Below are positions 1-40,212 of a DNA stretch of 40,212 nt, one piece after another (the first letter of the stretch is position 1; every line of letters begins with the position of its first letter). Made by a program: the position numbers and the translations under genes. The stretch spans positions 1 to 40,212 of the IMG/VR virus record IMGVR_UViG_3300028794_000193; one strand, given 5' to 3'. The stretch is from a virus. The notes beneath the pieces were generated by a model. The model was not told where the DNA came from. It worked only from the letters and a program-made list of their open reading frames with translations, and made no database searches.

Positions 1-336
1 ATGAACAGTATGCTGGTCTATGCCGTCCCCCTGCGAGTCCGAGGCAAGAAGCTCTCGAAGGCTGAGGCGCAGCTGGCTCGCCCGGTCCGCGGCTATCTCA
101 CCCTGCAGCCCAGTCTCACTGTGCGCTCGAACGAGCCCTGCACCAGCGCCTGGGTGACCGAGGAGCTTGATCCAATGAGCAAGAGCCTGCTGCCGCCGAT
201 GGAGCACGCATGGGTCAGGCGAGCCACCGCCTTTCAGATGGTCATCGTGGGCACCGAGCGCGTCGACAAGGGGCGCAAAGACTGCGACTGGTATCCGCAG
301 GCCTGGTGGTGCCGGCTGCCGGAGCTGCACCGTTGA
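1..336 (+). CDS. Hypothetical protein, possibly 5'-truncated
   Basis: A 111-residue frame opens at the first base of the window, so the true start may lie upstream; a second in-frame Met is at codon 4. I recognise no family. It has a conserved-looking WYPQAWW stretch near the C-terminus, no signal peptide, no membrane segment and no cysteine pattern. Codon use is GC-rich at third positions like the neighbours, which supports real coding. It faces the minus-strand gene that ends 9 bases further right, so the two converge. Its strand differs from the whole late block. It may be a lysogeny (moron) gene at the prophage end or a host gene beyond it. The function is unknown. Confidence 0.5.
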   Translation: MNSMLVYAVPLRVRGKKLSKAEAQLARPVRGYLTLQPSLTVRSNEPCTSAWVTEELDPMSKSLLPPMEHAWVRRATAFQMVIVGTERVDKGRKDCDWYPQAWWCRLPELHR

Positions 337-345
337 AGACATAGG

Positions 346-558
346 TCAGTTGAGGGTGCGCTTGTACACGAACTCGGCGATGAGCTTGCCCCACACGACA
401 GCCCCCTCCGGGTTGCAAAGACAAGGGCTAGCCTCGGCACCGCAGTTGCCGTGCCCCCACGGCTTGCCAACGTGCGCAGAACAGAGCCATCCCGGCTCTA
501 GTGACTCCCGGCACAGGGTGCAGTTATCGTAGATGAGCGGGACAGGCTCTTTGTCCAT
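346..558 (-). CDS. Small Cys-rich hypothetical protein
   Basis: A 70-residue protein with paired cysteines: a CTLC motif near residue 13, an isolated Cys-Ser-Ala-His, then Cys-Gly and a CLC motif near residue 47. The spacing suggests a small zinc-binding or treble-clef-like fold, as seen in phage-encoded HNH-like or anti-restriction proteins, but no catalytic motif is visible. It is the last minus-strand gene of the late/lysis block, 48 bases after the holin-like gene, and could be read through from it. The ATG at 556-558 is the only sensible start. The assignment rests on frame length, codon use and the Cys pattern only. Confidence 0.55.
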   Translation of the reverse strand: MDKEPVPLIYDNCTLCRESLEPGWLCSAHVGKPWGHGNCGAEASPCLCNPEGAVVWGKLIAEFVYKRTLN

Positions 559-606
559 AGAGCCGCCAAGATACCAAACACGTCCGACCGAGGCCAGCCC
601 TTTGAA

Positions 607-1131
607 TTACCGGACCGGCGTCGACTGCGCCAGCATCTCCGTCTTGCGGCCACTCTCGCGCGTTGTGCCGAGCCAGAAAGCCAGCGCGCTGGTGAAGCCA
701 CCGCTGAGCTGGCCGATCATGTAGACCACGATGTCCCGGTTCGTCTGCGGCACGTCGTACTTCAGCAGCAGGACCAGCGTCGACGTGAACGCGCCGACGA
801 CGAAGCACGTCAACAGCGCCGGCACGAACGACTGGGTGCTCTTCTGCATGTCGCGTGCGCTGGCACGATCGCCGGCCGCGATGGCTTCGAGGTCCGTGAT
901 CTGCTTGTAGCCCAGCGCCTGCATCTGCAGCGCAAACTGCTGGTCGGCCTGCTTCAGTGCCAGCAGCTGCTCGGGCGTGGCGCCGCTGATGGCCTGCTTC
1001 ACCGCATCGGTAGTCTTCTCGCTGATCCCGAGAGCGCCGGCGACGGCCTCCACCGCCAGGCCGCCGAGCGGGCCGCCGAGTGCGGTACCGATCCACGGCG
1101 CCACGGTCTTCACGATTGTTTGCCAGTCCAT
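607..1131 (-). CDS. Putative holin (GTA-holin 3TM-like)
   Basis: A 174-residue protein beginning MDWQTIVKTVAPWIG. The N-terminus has the pattern of the 3-TM GTA holin family: an amphipathic opening, then GGPLGGLAVEAVAGALG. Two clear membrane helices follow near residues 105-128 and 135-160, and the tail is basic. Such proteins insert in the inner membrane and are thought to time lysis. I chose this start over longer in-frame starts because the upstream residues are antisense-like Arg/Pro-rich sequence and because the Zn-ribbon gene stops only 4 bases before it. It lies with the DUF5675 and small membrane proteins in what looks like a lysis cassette. The family call is from recognition, not a search. 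Confidence 0.65.
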   Translation of the reverse strand: MDWQTIVKTVAPWIGTALGGPLGGLAVEAVAGALGISEKTTDAVKQAISGATPEQLLALKQADQQFALQMQALGYKQITDLEAIAAGDRASARDMQKSTQSFVPALLTCFVVGAFTSTLVLLLKYDVPQTNRDIVVYMIGQLSGGFTSALAFWLGTTRESGRKTEMLAQSTPVR

Positions 1132-1135
1132 GTCT

Positions 1136-1321
1136 TCAGTCCTGTTTGCGGCCTGGCTTGCGGCGTAGTCCGCCACCGCCGAAGCTGGGTTCATAGGCCG
1201 CCAGGTCGACGGCGGCCGTGATGGGTCTGCGGTTGCCACAGACCACACGGCCACACTCCTGGCGGGTCTTCCTGCCACAGCCCGAGCACACCGGCTCGGG
1301 TGGCTCGGGCTGCTTCTTCAC
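1136..1321 (-). CDS. Small zinc-ribbon-like protein, GTG start
   Basis: A 61-residue protein if started at the GTG at 1319-1321, which overlaps the TGA of the preceding gene (GTGA), suggesting translational coupling. It contains a CSGC knuckle followed by two further cysteines 9 and 15 residues on, then a basic C-terminus. This is consistent with one small zinc-ribbon. A longer in-frame start exists, but it would lie antisense-like inside the previous gene. The stop is 4 bases before the holin-like start. The function is unknown; small CxxC proteins are common in this position in Burkholderiales prophages. Confidence 0.45.
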   Translation of the reverse strand: MKKQPEPPEPVCSGCGRKTRQECGRVVCGNRRPITAAVDLAAYEPSFGGGGLRRKPGRKQD

Positions 1322-1602
1322 TGAGGCGCGGCCAGGTAGGCCGACACGCTCACGCTCGCGCCACTGATCACCGTGACATCGCTGCCCGACCACTGGCCGG
1401 TCAGCGAGCCGTTCATCGACACGGTCACGTCCTGCGTGTCATCGTCGGCCAGCAGGTCGATGAACGCGGACGCCACGGCCAGGGCTTGCGCCTTGTCGCG
1501 CACGTGGCAGGCCTGGGCGGCCGCCACCTTGTCGAGCTCGATCTCGACCAATTGCTTGGCCTCGGTCTTGGTCTTGGCGCGAACGCCGAATGAATAGGAC
1601 AT
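1318..1602 (-). CDS. Conserved phage hypothetical protein
   Basis: A 94-residue protein starting MSYSFGVRAKTKTEAK. The start at 1602 is fixed by a strong AAAAGGAG ribosome-binding site about 7 bases upstream. The N-terminal half is a charged amphipathic helix (KTEAKQLVEIELDKVAA). The C-terminal half, about residues 60-94, is a Ser/Val/Gly-rich beta segment (VTVSMNGSLTGQWSG), suggesting a small alpha/beta fold. I recognise it only as a type of hypothetical protein seen near the ends of Burkholderiales siphophage late operons. It is coupled by GTGA overlap to the zinc-ribbon-like gene. Confidence 0.6.
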   Translation of the reverse strand: MSYSFGVRAKTKTEAKQLVEIELDKVAAAQACHVRDKAQALAVASAFIDLLADDDTQDVTVSMNGSLTGQWSGSDVTVISGASVSVSAYLAAPQ

Positions 1603-1677
1603 GGTCTGCTCCTTTTGCAGTGGTGGGTGCCGCGTCAATCGCGGCGGGTTGTGAAAGGGGGAAGAGGTGCAACCAGG

Positions 1678-2097
1678 TCAAACGATCTCGATGAAGATCT
1701 TTTGACCCAGCGACTTGGCTGCACGCAGCTTTGCGAACAGGGCGTCGAAGGCGAGCTGGCTGCGCCCGACCGAGCCGGTGTGCCGGTCCAGGCCGGGCAG
1801 CAAGCAACCGTCGGTGTTCGCGGGAACGTTGCCCGGGTGCATGCGAATGCCATCGAACCCAGGCACGTTCAGCAGGATGGGCAGCAATCGCTTGAAGCGC
1901 GCGCTCATCGTGATGTCGATCTGATAGGTGCCGTATGGGATGGCGGTCTGCCCCGGGATCTTCCAGGAGGCCACCGGCTGGCCCTTCACCTCGCGCACCA
2001 CGTCTTCGAGAGTCCAGCATTCGAAGTCGCCATCGACCTGAAGGCTTCCAATCGTGCAGTCGCTGCTGAGCTGCACGCGTTCGAGTAGCAGCCTCAT
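1678..2097 (-). CDS. DUF5675 family protein, possible cell-wall enzyme
   Basis: A 139-residue protein with DUF5675 hallmarks: an N-terminal beta segment, the WTLEDVVRE motif (about residues 28-36), GQTAIPYGTYQI, and the His/Cys motif IRMHPGNVPANTDGCLLPG near residues 84-102. His86 and Cys97 are placed like the His and Cys of L,D-transpeptidase-like folds, so a role in peptidoglycan processing is possible but unproven. No other obvious endolysin is visible in the window apart from the tail NlpC/P60 protein, and this gene lies beside holin-like genes, so it is a candidate lysis enzyme. Its ATG overlaps the stop of the DUF1996 gene (ATGA). Confidence 0.8.
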   Translation of the reverse strand: MRLLLERVQLSSDCTIGSLQVDGDFECWTLEDVVREVKGQPVASWKIPGQTAIPYGTYQIDITMSARFKRLLPILLNVPGFDGIRMHPGNVPANTDGCLLPGLDRHTGSVGRSQLAFDALFAKLRAAKSLGQKIFIEIV

Positions 2098-3620
2098 GGA
2101 ATCACCATCTGGCGGCCGTCACCCAGCAGGTGGCTGTGGCAGTCCTTCTGCGCGTTGTCGCAGTTCTTCACCCACACCTCGACGATGTCTTGCTTCCAGC
2201 CGTTGAACCAGTCGCCGTGGCCACTGAAACCCGCCGGCTTGGTGGCGTCATAGGCGTCGCTCGACAGGCGCCAATACTTCGTTTCGCCGGTGACGCGCAC
2301 CTGGTAGAGCACCTGGAACGCGATCTGCGGGATGGCCACCGGGTGCGTGCTCGGGCAATTGCCGGTGTTGTTGGCCTTCACGTTCACCGGGTTGGCCATG
2401 TGGCTCTTGTGGTCCGGGCTGTCGAGGTTCACACCATCCCAGCACTGCGGGAAGTCGATGCCCATGATCAGCCAGCTGTTCGACGTGGCCGGGCAGTCGG
2501 TCGGGATGCTGCTCGACCAGTTGCTGTTGCCACCGTCCCAAACGCACGCGTAGATCGCGGCGCTGCTCGGCGCCGTAGGTGAACCCTTCGGGTCGCCGGC
2601 GATGATCCGCAGGCCTGCAGGCATCGGCTTGATGAGCGTCGGCGGCAGTGCGTAGCCGGTCTTGTAGTAAAAGTTCGACTCGAACATGGGCGCGAGCGGT
2701 GCACCGGTGCGCGTGTCGATCATCGAAGGCACCCAGTACGCGCTGCGGTTGATCGTGCCGCCTCTGCAGGTGCTGTTGCCCGTTGTGGCCAGGCTCTCTG
2801 CGGTGCTGTACGCGTCGAAACCGGTGTTGCCGAAGATCGTGTGCAGGTGGCTCTTGCCTGGCTGGCCAGGAAACACGATCGGGTCATCGAACGCGTACTT
2901 GGCCACCTGGCAGCCGGTGCGGAACGCGCCGATGTCCGAGCTGGGTGCCACCTCGGTGGTGGAAATCAGCATGTCCTTCGACCATCCACCCACCGGGTTC
3001 TGCACGAGCTTAGGAATCAAGCTCGCGTTCACTGTGGTGGCCTTGGGCATGTCGTTCACCGGCGTCGACGCCGGCGGGTCGGCTGGCTTCGGTGGTGGCG
3101 GATCGATCACCGGCGATGAGGCCGGTGGATCCGCCGGCGCCACGACTGGCGGCGTGCCCGACCCCACCTCGCACACCTTGGCGTTGCCTTCCTTCGGATC
3201 CTTGGCCGGCAGGTTCGGCAAGTCGAACTCGCTGAGCCTGCAGGTGTGTGCTCCAGCAGTCAGCGTCTTGCTGATCGCCACCGTGCCCACCTCTTCCCAG
3301 CCGTGATAGATGAAGCGCACCACACTGTCGGTGGCCAGCGTGAAGGGCTTGCCTTCAGCAGCCACCTGCGCCCAGACCACAGGCGGCGGTGGTGGCGAGA
3401 CCTTCGAGACGGTGATACGCCCGACGCACTGGTACACGCCATCGGGCTGACTCGCGATAGAGGCCAGGCACGCAGCGCGGTCCTTGTAGTCCACGCGCGG
3501 CTTGATGATGGCCGTTCCCTTGTAGACGTTCCACGACTCCGAGGTGAGCGTGGTGGCCGCGATGGCCAAGCCTGCGACAACGGCGGCCGCGAAGAACGCG
3601 GCCTTCCTGATCCTGTTCAT
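2094..3620 (-). CDS. Secreted DUF1996-domain protein
   Basis: A 508-residue protein. Residues 1-25 form a signal peptide (MNRIRKAAFFAAAVVAGLAIAA). A middle region with Pro-rich linkers (PPPPP and PADPPAS repeats, about residues 80-195) separates two domains. The C-terminal 265 residues match DUF1996: DDPIVFPGQPGKSHLH, the FGNT motif, SAYWVPSM, PMPAGLRIIAGD, CPATSNSWLIMG, FPQCWDGVNLDSPDHKSH, and CPSTHPVAIPQ. This domain is best known from secreted fungal and actinobacterial proteins of unknown activity; it is unusual in a phage late operon. The start at 3620 is chosen for the signal peptide and the ATGA overlap with the upstream gene. It may be a moron that alters the host surface, or a virion glycan-binding protein; both ideas are inference. 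Confidence 0.8.
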   Translation of the reverse strand: MNRIRKAAFFAAAVVAGLAIAATTLTSESWNVYKGTAIIKPRVDYKDRAACLASIASQPDGVYQCVGRITVSKVSPPPPPVVWAQVAAEGKPFTLATDSVVRFIYHGWEEVGTVAISKTLTAGAHTCRLSEFDLPNLPAKDPKEGNAKVCEVGSGTPPVVAPADPPASSPVIDPPPPKPADPPASTPVNDMPKATTVNASLIPKLVQNPVGGWSKDMLISTTEVAPSSDIGAFRTGCQVAKYAFDDPIVFPGQPGKSHLHTIFGNTGFDAYSTAESLATTGNSTCRGGTINRSAYWVPSMIDTRTGAPLAPMFESNFYYKTGYALPPTLIKPMPAGLRIIAGDPKGSPTAPSSAAIYACVWDGGNSNWSSSIPTDCPATSNSWLIMGIDFPQCWDGVNLDSPDHKSHMANPVNVKANNTGNCPSTHPVAIPQIAFQVLYQVRVTGETKYWRLSSDAYDATKPAGFSGHGDWFNGWKQDIVEVWVKNCDNAQKDCHSHLLGDGRQMVIP

Positions 3621-3895
3621 GGTTTCGGTCCTTGATGAAAGATGGCCCACAGGGCACCCAGGCCCGCAGCAATGCCGCCGGCCCACTTGATGAAGACGCC
3701 CAGGCCGCCGAGCACCTTGAAGCCCATGCGGGCGGCGTCGAGCAAGTCCTTGATGTCGCGTGTGATCGCGGTGTTCTCTCGCGTCAACGCGGTGTTCTCG
3801 GCCACCTGCTCCTCGAGGCCGGCCATGCGGTCGTCGCCGGCCTTGAGTCGCTCGCGGATCTCTTCGAGCTGGCCAGGTACGGTGTCGTCGTTCAC
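3617..3895 (-). CDS. Small coiled-coil plus TM protein (holin/spanin-like)
   Basis: A 92-residue protein starting with GTG at 3895, overlapping the previous stop (GTGA). Residues 5-50 form a charged coiled coil (QLEEIRERLKAGDDRMAGLEEQ region). Residues 58-86 are a Gly-rich hydrophobic membrane segment (GGLGVFIKWAGGIAAGLGALW). This layout is common in phage accessory holins and membrane-anchored lysis proteins. It is ATGA-coupled to the DUF1996 gene. It could equally be a structural coiled-coil anchor. Confidence 0.6.
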   Translation of the reverse strand: MNDDTVPGQLEEIRERLKAGDDRMAGLEEQVAENTALTRENTAITRDIKDLLDAARMGFKVLGGLGVFIKWAGGIAAGLGALWAIFHQGPKP

Positions 3896-4203
3896 AGCAG
3901 CGCCTCCATGAGGGCCGCCGGCAGAGTGACCAGCAGTCCGCCGGCAACCGTGGCGGCGAAGTCGCGCGGATCCACGGTGTGCACGTCGGTGTGTTTAGCG
4001 TCGTAGCTCCATTCCTTCCACGCAGCGAAGCCGACGACGACCAGCTGCGCCGTGTAGGCCACGCGTACGGCGGTGACCACCAGGGGGAGGCCGAGGTGGC
4101 GCAGCACCGGCATGACCAACGCGCTGAGGCACACGACCACGCACGCGATCAGCGCGCCATAGAACACGTGGTTGGCCTTGTCTTGAGGGAGTAGAGGCGG
4201 CAT
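3892..4203 (-). CDS. Phage membrane protein (MPPLLPQDKANH type)
   Basis: A 103-residue protein with start fixed by CAAAGGAG 8 bases upstream of the ATG at 4203. It opens with LPQDKANHVFYGALIAC, a motif shared by many small prophage membrane proteins, and has membrane segments near residues 14-35, 42-62 and 82-98. The connecting loop KEWSYDAKHTDVHTVDPRDFAAT is polar. It is annotated variably elsewhere as holin-related or hypothetical; I cannot tell which. It is the first gene after the terminator at 4228-4245, so it probably needs read-through or its own promoter. Confidence 0.65.
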   Translation of the reverse strand: MPPLLPQDKANHVFYGALIACVVVCLSALVMPVLRHLGLPLVVTAVRVAYTAQLVVVGFAAWKEWSYDAKHTDVHTVDPRDFAATVAGGLLVTLPAALMEALL

Positions 4204-4223
4204 GCGGATCTCCTTTGGGCAAC

Positions 4224-4245
4224 AAAAAACCCGCCTAGGCGGGTT
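4224..4245 (-). terminator. Rho-independent terminator in the late operon
   Basis: A perfect 18-bp palindrome (AACCCGCCTAGGCGGGTT, 4228-4245) is followed on the minus strand by a run of T (positions 4229-4224). The stop codon of the 94-residue gene (TAG, 4235-4237) lies inside the stem, so the ribosome would melt the hairpin at the end of that gene. It separates tail genes from lysis genes. Confidence 0.85.
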
Positions 4246-4519
4246 GGTCGGTGGTGGTGGGCGCGGGGCCTGGCGGCGCACCTGCAGGCGCCTGCGATGG
4301 GTCCGCCGGCGGCTTCTGCAGCTCGGCTTTCACCTGCGCTTCGATCTCGGTGCGCAGCGTGGCTTGCGCCTCGGCCGCGCGCGTCTGGTCTTGCTGCAGG
4401 CACTCGCCCTCGATGACGTTGAGCAGCTGGCGCGAATGCGCCGCGGGCTGTGCGTTGAGGTTGCTGACGATGGCCTGCACGAGGCCTTCGGTGAAGGTGT
4501 AGGTGGTGGGTGTATTCAT
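4235..4519 (-). CDS. Small phage protein behind tail fibre
   Basis: A 94-residue protein starting MNTPTTYTFTEGLVQ, 4 bases after the fibre stop. The first half is helical (LVQAIVSNLNAQPAAHSRQL); the second is a charged helix (AAEAQATLRTEIEAQVKAEL), then a Pro/Ala/Thr-rich tail carrying a QAPA encoded by one copy of the GCAGGCGCCTGC palindrome. Its stop codon is embedded in the terminator stem. It resembles small proteins downstream of tail fibres that may act in fibre folding, but I see no specific chaperone motif. Confidence 0.6.
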   Translation of the reverse strand: MNTPTTYTFTEGLVQAIVSNLNAQPAAHSRQLLNVIEGECLQQDQTRAAEAQATLRTEIEAQVKAELQKPPADPSQAPAGAPPGPAPTTTDQPA

Positions 4520-4523
4520 GGTT

Positions 4524-6212
4524 TCAGTTGAGAAGAACAGCGGAAAAATAAGCGCGGACTCCAATCCCGTTGCACGAGTTGGATGCGCCGTTGAATCCGG
4601 CTTTGACCTTCAAGGTGTCGCCGGCAGCAAGCGTGACAACGTTGGAATAGGCGAGCGTCGGTCCGTTCGATGGCCCGCCTGACGCGACTCCCTTCTGGGT
4701 GCGGATCGAGGCCCTGGTGACCGAGCCGTTCTTGATCAGAACGGCATCGAAGCTTGACCCGAGTGCGTCTGCCGAGACATACGCTGGCTCCAATGCAAAG
4801 CCGATCGCATACTTGCCGGCCACTGGCGCCGTGAACACGCCCGTGGTGTTGTCGTAGCAGTTGCCGTTGTCGTACTCCTCGGTGCCGAAGACGACGTCGA
4901 CTAACGCAGTGGCGGTGCCCACCGTGAAGGCCGTCGAGCTGTAGGCGCTGAAGCCTGGCTGCGTGTTGCCCGTGTTGCGCCAGGCGCCTGCAGCGCTCAG
5001 CTCCCAGCGCTCGACGCTGTTGGTTCCGAACACCAGTCGATCATTCGTCGTGGTGCCGATGCCTGCCACATTGCCTTGCCATCCAGCGGCCGTACTGCCA
5101 CCCACGCCGATCGACAGCGTCTTACCGGTGTCGCTCACCATCTGGTTCACGTTGTACCCGGCGGCACCGTTGCCGTTAATCAGAATGCCGGTGCCACCGG
5201 CAACAGTAAGACGTGCGCCCGAGGTTGTGGAAGTGCCAATCGCCACGTTGCCAGAAGCAGCGATGCGCATCGCCAACGTCCCGGTGATCGCATTGAAGTC
5301 GATCCCGTTGGCATACACGCCGAGCGGCTTCCAAGCGATGCCGGGCGCAAGCGAGATGATCTCGCTGCGGTCAGCGGTTGTGTTGTAGCCGAATCCCAGG
5401 TTTGCAAGCGTGCTACCCGCTGCGTTTGGACCGACCACCAAGTGAGCATTGCTCCAGACAGTGGTAGTTACAGCGTCGCTTGATGCAGTCGCAACTCCCA
5501 GCTTGGCAACAGGAACTGATCCGATGCCTAGATTGCCTGATGTATCGAGCATCATCAAAGACACGCCGGCCGGTCCCGCGAACCTGAAGTTGCCGTCGCT
5601 TCGCAACCCGAAATCCGACGTGGCAGCGCCGATGACCAGATCGGAACCTTTTCCGATGTACCCGATGTAGACCCCGTCCTTAAGAGTGAGGTAGTTGCCT
5701 TGCACCGTCAGCTTGCTGGTTGGTGCAACACCGACTCCAAAGTTGCCCGATGTGTCTAGCCACAGCTTCGTTACGGAGTTGATATTGAACAGGATCTGGT
5801 GATTCGTAGCAGAACCGAAGTTCACCCCACTTGAGTCGAGCGTGTAGTACTCGGCGCTGACGGTGCCGGTGGAAGTGGTCGACTTGAACACCCCGCCCGC
5901 GCCGCCGCTCTTTCCTTTCGCTTCCACCGTTGAGTAGCCGACGAAGTTCGTCGGAGAGACGCCAATACCGATGTTTCCGTTGTTGAACGTAATGCCTTGC
6001 AAAGGCATCACCACCCAGGCCGAACCGTTCCACTCTTCAAGCGCGCTGCTGGTCCGGTTGTAGCGCTTCGCCCCTGTCGGTGGCGTGCCCGTGATCGTCG
6101 TGAGCGAGCTGTCCAGCATCTGCGCCAGGGCGTTCTGGTTCGCTTGAATGTTCGGAACAAATGCCGTCGAGTAGTTGTCGCTCGTTGCCGGTTTGGTGAA
6201 GTCAATGGCCAT
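4524..6212 (-). CDS. Tail fibre protein with C1q-like tip
   Basis: A 562-residue protein. The N-terminus MAIDFTKPATSDNYS with ANQNALAQMLDSS resembles a tail-fibre attachment region. The body is a long beta-rich Gly/Asn/Thr repeat region with recurrent (L/F)DTSGN(L/F)G(I/V)G phrases, for example near residues 150, 220 and 260, typical of trimeric fibre shafts. Residues about 420-562 look like a C1q/TNF-type jelly roll: FSAYSSTAFTVG, FGTEEYDNGNCYDNTTGVFTAP, AGKYAIGFAL, and a C-terminal AYFSAVLLN. Such domains often bind host ligands. The start at 6212 is 2 bases after the J stop. It is the likely receptor-binding protein. Confidence 0.8.
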   Translation of the reverse strand: MAIDFTKPATSDNYSTAFVPNIQANQNALAQMLDSSLTTITGTPPTGAKRYNRTSSALEEWNGSAWVVMPLQGITFNNGNIGIGVSPTNFVGYSTVEAKGKSGGAGGVFKSTTSTGTVSAEYYTLDSSGVNFGSATNHQILFNINSVTKLWLDTSGNFGVGVAPTSKLTVQGNYLTLKDGVYIGYIGKGSDLVIGAATSDFGLRSDGNFRFAGPAGVSLMMLDTSGNLGIGSVPVAKLGVATASSDAVTTTVWSNAHLVVGPNAAGSTLANLGFGYNTTADRSEIISLAPGIAWKPLGVYANGIDFNAITGTLAMRIAASGNVAIGTSTTSGARLTVAGGTGILINGNGAAGYNVNQMVSDTGKTLSIGVGGSTAAGWQGNVAGIGTTTNDRLVFGTNSVERWELSAAGAWRNTGNTQPGFSAYSSTAFTVGTATALVDVVFGTEEYDNGNCYDNTTGVFTAPVAGKYAIGFALEPAYVSADALGSSFDAVLIKNGSVTRASIRTQKGVASGGPSNGPTLAYSNVVTLAAGDTLKVKAGFNGASNSCNGIGVRAYFSAVLLN

Positions 6213-6214
6213 GA

Positions 6215-9200
6215 TCAATACCCTCGTGCTTGCCAGGAGCCGGAGCCGGTCACTTTGACCCCTGACGTGTTGTATAGATAGACGGTGAATGACGTGGGAT
6301 TCGGCACGTCGGTGAAGTCGACGACGGGCCACAGCGGCGCCGTGCCGTTGGGCTGCGCGATCGGCGTGTCAGCGTCGAGAAACGCCACGTTGAAATTGAC
6401 CACCACGCCGGTGGCCGCGTTGGTGATCGTGAAGGTGCCGCTGTCGCTCTTCAGCTTGTTGGCCACTTTGACGTTGATGCCGTTGACCTGCAGCACGTTT
6501 GCGCCGGCCGTGCACGTGAAGTCGTAGTGGATCCGCGCATACCGGAAGCCGTTGGCCGAGAAGACCGAGTTCACCCCAGCCGTGGCCACGGTCCACGCGT
6601 CGCCGATGTTGACCTTGTAGCTGATGGTGCAGGTAGCGGTCACGGTGCCGGCCAGCACCACGGCGGCCAGCGTGGCGGTGATCACCGTGGCAGGCATCAC
6701 GACGCCGTAGTCGATCACTTCCTCGTAGCTGCCGCTGGTAACGCTCGGTTCGATGTAGAGCGGGAAGCCTGCAGCGATCTGCGCGTCCGGCGTGGCCCAG
6801 CTGTGCGAGCTGAAGTGCGTGGCCCAGGTCTGCGTCAGGTCGACGGGGCCGATCATCTTGCCGGCCTCCAGGAACATGTTCACGAGCGTGCCGCTGAACG
6901 TGCTTTCGTAGTTGTTGCGCAGGATGTAGTCGGGCGGCTGGTTGATCGTGGCCGTGATCGCCGCCGGTGTGCCGATGTTGCCGGCCGAGTCGTAAGCCGT
7001 GACCCAGTACATGAAGGTGCCGGCCTGCTGCTCGAACACGGCCGCGAAGGTGCTGTTGCCGTTGCTGCCCACCACGGAGCCGCCCGCCCAGGTGCTTCCC
7101 TTGCGCACTTCGTACTTGTCGACCGGCAGATCTCCGGTGGTGGGTGGCCCCCAGTACAGCAGCGCGTTGTTGTCGACCACGTCGGCGCGCTGGCTCGTGA
7201 CGGCGCCAGGCGGTGCGATCGAAACCGCCAGGCTGACGGGCGTGCCGTAGTTGCCCCGCACGTCGATCGCGGCCACCCAGTAGGTGCGCGCCCCGCCCCA
7301 CTTCACGATCTCGGTGTACTTGTTCGACTGCAGGTTCTGCGCGAACGCGGCCGTGGCCCAGGTGGCGCCGTAGCGCACCTCATAGCCTGCAATCGCGAAT
7401 GCCGCGGCGGTGGCCGACCAGGTGAGGTTCAGGTTGGTGCCGCTGAGCGCCGAGCTGAAACTGCCCACCGTCGGCGCACCGACCGTGGCGCTGATCAGCA
7501 GCGGCGTACTGTAGACGCCCAGCGCATCGCGCGCGGCCACCATCACCGGGAAGCTGCCGATGTTCTGCACCGCCAGCAGGTAGCTGGTGCCGCCGTTGGC
7601 ATCGAGCACGATGCCCGACGCCCATGCGGTGCCCTGACGCCACTCGTAGGCCACCACGTCGGGCTCGGGGTTCTTGGCGACCTTGAAGCGGATGCCGAAG
7701 GGCTCCAACGAGTAGGCCCCCGCCGTGGGCTGCGACGGCGCCAGCAGCGCCATGTTGCCGGTGACCGTGTACGCGTAGGCCGGCACGTCAGCCAGCGACT
7801 GCTCGGCCGCGCCGTACACGTTGAAGCTGGTGAACTTGAACTGGATGGTCTTGCCGATGAAGCTCAGGTCGAGATCTCCGCTGCTGGTGATCGCCTCGTC
7901 GACGCGCACGAACGGATCATTCGTGGCGTGTGCAGGCGCCTGCGACGTTCCATAGGCGCCGCGCACCAGGCCGCTGAGGGTGTATGCACCCGCGCCGGTC
8001 AGCGCGGCCGTCTGGTAGGCCAGGTACTCGGGCGAACTGCCGCCGATGTAGCAGAGGGTGTTGAGCGCCGCGGCATCGGCCGTGCTACCGCTGATGAGCT
8101 GGCCCGAGGTGCTCACCGGCAAGTTGCCGCCGGCGATGGGACCGGTCAGCTTGCCGTAGCGCGCGCCGCCGTACAGCGTTGCGATCTGCTTGTAGTTCGT
8201 GCCGTCGAGGCTGACCCAGGCCCTGCAGCCGCCCCAGCGCAGGCCGCTGCCCTTCACTGCTGCGTAGACCGCCAGGCCGGTCAGGGTGCGCTCCACGGGC
8301 GCCTCGAAGAACAGCGGCGTGTCGACGGCCCCCGGGCTCACGTTGTAGTCGTTCTGATAGCCCACGCTGCCTTGGCTCGGGTACAGCGTCGAGCCCGCCA
8401 CGCCGAGCTGGAAGTCTTCGGCGGTGCAGTCAATGTCGTCGTCTTCGGCTTCCACGGTGCCCGTGAGTCGCACCGGCAGCTTGTTGAGCTGTTGTGCCGC
8501 GTCGGTCAGCGTGACCAGGTCCATGGGCTCCAGGAGGCTCTTGGTCCAGTTCAGCCGAAACTCGTACGTGTTGCGCGTGACGTACAGCGAGCGGTTCTTG
8601 ATCAGCTCGGCCACATTGCGCGCCACCTTCGGGTCACAGATCCACGGCGCGCTGACGGTCGGCATCGTGCGCAGGCCGAAGGTGTCGATGTGCGCCTGGT
8701 CCTTGGCCTCGGCGATCTCCAGCACGTACTGCCCGGTGTAGAAGCCCTTCGAGGCGTTCCAGTCACCGCGGCTGCGGAACTGCACACGCACGTGGTTGTA
8801 GGCGTCGGTGATGTCGTTGAGCGTCACCCGCACCGGTTCGTCGATGTTCAAAAAATCATCGTCAGTCAGGTCATATACCGGCGTGACGTTGGGCGTGTAG
8901 GTCACGCCGTTGCCAGTCTGTGGCATGTCGCCGTAGGGCAGCATCTTCACGACTCCATCGCTCCACACGATGGCGGTGTTCGTCAGATCTGCGGCTGTCT
9001 TGAGCGCCTCGGCCGCGGGCTGCTGCGTCTCAAGCGCCGGCGACATGAGCAGCCCACCCGACACCACGTAGTCGGACCACTGCGTACTCGATCCGAGCAA
9101 GTCGAGCGGGAAGCCGGCGCCGAAGATCGAATTGCCCAGCATGTCGATCATGGCGCGCGACACGTCAACATCGGGCACGTCGATGCCGAGGTGATACGCC

Positions 9201-9991
9201 AGGCGCCCCTCGACCTCCATGGTGTGGTTCTCGACCTGCGCGCCGGTGCCGAGGTCGTAGTCTTGCCCGGTGACGATCGTCAGGCCGCTGTAGCCCAGCG
9301 CCTGCGAACCCGCGGCACCGACGGCGGCGCCCGTCTCGTCGGTCGGTACAAACGTGGTTAAGAACGACCAAGTGGGCTGACCGAGATCACCATTCATGAA
9401 GCTCAACCCCAGCTTCTCCATGGCCGTCGCGGGTTTGGTGCCGGTGGCGTAGTTGTAATCGATGAATATCGGCAGGCCGCGCAGCGAGTCGGTCAGCAAG
9501 GTGATCGTGCCGGTGTCGTAGTTGACCTTGTACTGGCTGCCCTCGACCCAGTTGAAGTAGCGAGTGCCGACGGTGAAGCCGATGAGGTTGACGAACTTGG
9601 CGGCGTGCGCGACCGTGAAGTTCATCGGCCCGGTGGCCGGCACGTCCCACCTCTCGCGCGCCTTCGCGAACGACGTGGGCAGCCAGCCGCCCGCGTACAG
9701 CTTCTTGCCGCGCCAGATCCGCGGGATGCCAGTGACCGGCCCTTGGCACACGCCCATCACCACGCTGGCCAGGTAGGTGTAGGTGGTGTTCTGCGTCTTG
9801 ACGCCGCCACCCTTCCCGCCCTGGCCTTGCGTGTTGGTGTGCGGCACCGCCTTGAAGCCACCGTACCAGGCCAGGTTGCCGGCGATGCGGTTCACGCCCC
9901 ACACCACGGGGATGGTGACGCCATAGGCCGAACTCTGAAGCTGGATCGCCTCGATGCGCGTTTCCGAGGTCGAGATCGTGTCGCCGGCCAT
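6215..9991 (-). CDS. Tail tip attachment protein J-like with Fn3-type modules
   Basis: A 1258-residue protein starting MAGDTISTSETRIEAIQ. The N-terminal third (GVTIPVVWGVNRIAGNLAWYGGF, then a GQGGKGGGVKTQNTTYTYLAS stretch) is typical of phage tip protein J or GTA-like baseplate hub proteins that read into the host envelope. The middle carries LTDAAQQLNKLPVRLTGTVE-type hub sequences. Three Fn3-like modules recur, with YEWRQG, YEVRYG and YEVRKG phrases at about residues 780, 868 and 958, and YW(V)AA.D..GN closings. The C-terminus is beta-rich. The ATG overlaps the stop of the NlpC/P60 gene by one base. It links the tail tip to the C1q fibre encoded next. Confidence 0.9.
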   Translation of the reverse strand: MAGDTISTSETRIEAIQLQSSAYGVTIPVVWGVNRIAGNLAWYGGFKAVPHTNTQGQGGKGGGVKTQNTTYTYLASVVMGVCQGPVTGIPRIWRGKKLYAGGWLPTSFAKARERWDVPATGPMNFTVAHAAKFVNLIGFTVGTRYFNWVEGSQYKVNYDTGTITLLTDSLRGLPIFIDYNYATGTKPATAMEKLGLSFMNGDLGQPTWSFLTTFVPTDETGAAVGAAGSQALGYSGLTIVTGQDYDLGTGAQVENHTMEVEGRLAYHLGIDVPDVDVSRAMIDMLGNSIFGAGFPLDLLGSSTQWSDYVVSGGLLMSPALETQQPAAEALKTAADLTNTAIVWSDGVVKMLPYGDMPQTGNGVTYTPNVTPVYDLTDDDFLNIDEPVRVTLNDITDAYNHVRVQFRSRGDWNASKGFYTGQYVLEIAEAKDQAHIDTFGLRTMPTVSAPWICDPKVARNVAELIKNRSLYVTRNTYEFRLNWTKSLLEPMDLVTLTDAAQQLNKLPVRLTGTVEAEDDDIDCTAEDFQLGVAGSTLYPSQGSVGYQNDYNVSPGAVDTPLFFEAPVERTLTGLAVYAAVKGSGLRWGGCRAWVSLDGTNYKQIATLYGGARYGKLTGPIAGGNLPVSTSGQLISGSTADAAALNTLCYIGGSSPEYLAYQTAALTGAGAYTLSGLVRGAYGTSQAPAHATNDPFVRVDEAITSSGDLDLSFIGKTIQFKFTSFNVYGAAEQSLADVPAYAYTVTGNMALLAPSQPTAGAYSLEPFGIRFKVAKNPEPDVVAYEWRQGTAWASGIVLDANGGTSYLLAVQNIGSFPVMVAARDALGVYSTPLLISATVGAPTVGSFSSALSGTNLNLTWSATAAAFAIAGYEVRYGATWATAAFAQNLQSNKYTEIVKWGGARTYWVAAIDVRGNYGTPVSLAVSIAPPGAVTSQRADVVDNNALLYWGPPTTGDLPVDKYEVRKGSTWAGGSVVGSNGNSTFAAVFEQQAGTFMYWVTAYDSAGNIGTPAAITATINQPPDYILRNNYESTFSGTLVNMFLEAGKMIGPVDLTQTWATHFSSHSWATPDAQIAAGFPLYIEPSVTSGSYEEVIDYGVVMPATVITATLAAVVLAGTVTATCTISYKVNIGDAWTVATAGVNSVFSANGFRYARIHYDFTCTAGANVLQVNGINVKVANKLKSDSGTFTITNAATGVVVNFNVAFLDADTPIAQPNGTAPLWPVVDFTDVPNPTSFTVYLYNTSGVKVTGSGSWQARGY

Positions 9992-10416
9992 TACCAGTAG
10001 CTCCAGGTCTGCATGGGCCGGCCGGCGAGCGGCTCCTCGGTGAAGCGGGTGAGGATCACGCCGCGATTGATGTACGCGTGCAGCACGGTGTCGGTATCGA
10101 CCACGATTCCGCCATGGCTGAAGCAGCGGCCGAAGCGGAACAGCACCACGTCGCCGGGGATCGGCGGCCGCTCGACCTGCTTGGCGTACTTGGCGCACCA
10201 GGTGGCGTAGACCTCTTCGCTGCGATGCAAATGCCAGTCGGTCGCGTAGTAGCCCGGGTCGATCGGTTCGACCAGATCGACGGCCTCGAAGGTCGCGCAG
10301 ATGATCTGCGCGCAATCGACACCGACGCCCTTGAGCCGCGCATGGTGGTGGTAGCCGGTGCCCAGCCAGGTCAAGCCCTCGACCACGACAGCCGATCGTT
10401 GTTGCGCTTCGCTCAT
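9991..10416 (-). CDS. NlpC/P60 family tail hydrolase
   Basis: A 141-residue peptidase. The NlpC/P60 catalytic Cys is Cys35 in GVDCAQ, the His is His101 in SHGGIV, and His113 in LHAY is a candidate third polar residue; GTGYHHHARLKG precedes the Cys as in phage tail members. It likely cuts peptide stems in peptidoglycan during DNA entry and is carried at the tail tip, as for the K/gp14-type proteins. It lies between the BR0599-like gene and J, each joined by a one-base TGATG or TAATG overlap, the order seen in GTA-like tail modules. Confidence 0.9.
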   Translation of the reverse strand: MSEAQQRSAVVVEGLTWLGTGYHHHARLKGVGVDCAQIICATFEAVDLVEPIDPGYYATDWHLHRSEEVYATWCAKYAKQVERPPIPGDVVLFRFGRCFSHGGIVVDTDTVLHAYINRGVILTRFTEEPLAGRPMQTWSYW

Positions 10417-11288
10417 CAGGTCACCGTTTCAGGCGATGGCACGTAGGGGTGGCCGCGGAAGCGCTGCAGATTGGCGTACTTGGCCGCGCAGGTGCTTGTG
10501 GTCTTGTCGCAGCCGGGGTACACGGTGAACGCGTCGCCGGCGGCCACGGCGAACGGCCACGGCGCGATCGTCACGAACTGACCCGGCGTGTACCCGCGCA
10601 AGGTGCGCGCCACGCCGGTGTTGAGGCCGGTGGTGAACTTGACCACGCCAAGGTCAAAGTAGCCCGAGGCCTGCACCAGGCTGTTACTGAAGATGGTGCG
10701 GGTGATGTCGGTCGCCCCCGCCGCCGTGCTCGTCACCGTGAACGCCGAAGCCAGCAGGCCACAGCCACTGTCGAACAGCGTGTTCAAGCAGCCGGGCTGG
10801 TACACGTCGCGCGGCACCATCACGTTGAGCAGCGCCAGGTCGCTCTGCACGGTGACCTTCGCTTCGTAGCGAGTGATCATCACTTTGCCCACTCGACCGG
10901 GAAACTGCATCAAGGTACCCACCCAGGGCGTCGCGAAGTCGGGCGCATAGGCTCTGTGCAAGACCACGCGCGCACCGTCGAAACCACCGGCACGAATGAA
11001 GGCAATGAAGGGCGTGCCGTTGATCAACACGCCTGGGTCGGCCGCGAAGGTCAGGTCGAGCGTGTCGACCTGGATGCCAACCTTCAGGCTGACGCGGCCG
11101 CGCGTGATCTGCGGACCCACGACATACGTGCTGCCGTTGATGGTCACCGGCGCCTTGGTGTCCGTGTATCGGAGCACCTGGCCACCGGCGAGCGTGATGG
11201 TGAGCAGGTCGGCCTTGACGCGCTGCCGCGCCGTGTTGAGGAACGCGGCGAGCGCCCCCGGCGATGATTCCCACGCAGGTGTTCTCAT
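10416..11288 (-). CDS. DUF2163 / phage BR0599-type tail tip protein
   Basis: A 290-residue protein with two recognisable halves. The N-terminal DUF2163 part includes LLTITLAGGQVLRYTDTKAP and GPQITRGRVSLKVG. The C-terminal BR0599 part ends GCDKTTSTCAAKYANLQRFRG, with a conserved Cys pair (GCDKT, TCAAK). It is equivalent to the GTA hub component upstream of the NlpC peptidase. The start at 11288 overlaps the stop of the DUF2460 gene (ATGA). Cys-rich segments near residue 185 (GCLNTLFDSGCG) may bind metal; some hub proteins of this family carry iron-sulfur clusters, but I cannot show that here. Confidence 0.88.
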   Translation of the reverse strand: MRTPAWESSPGALAAFLNTARQRVKADLLTITLAGGQVLRYTDTKAPVTINGSTYVVGPQITRGRVSLKVGIQVDTLDLTFAADPGVLINGTPFIAFIRAGGFDGARVVLHRAYAPDFATPWVGTLMQFPGRVGKVMITRYEAKVTVQSDLALLNVMVPRDVYQPGCLNTLFDSGCGLLASAFTVTSTAAGATDITRTIFSNSLVQASGYFDLGVVKFTTGLNTGVARTLRGYTPGQFVTIAPWPFAVAAGDAFTVYPGCDKTTSTCAAKYANLQRFRGHPYVPSPETVT

Positions 11289-11884
11289 GTGTCGGTGGTG
11301 ATGAAACTGAGGTCCTTCAACTCCCACCGCTTCCACATGATCTGCGAGAAGTCGGCGCCGTCCTTTTGGAACCGCACGCGCCAGTAGAAGTTGAACGACG
11401 CCGTCACCGCCTGGCCAGCAGGTGGTGCCGTGACGAAGGTGACCAGGCCGGTGGCGCTGATGGTGTAGTGCGTGGTGAGGGTCTGCAGCACGCCGTTGAC
11501 GTAGATCAGCGCCGCGCCGTTTAGCGCGATGACGGGCTCGACGAAGCTGCCGCGCGTGCGCACCAGCTGGAACAGCTTGTTCGCAGCGTCGCCGGTGCCG
11601 ATCGGCTGCAGCGTGACCGCGAAGTCGTCGATGTCGCTGAACAGGAATGAGTCGAAGCTGCCGCCGCGCGCGTTGATGAAGCCCATCAACTGCTGCTGCT
11701 CGGTGTAGCCGACCGTCTCGCGCAACACCTCGTAGCTCAGCTTCCACTGGTACTTCGGGTACGGCCAGTTCTGCGTGCGCACCTCCCGGCCACTGACCGA
11801 CGTCTTGACCGTGGTGCTCATGAGCGAACTGCGTACCCACGGCCAGGCCCGGCCGGTGAGCACGGGAAGGATCTGGTTGCTCAT
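11285..11884 (-). CDS. DUF2460 distal tail protein
   Basis: A 199-residue protein of the DUF2460/TIGR02217 type: PVLTGRAWPWVRS near the N-terminus, YQWKLSYEVLRE, the loop FINARGGSFDSFLFSD, and YVNGVLQT in the C-terminal beta half. Family members form the distal tail ring under the tape measure in GTA-like tails. It is ATGA-coupled to both neighbours (tape measure upstream, DUF2163 downstream). Confidence 0.88.
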   Translation of the reverse strand: MSNQILPVLTGRAWPWVRSSLMSTTVKTSVSGREVRTQNWPYPKYQWKLSYEVLRETVGYTEQQQLMGFINARGGSFDSFLFSDIDDFAVTLQPIGTGDAANKLFQLVRTRGSFVEPVIALNGAALIYVNGVLQTLTTHYTISATGLVTFVTAPPAGQAVTASFNFYWRVRFQKDGADFSQIMWKRWELKDLSFITTDT

Positions 11885-14307
11885 CGCTTCTCGCCCGTGA
11901 AGTAGTTGTTGCGCCGGGCGTTCAGCAGCGCTTCAGCCAGGGCGGCAGGGTTGTTCAGCAGCAGGCGACGGACACCCTCTGCATCGGGCGAATGAATGTG
12001 CACATTCATCGGTGCAGGCGCCTGCGATGACCCACCGTTGTCGGCCTGCGCGCGGATCACGTCGGCGTATTTCGCCGGTAGCACCATCTCGCTCTTGTGC
12101 AGCTGCGTGAGCGGGTTCATGGTCGCCGGAATGTCGAAACCGCCGGCGGCCGACGGCACGTTCGACTTCATGGCCATCACGCCGGCGAACACGGCCGCCA
12201 TGGCGGCGATCGCCAAGATGGGGCCGACGTAGGGGATGCTCGACTGCGAGGCCGCGGCGCCGGCGCCGGCGTCGGCCGCCTTGGCGCCGATGCTGGCGGT
12301 GGCCAGCGTGCGCTCGGTCGCCCAAGCCACCACCTTCTTGGCGAGCATGTTGCTGATCTCGGTGATGACGGTCTGCGAGATCCCCTTCCAGATGCTGGCC
12401 AGCGCCTGGCGTAAGGACATCGTGCGGTTGATGATCCCTTGAATGGCGCCCGAGATCGCCGTCTCGGCGCCCTTGAACACGTTCACCAGCGGCGCCATGT
12501 CGTCGAGGTGCATGGCGCCCTTGATCTGTCCCATGCGCTGCTGGTGCTGGTGCTCGAGCTGCTCGATCTGCGCGTGGATCTTCTCCAGCTCGACCGGGTT
12601 GCGGTCGGGGTCGAGCTCGGCATCCTGCAGACGCTGGTACAGCGCTTGGAATGCGATTTCGTTGCGCCTCTCCTCGAAGGCAAGCTGGTGCGCAAGTAGC
12701 TGCTGCTGCGTGATGGCGCCGAGCTGCTCGGCCTGCTGGGCCGCCTGCTCCTCGAGGGTGATGGTGGCGAGCCTGGCGTCGCGCTCGGCCTGCACTCGCG
12801 ATTCGCGAATGGTGCGCTCCTGGTCGGCGGCCTGGCGCTGGATCTCGACGATCTTCTTTTGCGAAGCCTCGTACTCCTTGGTGCCCTGGGCGTACTTGCT
12901 TTGAATCTCCAGCTCGATGCGCATGCGCTCATCGGTATTGTTCTTGTAAGCAGCGGCCTCAGCCTGCAGCGTGGCCACGCGGACCTCGAAGGTCTCGCGG
13001 ATCATGCTCATCTCGACTTCAGCTGACTTGCGCGTCACCGAGAGCTTCTCGTTCTCGCTCAGGCCACGCCAGGCCTTGATGTCGTTCCAGTAGCCCAGCT
13101 CCTCGGCCTTGCTCATCTCGCGGTACTGGTCTTCGAGCAAGCCGCTGCGAGTCAGCGCAGCCTTCTTCTCGGCGAGCTGCGCTTCCCAGTCGCCCATGCG
13201 CGACGAGGCCGCGCTCTCGGCCGCCTCGCCCTTCTCCTTGAAGCGGTACTTCGGCCCCTTGTTCAGGTCGGGTGCGCCCGAGGTTGCCGCTGCCGGCAAG
13301 GGCTTGCCGAAGTCGGCCTTCAGCTTTTCGTAGGCCTGCTCGTTCTTCTTCGCTTCTTCATCACGCATGCGGCCGATCGCACGGAAACCCTCCAGGTCAC
13401 CACTGAGCAGCGCGGCCGCCTGCGCCGCGATTGCACCGATGCCGTCGCCCATGTCCTTCAACGCGAGCCAAACGGCCGAAGCGCCGAAGATGATGCTTTC
13501 CAGCACCAGCGCAAACACCTTGCCCATGGCCGGACCTTCCTCGCCGAGGAACTTGCCGGTGCGCGTGAAGACCGGCAGCAGTGCGTTGCCGAACTGCACT
13601 TCGAGGCTCTTGCCGATGAGGCCCAGGTCCCGCATCTGCGCGCTGTACTGCTTGCTCTGCGCCACGCCCTCAGGCCCGACGATGAGACCGAGCTGGCGCG
13701 CGCGCTTGTCGGCGTTGGCCATCTCATCAGAGGTGAGGCGAAGGATGCCGCGGATCTCGCTCCAGCCGCGGCCGTAGACCTGTTGGCCGGCGATGTTCTG
13801 CTCGATCGGGTTCTTGATCTCGATCAGCTTCTGGTTCACCTCGCCCATCAGCTCGGTGACCGGCTTGTAGGCGCCGCTCGCGTCGCGCGTCTTCACGCCG
13901 AGCACGTCGAAGGCCTGCGCGTTGCTCTGCACCTGCTTGCTGATCTTCTCGCTGGCGGTGATGAACACGTCAGAGCCGAGACCCAGGTGGTTCAACGCCA
14001 CGTTCAGCACGCTGGCCTTTTCAGTGGTGATGCCGAGCAGCTTGCTCATCTTGCCGGCTTCACTGTTCCACTCGTTCGCGTCGCTGATGAACTTCTTCAA
14101 CGCACCGCCGCCGGCGATCACGGCCGTGAAGCCGGCGAAGTATTTGGTGACCATGCTGAAGGTGTCGCCGACCTTCTTGAACTGCGCGTTGATGTTGTCG
14201 CTGGCGTCGACGGCGGCCTTGGTGGCCTTCTTCATGCCGGCCTCGAACTGCGACGGGTCGGCGGTGATGTCGGTCTTGAAGTCGCGACCGTCAGAGCTGC
14301 TTGACAT
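11881..14307 (-). CDS. Tail tape measure protein
   Basis: An 808-residue protein, the longest helical gene of the tail module. The N-terminus FKTDITADPSQFEAGMKKATKAA is the common tape-measure opening. A hydrophobic segment follows at about residues 55-72 (YFAGFTAVIAGGGALKKF). Long coiled-coil blocks rich in Glu, Gln, Ala and Arg cover about residues 330-600. Near the C-terminus are a small-residue membrane segment (VGPILAIAAMAAVFAGVMA) and GGFDIPATMNPLTQLHK, a conserved end motif. Its length predicts a tail of about 110-120 nm using the usual 0.15 nm per residue. It overlaps the end of the chaperone GT frame. Confidence 0.92.
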   Translation of the reverse strand: MSSSSDGRDFKTDITADPSQFEAGMKKATKAAVDASDNINAQFKKVGDTFSMVTKYFAGFTAVIAGGGALKKFISDANEWNSEAGKMSKLLGITTEKASVLNVALNHLGLGSDVFITASEKISKQVQSNAQAFDVLGVKTRDASGAYKPVTELMGEVNQKLIEIKNPIEQNIAGQQVYGRGWSEIRGILRLTSDEMANADKRARQLGLIVGPEGVAQSKQYSAQMRDLGLIGKSLEVQFGNALLPVFTRTGKFLGEEGPAMGKVFALVLESIIFGASAVWLALKDMGDGIGAIAAQAAALLSGDLEGFRAIGRMRDEEAKKNEQAYEKLKADFGKPLPAAATSGAPDLNKGPKYRFKEKGEAAESAASSRMGDWEAQLAEKKAALTRSGLLEDQYREMSKAEELGYWNDIKAWRGLSENEKLSVTRKSAEVEMSMIRETFEVRVATLQAEAAAYKNNTDERMRIELEIQSKYAQGTKEYEASQKKIVEIQRQAADQERTIRESRVQAERDARLATITLEEQAAQQAEQLGAITQQQLLAHQLAFEERRNEIAFQALYQRLQDAELDPDRNPVELEKIHAQIEQLEHQHQQRMGQIKGAMHLDDMAPLVNVFKGAETAISGAIQGIINRTMSLRQALASIWKGISQTVITEISNMLAKKVVAWATERTLATASIGAKAADAGAGAAASQSSIPYVGPILAIAAMAAVFAGVMAMKSNVPSAAGGFDIPATMNPLTQLHKSEMVLPAKYADVIRAQADNGGSSQAPAPMNVHIHSPDAEGVRRLLLNNPAALAEALLNARRNNYFTGEKR

Positions 14308-14659
14308 CTTTCACCTCTCCAAAAAACATCCGTTCCGCCGCAGCGAGCGCCTCTTCAGGCGTGCTGGCCTCGGCCAGCTCACGCGATGCCGGCAGACCAC
14401 CGCGACCACCCAACCAGGCAGACGGGTTGCCCAGAGCCTGGTTGTCGTCGCCGTCGTCGTCCGTCTCGGGTGCCGGCGGCGTGTAGTCGAGGAAACCGGC
14501 CACCAGGTGGTGCACCGGTGGGTGCTCGCGCCACTCGTCTTCGAGGGCCTTGAGCGTGGGCAGGTCTACGTGCTCGCGGACGTAGTCCCAACCCCAGCCG
14601 GTGTTGGCACAGATGCGGGCGAAGAGGCCGTGCCAGCCGATAGGCTCTCCGCCACCGCG
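14291..14659 (-). CDS. Tail assembly chaperone T-like extension reached by -1 frameshift
   Basis: This frame is open from well upstream but has no ribosome-binding site. Its residues before the overlap are low-complexity antisense-like sequence, and real protein character (IGWHGLFARICANTGWGWDYV) begins just after the slippery site at 14659-14665. It is best read as the C-terminal part of a fusion: 109 residues from the upstream gene plus 122 from this frame, about 231 residues in all. It has an acidic stretch (PETDDDGDDN) and ends EVKDVKQL inside the tape measure start. This is the lambda G-GT arrangement; the fusion normally coats the tape measure during tail assembly. Confidence 0.8.
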   Translation of the reverse strand, partial: RGGGEPIGWHGLFARICANTGWGWDYVREHVDLPTLKALEDEWREHPPVHHLVAGFLDYTPPAPETDDDGDDNQALGNPSAWLGGRGGLPASRELAEASTPEEALAAAERMFFGEVKDVKQL

Positions 14660-14985
14660 TTTCCCTGCTGCTTGGCCTCCTGCTGAGCGCGGCGCTTGAT
14701 GCCGGCCACGTCCATCAGGCACTCGTACACGTCGCCGAGGTTGCTCACGTCGACCAGCTCGCCTACCTCGGCCGGCGTGATCTCCGGGTAGTTGCGGGCG
14801 AGCGCAAGGTGCGTCGCCGAGATCATGGTCTTGATGGCCTCGGGGTCAGTGCTGCTCAGCGTGGGCAGCGCATTGAGACCGGCCTGCAGGAGCTGCAGTG
14901 CACCGAGGCTGAGGGGTGGCAGCATGTACATACGGCCGCCCCCGAAGTCGAACTCGACGCCGGGGATCATGAGCCTGGCGCTCAT
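14566..14985 (-). CDS. Tail assembly chaperone G-like
   Basis: A 139-residue protein starting MSARLMIPGVEFDFGGG. The start is set by ATGA overlap with the tail tube stop at 14982-14984; a GTG three codons earlier is possible. The body is helical (LGALQLLQAGLNALPTL, MISATHLALARNYPEIT), followed by LVDVSNLGDVYECLMDVAG and an Ala/Gln-rich region that contains the frameshift site at codons 108-109. After that point the frame-0 tail is a low-complexity Ser/Pro/Thr stretch. Position between tube and tape measure is diagnostic of gpG-type chaperones. Confidence 0.82.
   Translation of the reverse strand: MSARLMIPGVEFDFGGGRMYMLPPLSLGALQLLQAGLNALPTLSSTDPEAIKTMISATHLALARNYPEITPAEVGELVDVSNLGDVYECLMDVAGIKRRAQQEAKQQGNAVAESLSAGTASSPASVPTPAGVGTTSAST
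14659..14665 (-). other. Programmed -1 ribosomal frameshift site GGGAAAC
   Basis: The minus strand reads G GGA AAC in the frame of the upstream gene, a canonical X XXY YYZ slippery heptamer closely similar to lambda's GGGAAAG. Slippage back one base enters the frame that ends at 14291. Codon phase was checked: GGA is codon 108 and AAC codon 109 counted from the ATG at 14985, and the shifted frame is in phase with the stop at 14291-14293. Confidence 0.85.
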
Positions 14986-15737
14986 GTCTGGCACCAGTAG
15001 CCAGCCGAGCCCGTGCCGTCGTCGAGTGCCTCCCAGCCGAAATCGGCCACGACGAAGTCTTCGTTCTTGAACGGCACGCTGAGTTTGTCGCTCTGGCAGT
15101 TGGTGAGCTTCACCGTGAGCTTGCTGCCCTTGCTGTCGTTGAACAGGATGGCCGAGAAACTCGGGCTGTAGCCCATCAACTGGTTGGTCATCGGCACGAC
15201 GATGCCGCCGGTGGCCGCGCTGTACTCGTAGCTGATCAGCATGGCCTTGCCAGTGTCGGCCGCGGCGAAGGTGTAGGTGCCGGCCGCCACCGTGTACTGG
15301 CCAGTGACGGGGGCGCTGGCTACCCGCGTGAAGTTATTGCCGTTGGTGTCCATCACACCCAGGTCGGCCAGGAAGGTGCCCGAGGCCGGCGGGGTGATGA
15401 CGATCTGGAATGGCGTGGCCGGGATCGGTGCGGCGAAGTCGAGCACGGCCTGCTTCACGCCAACGGACGGCGCGACGCCGAAATGCAACGCAGCAAGCGC
15501 GGCGACGTTGATGTCGGCCGTCTTGGCGGTGAACGCGAGCTTGGCTTTGCCGCGGCCGCGATCGACCGGCAGCTGGTTGGCACCGTAGAGCGTCTTGCCT
15601 TCGAAGCTGAAGTCGGTGGAGACGTCTTGCATGATGCCGAGACGGTACGGAATCGGCACGGCCAGCAGGTTGCCGGCGGCGTCGGTGCGGGTGGTGGCGA
15701 TGAGCACACCGACGCCGAATTTTTGCTTGGTTCCCAT
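14982..15737 (-). CDS. Major tail tube protein
   Basis: A 251-residue beta-rich protein starting MGTKQKFGVGVLIATT, with a strong AGGAG ribosome-binding site about 8 bases upstream of the ATG. The first 90 residues and the last 60 resemble tail tube cores (GIMQDVSTDFSFEGKTLYG, YSPSFSAILFND). The centre (about 105-170) has extra hydrophobic beta strands like an inserted Ig-like surface domain (VITPPASGTFLADLGV, YTVAAGTYTFAAA). Position between the terminator-type gene and the chaperone pair supports the call. It forms the inner tube of the non-contractile tail. Confidence 0.85.
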   Translation of the reverse strand: MGTKQKFGVGVLIATTRTDAAGNLLAVPIPYRLGIMQDVSTDFSFEGKTLYGANQLPVDRGRGKAKLAFTAKTADINVAALAALHFGVAPSVGVKQAVLDFAAPIPATPFQIVITPPASGTFLADLGVMDTNGNNFTRVASAPVTGQYTVAAGTYTFAAADTGKAMLISYEYSAATGGIVVPMTNQLMGYSPSFSAILFNDSKGSKLTVKLTNCQSDKLSVPFKNEDFVVADFGWEALDDGTGSAGYWCQT

Positions 15738-15776
15738 GGTGGAAAGCTCCTGTGTGTTGCGGTGGTTGCGAAGGGA

Positions 15777-15965
15777 TCAGGCGTCGGCCTGCGCGGCGGC
15801 GTCGCCGGGGGGTGGCTCGGGTGCGAGTTCGTCAGGCACGGCCTCGACGGCGCTGGCGTGCTGGGCGGCGACGGAGGCGTCGAGGTCGATGACCTCGCCG
15901 GCACCTTTGACGGTGTTGGCATCCATTCGGAAGCTGTGGCCTGGGCGGACGATGTACTTGGGCAT
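15777..15965 (-). CDS. Small KYIVR-type phage protein, paralogue of 16700-17041
   Basis: A 62-residue protein, MPKYIVRPGHSFRM, followed by a G-E-V-I-D-L-D phrase, a His, and an acidic Pro/Ala tail. The start is supported by a TAAGGA site upstream. The opening KYIVRxG...GxEVxLDxxxAxxH matches the 113-residue protein encoded at 16700-17041, so the two are probable paralogues in the same head-tail module. The family (DUF7210-like) has no known function; the location suggests a small head or tail decoration or completion protein. Confidence 0.7.
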   Translation of the reverse strand: MPKYIVRPGHSFRMDANTVKGAGEVIDLDASVAAQHASAVEAVPDELAPEPPPGDAAAQADA

Positions 15966-15974
15966 GGCGATTCC

Positions 15975-16391
15975 TTAAAGGGTGTTTCGAGGGATGAGGT
16001 AGGTGAAGAGGTAACGCGTGCTCTTGATGACCGCTGTGAGGTCTCCCTCGACGCGCTCCCAGGCGGGGTCTTCAGCACGGACGCTGACGGCCAGGGTCTT
16101 CAGCGTGGCGTCGGCGGTGATGGGGCGGTGCACAGCCTCGTGCTGCAACTCGGCCAGCAGCGTGGGCTGGTCGCCGCGCACCGAGATCCGCAGCTCGACG
16201 GGCTGCTTGTACAGATCCCAGTCGTCGCTGAAGGGCTCGGTGCTGCCGTTGTGCACCACGGTGTTGAGGCACGGCACCTCATCGCGGCTCTCGGCGTCGA
16301 CGCGGTCTGAGAAGACCTTGGTGCCCGGCACGGCGTTGAGCTGCAGCACCTGGTCGAGCCGCACGAGGATCTGCGCCAGGGTGGTGGCCAT
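15975..16391 (-). CDS. Putative tail terminator (gpU-like)
   Basis: A 138-residue protein starting MATTLAQILVRLDQVLQ. The pattern is typical of minor tail proteins that cap the tube: an N-terminal helix, a beta core (VELRISVRGDQPTLLAEL) with a late AEDPAWERVEGDLTAVI helix, and a C-terminal YLFTYLIPR strand. Gene order (head-tail joining gene, this gene, small protein, tail tube) fits tail terminator position. It begins 2 bases after the preceding stop. The family call is by position and secondary-structure pattern, not by a definitive motif. Confidence 0.65.
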   Translation of the reverse strand: MATTLAQILVRLDQVLQLNAVPGTKVFSDRVDAESRDEVPCLNTVVHNGSTEPFSDDWDLYKQPVELRISVRGDQPTLLAELQHEAVHRPITADATLKTLAVSVRAEDPAWERVEGDLTAVIKSTRYLFTYLIPRNTL

Positions 16392-16393
16392 GC

Positions 16394-16690
16394 TCAGACC
16401 TTGCTCAGCTTGACGCTGCTGAAGACGCCGTCAGACCCGAGGTCGGGGTCGGTGCGTAGCTTGTAGGCCACGCCGCCAATCGTCAGCACCTCGCTGCGCT
16501 TGAGGCCCGCCCACGCGGCCGTCTCGAAGGTCACCAGGTACTCGCGGCTCTTGATCTCGCCGCCAGCGATGTCGCTGTCGGGTTGGTCGAAGAGCATGAG
16601 GCCGTTGGTCACCTGGGCGGAGACGCTCGATGTCCAGCTCACTGCAACGCCGTCGTCGGCGATGAAGGTGGCAGCGTGGGTGGAGAACAT
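16394..16690 (-). CDS. Head-tail joining protein (gpFII-like)
   Basis: A 98-residue beta-rich protein. Features are FIADDGVAVSWTSS, LMLFDQPDSDIAGGEIKSRE and a C-terminal GGVAYKLRTDPDLGSDGVF, a pattern seen in short lambda-FII or neck-2 type joining proteins. It sits two bases before the tail terminator gene and follows the capsid region. It probably forms the interface between head connector and tail tube. Confidence 0.7.
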   Translation of the reverse strand: MFSTHAATFIADDGVAVSWTSSVSAQVTNGLMLFDQPDSDIAGGEIKSREYLVTFETAAWAGLKRSEVLTIGGVAYKLRTDPDLGSDGVFSSVKLSKV

Positions 16691-16699
16691 GGCCGGCCT

Positions 16700-17041
16700 T
16701 CAGGTGGCTGCAGGCACCTGCGGGTCGGCCTTCAGCGCGGTTTTGGCGGGCGTCTTCGCGGACTGCTGGGCGATGGCGGCGACCAGCTGGGCGATAAGGT
16801 CGACGGGGTTCTGATCTGACGACGCGGCGGCCTTGGCTTCCTTCTCGGCGGCCAGCGCCGCATCACGGTCTTTCTGGTTCGCGAACTCCAGCTTGTGCAG
16901 GTGCAGCTTGGCGTCATCGTCGTCGAGCGATACCTCTTCGCCACCGTTGTAGGTGCGCTCGTAGGTCTCCTTCGTGGTGGCGTTGGTGAGGGTGAGCGCA
17001 ACGACGAAGCCGTCGCGCACGATGTATTTGCGGGTACCCAT
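16700..17041 (-). CDS. KYIVR-type protein with charged C-terminus
   Basis: A 113-residue protein starting MGTRKYIVRDGFVVAL, with a GGAGATTC ribosome site before the ATG at 17041. The N-terminal 50 residues (KYIVRDG, EEVSLDDDDAKLHLHKLEF) parallel the 62-residue protein at 15777-15965. The C-terminal half is a charged Ala/Lys/Glu helix ending in a QVPA phrase that is a one-base variant of the QAPA-encoding palindrome. It lies straight after the capsid gene, where lambda-like phages carry decoration or head completion genes (D, FI), and FI-like function is possible. A longer start (MEILTM) lacks a ribosome site. Confidence 0.68.
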   Translation of the reverse strand: MGTRKYIVRDGFVVALTLTNATTKETYERTYNGGEEVSLDDDDAKLHLHKLEFANQKDRDAALAAEKEAKAAASSDQNPVDLIAQLVAAIAQQSAKTPAKTALKADPQVPAAT

Positions 17042-17078
17042 GGTGAGAATCTCCAAAAATGAGGGGGTGGAAACGAAC

Positions 17079-17100
17079 AGGCCCGGGCTGAGCCGGGCCT
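17079..17100 (-). terminator. Hairpin after capsid gene, possible weak terminator
   Basis: A perfect 8-bp stem (AGGCCCGG / CCGGGCCT) with a 6-base loop lies in the 80-base gap behind the capsid stop. The minus strand has only scattered T after it, so it may be a transcript-stabilising or partial terminator hairpin, as commonly found behind highly expressed capsid genes. Confidence 0.5.
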
Positions 17101-17121
17101 GGTGGTGTGCTCAGCCGCCGA

Positions 17122-19218
17122 TCAAGGCGTGAGCGCGTCGCTCATCGTGGCGAACGAGGCGGCATGGCGCACCGCGATGTCGAGCGACTGCAGCACGCGC
17201 AGGAGCACACCGCCGTTCTTGAACACCGCTGCGTCGTACGGGTTGGGCACGATCTCGAGCACGCCCCACTCGCCGATGAGCAACTCGCTCCAGGCGCCGA
17301 AGAACAGCTCGGAGCAGACGCCGGTGCTGGTGCCCTTGGTGAGGTTGCTGCGCGCCTGGTTGCTGCGCGCCACGGGGTAGCCGTTGATCTCGCCCGGGGT
17401 GCCGGTGCGCTGGCCGCCGGGTGCGTTGGTCCAAAGGTACGAGCCCGTGGTGGCCTTCAGCTTCTTGGTGCTCCCCACCGTCTTGGCATTGGCCAGGTAG
17501 GCGAGCGTCTCTTCGGGCACGTTGGCCGCGGTGACCTGCGTTTCGAGATCGATGAAGTTGTCGATCGAGATGGCCGCGCCGTTGGTGCCGCCGATCACCG
17601 AGCCGATGCCCGAGGTGTTGGCAATGCCACGCGGCTGGGCACCGGCACCGGTGCCGGACAGGGCCGCCAGGTCAACGCCGAGTGCCACCTGAGCCAGCAT
17701 GTCGGCGCGAGCGATCATGTCGATGTCGGGGGTCGACTGCATCAGCATGTTGCGCGTGATCTGGCTGTAGGTGCCGATGGTCTTCATCGACATGCTCACC
17801 TTGTCGAAGACGGCTTCGCTCTCGGTGGTGTCCACGCCTTCTGCCGTCCAGAAGGTGGACGACGCGCCGGTCTGGCGCGGGATGTCAACGCTGCCGACCA
17901 GGCCGCTGATCATCGTGGCGCCGAGCTGCATGACGCGAGCCTTGTTGCGCAACACCTCGATGAAGCTGCCGGCGAGCAGATTGGTGGCGACCATGGTGCC
18001 GCCCGTGACGCCGGCACCCGGCGTGCCCACGGCGTAGGGCGCACGTTGCGCGAACGGGATGTTCGTCGGGATGAAGAAGCCCCGCTCGTTGCTGGGGCCA
18101 CGGCCGAGACGCTTGGCGATCTCGTTGTTGCACTCGAGCTCGAAGCCGGCCTTGTCCCACTTGCCGTTGAGCGAGGCATTGACGGCGCGCATCATGCTGT
18201 AGCGCGCCTTCTCGGAACGGCTCAGGTCGGGGTTGTGGGTGTCGCCCAGGTCGACCGAGGGGGCGCTGGTCTTCTGAGCGCGCTCCATCACGATGTCGGC
18301 AGCAGTCATGCGCGCCTGCTCGACGGTGGCACCCTTCGAGATCAGGCCGGCGCGAACCTCGGCCGCCAGGTCGTACTTCTTGGCGAGGGCTTCGATCTCG
18401 TTGATGCGAGCGCGTTCGCCTTCGGCACCGCGCTGCTGGTGTACGTTGCGCTCGGCCACGGTGGTGCCGTTTTCGATGACGGTGGCTTGCACGCCGCCAC
18501 CGTTGCCGCCGGCGCCGCCGGTGGTGCCGTCGCCGGTTTGTTCTTGCAACAGATGACGCTTGGTCTTCTTCATGGAATGCTCCTGTGGAGTTGAGGGAGA
18601 GGAATGCGCACCAGGCGCGGTTTGCACGCCCGGCGCTGCTGGCGCTGGGGTGGTGGCGGCGGCAGATCGAACGATCTGCACGCCGTTTTCGGTGGCGGTG
18701 TCACTGCGGCCGACACCGACGGTGGCGTCGGCGGGCACGGTGACCAGGCTGATTTCGTAGGGCTCCCAGTCGATGGCCGTGACGGTGTCGGCCTCGGCGT
18801 CTTCGACCCACTTGAAGACGCGGTACATGAACGAGACGTTCACCAAGATCTCGTCATCGACCTGCTTCATGGCCCACTCGCCGCGCTCGTCTTTGCCGTA
18901 GCGCACCGACGCGCGCGCACGGCGATCGGTGCCGATCGAAATGCTCTCGACCACGCCGAGAAGGTCATCGCGTTTGTGGTTGAACAGCAGCGGCATGGTT
19001 TGCTGCCGCACGCCGGTGCGCATGGCACCCGGGGCCATGCTCAGGATCTCGGTGCCGTACCACATGTCGACGGGCTCTTCGCTTGCGAAAGCCAAGTCCG
19101 TGGTGCGCGCCTCGAGGTCGACGGCGCCTTCAGCGCGCTCGGCGCCGGGACGCTTCAGGCGAAAGGTCGCGGAACGGCGCTGCGGCCCCAAGGTTTCGGG
19201 GCGCTTTTTGTCGGTCAT
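17122..19218 (-). CDS. Prohead protease-major capsid fusion (HK97 type)
   Basis: A 698-residue single frame. Residues 1-180 are a peptidase S78 prohead protease: His81 in LLFNHKRDDLLG, Ser129 in VNVSFMYR and Glu155 in YEISLVTVPAD are the likely catalytic triad. After a Pro/Ser linker (about 186-215), residue 216 starts MKKTKRHLLQEQTG, which opens an HK97 major capsid protein: a delta-domain with the ERARINEIEALAKKY helix, then the core with PTNIPFAQRAPYAVG, VDIPRQTG and ending at the conserved YDAAVFKNGGVLLRVLQSLD. A strong AGGAG lies 7 bases before Met216 (18573), so a separate 483-residue capsid protein may also be made. The fusion would give every capsid precursor its own protease, as scaffold-like delivery. 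Confidence 0.9.
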   Translation of the reverse strand: MTDKKRPETLGPQRRSATFRLKRPGAERAEGAVDLEARTTDLAFASEEPVDMWYGTEILSMAPGAMRTGVRQQTMPLLFNHKRDDLLGVVESISIGTDRRARASVRYGKDERGEWAMKQVDDEILVNVSFMYRVFKWVEDAEADTVTAIDWEPYEISLVTVPADATVGVGRSDTATENGVQIVRSAAATTPAPAAPGVQTAPGAHSSPSTPQEHSMKKTKRHLLQEQTGDGTTGGAGGNGGGVQATVIENGTTVAERNVHQQRGAEGERARINEIEALAKKYDLAAEVRAGLISKGATVEQARMTAADIVMERAQKTSAPSVDLGDTHNPDLSRSEKARYSMMRAVNASLNGKWDKAGFELECNNEIAKRLGRGPSNERGFFIPTNIPFAQRAPYAVGTPGAGVTGGTMVATNLLAGSFIEVLRNKARVMQLGATMISGLVGSVDIPRQTGASSTFWTAEGVDTTESEAVFDKVSMSMKTIGTYSQITRNMLMQSTPDIDMIARADMLAQVALGVDLAALSGTGAGAQPRGIANTSGIGSVIGGTNGAAISIDNFIDLETQVTAANVPEETLAYLANAKTVGSTKKLKATTGSYLWTNAPGGQRTGTPGEINGYPVARSNQARSNLTKGTSTGVCSELFFGAWSELLIGEWGVLEIVPNPYDAAVFKNGGVLLRVLQSLDIAVRHAASFATMSDALTP
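18573..18584 (-). promoter_or_regulatory. Internal ribosome-binding site and second start in protease-capsid gene
   Basis: The minus strand has CAGGAG followed by 7 bases (CATTCC plus start context) and ATG at 18571-18573. This is one of the best ribosome-binding sites in the head block, although it lies inside an open frame. It lets the capsid part be translated alone. Confidence 0.7.
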
Positions 19219-19233
19219 GGTTTTTCCCTGAGC

Positions 19234-19258
19234 AATAAAAAACCCGCCGAAGCGGGTT
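19234..19258 (-). terminator. Rho-independent terminator between portal and capsid genes
   Basis: Stem AACCCGC/GCGGGTT (19241-19258 with a TTCG tetraloop on the minus strand) is followed by a T-rich tract (TTTTTTATT, 19242-19234). It resembles the terminator at 4228-4245 in stem sequence. It would reduce transcription into the capsid gene unless late RNA polymerase is antiterminated. Confidence 0.85.
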
Positions 19259-19287
19259 TGTGGTTGGTCGGATGAAGCGAGCGAGCG

Positions 19288-20943
19288 CTATTCCTTCGGC
19301 GTGTCTTTCGGAGCGCCAGCCTCTGCGCCCGCGCCGCTGTCGCCACCCTCTGCGCCAGGCTGCAATTGCTCCTGGCCCTTCTCGTTGACCTGGGCGGGGT
19401 TGCTGTCGAAGATCAGCCCGCGCTCTTCAGCCATCTCGACCTCTTCGGCCCGCGCGTTGAGCACGTCTTCGATGTCGGCGCCGCCAGCGGTCTGGGCGAT
19501 CACGTCGCCCTGCGTCATGAAGCCGTTGCGCACGGCCATCTTGTAGGCCGCCACTTCTTTGCTCGGGTCGATCCAGCTCCAGCCGCGGGGCTTGAAGCGC
19601 ACGGCCTGGTACTTGCGGCTGTTGCTGAAGTAGTCGCTGCCGACCTTGATGACGCCCACGAGCGCGGCCGCGTCGAGAAACTCGCGGTGAATGTCTTGCC
19701 GCAGGTTGCGGATGATGAAGCCCTGAAGCACGCGATAGAGGTCGCGGTCGCTCAACAGCGCCATGCGCGCGCTGCTGTACGTTGCGGTGGTGTAGTCGCG
19801 GCTGACTTCTTCGTAGCTGATGCCCACGCCGACGCAGAACTTGCGCACCATGTGGCGCAGGAAAGGGTCGACGGCGGGGTTCGGCGTGTTCGAAGAGAAG
19901 CCCGACACCTCTTCACCCGGCAGCAGCTTCTGCCAGGTCCCGGGCTCGGTCTCGATGATCTGCCGGTTCTTGGATACGTCGTCGGCCGCGAGTGGCTCGG
20001 GCGAACGGATGAAGCCGACGATGTTGGCACTGGCGCGAGCCTTGACGATCTCGGCGTCTTCGTACCCGCCGACGTTGTGCAGGTCGCGCAGCGTCGCGTG
20101 AAACCACGGTTCGCCGCGGGTCTGCGGCCAGCGCTCGACGATGTAGAGGTGAATGATGTCTTCGGCCGGCACCCGCAGGAACTTGGAGGGGTCGAAGGTG
20201 GTGAACTGGTAGTCGCCTGGGTGGCGAGGGTTGAGCCAGTACGCGACCGGGCGGCCCCACACGTCGACCTCGGCGCCCATGCGAATGGCGTTGCCGTTGG
20301 GCGCGTGGCCGGTCTGCCAGTTGTCGAGCAGGCGATCGGCCTCGATCACCTCGAGCGCCAGCGGGATGCGGCCTTTGCCGAACGGCATGCGGTGCTTGCG
20401 AATGAGCACCTCGCCGGCGGTGGCGAGCTGCGCCACGCACATGCGCTCTATGTCGGCGAAGCCAAGCAGGCCGGCGGTGTGGCAGGTCTTGCGGTCGGCC
20501 CAGTCAGCCCATTCGGTCTCGATGCTGTCGTTGATGTCCGCCTGCAACTTGCCGCGCGAGTTCTTCACCTGCGCTTGCATGCCGATGCCGTCGCCGGCAA
20601 CGTTGTTCATCAGCACGCGAACCACGTGCTTGGCGTACGGGTTGTCGCGCACCAGCTCGCGCGAGCGGGCTCGCAGCACGCGCAGGCTGGTGAGCAGCTC
20701 GCTGTCGGCGCTGGTCTGGTTGGCAATCCAATCGCCGGTGAGGCGGTTGCCCTGGGCGCCGGCGTAGGCTCGGGCCTGCTGGCCCACACGGTCGCGCTGC
20801 ACGGCGGCGCCACGCTTTGCGACCTGCTGGGCGTTGAAGCGGTCGAGCACCAGGCTGCGCTTGATGCTCAGGTCAGGCACGACCGAGCCGGTGGGCACGG
20901 TGACGCGCGACGCGTTGTACCAGGGGCGGACGGCTGCGCTCAT
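19288..20943 (-). CDS. Portal protein, lambda gpB type
   Basis: A 551-residue protein of the lambda portal family. Signature stretches include SLRVLRARSRELVRDNPYAKH, VVRVLMNNVAGDGI, LIRKHRMPFGKGRIPLALEVIEADRL, WLNPRHPGDY, HLYIVERWPQTRGEPWFHA, and YTTATYSSARMALL near the C-terminal third. The C-terminus is a Gly/Ala/Glu-rich tail. Twelve copies normally form the DNA channel at one vertex. The start at 20943 is set by ATGA overlap with the gpW-like stop; the upstream in-frame extension is antisense-like His/Arg-rich sequence. Confidence 0.93.
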   Translation of the reverse strand: MSAAVRPWYNASRVTVPTGSVVPDLSIKRSLVLDRFNAQQVAKRGAAVQRDRVGQQARAYAGAQGNRLTGDWIANQTSADSELLTSLRVLRARSRELVRDNPYAKHVVRVLMNNVAGDGIGMQAQVKNSRGKLQADINDSIETEWADWADRKTCHTAGLLGFADIERMCVAQLATAGEVLIRKHRMPFGKGRIPLALEVIEADRLLDNWQTGHAPNGNAIRMGAEVDVWGRPVAYWLNPRHPGDYQFTTFDPSKFLRVPAEDIIHLYIVERWPQTRGEPWFHATLRDLHNVGGYEDAEIVKARASANIVGFIRSPEPLAADDVSKNRQIIETEPGTWQKLLPGEEVSGFSSNTPNPAVDPFLRHMVRKFCVGVGISYEEVSRDYTTATYSSARMALLSDRDLYRVLQGFIIRNLRQDIHREFLDAAALVGVIKVGSDYFSNSRKYQAVRFKPRGWSWIDPSKEVAAYKMAVRNGFMTQGDVIAQTAGGADIEDVLNARAEEVEMAEERGLIFDSNPAQVNEKGQEQLQPGAEGGDSGAGAEAGAPKDTPKE

Positions 20944-21515
20944 TGCGGTTGCACGAAACGTGTGTAGAGGTTGCGCGGGTTGCCGAGACCGTTGGCAATG
21001 CTCGATGCGCTGCCCTCGGCGGTGACCTTGGCTTTCCAGAAGCTGTGCAGCGTCAGCAGCTCGGTGATGGTCTGGAACTCCATCAGGCGGCCGGCGATTT
21101 CGTATTTCTTGACCTTGCCGCCGGTGGCGTTGAAGCTGGCCATGGCGGTCTCGCAGTCTTCGAGCGCCTTGGCGGCCTTGCTGCGACCGTCGTAACCCGC
21201 AGCGCTGATGGCCACCAGGTCGGGGGTGATCACGGCGGGGCCGATGCCCACTGTCAGTCGCTCGGTGGCTTTGCTGATGGTGGCCTGCCACGAGTAGTTG
21301 CCGGGCAGCAGCGCAGCCGATTGCGCGGCCGTGATGGAGGTGGTCCAGCTGGTGCCGCCCGCCGTTGCGGTGAGATCGAGCACGCTGGGTCCGCGCAGGG
21401 CGTACTTGAGCACCCAGCCGCTGCCGGCGTCGGCCTGGCGTCCGTCGATCAGCTTGACCGGGGCGTCGAGCCAGGTGGCGCTGTCGCCTTGCACGAGCGT
21501 TGCAAAGATGTTCAT
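20940..21515 (-). CDS. gpW-like head connector protein with N-terminal Ig-like domain
   Basis: A 191-residue protein. Residues about 115-185 (KAAKALEDCETAMASFN, YEIAGRLMEFQTITELL) match the pattern of gpW: two helices around a beta hairpin containing VxxxGRxxxF. Lambda gpW is only 68 residues; here about 100 extra residues lie in front, with beta-strand character (APVKLIDGRQADAGSGW, YSWQATISKATERLTVG), suggesting a small Ig-like domain. Gene order terminase-W-portal is as in lambda. The start at 21515 is 7 bases after the terminase stop. gpW plugs the portal before tail joining. Confidence 0.72.
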   Translation of the reverse strand: MNIFATLVQGDSATWLDAPVKLIDGRQADAGSGWVLKYALRGPSVLDLTATAGGTSWTTSITAAQSAALLPGNYSWQATISKATERLTVGIGPAVITPDLVAISAAGYDGRSKAAKALEDCETAMASFNATGGKVKKYEIAGRLMEFQTITELLTLHSFWKAKVTAEGSASSIANGLGNPRNLYTRFVQPQ

Positions 21516-21522
21516 CGTTGGG

Positions 21523-23679
21523 TCACCACTTCTTTGCCGACCAGCCGCCAGCCTTGGGCGGGTTGCCCATCTGTCGGGCAGTCGGTTTCTTACTCGGGGC
21601 CGGCGGCGCGGGGGGCGCTGTCGGCGCAGGCACAGGCGCCTCTGCAGGCGCCTGCACTTCGCTGTCTTCAATCTCTGCCACGCCTACGGCAGGCGCCTGC
21701 GTTGTCACCGGGGCCACGGCCACCGGGGCGGGTGCGTCGCCGAATAGCACGGGCTGCTTGATCGCGCTCTCTTCGGCCGCCCACCGGTCTTCGCGCCAGA
21801 GGTTCAGCTTCAGGCTGCGCGCTGCGTGCAGCGCGTACACCTCGCAGTCGCCGGCCTCGTTGCGCCGGCCTGCCAGGCACTGCCAGGTGAAACGGCCGCG
21901 CAGCGTCTTGTGCGGCACCTTCACCTCGGCGGTGATCTGGTCGTAGTAGTCGGGCCGCACGTGCCGGTACCAGTGCATGCGGCCGGGCCCGGTGCCTGTC
22001 AACTTGATCCGGCCGCCCTGCTCATCGACGCCCCACAGCAGATCCTTGGCGACCTGCGTGCCGACCATGTAGGGCTTGACGCCCGACGGGTGTGGCCGAT
22101 GCCGACCCGTGGTATCGATGCTCATCTTGGGCGGCGTGAACACGTCGCGCTTGGGATCGTGCGACTCGCCTTTGCCGGCCATGAAGCCCATCGTCAAGCG
22201 CCGGCGCACGTAGCCGTAGACCGCCTCCATCGTCTGGCCGTCGCCCGAGTCGAAGGTGCCGGCCCGCAAGCGCAGCGATGAACCGCTCGCGTGCGGGAAG
22301 GAACTCATCAGCAGTTGATCCAGATCCCACCAGGCGCCTGACTCTTCTTTGTTTAGGCTGCCGTCTTCGTTCCACTTGACCAGCAGCGTGCGGCCGTAGA
22401 TCTCGCCCCACCACACCAGCCAGCTCTCTTCGCCACGGCCCCAGGCGCGAATGACCACGGCCAGGCGATCGTGCTGCACATCGACGCCCACGGTCAGCAC
22501 CAGGCCACCCCACGGCACCGTCAGCTCGCCGTACTCTTCGGCCCGTTCGCGCAGCTTGTCGCGGCTCGGCACGGTGCTCTTGTACGCATACGCCAGGCCT
22601 TCGGTGTTGTTCCGAAAGCTGCGCATCTTGGTGTCATCACCCATGCGCTGCAGGTGCTCTGCGCTGAGCCGCTTCTTCACCAGCTCGGGCATCGTCGAGC
22701 CCGGGAAAGGGCTGTACAGCTCGTTGATCGCGAAGCCCGCAATGCCGTGGAAAGGCTGCGAGGCTCGCCACACGCCCTTGCGCACCGCCCGGTTCTTCTC
22801 AGCATCGGTCCACAGGCACCCGTTGTGCGGGCACCGGTAGCGCGCGCTCGACGGCACCGCGTGGCCGTACTCCTCATGCGAAAGCGCCGGGTCTTCGAGC
22901 CACTTCACGTTCGGCCACGCCAGCGTCTGCAGCTCGCCGCAGTGCGGGCACGGCACCCAGAACTCGCGCTGGTCGCTGCCCTTGTACGCGGTGTCGATCG
23001 CGCTGAAACCTTCGATCGTCGGCGTGCCACCGAACACGAGCTTGCGCCGCGGGAAGCTCTTGGTGCGCTCCCGCAGCATGGTGATCGTGTCGCCCTGCTG
23101 CTTGACGTTGCGGTTCGCGTCGTCAGGCTCCTCGACGGCAACGAACGGCGCCGGCGTGGACTTCACCGAGTCGGGGCTGTTCGAGCCGACGAACTTCAGG
23201 AAGCCGCCGGGGAATCCCTTGTAGTCCCAGCCGTTGTTGCGGTCGCGCACCTTGTGCACCGGGATCTTCGAGGCGAGCACCGGTGTGACCTCGACCATCG
23301 GCGTGAACTTCTCGCGGTCGAACGCCTTCGCCGCACCCTCCTTGCCGAACATGATGATCATGGCGCACGGCTCGATGTCGATCCGTTTGCCCACGTGGTT
23401 CAACAGCACGCCATCCGTCCACGCAATCTGCGCCGACTTGCGGCCGACCACTTCAAACACCGTGGGGTCGTCGAGTGCCTCGTGCATCCCGATGACCCAA
23501 GGCGTGATGTCAGGGTTGTATCGCCCCGGCCTGGCCGTCGACTTCGCCGACATGCGGCGACGCTGGCGAGCCCACTCCGTCGTCGTCATCTTCGGCGCCG
23601 GCGCCATCAGCCTCGCCAGACGGCGCACTAATCCCAGCACGCTCGGGGTCGTATCGAGCGAGCTGCTGAAGGATTGCAT
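21523..23679 (-). CDS. Terminase large subunit, lambda gpA type
   Basis: A 718-residue protein. The N-terminal ATPase has GRKSAQIAWTDGVLLN (Walker A-like, aligned with KSARVGYSK of gpA) and VAVEEPDDANRN (Walker B). A CPHCG ... RYRCPHNGC zinc-like pair follows, then the nuclease part with GTFDSGDGQTMEAVYGYV and a DTTGRH motif. The final 75 residues are a Pro/Ala-rich linker holding two QAPA copies and a basic end. The start is uncertain: Met at 23679 gives about 30 residues before the conserved TEWARQRR region, while an in-frame ATG at 23712 and one at 23604 are also possible. The gene overlaps the small-subunit gene by about 170 bases. Confidence 0.92.
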   Translation of the reverse strand: MQSFSSSLDTTPSVLGLVRRLARLMAPAPKMTTTEWARQRRRMSAKSTARPGRYNPDITPWVIGMHEALDDPTVFEVVGRKSAQIAWTDGVLLNHVGKRIDIEPCAMIIMFGKEGAAKAFDREKFTPMVEVTPVLASKIPVHKVRDRNNGWDYKGFPGGFLKFVGSNSPDSVKSTPAPFVAVEEPDDANRNVKQQGDTITMLRERTKSFPRRKLVFGGTPTIEGFSAIDTAYKGSDQREFWVPCPHCGELQTLAWPNVKWLEDPALSHEEYGHAVPSSARYRCPHNGCLWTDAEKNRAVRKGVWRASQPFHGIAGFAINELYSPFPGSTMPELVKKRLSAEHLQRMGDDTKMRSFRNNTEGLAYAYKSTVPSRDKLRERAEEYGELTVPWGGLVLTVGVDVQHDRLAVVIRAWGRGEESWLVWWGEIYGRTLLVKWNEDGSLNKEESGAWWDLDQLLMSSFPHASGSSLRLRAGTFDSGDGQTMEAVYGYVRRRLTMGFMAGKGESHDPKRDVFTPPKMSIDTTGRHRPHPSGVKPYMVGTQVAKDLLWGVDEQGGRIKLTGTGPGRMHWYRHVRPDYYDQITAEVKVPHKTLRGRFTWQCLAGRRNEAGDCEVYALHAARSLKLNLWREDRWAAEESAIKQPVLFGDAPAPVAVAPVTTQAPAVGVAEIEDSEVQAPAEAPVPAPTAPPAPPAPSKKPTARQMGNPPKAGGWSAKKW

Positions 23680-24085
23680 TCGTGTGGTCTTCGAGTAGCT
23701 GCGCGTCGACATCGATGCCGTGCAGCGCGTCCAGCTCGGTCTTCAACTTGTCGTCACGCGCCAGCAGTTCGGTCTTGAACGCCATGAACATCTGCACCAG
23801 CTCGGCCTCGAGGTGCTCGACGTTCACCAGCTGGCCCTTCTTCTCGGCCAGCTCGTACTGCTTCAACTCGCGCTCGACCTGTTCGGTCAACACGCGCTCG
23901 CGGGTCAGGTCCATCCCGTCGTGCGACTTGTGCCCCGCCGCCACCGCGCGCACCTTGCGGATGTACGCGACGCGGATCTCGTCGAGCGTCGCCGTGCGCC
24001 AGTCAATGCCCAGCTCGGCCATGTGCTTGCTCACCTCGGCCTGGCTCAGATCGAGGTGCTCGGCAATGACTTTTTGAGTGGGCAT
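23510..24085 (-). CDS. Terminase small subunit (Nu1/DUF1441-like)
   Basis: A 191-residue DNA-binding protein. Residues 1-30 hold a winged-HTH (PTQKVIAEHLDLSQAEVSKHM). Residues 40-130 are a long charged coiled coil (VAAGHKSHDGMDLTRERVLTEQ, LELAEKKGQLVN-type phrase), the dimerisation and gpA-contact region of Nu1-like proteins. The C-terminus is acidic. It normally recognises cos. The stop lies well inside the large-subunit gene, so translation is coupled or overlapping in another frame. Confidence 0.85.
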   Translation of the reverse strand: MPTQKVIAEHLDLSQAEVSKHMAELGIDWRTATLDEIRVAYIRKVRAVAAGHKSHDGMDLTRERVLTEQVERELKQYELAEKKGQLVNVEHLEAELVQMFMAFKTELLARDDKLKTELDALHGIDVDAQLLEDHTNAILQQLARYDPERAGISAPSGEADGAGAEDDDDGVGSPASPHVGEVDGQAGAIQP

Positions 24086-24191
24086 GGTCTGTTGGGTGGC
24101 CTGTCTATAGCCCCCCTACGTCCGCCAAAACTAGACGAAATTCGGGGTCATGGACTGCGCGTTTCCTGCGGCCAGGAGGGACCCGGGATTT
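24086..24191. other. Intergenic region, candidate cos site
   Basis: A 106-base gap directly upstream of the small terminase gene, where cos lies in lambda-like phages. It contains the dyad TCCTGCGGCCAGGA (24164-24177), which has the two-fold symmetry expected of a nicking site. No consensus cosB repeats could be confirmed by eye. This is positional inference only. Confidence 0.3.
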
Positions 24192-24785
24192 TTAGCGCGA
24201 GAGGTACTTGATCTCATGTACCAGTCGCTCCTCGAACGTGGTGCCGATCATCTTCATCATCACGGTCTGAATGCGATCGGTCGCATATGACCCACCGACG
24301 CTGGGGCCGTACAGCTTGCGTGATGGGTAGTCATGCCAGCCACCACGACTGCCCCGCTTGTACTGCTTGGCAAAGCGCAGGATGGTCTTGCCGGCGCCCT
24401 TGTCTTCGACGAACACCCCCATGGAGCCATTCTGTCTCTGTGCGATGAAGGCGCCCTTGATCAGCTTGCGCTGACCGTGGATCTTCACCGTCACACCTTC
24501 CTTCGACTGCCGAGGGCTGAAGTCCATCAAGCTCTTGGTCTTACGTCGCACCTTCATCGTCACCACCAAGCGCCCACGTGTGGCCTTGCTGAGAGAGATG
24601 GCCTGCTTGATCTCGCCTGCACTGAAGTTGTACCCCTGTGCACGCAGCTCACGTGATGCCGCTGTGCCTGCCATCTCACCCGTGCGGTTGAGCGCCCGAG
24701 GGATGGCCTTGTCGACAACATCGCGCTTGTAGCCCTCCATGCGGGCGAGCACCTGAGCGATGTTGTCTTTGACGTTCACCGTCAT
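24192..24785 (-). CDS. Minor tail protein Z-like (gpZ family)
   Basis: A 197-residue basic protein. The pattern KAIPRALNRTGEMAGTAASREL, an SAGEIKQAISLSKATRGRL segment and the C-terminal MMKMIGTTFEERLVHEIKYL are typical of gpZ or neck-type proteins that stabilise the head-tail junction. Its place in front of the terminase genes is unusual, since gpZ normally lies between portal/capsid and tail tube genes. The ATG at 24785 lies only 12 bases downstream of the terminator T-tract and has no clear ribosome site, so its expression must depend on read-through of that terminator. Confidence 0.72.
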   Translation of the reverse strand: MTVNVKDNIAQVLARMEGYKRDVVDKAIPRALNRTGEMAGTAASRELRAQGYNFSAGEIKQAISLSKATRGRLVVTMKVRRKTKSLMDFSPRQSKEGVTVKIHGQRKLIKGAFIAQRQNGSMGVFVEDKGAGKTILRFAKQYKRGSRGGWHDYPSRKLYGPSVGGSYATDRIQTVMMKMIGTTFEERLVHEIKYLSR

Positions 24786-24796
24786 ATCGAGGCACC

Positions 24797-24835
24797 AAAA
24801 AACACGCCCCAACGGTGATGGGGTCCGTTGGGGCG
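24797..24835 (-). terminator. Strong terminator between Q-like gene and late operon
   Basis: A perfect 11-bp stem (CGCCCCAACGG / CCGTTGGGGCG, 24805-24835) with a 9-base loop is followed on the minus strand by six consecutive T (24802-24797). It is the strongest hairpin in the window. It lies between the Q-like gene and the first late gene, the position of lambda tR'. Confidence 0.92.
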
Positions 24836-24878
24836 GGGCCGCCTTGATCAGGTCGAAACCCTTGCGCAGCGTGCCTGA

Positions 24879-24907
24879 AATGTACCGATTTGCGTGATTC
24901 CGTAGAA
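24879..24907 (-). promoter_or_regulatory. Weak candidate late promoter (pR'-like)
   Basis: On the minus strand a TACATT (24879-24884) lies 17 bases after TTCTAC (24902-24907), just downstream of the Q-like gene and upstream of the strong terminator. A start here would give a short leader RNA of about 75 bases ending at the terminator. The -35 match is poor, so this is suggestive only. Confidence 0.28.
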
Positions 24908-24913
24908 CCCCCG

Positions 24914-25324
24914 TCAGGCCTTGCCAGCACGCTGCAGCGCTTCAACGCGCGCGCGTTCTATCTCGGCGAGCTGGCGCCGGTCGGTGAACCAGTTGGCGAT
25001 GCGGCGGTGCGCATTGGACACGCGTAGCCTCACGGCCGACTCGGTGCACCCGAGCTTGCGAGCATCGATCGTGGCACTGTCGCCGGTCAGATAGACCTGA
25101 TGAATCGTTGCCCTGAGTCGATCATCCAGGCTGCGCACGGCCACGTCAGTGAGGCCAGCTTCACAGTCGACCGTGGGAATCACCGCCTCCCGGTATCGCG
25201 AGGCCGATGGCGCGACCATGTTCCACGTCGAACCGCCGCTGTAGCCCAGCCCGCCCGAGCCGGCGCCATGCTTCCATCGAGCCCAATTGAGCAAGCGACG
25301 CTCAACCTCTTCAAGCCGAGCCAT
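24914..25324 (-). CDS. Q-like late antitermination protein
   Basis: A 136-residue protein with the outline of phage antiterminator Q/RinA-type proteins: VERRLLNWARWKHGAGSGGLG at the N-terminus, then a sigma-70 region 4-like HTH at about residues 80-118 (LRATIHQVYLTGDSATIDA, LGCTESAVRLRVSNAHRRI). Such proteins act on RNA polymerase paused at the late promoter. The gene is the last before the strong terminator and late operon, exactly as in lambda. ATG 25324 has a GAGG site; a TTG two codons earlier is less likely. It overlaps the previous gene by 14 bases. Confidence 0.75.
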   Translation of the reverse strand: MARLEEVERRLLNWARWKHGAGSGGLGYSGGSTWNMVAPSASRYREAVIPTVDCEAGLTDVAVRSLDDRLRATIHQVYLTGDSATIDARKLGCTESAVRLRVSNAHRRIANWFTDRRQLAEIERARVEALQRAGKA

Positions 25325-25598
25325 TGCCAACCTCGGGCATCTTCATCACCACGATGGACTGGCCGCTCTTGATGTGCTGGGCCGCGAAGTTGGCCATCTC
25401 GGGCTGATCCCAAGGTGTGCCAACGGCCACCGCGCCCTCTCGGGCGAAGAAGTAGCCGGCCTCGCCACGCAGCCCGCGCTTGACGCAATCGGTGACGTGC
25501 GCGTTGCCCCACTGCTTGCGCTTCTCCGCCACCTGGGCTGCGACCCGAGGCATGGCGGCCGTCATCCAAGAAAACGCCGGGGCTTCCTTCTTATCCAT
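25311..25598 (-). CDS. Phage hypothetical protein
   Basis: A 95-residue protein starting MDKKEAPAFSWMTAAMPRVA, with RGEAGYFFAREGAVAVGTPW and IKSGQSIVVMK in the C-terminal half. I recognise no function; similar small proteins stand between replication genes and Q in Burkholderiales prophages. The chosen ATG (25598) lies inside the left set of inverted 9-bp repeats, so control by the repeat-binding factor is possible. A start six codons earlier would extend into the repeats. Confidence 0.6.
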   Translation of the reverse strand: MDKKEAPAFSWMTAAMPRVAAQVAEKRKQWGNAHVTDCVKRGLRGEAGYFFAREGAVAVGTPWDQPEMANFAAQHIKSGQSIVVMKMPEVGNGSA

Positions 25599-25716
25599 AC
25601 TTTCCACACCTTCCATACGTTGAGAACTCCTGCGTGCACGCGTGTACGCGCACACCTGCACACACGCCTACGCGCTCGTGCTTTCTGAGGTGTGGAAGGT
25701 ATGGAAGGTGTGGAAG
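25595..25716. repeat. Inverted 9-bp iteron clusters, candidate replication origin
   Basis: Three head-to-tail copies of GGTRTGGAA lie at 25689-25715 on the plus strand. The reverse complement carries the same words at 25595-25618; the perfect inverted match is 17 bp (25602-25618 against 25699-25715). Between them (about 25631-25667) runs an alternating purine-pyrimidine tract (TGCGTGCACGCGTGTACGCG) that could melt or adopt Z-DNA. It lies directly behind the primase/helicase gene. Iterons next to a replication gene are a typical phage or plasmid origin. Confidence 0.6.
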
Positions 25717-25733
25717 CTCGCTATTCAGCTGCT

Positions 25734-28160
25734 TCAAAAAGGCACCTCCCCATCCTCGGGCTCACGCTGGTGCGAGGTTTGAGACGACGCGGCGTTTCTC
25801 TGCGGCCGCTTGTACACAAACCGTGGCACCTGGGTGCGACGTTCCACACGCTCACAGTCCAGCTTGCGCAAGGCAATGCCTACGCGCGTCTGGATGTCCT
25901 TCGTCAGGCTCTTGGCATCGAGCTTCAGGCCGTTCATGCACGCATCGGCCAGCGTGAACTCGGCCGGCATCAACGGGTCGTGCTTGAGCCAGGCAGCCAA
26001 GATCTCGACGTAGGCATCCGGCGACTCGCGGGCGAGCTGCTCGGGGTCGAACAGCTCGCGCTGCTCATCACCACTCGGCCAATACCGGCCGACCTGGTGC
26101 TCGGGGTCGGCAATGTGCGCCTTGGCCAGCGCGAAGGCCTCGGCGAACAGCTGATCGCGTATGGCAGCCAGGCGCACGGTGTCGATGTCACCACGCACCT
26201 CGACGGGCCAGAAGCGTCGCCCACCTGTCGGGTCCTTGTTCCATGCCCATTCGTTGGTGCTGCCACCGAAGACCGACTGCCGTTTGCAGCGGATCTCGCG
26301 CCGGCCATACACCGGCCTGAATTCGTCGATCTGACGCGAGAGGAAGGACTTCTGCCGGTTCGACTCAGCGCGTGCCAGCGACCCCATCTCGCCGAACTCA
26401 TGCAGCCACTTGCCGCGGATGTTCGACATGCTGTCCTTGTTGGCCAGGTCCAGCTCGATGTCACTGAACCACTCACCACCGAGCACGCGCAAGGCAGACG
26501 ACTTGCGCCGGCCCTGCAGACCTTCGAGCACGAGGCAGTAGTCGAACTTGCAGCCAGGCTGCAGCACCCGCATGCACATGCCGATCAGAAAATAGCGCGA
26601 TACCAGCCGCGTATAGGGCGAGTCGTCGACGTGCAGGTGATCGATCAGCCAATGGTCGAGCCTCTCCTCGCCGTCATGCTCCAAGCTGTCCAGGTACTCA
26701 AGCACCGGATGAAACGGGTTCGCATGCGCGACCTCATTGGCCGCCTCGGCCACCATGCCGGCGTTGGGCACGAAGTCTTCATGGTGAGCGATCCACGCGC
26801 TCGTGCGCGTGTCATCAACGTCGGTCCACTCCTCGCTGAAGGTGCCCGGTTGATCAAACGGCGCCGGCTTGCGCTTCACCACCCGCTGCGAGAACTCATC
26901 GAAGGCCAGCACACCGCGCCAGGCCAGGCGGTTGTGAAGGACCAGCATCACGTTCGGCACGCACTCGCGCACCGTGAACGGGTTGCGCATGATCAGGTCG
27001 TTGCGCCAGGCATGCGGGTCACGCCGGATCGGCCCCTCCCCGTCCCCTTGCGGAGCACCTGGCGGCGTCGATCCACCCCCATCACCACCAGCGGTGGCCG
27101 CGGGCGGGGAATCGGCGCCGGCTTCGATGGCGTAGCAGTTGCGCATGAAGTCGAGCAGCTGCTGCCGCGTCCAGCCGTCTTCCACTGCGTCGCCTGCGTC
27201 CCAGCCGTCCGGCTTCTCTCCTGGGTGGCCCACGTCGACGATCTTCACCGGCACGCCGAGCGCAGTCAGCGTCTCGCTGACATCGCGCATGGCTGCAATA
27301 CCTGGCTGTTTCACCAAGGGGAGCAGCTCGTGGGTCTTCTTGTCGACCTGAGCATCTGCGTCGGGCCAGCAGAGAACCCGGTAGTCGGCCAGCACCGACC
27401 AGTCGGCCATGTGGACCACCTTGCAGCCGCCTGGCCAGCCCAGCACAGGGGTCGATCGGCCAAGTGCTTCATACAGCGCGTCGGCCTTCTTCTCTCCCTC
27501 CACCACAATCACCAGGGCACGCTGATCCTTTGATGTCTCGACCAGGCGCCACAGGCCATAGAGAGGCCTCGGCTCGGCAAAGGCCCTGTAGCGCCACTCG
27601 CGCCGGCCGTTGCTGCCCTGGCAGAAGCTGATGGGCTGCACGTCCTTCTTGCCGTCGCTGGTCTGGAAGCGAACGACAAGGCCCAGCAGCAGGCCTTCAC
27701 GATCGCGGTATTCCCAGTGCATCGGCGGGATGCCGCGCGAGAAGTGCGCCCACTGGGTTTTGTAGTCGGGCGCGTCATCGGGCACCGGGTGAATCGGCAT
27801 CCATTGCACGCCCGGCTTCTTAGGCTTCTTCTCTTTCGCAGGCGCCTGCACCGGCATGCGCGACCAGCCCTGATCCTTGATCAGCTCGCGCGCGGCAAGC
27901 GCATTGCTCAGGCCGTGGATGCGGCCGTACAGGCTGATCAGGTCGCTGCCCGAGTCGCCTGGCCGACCGTTGTCACCCCATTTGCCCGTCTTGAGATTGA
28001 CGTTCGCACTCTTGCCAGCCGACCCGTCGAAGTCGCCGACATACCACCGACCCTGCTGCAGGCGCCCCTCGGGCAGCCATTGCTTCATCAGCGACTCGCC
28101 GCGATCCAGCAGCGCCGCCGCGAGCCCGACAAAGTCTATGGGGTCGCGATCACCGGGCAC
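25734..28160 (-). CDS. TOPRIM primase / VapE-type helicase
   Basis: An 808-residue replication protein. The N-terminus (WYVGDFDGSAGKSANVNLKTG, WGDNGRPGDSGSDLI) is the primase-associated domain. A TOPRIM domain has Glu221 in IVVEGEKKADAL and the DADA motif at 267-270. A Gly/Pro linker at 350-375 carries few fixed residues. The C-terminal VapE-type helicase includes a Walker A at 546-555 (EGLQGRRKSS), a FSDIELDLANKD stretch, and GGSTNEWAWNKDPTGGRRFWP, a hallmark of VapE. The start is GTG at 28160 behind an AAGGGG site. A QAPA from the palindrome occurs at residue 105. It should prime and unwind at the nearby repeat cluster. Confidence 0.9.
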   Translation of the reverse strand: MPGDRDPIDFVGLAAALLDRGESLMKQWLPEGRLQQGRWYVGDFDGSAGKSANVNLKTGKWGDNGRPGDSGSDLISLYGRIHGLSNALAARELIKDQGWSRMPVQAPAKEKKPKKPGVQWMPIHPVPDDAPDYKTQWAHFSRGIPPMHWEYRDREGLLLGLVVRFQTSDGKKDVQPISFCQGSNGRREWRYRAFAEPRPLYGLWRLVETSKDQRALVIVVEGEKKADALYEALGRSTPVLGWPGGCKVVHMADWSVLADYRVLCWPDADAQVDKKTHELLPLVKQPGIAAMRDVSETLTALGVPVKIVDVGHPGEKPDGWDAGDAVEDGWTRQQLLDFMRNCYAIEAGADSPPAATAGGDGGGSTPPGAPQGDGEGPIRRDPHAWRNDLIMRNPFTVRECVPNVMLVLHNRLAWRGVLAFDEFSQRVVKRKPAPFDQPGTFSEEWTDVDDTRTSAWIAHHEDFVPNAGMVAEAANEVAHANPFHPVLEYLDSLEHDGEERLDHWLIDHLHVDDSPYTRLVSRYFLIGMCMRVLQPGCKFDYCLVLEGLQGRRKSSALRVLGGEWFSDIELDLANKDSMSNIRGKWLHEFGEMGSLARAESNRQKSFLSRQIDEFRPVYGRREIRCKRQSVFGGSTNEWAWNKDPTGGRRFWPVEVRGDIDTVRLAAIRDQLFAEAFALAKAHIADPEHQVGRYWPSGDEQRELFDPEQLARESPDAYVEILAAWLKHDPLMPAEFTLADACMNGLKLDAKSLTKDIQTRVGIALRKLDCERVERRTQVPRFVYKRPQRNAASSQTSHQREPEDGEVPF

Positions 28161-28209
28161 GCAGACCCCTTCGCCATTCGTTCATGACGTTGCCTCGCGT
28201 CTTGTGGTG

Positions 28210-28512
28210 CTATCCCCGCGACCAGCTGCGCACCATCGCATCAAGCGACGGGGCGGCCTCGGCCACGGGTTGTTGTTGGGTGACAGGCGCATACAGCGTC
28301 ATCCAGCGCTTGGAGTGCGCCTTCTTGACCGAGCCAACGGCTTCCAGCTCGGCCCTTGGGCCGCGGGCCATGTTCTCCACCGTGATGCGCCCTACTCTGA
28401 AGCCCACCTTCGCGCGAGCAGAGAGCTCTCGCCAAGTCGCGGCACTGCATTCAGCCGCCAGCTCTTCGGCCGCCTTCTTGATTGCGATCCGCTCCTCGCC
28501 CTGCGGCCTCAT
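28210..28512 (-). CDS. Small winged-HTH-like phage protein
   Basis: A 100-residue protein, MRPQGEERIAIKKAAEELAA, ATGA-coupled to the CII-like gene. Residues 20-75 (TWRELSARAKVGFRVGRITVE, AVGSVKKAHSKRWMTLYAP) have the outline of a winged helix. It probably acts in replication or early regulation in the position of lambda O. A long N-terminal extension of the frame is antisense-like and was left out. Its function is otherwise unknown. Confidence 0.6.
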   Translation of the reverse strand: MRPQGEERIAIKKAAEELAAECSAATWRELSARAKVGFRVGRITVENMARGPRAELEAVGSVKKAHSKRWMTLYAPVTQQQPVAEAAPSLDAMVRSWSRG

Positions 28513-28886
28513 GTGGTCGGCCTCAGGCGTTCCAGCTGCGCCATGGCCTTGCTCATGACCTGCGCGGCCGAGTTGATCGTTTCGACCAGCTTCACCGACT
28601 GGTCTTCGACCGTCTTGCGGTCCGGCCTGGCGTGCAGCGTTTCGTCGCACTGGTAGTACAGCGGGTCATAGCGCTCGCAGAACTTCATCAGCGCGATGAC
28701 CTGCGTCCATTTGAACTGCTCGCTGCCCTTGCGGTCAAGGCAGTCCTTGAACTTGGCGTAGGCGCTCTCGGGCTTCATGTCCGGCCAGAGGTACGCAGAG
28801 CACTGTTTGACCGTCTTGCCGCTCCGCGCCTGCATGGTCTGCAAGGCGTCGTGCTCGTCTTCGTAAAAAAGGCGTTCGCTATTCAT
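28509..28886 (-). CDS. CII-like early regulator
   Basis: A 125-residue protein starting MNSERLFYEDEHDALQTM. Residues 10-60 form an HTH-like region (TMQARSGKTVKQCSAYLWP, ESAYAKFKDCL); the YYQCDETLHARPDRK motif and helical C-terminus are shared with many Burkholderiales prophage proteins in the cII position. It may activate lysogeny promoters. It is preceded by a nested palindrome (28895-28925) and followed by the wHTH gene with ATGA overlap. The CII role is inferred from position and HTH character. Confidence 0.6.
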   Translation of the reverse strand: MNSERLFYEDEHDALQTMQARSGKTVKQCSAYLWPDMKPESAYAKFKDCLDRKGSEQFKWTQVIALMKFCERYDPLYYQCDETLHARPDRKTVEDQSVKLVETINSAAQVMSKAMAQLERLRPTT

Positions 28887-28894
28887 GGCGTGGG

Positions 28895-28925
28895 CTTCCC
28901 TAAGTTCTAGGGCTCGTTAGGGAAG
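28895..28925. promoter_or_regulatory. Operator-like nested palindrome upstream of CII-like gene
   Basis: CTTCCCTAA (28895-28903) and TTAGGGAAG (28917-28925) form a perfect 9-bp inverted repeat; inside it CCCTA and TAGGG (28898-28912) form a second dyad. It starts 9 bases upstream of the CII-like start. It differs from the ACACCA operators, so another protein would bind. Confidence 0.5.
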
Positions 28926-28993
28926 ACTGATTTGGGCAAAAAAAAGAGACTGCCGTCCTATGAACTGCAGCAACAAGCGACAACAGACTGGAG

Positions 28994-29060
28994 GGTGGGC
29001 GCCCTCTCCCGTGGCACGATGGAGTTCTCACACAACCATCAACGGGAGGGGCGCCCATGG
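28994..29060 (+). promoter_or_regulatory. Duplicated leader element, copy 1
   Basis: The leader of the 96-residue plus-strand gene shares GGTGGGCGCC, CGTGGCACGAT, CACAAC and GCGCCCATGG with the leader at 29423-29492. TGGGCGCCC (28996-29004) can pair with GGGCGCCCA (29049-29057), which covers the A of the ATG, so a hairpin could block the ribosome. The strand and length suggest an element that was copied together with its gene position. Confidence 0.6.
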
Positions 29061-29347
29061 ACATTCCGAAAGAATTGATTCCGCAGGTGCTGGGCGAAGC
29101 GCTGCGCGGCATGGCACGCCTGCAGGCTCGCCAAGAGATGCTCGAGTGCGTCGTGCGGGCGCTCATCGTGGAGACGCCTCCGGGTCACCCGCTGTTCTGG
29201 AAAGCCTTGAGTACAGCGAAATCAGATCTGGAGAGCCGGACGACACAGCCCAATCGCCAAAACTTGCCCGAGATCGATGCCGACGCACTGGAACTGTGGA
29301 ACGTGCTCCGCGACGCCTGCGCTCCGCCAGCTTCGCCCGGCAACTGA
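29057..29347 (+). CDS. Orphan plus-strand hypothetical protein 1
   Basis: A 96-residue soluble protein, helical at the N-terminus (IPQVLGEALRGMARLQARQEM) with PPGHPLFWKALSTAKSDLE in the middle. A GGGAGGGG ribosome site precedes the ATG. It lies against the direction of the early transcript and shares its leader with the gene at 29489, so both probably respond to one signal. I recognise no family. Confidence 0.6.
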   Translation: MDIPKELIPQVLGEALRGMARLQARQEMLECVVRALIVETPPGHPLFWKALSTAKSDLESRTTQPNRQNLPEIDADALELWNVLRDACAPPASPGN

Positions 29348-29422
29348 GGCCGCTTTGCAGCGCCTTCCTGAGGACGTACAGGAAAGCCGAATCAGCCTGC
29401 ATTGCTGGCCTCCAGTTGAATG

Positions 29423-29492
29423 GGTGGGCGCCCCACGCCGTGGCACGATCCGGTCACCACAACTTCACCGGCCACGGCCGGAGCGCCCATGG
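29423..29492 (+). promoter_or_regulatory. Duplicated leader element, copy 2
   Basis: This is the second copy of the leader seen at 28994-29060, just upstream of the 131-residue gene. The inverted repeat arms TGGGCGCCCC (29425-29434) and GGAGCGCCCA (29480-29489) pair with one mismatch and again cover the start codon A. The spacing between arms is nearly the same as in copy 1. Confidence 0.6.
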
Positions 29493-29884
29493 AACTGATG
29501 GAGCACGAACTCACGGCCTTGTCGAACGCCGTGTTGACGAACGACGGCGAGAGCATTGCCTTCACGCTAAACGCGGCGTCGGGGCCGCTCACGCGCTTGC
29601 GCTTCAAGCTGGACGACATGCCCGAATTCATCGCGTACCTGTGCGAAGTAGTGCGGCAAGTGCATCCAGACCCTCGGCCAAGCGAAGCTCCGGTCTACGT
29701 GCCTGCATTAGCCGCAAAACTCTGCGGTTGCGACGACCCCACCATTGCGCTCCTTTCATTTCACCTCGCGGGGATGGAGCTGGGAATGTCCCTAGGTACA
29801 GATACAGCCGCACAGCTAGCCTCGCAGCTGGAACAAATGGCAAGGTCACTCCGTATGCTGAGCGCTCAGGGTCGGCCACAGTAG
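29489..29884 (+). CDS. Orphan plus-strand hypothetical protein 2
   Basis: A 131-residue protein, MELMEHELTALSNAVLTNDG. The first half is beta-rich (SIAFTLNAASGPLTRLRFKL), followed by MPEFIAYLCEVVRQVH and a helical C-terminus. The GGAG site 7 bases before the ATG and the shared leader set the start. It lies antisense to the pR transcript between cro and the CII-like gene. No family was recognised; a phage defence or lysogeny moron role is possible but unproven. Confidence 0.6.
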   Translation: MELMEHELTALSNAVLTNDGESIAFTLNAASGPLTRLRFKLDDMPEFIAYLCEVVRQVHPDPRPSEAPVYVPALAAKLCGCDDPTIALLSFHLAGMELGMSLGTDTAAQLASQLEQMARSLRMLSAQGRPQ

Positions 29885-29961
29885 CTTCGGCACGAACGGC
29901 ATCCGCTTCGGCTGCCGTCAGCACCGGCTCAGCCTCAGCGTTCGGCAGCAGCGGGTTGACC

Positions 29962-30225
29962 TCAGGCTGCATCGCTAACCTCCACTGCGGTGGCGCGCTC
30001 GGCAGCGGCCAGCTCGGGCCAGTGCTCGGGCCAGTCCGGCCGCAGTTCCGGGCGCGACACCGCGCCCCTGCTCTCCCGCTCGATCCGCACGGCGAGGTCG
30101 GTAGCACACGACTTCTGGCCGTAGCCGATGTTGCGGAGGTGCCCGAGGGACGTCCCGCAGCGCTCCGCAAACGCGGTGCGCTGGCCGTCGTCCGACAGGC
30201 TCTTCAGGTAGGTCTTCAGGTTCAT
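29962..30225 (-). CDS. Cro-like (YdaS-type) repressor
   Basis: An 87-residue HTH protein. MNLKTYLKSLSDDGQRTAFA plus ERCGTSLGHLRNIGYGQKSC and the RIERESRGAVSRPELRPDW end match the YdaS/Cro-like family. It is read from the promoter overlapping the 30235-30273 operators; the -10 (30232-30237) puts the RNA start at or next to the A of the ATG (30225), so the mRNA would be leaderless. As in lambda it faces the cI-like gene. It probably acts as the lytic-side regulator of pR and pL. The family also contains antitoxins; here the context favours Cro. Confidence 0.82.
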   Translation of the reverse strand: MNLKTYLKSLSDDGQRTAFAERCGTSLGHLRNIGYGQKSCATDLAVRIERESRGAVSRPELRPDWPEHWPELAAAERATAVEVSDAA

Positions 30226-30231
30226 GCCGGA

Positions 30232-30273
30232 ATTACACCATTTGGTGTCACTTCGGTCAACACCCTTTGGTGT
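30232..30273 (-). promoter_or_regulatory. pR-like promoter with operator pair OR
   Basis: The 14-bp palindromes ACACCATTTGGTGT (30235-30248) and ACACCCTTTGGTGT (30260-30273) are spaced 25 bp start to start. The minus-strand promoter TTGACC (30255-30260), 17 bases, TGTAAT (30232-30237) lies across them. Repressor bound to either operator would cover the -35 or -10. The right arms of the palindromes also face the cI-like gene. Confidence 0.88.
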
Positions 30274-30296
30274 CGCCGCGGTGTTCCCATTCCGTG

Positions 30297-30686
30297 ATGG
30301 CCGACGACGCACTTATCCGGAAGAAGAACCTGATCCGCCTGGGGAAGAACTCGCGCGAGCTGGTGACGATCCTCGGCCGGACCTACAGTTATTGGCAGGG
30401 GTTGATGCACGACCCGAAGAAATCGTTCGGCGAGAAGATCGCCCGCGAGATCGAGGGACGGTGGGGCCTACCCCGTTTGTGGCTTGACGACGTGCACGAC
30501 GACCGCGAGCCCATCCCAGAGCCTGCGCTGCAAGGAGGTGCTCGCACAGGTCAACGCCTGAAGCCACTCAGTGAGAGCGCGATGCTGCTGGCACGACGGT
30601 TGGACGAACTTAGCGAGCCGCGTCGAGCCCGTGCAGTCGCCCTGATCGACCACACCCTGCGCACCTTCGAGGAAGAAGAGGCGTAG
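30297..30686 (+). CDS. Short CI-like repressor
   Basis: A 129-residue protein starting MADDALIRKKNLIRLGKNSR, with an HTH-like first half (LVTILGRTYSYWQGLMHDP, KKSFGEKIAREIEGRWGLPRL) ending in WLDD, the common closing of phage XRE repressors. It lacks any LexA/S24-type autocleavage domain, so induction cannot use RecA cleavage of this protein and needs another route, such as an antirepressor. The C-terminal half is helical and could oligomerise. It starts 24 bases beyond the second OR operator. The end overlaps a minus-strand gene by 136 bases. Confidence 0.75.
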   Translation: MADDALIRKKNLIRLGKNSRELVTILGRTYSYWQGLMHDPKKSFGEKIAREIEGRWGLPRLWLDDVHDDREPIPEPALQGGARTGQRLKPLSESAMLLARRLDELSEPRRARAVALIDHTLRTFEEEEA

Positions 30687-31069
30687 GCATCCTCAATCAC
30701 AGCCGATCGCCAGCTCAACGCGTGCGCCGTAGCCCGGGCCGCGTTCGTGAAGTCCCCGAGGATGACCCCCCCGTCGCGCGCCAGCGTAAAACTGAGTTCG
30801 CTTGCCAAGTGTTTGCAAGCCTGCGGCACCACTACCGACACGGCGGCGGGTCGGAACGGCGCGGGGCGAACCATCGCCGGCTGCAGCAGTCGAGCCACCG
30901 CGCCGAAGTCGCATCCCTCGCCGATCAGCACCAGTAGTGCTGACCGTGAGACGGCGGCACCGGCGAAAGCTGAACCAATGAGAGAATCCAAATCGGCGGC
31001 CGAGTCCCTCGTGATCGTCAGCGTGAACAGCCCTTTAGCTGTGTCCTCCCTGAAATATTCCTTCTCCAT
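30551..31069 (-). CDS. Protein of unknown family, antisense to cI end, candidate antirepressor
   Basis: A 172-residue frame, divergent from the luxR-like gene and convergent with cI. The first 125 residues look like a real fold: beta strand GLFTLTITRD, helix AADLDSLIGSAF, strand RSALLVLIGEG, helix FGAVARLLQPA, strand AAVSVVVPQ, helix LASELSFTLARD, strand GGVILGDF, helix ARATAHALS, loosely like STAS/SpoIIAA-type proteins. The last 45 residues lie on the cI complement, are Arg/Ser-rich, and may have been fixed by that overlap. A GGAG is 2 bases before the ATG, a tight spacing. Its position next to a LuxR-type gene resembles the qtip and apop antirepressor genes. The function is a guess. Confidence 0.5.
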   Translation of the reverse strand: MEKEYFREDTAKGLFTLTITRDSAADLDSLIGSAFAGAAVSRSALLVLIGEGCDFGAVARLLQPAMVRPAPFRPAAVSVVVPQACKHLASELSFTLARDGGVILGDFTNAARATAHALSWRSAVIEDAYASSSSKVRRVWSIRATARARRGSLSSSNRRASSIALSLSGFRR

Positions 31070-31075
31070 AGCTCC

Positions 31076-31110
31076 GCAGTTTGTCCAGAACTGTGTCAGG
31101 ACGAAACTGC
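31076..31110. promoter_or_regulatory. Imperfect inverted repeat between luxR-like gene and divergent gene
   Basis: GCAGTTTGTCC (31076-31086) and GGACGAAACTGC (31099-31110) are an inverted repeat apart from one extra base. They fill most of the 42-base gap between the start codons 31069 (minus) and 31112 (plus). This is where a LuxR-type protein controlling both genes would bind. Confidence 0.55.
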
Positions 31111-31111
31111 A

Positions 31112-31825
31112 ATGATTACGGACCCCATCGACGCGCTTGACCTACTTGAGGTGCTGGATGCGGTTGGGGCGGCCCGCTCCGCGATCGCGTTGTCAGCAGC
31201 TCTGGAGCGGCTCGCGGTGGGGGCTGGCTTGCGCCGCTTCGCGCTGATCCAGTTGCAGGATGCCGCACACGAGGTCGTCGCGGTGCTTCATAACTTGGTG
31301 GCGCCTCCACAGTTGGAGGAGCCTGGTGCCCAAGCTCTGATTTTGCGCGCGCTGGGAAGTCGTCGGTTTCCGGAGGTGCTGGATCAGCAGGTGCTTCCCG
31401 AAATGCAGTACGCGGTATCAGCGATGTGGCAGGAGGGTATGACCACCTGCGTGCTGATGGTCGGCCGTGATACCGAGATCGCTCCGCGCGCGGCCGCCGA
31501 CCTCCTTGGAATCGTGAGCCTGGCATCCAGCTACTCGGCGAGCGCGCTGGTGTCGATCGCGAAGACTGAGTGCCCTCTCACCATTCGCGAACTGGAGTGC
31601 CTAGTGCTGTTCGCCGCCGGCAGCAGCGCGAAGGAGACGGGCCGCCTGCTCGGCGTGAGCCCCCGCACCGTCGAGGAATACCTCGCGCGATGCAAGGGGC
31701 GAATGGGAGTACGTTCAACGCTGGCTGCAACCGCCGCGGCGTTGCGCCGCGGCTGGATAACCAATCAGGACATCGACGCAGCCGGCGTCAGCGTTAACCG
31801 CCGGTACGAGGCGTACCGAAAATGA
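31112..31825 (+). CDS. LuxR-type regulator
   Basis: A 237-residue protein. Residues 155-216 are a typical LuxR/GerE HTH: LTIRELECLVLFAAGSSAKE, TGRLLGVSPRTVEEYLARC, ending ATAAALRRGWI. The N-terminal 150 residues have the size of an autoinducer-binding domain (VLDAVGAARSAIALSAALERL, QYAVSAMWQEGMTTCVLMVG) but none of the invariant Trp/Tyr/Asp ligand contacts can be placed. A weak AGGA 10 bases upstream supports the start at 31112. The ATG follows the inverted repeat immediately. Phage LuxR-type receptors that sense host quorum signals are known; this one may sense a different ligand or partner with the next protein. Confidence 0.85.
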   Translation: MITDPIDALDLLEVLDAVGAARSAIALSAALERLAVGAGLRRFALIQLQDAAHEVVAVLHNLVAPPQLEEPGAQALILRALGSRRFPEVLDQQVLPEMQYAVSAMWQEGMTTCVLMVGRDTEIAPRAAADLLGIVSLASSYSASALVSIAKTECPLTIRELECLVLFAAGSSAKETGRLLGVSPRTVEEYLARCKGRMGVRSTLAATAAALRRGWITNQDIDAAGVSVNRRYEAYRK

Positions 31826-31914
31826 GTGCGAAGAGGGTTGCCATAGTGAGTTCCTTAAAGGACTGCAGGTCGACGTTGACCTGCGCTCACTATTGCCGCT
31901 CGCTCACTTCCTGA
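31822..31914 (+). CDS. Possible coupled 30-residue small protein
   Basis: The luxR-like stop overlaps an ATG (ATGA at 31822-31825) that opens a 30-codon frame, starting MSAKRVAIVSS and holding three Cys (residues 15, 21, 25). The overlap alone suggests translational coupling, but frames of this length occur by chance and the codons span a region with palindromes. It could be a peptide partner or a leader reading. Confidence 0.22.
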   Translation: MSAKRVAIVSSLKDCRSTLTCAHYCRSLTS

Positions 31915-31969
31915 CTAGATGTCAACCTGTCAGATTTACGGACATATCCCCGTGTGGTAATTGGATGCG
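31826..31969. other. Convergent gap with palindromes
   Basis: The gap between the converging luxR-like and autoinducer-domain genes holds a 20-bp dyad, GCAGGTCGACGTTGACCTGC (31865-31884; 9 of 10 base pairs match), and an outer inverted repeat ATAGTGAG/CTCACTAT (31843-31850, 31886-31893). No T-tract follows, so a simple terminator is not evident. The length and symmetry resemble a lux-type box. Apart from the small coupled frame at 31822-31914, I see no gene here. Confidence 0.5.
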
Positions 31970-32596
31970 CTAGGGATTCAGCGCGCGTCGCAACTCCTCG
32001 ATCTTGACCAGGCCGCCGCGCACGGCGTAGCTCAGCGCCCCCTCTCGGATCGCACCTGCCCACTCGCTTGACGCCACCTCGATCACAGCCGGGCGCGTGA
32101 TTCGCTCAACGCATTGCTGCGCCTGCAGGGCGAGCAGCCGGAGCGAAGCGTGCAACCGCAGCGCCGCGACAGGGTTTTCAGGAAGACGATCCGGGCCATC
32201 CACGCCCAGGAAGAACACTTCACCATGGCCAGGTGCGTGGTGCGAGATGGTCACGCCGCACCGGTATCCGAAGGCGGCCTGCAAGTCCCACAGATCCGCC
32301 GACCCCGCCTCCACATACGTGGATTGGTCGTACTTCACGACGCCGGGCCGCGCGAGGATCTGTCCCAGCACCGGGTCACGCAACCCGTCGGTCAGTGATG
32401 TCGCGCTCTGCAGGTAGGCCTCGGGCGGGTTCCCGAACGACTTGACGAGCCCACCAGCAGAGCCAAGTCGGCCGTGAACCAGCGCTCCCGAGACAAGCCC
32501 GAATCCCATCTCGTGCACGGCTTTCACCACCCGCGCCGTCAGGGTGTCCAGGTCCGGCGCTTCGCCGATCGAGTGCAGCAGCTGCGGGTCAAGCAT
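31970..32596 (-). CDS. Autoinducer-binding-domain protein without HTH
   Basis: A 208-residue protein, MLDPQLLHSIGEAPDLDTLT. Residues 15-165 have the order of motifs of LuxR ligand domains: FGLVSGALVHGR, then Asp74-Pro75-Val76 (DPVLGQIL), a Trp at 103, AAFGYRCGVTISHHAPGHGE (Phe109, Gly110, Gly114, His119-120, Gly124), then LRLHASLRLLALQAQQCVERI. After this only about 40 residues follow, with no recognisable LuxR HTH. It could therefore bind an acyl-homoserine-lactone-type ligand and act on another protein, for example the luxR-like partner. Start codons at 32596 and a GTG at 32632 both lack a good ribosome site. Confidence 0.7.
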   Translation of the reverse strand: MLDPQLLHSIGEAPDLDTLTARVVKAVHEMGFGLVSGALVHGRLGSAGGLVKSFGNPPEAYLQSATSLTDGLRDPVLGQILARPGVVKYDQSTYVEAGSADLWDLQAAFGYRCGVTISHHAPGHGEVFFLGVDGPDRLPENPVAALRLHASLRLLALQAQQCVERITRPAVIEVASSEWAGAIREGALSYAVRGGLVKIEELRRALNP

Positions 32597-32752
32597 GGAT
32601 GAACTGTAACGGCAAGCAGTCCTTTCGAACACCAGCTGAGCAGGCTGCTATGCGGGTTCCAATCACATCCAACACCATTTGGTGTTGACTTGTTCAACAC
32701 CATTTGGTGTAATTCCGCCGACCAGCCGCATCCCGTGGCCACGGAGGCTCAG
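32597..32752. other. Divergent control region before the rightward early operon
   Basis: No gene is evident here. It contains the pL-like promoter and OL operators (32671-32713), a leader of about 33 bases with a GGAGG ribosome site before 32753, and the upstream part of the autoinducer-domain gene. No promoter for the latter gene was identified. Confidence 0.7.
32671..32713 (+). promoter_or_regulatory. pL-like promoter with operator pair OL
   Basis: The palindromes ACACCATTTGGTGT at 32672-32685 and 32697-32710 are again 25 bp apart. The promoter is TTGACT (32685-32690), 17 bases, TGTAAT (32708-32713) on the plus strand, with the same layout as OR/pR. It should start RNA near 32720, 33 bases before the first start codon. 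Confidence 0.9.
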
Positions 32753-32908
32753 ATGGCAACCTCAACTTCAGCGCCCGCAGCTTGGCCGTTTGGCCGGCTG
32801 ACCCCACAGCAACAGCAAGCCCACGCGGCCCAACTCAAAGCCCTCCAGGCTGATCAGCTGCGCCGCATCCCCACGGTCTTTGGCGGCCTCGACGAGGCGC
32901 GCTCATGA
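32753..32908 (+). CDS. Small first gene of the pL operon
   Basis: A 51-residue protein, MATSTSAPAAWPFGRLTPQQQ, with a helical middle rich in Gln and Ala (QQAHAAQLKALQADQLRR). A GGAGG sits 5 bases before the ATG. The stop overlaps the next ATG (ATGA). No family was recognised. It is the first gene read from pL, a position often held by recombination or regulatory small proteins. Confidence 0.6.
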   Translation: MATSTSAPAAWPFGRLTPQQQQAHAAQLKALQADQLRRIPTVFGGLDEARS

Positions 32909-33333
32909 GCGCGCAGCACACGCCCAGCCAAGGCGTTGACGCTGGCGTCGAGGTGTCTCTGCGCATCGGCCAGCGCGTCCGCCACCGCGACTACAAGGGG
33001 CAGCGCGTAACCGGCGTGGTGCGCGGCCTGTCGCTTGACAGCGATGGCGCGCTGCAGGCCGACATTGCGCTCGACACCCCGATCGTGATACCGGCGTTCA
33101 ACGAATTCGCAGCCACCAACATCTACCGCCAGCACGTGCCAGCCCACGAACTGGCCGCGTTTGATGACCGCGACGAACTGGTGGCCGAACTGCTGGCCCT
33201 CGCCATCCGCACCGAGGCTTGGACAGTCGCTGTCGAGAAAGAGCAGATCGCGCGCGGCGAGCGCTACGAGCTGAGCCAGTTTGTGCATGACCTGCGCACC
33301 GCCATCGCCAAGGCCCCCGGGATCGCCGCATGA
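32905..33333 (+). CDS. Hypothetical early protein
   Basis: A 142-residue protein. After a disordered start, residues 20-70 form a beta barrel-like stretch (LRIGQRVRHRDYKGQRVTGVV, then GALQADIALDTPIVIPAF), like KOW/SH3-type folds. The rest is helical with DRDELVAELLALAIRTEA and VEKEQIARGERYELSQFVHD. ATGA-coupled on both sides. It may bind nucleic acid; the function is unknown. Confidence 0.65.
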   Translation: MSAQHTPSQGVDAGVEVSLRIGQRVRHRDYKGQRVTGVVRGLSLDSDGALQADIALDTPIVIPAFNEFAATNIYRQHVPAHELAAFDDRDELVAELLALAIRTEAWTVAVEKEQIARGERYELSQFVHDLRTAIAKAPGIAA

Positions 33334-33905
33334 TCGCCGCGCTCACCCCGCTGGTCAGCCGCATCGCCCGCATGGCCGCGCTGCTGCTGATCTGCTCGGT
33401 GGTCGGCTGCTCGAAGGCCCACGCTGAAGGCCTCAAGCTCGGCGTGCACCTGGCCAGCGTGCACCTGCCCGCCAAGGACGGGCAGAACAACGACAACGTC
33501 GGCCTGTACGTGCGCACCGAGAGCGGCCTCACCGCCGGCGCGTACCGCAACACACTGCGCCGCACGTCGCTCTATGTCGGGGAGACGTTCACCCTCGGCC
33601 CGGTCGACGTGCTTGTGGGCGTCGCCAGCGGCTACCAGCGCAAGTGCACCGACACGCTGGTGCAAGTGGGCGTCACCTACGGCGACCCGTACCCAGGGCG
33701 CATCCCCGGGCCGCCGCAACCTGTCTACGAAAACCGCCACGAGTGCACCGGCTTCTCGCGCGGCTGGCTCACGCCCGTGCTGGCGCCGTCGATCGCGCTG
33801 CCCTTCGCCCTGCTCGGCAGCACGCCCCGCCTGTGGTGCCTCTACGGCGCCGGCAAGCACTCCAGCGTGCTGCACCTGAGCACCGAGTGGAGCTTCTGGA
33901 CATGA
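33330..33905 (+). CDS. Secreted lipoprotein-like, beta-rich protein
   Basis: A 191-residue protein with a signal segment at residues 15-32 (MAALLLICSVVGCSKAHA). VVGC is a lipobox (Cys27 as lipid anchor), and AHA-E offers a signal peptidase I alternative. The mature part has short beta strands (LKLGVHLASVHLPAK, VGLYVRTESGLTAGAY, SLYVGETFTLGPVDVLVGVAS) ending with an aromatic TEWSFW, like small outer-membrane barrels. An exposed or periplasmic lipoprotein made from pL could block superinfection; that role is inferred. Confidence 0.65.
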   Translation: MIAALTPLVSRIARMAALLLICSVVGCSKAHAEGLKLGVHLASVHLPAKDGQNNDNVGLYVRTESGLTAGAYRNTLRRTSLYVGETFTLGPVDVLVGVASGYQRKCTDTLVQVGVTYGDPYPGRIPGPPQPVYENRHECTGFSRGWLTPVLAPSIALPFALLGSTPRLWCLYGAGKHSSVLHLSTEWSFWT

Positions 33906-34012
33906 AGCACTTCCCGCTCGAAGCGTGGGCGAACCGCAATCCACGCGTGCGCTGGCCACTCGTGTTCCTCGCCCTGATCGTCCTTGCCTGCCTCGGCAGC
34001 GCGGACTTCTGA
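33902..34012 (+). CDS. 36-residue single-TM protein
   Basis: The frame starts with ATGA overlap at 33902 and ends at 34012. It has a basic N-terminus (MKHFPLEAWANRNPRVRWPL) and one membrane segment (LVFLALIVLACLGSA). Coupling to the lipoprotein gene and GC-rich third positions support expression. It could be a small membrane partner of the preceding lipoprotein. Confidence 0.45.
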   Translation: MKHFPLEAWANRNPRVRWPLVFLALIVLACLGSADF

Positions 34013-34057
34013 CCCCACTGCAGGCGCCTGCAGACCCACCCAGCCCAGGAGGCAACC

Positions 34058-34492
34058 ATGAAAGACAACGTCACCCACATTCCCCTGACTCGCCGGCGCG
34101 ATGACTCGGTGCCCGCCGTCGACCAGCCGCGCCGCTCTTCGCCGGCCTTCGAGTCGGTGCACGGCACCGGGCCGCGCAAGCATGTGCTGCTGCCCGACCT
34201 CAAGCTCGCGGACAGCGCATGGGGCTTGCCCGCGTGGGCCGGGTCAAAGAACCCCTCGCTGACATTGGCCCGCGCCAAAGTCGAGGCTTCCATCCGCAAG
34301 GAAGCGCGCGAAGCTGAGGTGCGCCAGCGCCGCCTCGAACTCGTCAACGTCCGCGACACCGCGTTCGAGAAGGGCGCCATCCTGGGCATCAAGCGCGGCC
34401 TGCTGTACGGCTTCGGCCTCGGCTTCCTGGCTGGCGGCGGCGTGATCGCCCTGGTGCTCAAGTTCGGCATCTACCTGGTGCGGCACACATGA
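34058..34492 (+). CDS. Membrane-anchored hypothetical protein
   Basis: A 144-residue protein with an AGGAGG site before the ATG. The first half is polar and Arg/Pro-rich (TRRRDDSVPAVDQPRRSSP); a helical stretch follows (RAKVEASIRKEAREAEVRQRR). The C-terminus carries one membrane segment (GFGLGFLAGGGVIALVLKFG). The gap in front (34013-34057) holds a perfect GCAGGCGCCTGC palindrome. The function is unknown. Confidence 0.6.
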   Translation: MKDNVTHIPLTRRRDDSVPAVDQPRRSSPAFESVHGTGPRKHVLLPDLKLADSAWGLPAWAGSKNPSLTLARAKVEASIRKEAREAEVRQRRLELVNVRDTAFEKGAILGIKRGLLYGFGLGFLAGGGVIALVLKFGIYLVRHT

Positions 34493-34899
34493 GCGCCGTG
34501 CTCGAACCCACCACCGAGCCCGACGTGAACCAGCTGCCCCTGATTCCCACGTTGGCACCGGCACCTGAGCCCGAGATGATCCGATTGTCGGCATGGGGTC
34601 GACTGACCCGTCAGGCCGAGGTGCGCGTGGCCACCGACGGCAGCGGCATGCTCATCGTCGAGATCCTGCAGGGCAAGAACGCCATGCCCTTCGTCGCCAT
34701 CCGCCACGAGCCGGCCGACCAGATCAACGCGCTCCGCGACCTGGCGCACGAGATGCGCCCCGGTGTGGCCGTCGTGATCATCTTCCGCGGCTTCGAGGTC
34801 ACCACCCACCGCGGCCAGGAGGTGCTCAGCCCGCGCATCTGCGACGTGATCGGCCTCTCGAACTTCTCTTTCGTCAACCCTGATGGGAGCACCACATGA
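34489..34899 (+). CDS. Hypothetical early protein, possible OB-fold
   Basis: A 136-residue protein, ATGA-coupled on both sides. Residues 30-120 are a beta-rich unit (AEVRVATDGSGMLIVEILQGK, PGVAVVIIFRGFEVTTHRGQE, VIGLSNFSF) with the strand order of an OB-like barrel, as seen in phage single-strand-binding proteins. No canonical SSB motif is present. Its role is therefore only suggested. Confidence 0.5.
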   Translation: MSAVLEPTTEPDVNQLPLIPTLAPAPEPEMIRLSAWGRLTRQAEVRVATDGSGMLIVEILQGKNAMPFVAIRHEPADQINALRDLAHEMRPGVAVVIIFRGFEVTTHRGQEVLSPRICDVIGLSNFSFVNPDGSTT

Positions 34900-35240
34900 C
34901 CCTCCAGCAACCCGAGAACATGCAGTTCAACGTCACCGCCCAGCGTCACGAAGTGATGTTCAAGGACGGTTCGGCAGTCACCCTGCACCCGGTCTTCGAT
35001 CGCGACACACCGTGCCAATACCACCGCGGCCTGCAGCTCCCGAAGGGCGTGACGCTCGTGGTGGATTTGCGCCGCCTCTCGCGCTCGATCGCCGGTGACC
35101 TCTGCCTAGCCCAGCCGCGAGACGTGCCCGGCATCGTCTTCTTCGAGATGCGCAAACAGTTCGGCACGGCACAGGCCTTCACCGCTGAGGCGGTGGCGCA
35201 CGGCGTTGTGCTGCAGACAGCCAACCGGGTGGCCGCTTGA
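34896..35240 (+). CDS. Hypothetical early protein
   Basis: A 114-residue protein starting MTLQQPENMQFNVTAQRHEV, with VTLHPVFDRDTPCQYHRG, VDLRRLSRSIAGDL and a C-terminal AFTAEAVAHGVVLQT. It has mixed alpha/beta character, no membrane segment and no known family. It is ATGA-coupled to the previous gene, and the next gene starts with TTG overlapping its stop. Confidence 0.55.
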   Translation: MTLQQPENMQFNVTAQRHEVMFKDGSAVTLHPVFDRDTPCQYHRGLQLPKGVTLVVDLRRLSRSIAGDLCLAQPRDVPGIVFFEMRKQFGTAQAFTAEAVAHGVVLQTANRVAA

Positions 35241-35500
35241 TCGCTGAGCGCCCCGCCCCTCTCGCGGACATGCTCCGCCTGGCCATCACGATCGCCGACG
35301 ACCAGGCGCGCCTGCTGATCGAGGCCGGGTGCGAGCAGTCGCGCGACTTCCACAACGACACCTGGTTCGACACCAGCCAGGCCACCCAGGCCGACCCGCT
35401 CTCACAGCAGCGCGTGGTCATCGCCATCGATTACCTGTACCTCCGCCAGCGCATCCGCAGACACGCGGACTCGCCTCGCCTCATCGCCTTCAACTTCTGA
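35237..35500 (+). CDS. Hypothetical early protein, TTG start
   Basis: An 87-residue protein if begun at TTG 35237, which overlaps the preceding TGA; a later ATG at 35270 would give 76 residues. It is helical (DMLRLAITIADDQARLLIEAG), then SQQRVVIAIDYLYLRQRIRR. No function is recognised. Confidence 0.5.
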   Translation: MIAERPAPLADMLRLAITIADDQARLLIEAGCEQSRDFHNDTWFDTSQATQADPLSQQRVVIAIDYLYLRQRIRRHADSPRLIAFNF

Positions 35501-35515
35501 TCGGAACCACCCTTC

Positions 35516-37375
35516 ATGACCACGCATGCGTTCATCTCCACCAGCAACATGATCCTGCTTCAGGCCTCGGCGCTGCCCGCCGATGGCGTGCTCATCCAGG
35601 CCGAATGGGAACTGGTGTACGACAGCCCCTACCAGTACCGCAAGACGCACAACGAAGCCAAGCTCACCGAGCTGGCCGACAACATCAAGGCGACCGGCGG
35701 CATTCACCAACCGATCCTGGCGCGCCGCCGCTTCACCAACACGCTGCGCAAGCCCTACGCGTGGGATCCGGCCGACGGCTTCGAGATCGTCGCCGGCCAC
35801 CGCCGCAAGATCAGCGGCATGCGTGCCGAGCTGCCCAGCGGCCCGCTGCTCGTGAAGGACCTCGACGACGACCAGGTGCGCAAGATCCAGATCACCGAGA
35901 ACCTGCAGCGCGAAGACGTGCACGCCATCGAGGAGGCCGAGGGCTTCCAGGCGCTCATCGACCTGGGCGACACGCCCGAGGGGCTCGCCAAGGACCTGGG
36001 CAAGAGCCTCAGCTACGTCTACGCCCGCATCAAACTGCTGCAGGCCTGCAAGCAGATCCGCAGCACTTGCCTGGCCGGCGACATCGGCGTCGAGGTGGCA
36101 CTGCTCATCGCACGGCTGCGCACCGACAAGCTGCAAGAGAAGGCGCTCGGGTACATCAAAGGCAAGAACATCCACCTGGAAGACGGCGGCAACAAGAGCC
36201 TGCGCCAGGTGCGTGAGCTGCTGAAGGAGCGTTTCACCCTCGGCCTGTCCAACGCCATGTTCGACCCCGGCGACGCGAACCTGCTGCCGCTCGCAGGCGC
36301 CTGCAGCGCCTGCCCCAAGCGCACAGGCAACGCGCCCGAGTACACCGACCTGGTCGCCGATCGCAAGGCACCGTGGGGCCAGACGCTCAAGGGCTCGGCC
36401 AACCTCTGCACCGACCCCGACTGTTTCGACGCGAAGAAGAAGGCGCACCTGAAGGCCAAGGCTGGCGAGTTGATCGCCAAAGGCAAGACCGTGGTCGACG
36501 GCAACAAGGCCCGCAACGCGATCGACGCAAGCGGTCGAATCAAGGGCGACTTCATCGCACTCAAAGACGTGAAGGACGAGCTGAAGAAGGCCAACCGGAA
36601 CACCCTCATGGGCGTGCCGTTGGAAAAGGCCATCGTGGTCACCATCCAAGATCCGCGCGACGGCAAAACGCACGACGCCGTCGCGGTTGCCGACCTGGTC
36701 GCCGCCGGCATCAAGTTCAAGGAGCAGGCGAAGAAGGGCAACCACCACATCGACTACGAAGCCGAGCGCCGCAAGCGGGAAGAGGAACGCCTGCGCGACG
36801 AGGCGAAGGCCAAAGCTGAAGGAGCGGTGCGAGCGGAGATCCTCACCAAGGTGATCGACGCAGCCAAGGCCGCGGCCCGCTCAACCTTCGACCTGCAGAT
36901 GGTCGCGCACGTGGCCTTCGCCGGCGTCGACTATCACGATCGCGCGGTTCTCGCCAAGCTGTACGGCGGTGGCAGCCGCGACGACGTGCACAAGCAGATT
37001 GGGTCGATGGATCCCGGCCAGGCGGCACTGTTCGCGCTCACCTGCGCGCTGGTGCAAGACGTGTACACGCACAGCGGCAACTACAAGAACATGCCCAAGA
37101 CGCTCACCGCGGCCGCGAAGCACTACGGCCTCGACATCGACGCCATTCGTGCCGGTTTGGAGGCGCCTGCAAAAACCGCTTTTACCCCACCTTCGGCTGC
37201 GCTGGCGCAGAAAAAAGCGACCGCTGGCGCAAGCGCAAAAAAATCCGCGACGAAGGCTGCGCCGGCGAAGGCCAAGAGCAAGGGCAAAGAGAAGGGAGAA
37301 GAACAGAAGGTTGACGCCGGCGTCGCCGGCGGGAGCGCTGGCCAGGTCGACGCGATTGAGGAGGCAGGGGCATGA
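35516..37375 (+). CDS. ParB-like protein with histone-like tail
   Basis: A 619-residue protein. Residues 40-140 are the ParB/Srx fold, including AGHRRKISGMRAE (about 94-105, like GxRR of ParB) and TENLQREDVHAIEEAEGF (127-144). A HTH-like region follows (TPEGLAKDLGKSLSYVYARI). Then an extended C-terminal half with CSACPKRTGN, a CTDPDCF motif that may bind zinc, and a helical region. The last 70 residues are Lys/Ala-rich (AQKKATAGASAKKS, KAAPAKAKSKGKEKGEE), like eukaryotic-type histone H1 tails. Phage ParB-like proteins act as CTP-dependent DNA clamps, nucleases or regulators; partition is less likely in an integrated prophage. It carries one GCAGGCGCCTGC copy. Confidence 0.82.
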   Translation: MTTHAFISTSNMILLQASALPADGVLIQAEWELVYDSPYQYRKTHNEAKLTELADNIKATGGIHQPILARRRFTNTLRKPYAWDPADGFEIVAGHRRKISGMRAELPSGPLLVKDLDDDQVRKIQITENLQREDVHAIEEAEGFQALIDLGDTPEGLAKDLGKSLSYVYARIKLLQACKQIRSTCLAGDIGVEVALLIARLRTDKLQEKALGYIKGKNIHLEDGGNKSLRQVRELLKERFTLGLSNAMFDPGDANLLPLAGACSACPKRTGNAPEYTDLVADRKAPWGQTLKGSANLCTDPDCFDAKKKAHLKAKAGELIAKGKTVVDGNKARNAIDASGRIKGDFIALKDVKDELKKANRNTLMGVPLEKAIVVTIQDPRDGKTHDAVAVADLVAAGIKFKEQAKKGNHHIDYEAERRKREEERLRDEAKAKAEGAVRAEILTKVIDAAKAAARSTFDLQMVAHVAFAGVDYHDRAVLAKLYGGGSRDDVHKQIGSMDPGQAALFALTCALVQDVYTHSGNYKNMPKTLTAAAKHYGLDIDAIRAGLEAPAKTAFTPPSAALAQKKATAGASAKKSATKAAPAKAKSKGKEKGEEQKVDAGVAGGSAGQVDAIEEAGA

Positions 37376-37611
37376 ACAAGAGTTGGATACTCCATGGCCC
37401 TCAGGGCACCGGCAAGACCCTGCACGCGCCTTCCATTGCGAGGTTGCTCGACTTGCCGATCATCGATGACGAACGGGACTTACGCGCCCGATCGTTTCGG
37501 CCATTCGGTGTGCTGCACATCGCCGACGAACTGCCCGTATGGGCGCGTGACAACCGACACGTGATCTCGATAGAGGCCGCGCTGGAGCGGCTGGCAAAGG
37601 CCCAAGCATGA
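37372..37611 (+). CDS. Mini P-loop protein
   Basis: A 79-residue protein ATGA-coupled behind the ParB-like gene. Walker A is GPQGTGKT (residues 9-16) and a short hydrophobic strand followed by ADE (VLHIADELP, about 47-55) could be Walker B. There is no room for a full AAA domain, so this is either a reduced NTPase, a nucleotide sensor or a remnant. Its closeness to a ParB-like gene suggests a ParA-like or CTP-related partner role, which is inference. Confidence 0.6.
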   Translation: MNKSWILHGPQGTGKTLHAPSIARLLDLPIIDDERDLRARSFRPFGVLHIADELPVWARDNRHVISIEAALERLAKAQA

Positions 37612-37877
37612 GCGCCGGCAGCATCAAGGCCCACACGCTGCAAGGCTCGGCCGACCAGATCGGCTGCCAAATCGCCGAGAAGGTGATCATGGAGGCAGCG
37701 TTGCGCATCGCCGAGGCCATGGACGACAAGGCCCTGCGCGACTACTACGTCGCCGTGGCCACCTGCGTGATGTGCCAGATCCGCGCCGCGATGGGCAGGG
37801 AGCTGACCAGCATGATCAGCGAGGCAGCATTGCGCAACGCCCTCAAGCTGAACTTCGACGAGCAGGCGGTGCATTGA
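37608..37877 (+). CDS. Hypothetical early protein
   Basis: An 89-residue all-helical protein: DQIGCQIAEKVIMEAALRIAE, ALRDYYVAVATCVMCQIRAAM, SEAALRNALKLNFDE. It is coupled to both neighbours by ATGA and TGATG overlaps. No family was recognised; a small dimeric helical regulator is possible. Confidence 0.55.
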   Translation: MSAGSIKAHTLQGSADQIGCQIAEKVIMEAALRIAEAMDDKALRDYYVAVATCVMCQIRAAMGRELTSMISEAALRNALKLNFDEQAVH

Positions 37878-38257
37878 TGAGAACTCTGACCGAGTCGATC
37901 AATGCCCGCATGCACACCGGCACGTGCCCTTCGGCTGGGAGTCTGGGCGAGTGCCCTGCCATCTGGGTCGAGCACGAAAACGACAGTGGCGCGTTGAACT
38001 GCGCTGCAGCCGTCTATCTGTGGCACGCCGCCCAGGGCCTGAAGATGGCTGACGTGGCCACCTGGTTCGAGGCTGAGGGCTGCACCGATGTCATCGTGTA
38101 TGCCACCATGCACGACCCCGTCAACGAAACGCTGGAGGGACTTTGCAGCGACGGGGCGCGGCCGCTGCTCGTCACCTTCCTTCTTGATGCCGAGCGCGCG
38201 GCCTCATGCGGCCTGGCAAGCCAGCAGGTCGGTTCACCCGCAGCGATGGGTGTATGA
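37877..38257 (+). CDS. Hypothetical early protein
   Basis: A 126-residue protein starting MRTLTESINARMHTGTC, with an alpha/beta core (LNCAAAVYLWHAAQGLKMADV, CTDVIVYATMHDPVNETLEGL, PLLVTFLLDAERA). The start overlaps the previous stop by one base (TGATG). No known motif was found. The alternating strands and helices suggest a small enzyme-like fold, but catalytic residues are not evident. Confidence 0.5.
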   Translation: MRTLTESINARMHTGTCPSAGSLGECPAIWVEHENDSGALNCAAAVYLWHAAQGLKMADVATWFEAEGCTDVIVYATMHDPVNETLEGLCSDGARPLLVTFLLDAERAASCGLASQQVGSPAAMGV

Positions 38258-38709
38258 AGCGCCGCCACCTCACCAAGGCCGAGCTGATCAGGCGCATGCA
38301 CCGCGGCCTGCGCCCGAAGCTCCACGTCGACCAGGTCAGAGATCTCGCGCTCGCGCACGTGGGAAACCTCGACACGGTGGCCACCGGCCAAGCGACGGAA
38401 GAGGTGCTGTGGCAATGGATCGGCGGCGTGCTGACCTGGTCGCGCGTGGCGACTGTGCTGAAGCTCGGCGAGGAAGAGATGACGCGGCAGCTCGAACTGG
38501 CCACCAGCATGGTCGAGCGGTACGGCCGTGTCGGCCGCGTCGGCTTCAGCGGACCTGAGTACCAGCTGGCCAAGGAAGGCTTGCAGGTGATGGACCAGCT
38601 GGCCGCAGTGGTCGACCGCCCCACCGCGATCGACGCGGCGGACTGGAGCGAGGACAAGGTCAACGAGATGGCCGCGCAGTGCGCGCGCCGAGAAGGGAAG
38701 GCAGCATGA
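38254..38709 (+). CDS. Hypothetical early protein
   Basis: A 151-residue protein with a basic N-terminus (MKRRHLTKAELIRRMHRGLR), then helical segments (DQVRDLALAHVGNLDTVA, VLTWSRVATVLKLGEEEMTRQ, EGLQVMDQLAAVV). ATGA-coupled to both neighbours. It directly precedes the excisionase gene, where recombination directionality or regulatory partners often occur. The function is unknown. Confidence 0.55.
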   Translation: MKRRHLTKAELIRRMHRGLRPKLHVDQVRDLALAHVGNLDTVATGQATEEVLWQWIGGVLTWSRVATVLKLGEEEMTRQLELATSMVERYGRVGRVGFSGPEYQLAKEGLQVMDQLAAVVDRPTAIDAADWSEDKVNEMAAQCARREGKAA

Positions 38710-38972
38710 CTCGGCCAGATCCTCTGTACCTCGACCAGGCCAGCGTGGCCGCGGCCACCTCGCTGTCTGAGTCGACGATCGAGAAGCTCGTGCGCGAGGA
38801 AGCCTTCCCCAAGCCACGCCTCCTGTCTGGTCGACGCGTGGCCTGGCTGTACCGGGAGGTGGTGGCCTGGTGCGAAGAGCGGCCAGTGTCTGACCTGCTG
38901 CCGCCGGCGGGCACCGGCAAGCGCAAGGCTAAACAGCAGCCAGCCCCTCAAGGTGAGCCGACAAGCGCGTGA
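38706..38972 (+). CDS. AlpA-type excisionase
   Basis: An 88-residue protein of the AlpA/MerR-like DNA-binding group: PLYLDQASVAAATSLSESTI, EKLVREEAFPKPRLLSGRRVA, then LYREVVAWCEERP. The C-terminus is basic (GKRKAKQQ). Such proteins bend DNA at att sites and turn integrase towards excision. As the last gene of the pL operon it is made only when the repressor is lost. The final 44 bases overlap the 3' end of the opposing integrase gene. Confidence 0.85.
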   Translation: MTRPDPLYLDQASVAAATSLSESTIEKLVREEAFPKPRLLSGRRVAWLYREVVAWCEERPVSDLLPPAGTGKRKAKQQPAPQGEPTSA

Positions 38973-40212
38973 TCCACTCGCGGCGCTGCTTGTCGTAGCT
39001 GTGCCGGTTGTAGACCCCCTTCACGCCCTTCTGCATGTGCCCGAGCATCGCCTCGGCCACGTCGTCGGGGCACTCCAGTGAGCTGAGCAGCGTGCGCGCC
39101 GTGCGCCGCAGATCGTGAGGCGACCACCGAGTCACCGTCAAGCGCTGCCGCTCGTGCTCAGGGCGCGTCTTGCTGTAGGGCTGGTGGTAGTGCACCGCGG
39201 TCTGCACGGTCGCCTGCTCGATGTGGCCAAGCGCCGCCGGCGACGGGAACAGGTAGCCGTCATGCGCACTCATGCGCCGACGCACGACCTTCAGTGCTCG
39301 ACCGACCAGGGGCACGCGAAAGTCAGTAGCGTTCTCGTGCCTGGCGTTCTTGGTCTTGTCCTTCGGCACCGTCCACCACCAACCGTCTTTCTCTTCCGAG
39401 ATCTCGGTGTGGTGCATGGCCACGATCTCCGCGCCTCGCGCCAATGACCACAGGTACAGCGTCAGCACGTCGTCGACCAGGCGCGAGAAGTTCGGCAGCC
39501 AGTTGATCAGCTGCGCCACCTCAGCATCGGCCAGCGTGCGCTTCGAGGTGCCCACCGCCTTGCCCAGGATCTTCTTTCCCTTCGATCGAAGGCGACCGCG
39601 CATGATCTGGCGCCACCAGTTGGGTGTGCTCTCGGGCAAGCGGCCCGCATCGAGCGCGTAATCCCACGCAGCGCCCAGCTCGGCGCGCAGCTTGCCGGCC
39701 TGCACCGGGATGTTCTGCCACAGCTCCAGCAGATCGAAGCACTGCCGGCGGGTGAGCGTTGACGCGGTCTCGGCGGCGATTGGCCCGAGCATCGTGTTGA
39801 ACATGCGCTTCAGCTCGGCCGCGCCCTTGGGCTTTCGCACACGCTCGACGTGGCCGGCCAGGTAGTCGCTGCAGACCATCGCGACGGTGTAGCCGCGATC
39901 GGCTTCGACCTCCTTGGCCAGCTCGGCCGCGGCGCGCTCAGCGTGGCGGGCCTCCCGCTTGGTGAGCGCCAGGTCAACGCCGGCGTCGCGCTGCTGCTTG
40001 AGCTTCTCCCACTCGGTCGCAGCCGCAGGGAATGACATCGCCGGCCACAAGCCGAGCTGCACCTGGCGCATGCGGCCGTCGACCGGGCTGCGGTAGCGAA
40101 ACGTCCAGGCGCGCCGCTGCGTCGTGGCCTCCAGGCGCAGTCCTGAACAGCCGTCAATGGTAAGGTGCGCGCCTGGCTGAAGGGCCTTAGCTGCACGAGC
40201 GTCGAATTGCAT
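38929..40212 (-). CDS. int: Tyrosine integrase, P4-type
   Basis: A 427-residue integrase whose ATG is the last codon of the window. Residues 1-65 carry the arm-binding DUF4102-like domain (GCSGLRLEATTQRRAWTFRY, MRQVQLGLWPAMS). Core-binding helices run to about 215. Catalytic residues: Arg259 (LARGAE), His366 and Arg369 (PHDLRRTA), His392 (GHMQ), and Tyr401 (VYNRH). All six expected core features are present, so it should be active. The gene ends inside the AlpA gene; transcription from pL runs antisense to it. The attachment site is expected just outside the window beyond 40212. Confidence 0.93.
   Translation of the reverse strand: MQFDARAAKALQPGAHLTIDGCSGLRLEATTQRRAWTFRYRSPVDGRMRQVQLGLWPAMSFPAAATEWEKLKQQRDAGVDLALTKREARHAERAAAELAKEVEADRGYTVAMVCSDYLAGHVERVRKPKGAAELKRMFNTMLGPIAAETASTLTRRQCFDLLELWQNIPVQAGKLRAELGAAWDYALDAGRLPESTPNWWRQIMRGRLRSKGKKILGKAVGTSKRTLADAEVAQLINWLPNFSRLVDDVLTLYLWSLARGAEIVAMHHTEISEEKDGWWWTVPKDKTKNARHENATDFRVPLVGRALKVVRRRMSAHDGYLFPSPAALGHIEQATVQTAVHYHQPYSKTRPEHERQRLTVTRWSPHDLRRTARTLLSSLECPDDVAEAMLGHMQKGVKGVYNRHSYDKQRREWITRLSAHLEGLAAV

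Follow-up and report, generated by a model that had tools for sequence, protein, structure and literature searches.

The window, the 40,212 nt of IMG/VR virus record IMGVR_UViG_3300028794_000193 (positions 1 to 40,212), carries a temperate-phage module for the control of lysogeny, in which two convergent genes for LuxR-type proteins, luxR1 and luxR2, lie between two operator/promoter pairs flanking a non-cleavable CI-like repressor. A split LuxR1/LuxR2 lysogeny switch, with a very small open reading frame ending in PRTGG as its output, is the best explanation for this arrangement, and I put it forward tentatively, at a little less than even confidence.

Repressor, operators and the neighbouring reading frame

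The CI-like repressor (P0004, 30297..30686 (+), 129 aa) has an HTH and shares 43% identity with its CI-like counterpart in phage L006, and a Cro/YdaS-like regulator (P0005) is found at 29962..30225 (-). The repressor had been predicted to lack a cleavage domain, and indeed no peptidase domain is present in it, nor an S24 peptidase anywhere in the window record or in the four related records L014, L024, L025 and L027; the related phage L002 does have an S24 peptidase. To judge from its sequence, the repressor is not cleavable by the SOS route. A CI alignment search of genome contigs gave zero matches. The left operator pair, ACACC[AC]TTTGGTGT (30235..30273), and the right operator pair (32672..32713), each with 25 bp spacing, are overlapped by near-consensus promoters, TTGACC-17-TGTAAT leftward (30260..30232) and TTGACT-17-TGTAAT rightward (32685..32713). 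These flanking operators and promoters are shared with L006 and other phages whose slot holds other cargo. The position of the module is the one where lambda has rexAB-cI.

A gene divergent from luxR1 and overlapping the end of cI had been proposed as an antirepressor. The open reading frame exists (P0003, 30551..31069 (-), 172 aa, antisense to the 3' end of cI) and could, from its base composition, be coding, but the proposed role finds no support: Pfam, PHROG and NCBIfam gave zero matches, no homologue was detectable, and the relatives either lack the gene or have a different one. The analogue by position in L014 and L024 is a gene pair with at most weak STAS similarity, and no profile match was obtained between P0003 and the P3 genes of these two phages. 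The start codons of P0003 and luxR1 are separated by 42 bp (31070..31111) with an imperfect dyad, GCAGTTTGTCC/GGACGAAACTGC.

Complementary losses in two LuxR-type proteins

Both genes were found again where the original prediction had placed them, luxR1 (P0001, 237 aa) at 31112..31825 (+) and luxR2 (P0002, 208 aa) at 31970..32596 (-), and by Pfam each protein alone is without one of the two parts that define a LuxR. The HTH claimed for LuxR1 is clear, with a GerE match (PF00196) at residues 155-207 well above the cut-off (37.5 vs 23.5 bits, E=1.8e-9); an Autoind_bind match is absent from the Pfam search, and the ligand-domain-like N-terminal part, said to be without the usual contacts, keeps none of the six ligand-site residues (0/6 of W57 Y61 D70 P71 W85 G113). 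The LuxR1 family matches full-length LuxR structures and the predicted fold of LuxR1 is of the same full-length type. Its architecture and predicted fold are those of a complete LuxR whose ligand site has gone, not of a free HTH, and LuxR1 is probably still able to bind DNA.

LuxR2, expected to be an autoinducer-binding domain without HTH, matches Autoind_bind (PF03472) at residues 17-161 above the Pfam cut-off (30.5 vs 23 bits, E=2.9e-7), and no GerE match was found in the same search. A possible HTH remnant in its tail was rejected, as its 2.0 bits are no better than its own shuffles (15 of 287 scoring shuffles equal or higher, the best at 9.5), and by eye none was seen after the gene in another reading frame. 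The LuxR2 family also matches full-length LuxR structures; the predicted model of LuxR2 itself is of low confidence (pLDDT 58). Among the landmarks named beforehand, Asp74-Pro75, Trp103, Gly110 and His120 are invariant across the five LuxR2 proteins compared, but the supposed Gly124 is His124. The positions of Trp57, Tyr61 and Trp85 in TraR are taken by Tyr60, Ala64 and Tyr89, giving the signature YADPYG, which keeps 3/6 of the ligand-site residues listed above. This altered site, [YF]xDPYG as against WYDPWG, is present in all five LuxR2 proteins, and the ligand may therefore not be an ordinary AHL, which from the sequence is a doubtful ligand for LuxR2. The protein is probably still able to bind a signal, and the common signature points to an unassigned ligand.

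At least four other uncultured phages share the arrangement of the window: the other four LuxR2 proteins come from the IMG/VR phages L014, L024, L025 and L027, where the convergent pair also lies beside a peptidase-less repressor, with neither protein truncated. The HTH is retained in every LuxR1 (GerE 37.5, 44.4, 43.8, 42.1 and 28.4 bits in the window, L014, L024, L025 and L027, respectively), with Autoind_bind matches that are, in the same order, none, 16.4, 18.9, none and 24.9 bits, weak or just over the cut-off in the three relatives that have one. Every LuxR2 keeps the ligand domain (30.5, 35, 48.9, 45.1 and 51.4 bits), with an HTH that scores below the cut-off (none, 20.4, 19.6, none and 19.6 bits). 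The window, where an HTH-less ligand-domain protein stands beside an HTH-bearing homologue, is the extreme case of this bias; that a weak HTH-like domain persists in LuxR2 of three relatives is a point against the split-receptor explanation. The earlier description of the pair as complementary halves of one LuxR thus holds for the losses, which now form a trend across five phages, but not for the halves, LuxR1 being by its predicted fold a whole LuxR minus the ligand residues and LuxR2 a LuxR minus the HTH. In the tree, the window and L025 group as sisters among the LuxR1 and again among the LuxR2 sequences, so the pair travels together. Single-protein patterns retrieved no close relatives of P0001, P0002 or P0003 from viral contigs, nor of P0002 from genome contigs, and tblastn against plasmids and named phages gave generic LuxR matches only. 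A Burkholderia plasmid LuxR considered as a paired system turned out to be a single gene with no partner.

Alternatively, the window genes may be decaying copies of a full-length pair that no longer cooperate, as the loss of the HTH in LuxR2 and of the ligand residues in LuxR1, together with branches longer than in most relatives, could indicate. I consider this quite improbable, as neither reading frame is interrupted and codon composition is normal in both, LuxR2 keeps the family-invariant residues and LuxR1 a strong HTH, L025 has the same pattern, and the losses are complementary and not random; the mini-ORF described below, its Shine-Dalgarno (SD) sequence, hairpin and conserved site are all retained as well.

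The pair could also be cargo that interferes with the host, LuxR2 acting as a ligand sponge or as a dominant-negative partner of a host LuxR, in which case the genes would target quorum sensing in the lysogen itself and have no role in the choice between lysis and lysogeny. The slot between cI and PR does hold unrelated cargo in L006, L012, L013, L017 and L018, which have related CI and operators, HTH-less LuxR proteins can be dominant negatives, and there are phage proteins known to block LuxR of the host, such as Aqs1 acting on LasR (reviewed in PMC13043044). Still, this explanation is unlikely: in each of the five phages the pair and the mini-ORF occur together next to a CI-like repressor, of which there are several kinds, the signature of LuxR2 is unlike that of AHL receptors, and a sponge alone leaves the conserved HTH of LuxR1 unexplained.

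The PRTGG mini-ORF and its leader

Between luxR1 and luxR2, antisense to the end of luxR1, all five phages carry an SD-led open reading frame of 16-27 residues that starts with ATG and ends in PRTGG; in the window it encodes MATLFALIFGTPRTGG* (31794..31844 (-), 16 aa). The original prediction had overlooked it, and it escapes normal gene calling. In the PRTGG codons the first and second positions are invariant (10/10) and the third positions all vary (5/5, p=0.0003). These five C-terminal residues are the only ones strictly kept, the hydrophobic N-terminal part being kept in kind. Its leader (31843..31891 (-)) forms a nested hairpin that covers the SD in 5/5 phages, with the pairing kept despite differing stem sequences; an Rfam search gave zero matches. 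Upstream, 95 nt from the start of the mini-ORF, lies the conserved site GTAAATCTGACAGG (31926..31939 (-)), a candidate regulatory site in which GTAAAYCTGACAGG occurs once, exactly and at the same place in four of the five phages, the fifth keeping CTGACAG. The site is unlike a classical lux box and is only a candidate LuxR1 operator.

The mini-ORF was not found elsewhere in the 388 kb of collected DNA, searches against NCBIfam, PHROGs and plasmids gave nothing of weight, LuxR1, LuxR2 and the mini-ORF yielded nothing beyond generic LuxR matches among 50,697 phage records, and a literature search for PRTGG found nothing. Weak matches in Pseudomonas phages are located within a large gene and were judged to be chance matches.

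Possibly the mini-ORF is translated only as the leader or attenuator of an RNA element that lies between luxR1 and luxR2, the peptide itself having no function, which would be compatible with a working LuxR pair. The strong conserved hairpin adjoining the start codon, the strict conservation of five C-terminal residues only, and a length of 16-27 codons, far shorter than the known small ORFs of 171 and 183 nt, speak for this. I nevertheless regard it as rather unlikely, as PRTGG is fixed at codon positions one and two and variable at position three, the hydrophobic part is retained in kind, and luxR1 runs the opposite way, leaving no directly following gene to control. The mini-ORF sits where known phage quorum-sensing modules have a counter-oriented gene for a small protein that inactivates CI, and as an effector it is a better candidate than P0003; with its fixed C-terminus it would rank among the smallest phage switch effectors.

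A proposed two-receptor switch and known systems

In the split switch proposed here, LuxR1 would regulate from the DNA, and LuxR2 would sense the signal and act on LuxR1, presumably as a heterodimer through the ligand-domain fold, much as TraR and CerM are acted on by their HTH-less partners TrlR and CerN. A signal from the host or from neighbours, probably not a standard AHL, would change LuxR2 and so alter the occupancy of LuxR1 at the conserved GTAAAYCTGACAGG site leading the mini-ORF, with the hairpin leader further holding back translation. The mini-peptide, perhaps together with P0003 or by way of it, would then lift repression by CI, resulting in an SOS-independent decision, which could be towards lysis or lysogeny alike. 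A signal-dependent pair that promotes lysogeny and not lysis, as the LuxI/LuxR systems of Phaeobacter prophages do, seems improbable: prophage autoinducers that activate lysogeny have been reported (PMC13345283) and the genes lie where expression in the lysogen is to be expected, but the counter-oriented small ORF fits lysis-inducing modules and a search of the five records for LuxI found none, a weak point as the control of that search also gave no signal. The fuller version, in which a phage quorum-sensing switch divides sensing and DNA binding between two LuxR-type proteins, responds to a non-standard-AHL signal and sets the lysis-lysogeny choice by an ultra-short, structure-gated PRTGG peptide that is possibly exported or a direct CI ligand, is conceivable, if on balance unlikely. 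Across five phages with different repressors, the receptor pair splits the two jobs of one LuxR to varying degrees, so that the evolution of a split receptor becomes open to direct test.

Several bacterial LuxR pairs are similar. HTH-less LuxR partners are known from TrlR with TraR and CerN with CerM (PMC11655674), which limits the original claim that a two-protein split version is undescribed to phages, for which the literature searched reports no HTH-less LuxR partner. In Agrobacterium, TrlR is likewise an HTH-less LuxR paired with an HTH-bearing one (PMC11655674, PMC13043044), but is 88% identical to TraR, whereas LuxR1 and LuxR2 of the window are distant, without BLASTP similarity. CerM and CerN of Cereibacter sphaeroides are adjacent homologues with 31% identity, one HTH-bearing with an altered W57 position and the other a ligand domain without HTH, and CerN-AHL counteracts CerM; unlike the present pair they are bacterial, have the sites FYDPWG and WYDPWG and a LuxI at the same locus, control ctrA, and no small ORF is reported (PMC11655674). 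The adjacent LuxR solos of group 8 in Burkholderia (PMC4338825) are also neighbours in opposite orientation (one in the complementary strand), 33% identical and with a W57Y/F substitution, but they are described with both domains and are chromosomal, beside type III secretion genes and with no phage repressor.

The TF-smORF modules of linear plasmid-like prophages (vqmA/qtip of VP882; xre-luxR/smORF of Apop and ARM81ld; PMC10432266, PMC6456758) are likewise carried by temperate phages and share with the window a quorum-sensing-type regulator with a counter-oriented small ORF, and in these too two regulators can be jointly needed, there XRE and LuxR. In those phages, LuxR/XRE or VqmA activates the counter-oriented small-protein gene and CI repression is lost (PMC10432266), an output that acts on CI without the SOS route and that the present module would resemble by its inferred mechanism. 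The differences are that the second protein here is an HTH-less LuxR-type protein instead of XRE, that the module is placed between the CI operators, that the small ORF has 16-27 aa as compared to 171 and 183 nt, and that the ligand-site residues differ, with no sequence match to named phages beyond generic LuxR similarity. The phage quorum-sensing receptors known so far consist of one protein or of LuxR plus an XRE helper, and the module in the window looks like an undescribed two-receptor version of these switches.

Convergent LuxR genes in five phages

In the window, a 40,212-base virus record from IMG/VR with a G+C content of about 65%, two convergent LuxR-type genes adjoin the phage repressor, luxR1 at 31112-31825 (+) and luxR2 at 32596-31970 (-), as the original prediction stated. 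An HMM search also bears out its domain assignments: the 208-aa LuxR2 protein matches the autoinducer-binding domain PF03472 above the curated cut-off and no other Pfam family, and its C-terminal tail, examined as an HTH, is not one, while the 237-aa LuxR1 protein matches the LuxR HTH domain GerE, with no ligand-domain match in the Pfam search. The pair is not restricted to this phage. Among the relatives of the CI-like repressor, I found record L014 with the same gene order (CI-like gene, antisense gene overlapping the cI end, luxR1, and luxR2 about 1 kb beyond); its LuxR1 and LuxR2 are 34% and 40% identical to those of the window. Extra small genes, one of them HNH-like by eye, are inserted between its luxR1 and luxR2 (L014:7929-8818). 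Searching with alignments of these two pairs recovered records L024, L025 and L027. The autoinducer-binding domain is present in only these five of the 16 phage records tested, and in all five the genes are convergent and adjoin an XRE/CI-type gene. As the CI-like genes differ among the five phages, the pair moves between repressor types.

The Pfam scores (in the order window, L014, L024, L025, L027) show a complementary loss of domains. For GerE (cut-off 23.5 bits), LuxR1 scores 37.5, 44.4, 43.8, 42.1 and 28.4 bits, against none, 20.4, 19.6, none and 19.6 for LuxR2; for Autoind_bind (cut-off 23 bits), LuxR2 scores 30.5, 35, 48.9, 45.1 and 51.4 bits, against none, 16.4, 18.9, none and 24.9 for LuxR1. 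The HTH of LuxR1 is therefore always good and its ligand domain mostly poor, with the reverse in LuxR2; the loss is most extreme in the window, followed by L025. At six ligand-site positions of TraR (W57, Y61, D70, P71, W85, G113), the residues of five reference LuxR proteins spell WYDPWG, except one with WYDGWG, and those of the LuxR2 proteins YADPYG, FMDPYG, YQDPYG, YMDPYG and YMDPYG. LuxR1 retains LxDPWG in L014, L024 and L027 and has largely lost the site in the window and L025. Substitutions of W57 and W85 have been taken to signal non-AHL ligands (PMC4338825), which cautions against assuming that the putative LuxR2 ligand is an AHL.

In a tree that includes the reference proteins, the LuxR1 sequences cluster in one group and the LuxR2 sequences in another; window and L025 are sister branches in each, and these groups stand together, apart from the references; since sampling is small and support moderate, the tree suggests rather than establishes their common descent. 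Profile matches in the PDB are to full-length TraR for LuxR1 and full-length RhlR for LuxR2. The predicted LuxR1 structure (pLDDT 75) matches full-length LuxR proteins, and the weak LuxR2 prediction (pLDDT 58) matches the ligand domains of CepR2, TraR, RhlR, LasR and SdiA; no ordered domain follows at its C-terminus. Of the proposed split quorum-sensing switch, the complementary losses thus stand, now in a family, but LuxR1 is a whole LuxR fold and not a half.

A variable slot in a lambda-like immunity region

The 14-bp palindrome ACACCATTTGGTGT occurs four times in the window, one copy with a single change, a count matched in no shuffle. The copies form two pairs, each 25 bp apart, at 30235/30260 on the left and 32672/32697 on the right, and between the pairs lie the CI-like gene, a 172-aa open reading frame (P0003, 30551-31069, -), luxR1 and luxR2. 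Near-consensus promoters, read directly from the sequence, overlap the left (30260..30232, leftward, TTGACC-17-TGTAAT) and right pair (32685..32713, rightward, TTGACT-17-TGTAAT); both are missing from a simple promoter scan because it requires A at the second -10 position. Genes, operators and promoters are thus arranged as in a lambda-like immunity region. Outside it, the stretch at 28572-28868 shares about 73% DNA identity with Shewanella phage vB_Sb_QDWS and 75% with Hujiaoplasma phage zrk29-1; no other named phage matched that region. A 619-aa ParB-like protein at 35516-37375 (+), in the rightward region, is about 31% identical to one in record L005.

The same operator pair recovered a second phage, L006, with CI-like and Cro-like proteins 43% and 49% identical to those of the window and an unrelated 188-aa gene between cI and PR. 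Records L006, L012, L013, L017 and L018 have related CI and operators, with other genes in the slot (30235-32714 in the window). In the closest phage by primase (L002, 62%), the CI is instead of the ordinary kind that includes an S24 peptidase domain, and an integrase there adjoins a lon-like gene of bacterial type (L002:6618-7325), so the immunity region has been exchanged between relatives. Across these records the slot is variable, with the LuxR genes as one occupant. None of the five pair-carrying records has an S24 peptidase; L002 has one.

P0003, which had been proposed as an antirepressor, has coding-like base composition, with no family match and no detectable homologue. At its position, L014 (6464-6949) and L024 (8709-9212) carry two mutually related genes (32% identity) with at most trace STAS similarity (E=0.14 for one), whose antisense overlap with the 3' end of cI is about 190 nt. 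P0003 overlaps it likewise; relatedness to these genes was looked for and not detected, and no gene of this kind was seen in L025 or L027. P0003 hence falls outside the conserved core, and its antirepressor role is unsupported.

A conserved mini-ORF between the LuxR genes

The original prediction was real, and better supported than could be known from the sequence at hand, but incomplete, and the mini-ORF it missed is likely the effector of the system. In the convergent gap of all five phages, the luxR2 strand carries a Shine-Dalgarno sequence, an ATG and an open reading frame of 16-27 codons that enters the luxR1 end antisense. The peptides are MATLFALIFGTPRTGG in the window (31844..31794, -), MLSFLLQLLGIADAPQSQDFPRTGGGA in L014, MFDFLLALLGIRDYNPADLPRTGGGGN in L024, MSIFAALAELFSLPRTGGGGF in L025 and MVQFFLSLIGVLDLPRTGGGGA in L027, and are covered by no family in the database libraries searched. 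In the codons of their shared PRTGG, first and second positions are fixed (10/10) and third positions variable (5/5; p=0.0003); luxR1 coding does not explain this pattern, as the opposite luxR1 frame differs among the phages. Across all six reading frames of the 388 kb of DNA collected, open reading frames that end in PRTGG, or in PRTGG followed by up to four residues, occur only at these five loci. A nested hairpin precedes the mini-ORF start, its stem covering the Shine-Dalgarno sequence, and pairing is kept though stem sequences vary (z -2.0 to -4.4). The site GTAAAYCTGACAGG, located some 90 nt upstream of the mini-ORF start, is exact and unique in four of the five phages; the fifth keeps CTGACAG. 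The LuxR pair with its mini-ORF forms a family, seen here in five phages.

Proposed mechanism and known systems

I propose a model in which LuxR2 would sense a signal and act on LuxR1 via their shared fold, LuxR1 would control the mini-ORF promoter at the candidate site GTAAAYCTGACAGG, and the peptide would relieve CI, which is without its own cleavage route. The genes, their domains and conservation, the operators and the missing peptidase are observed, whereas the pairing of the two proteins, the ligand, the target site, what the peptide does and in which direction the switch works are inferred. The presumed direction of effect should be read with the caution from Phaeobacter work that the signal may favour lysogeny (PMC13345283). 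The model is proposed because the window joins two precedent layouts. The bacterial one is the control of an HTH-bearing LuxR protein by a partner that lacks the HTH: TraR is blocked by TrlR, and CerM, which can bind DNA in the absence of AHL, is counteracted by CerN together with AHL (PMC11655674); the likeness lies in an HTH-less LuxR protein alongside an HTH-bearing one. In phages, VqmA, or LuxR together with XRE, activates a counter-oriented small open reading frame, and the encoded protein then inactivates CI with no DNA damage involved (PMC10432266); here the likeness is a regulator with a counter-oriented small open reading frame.
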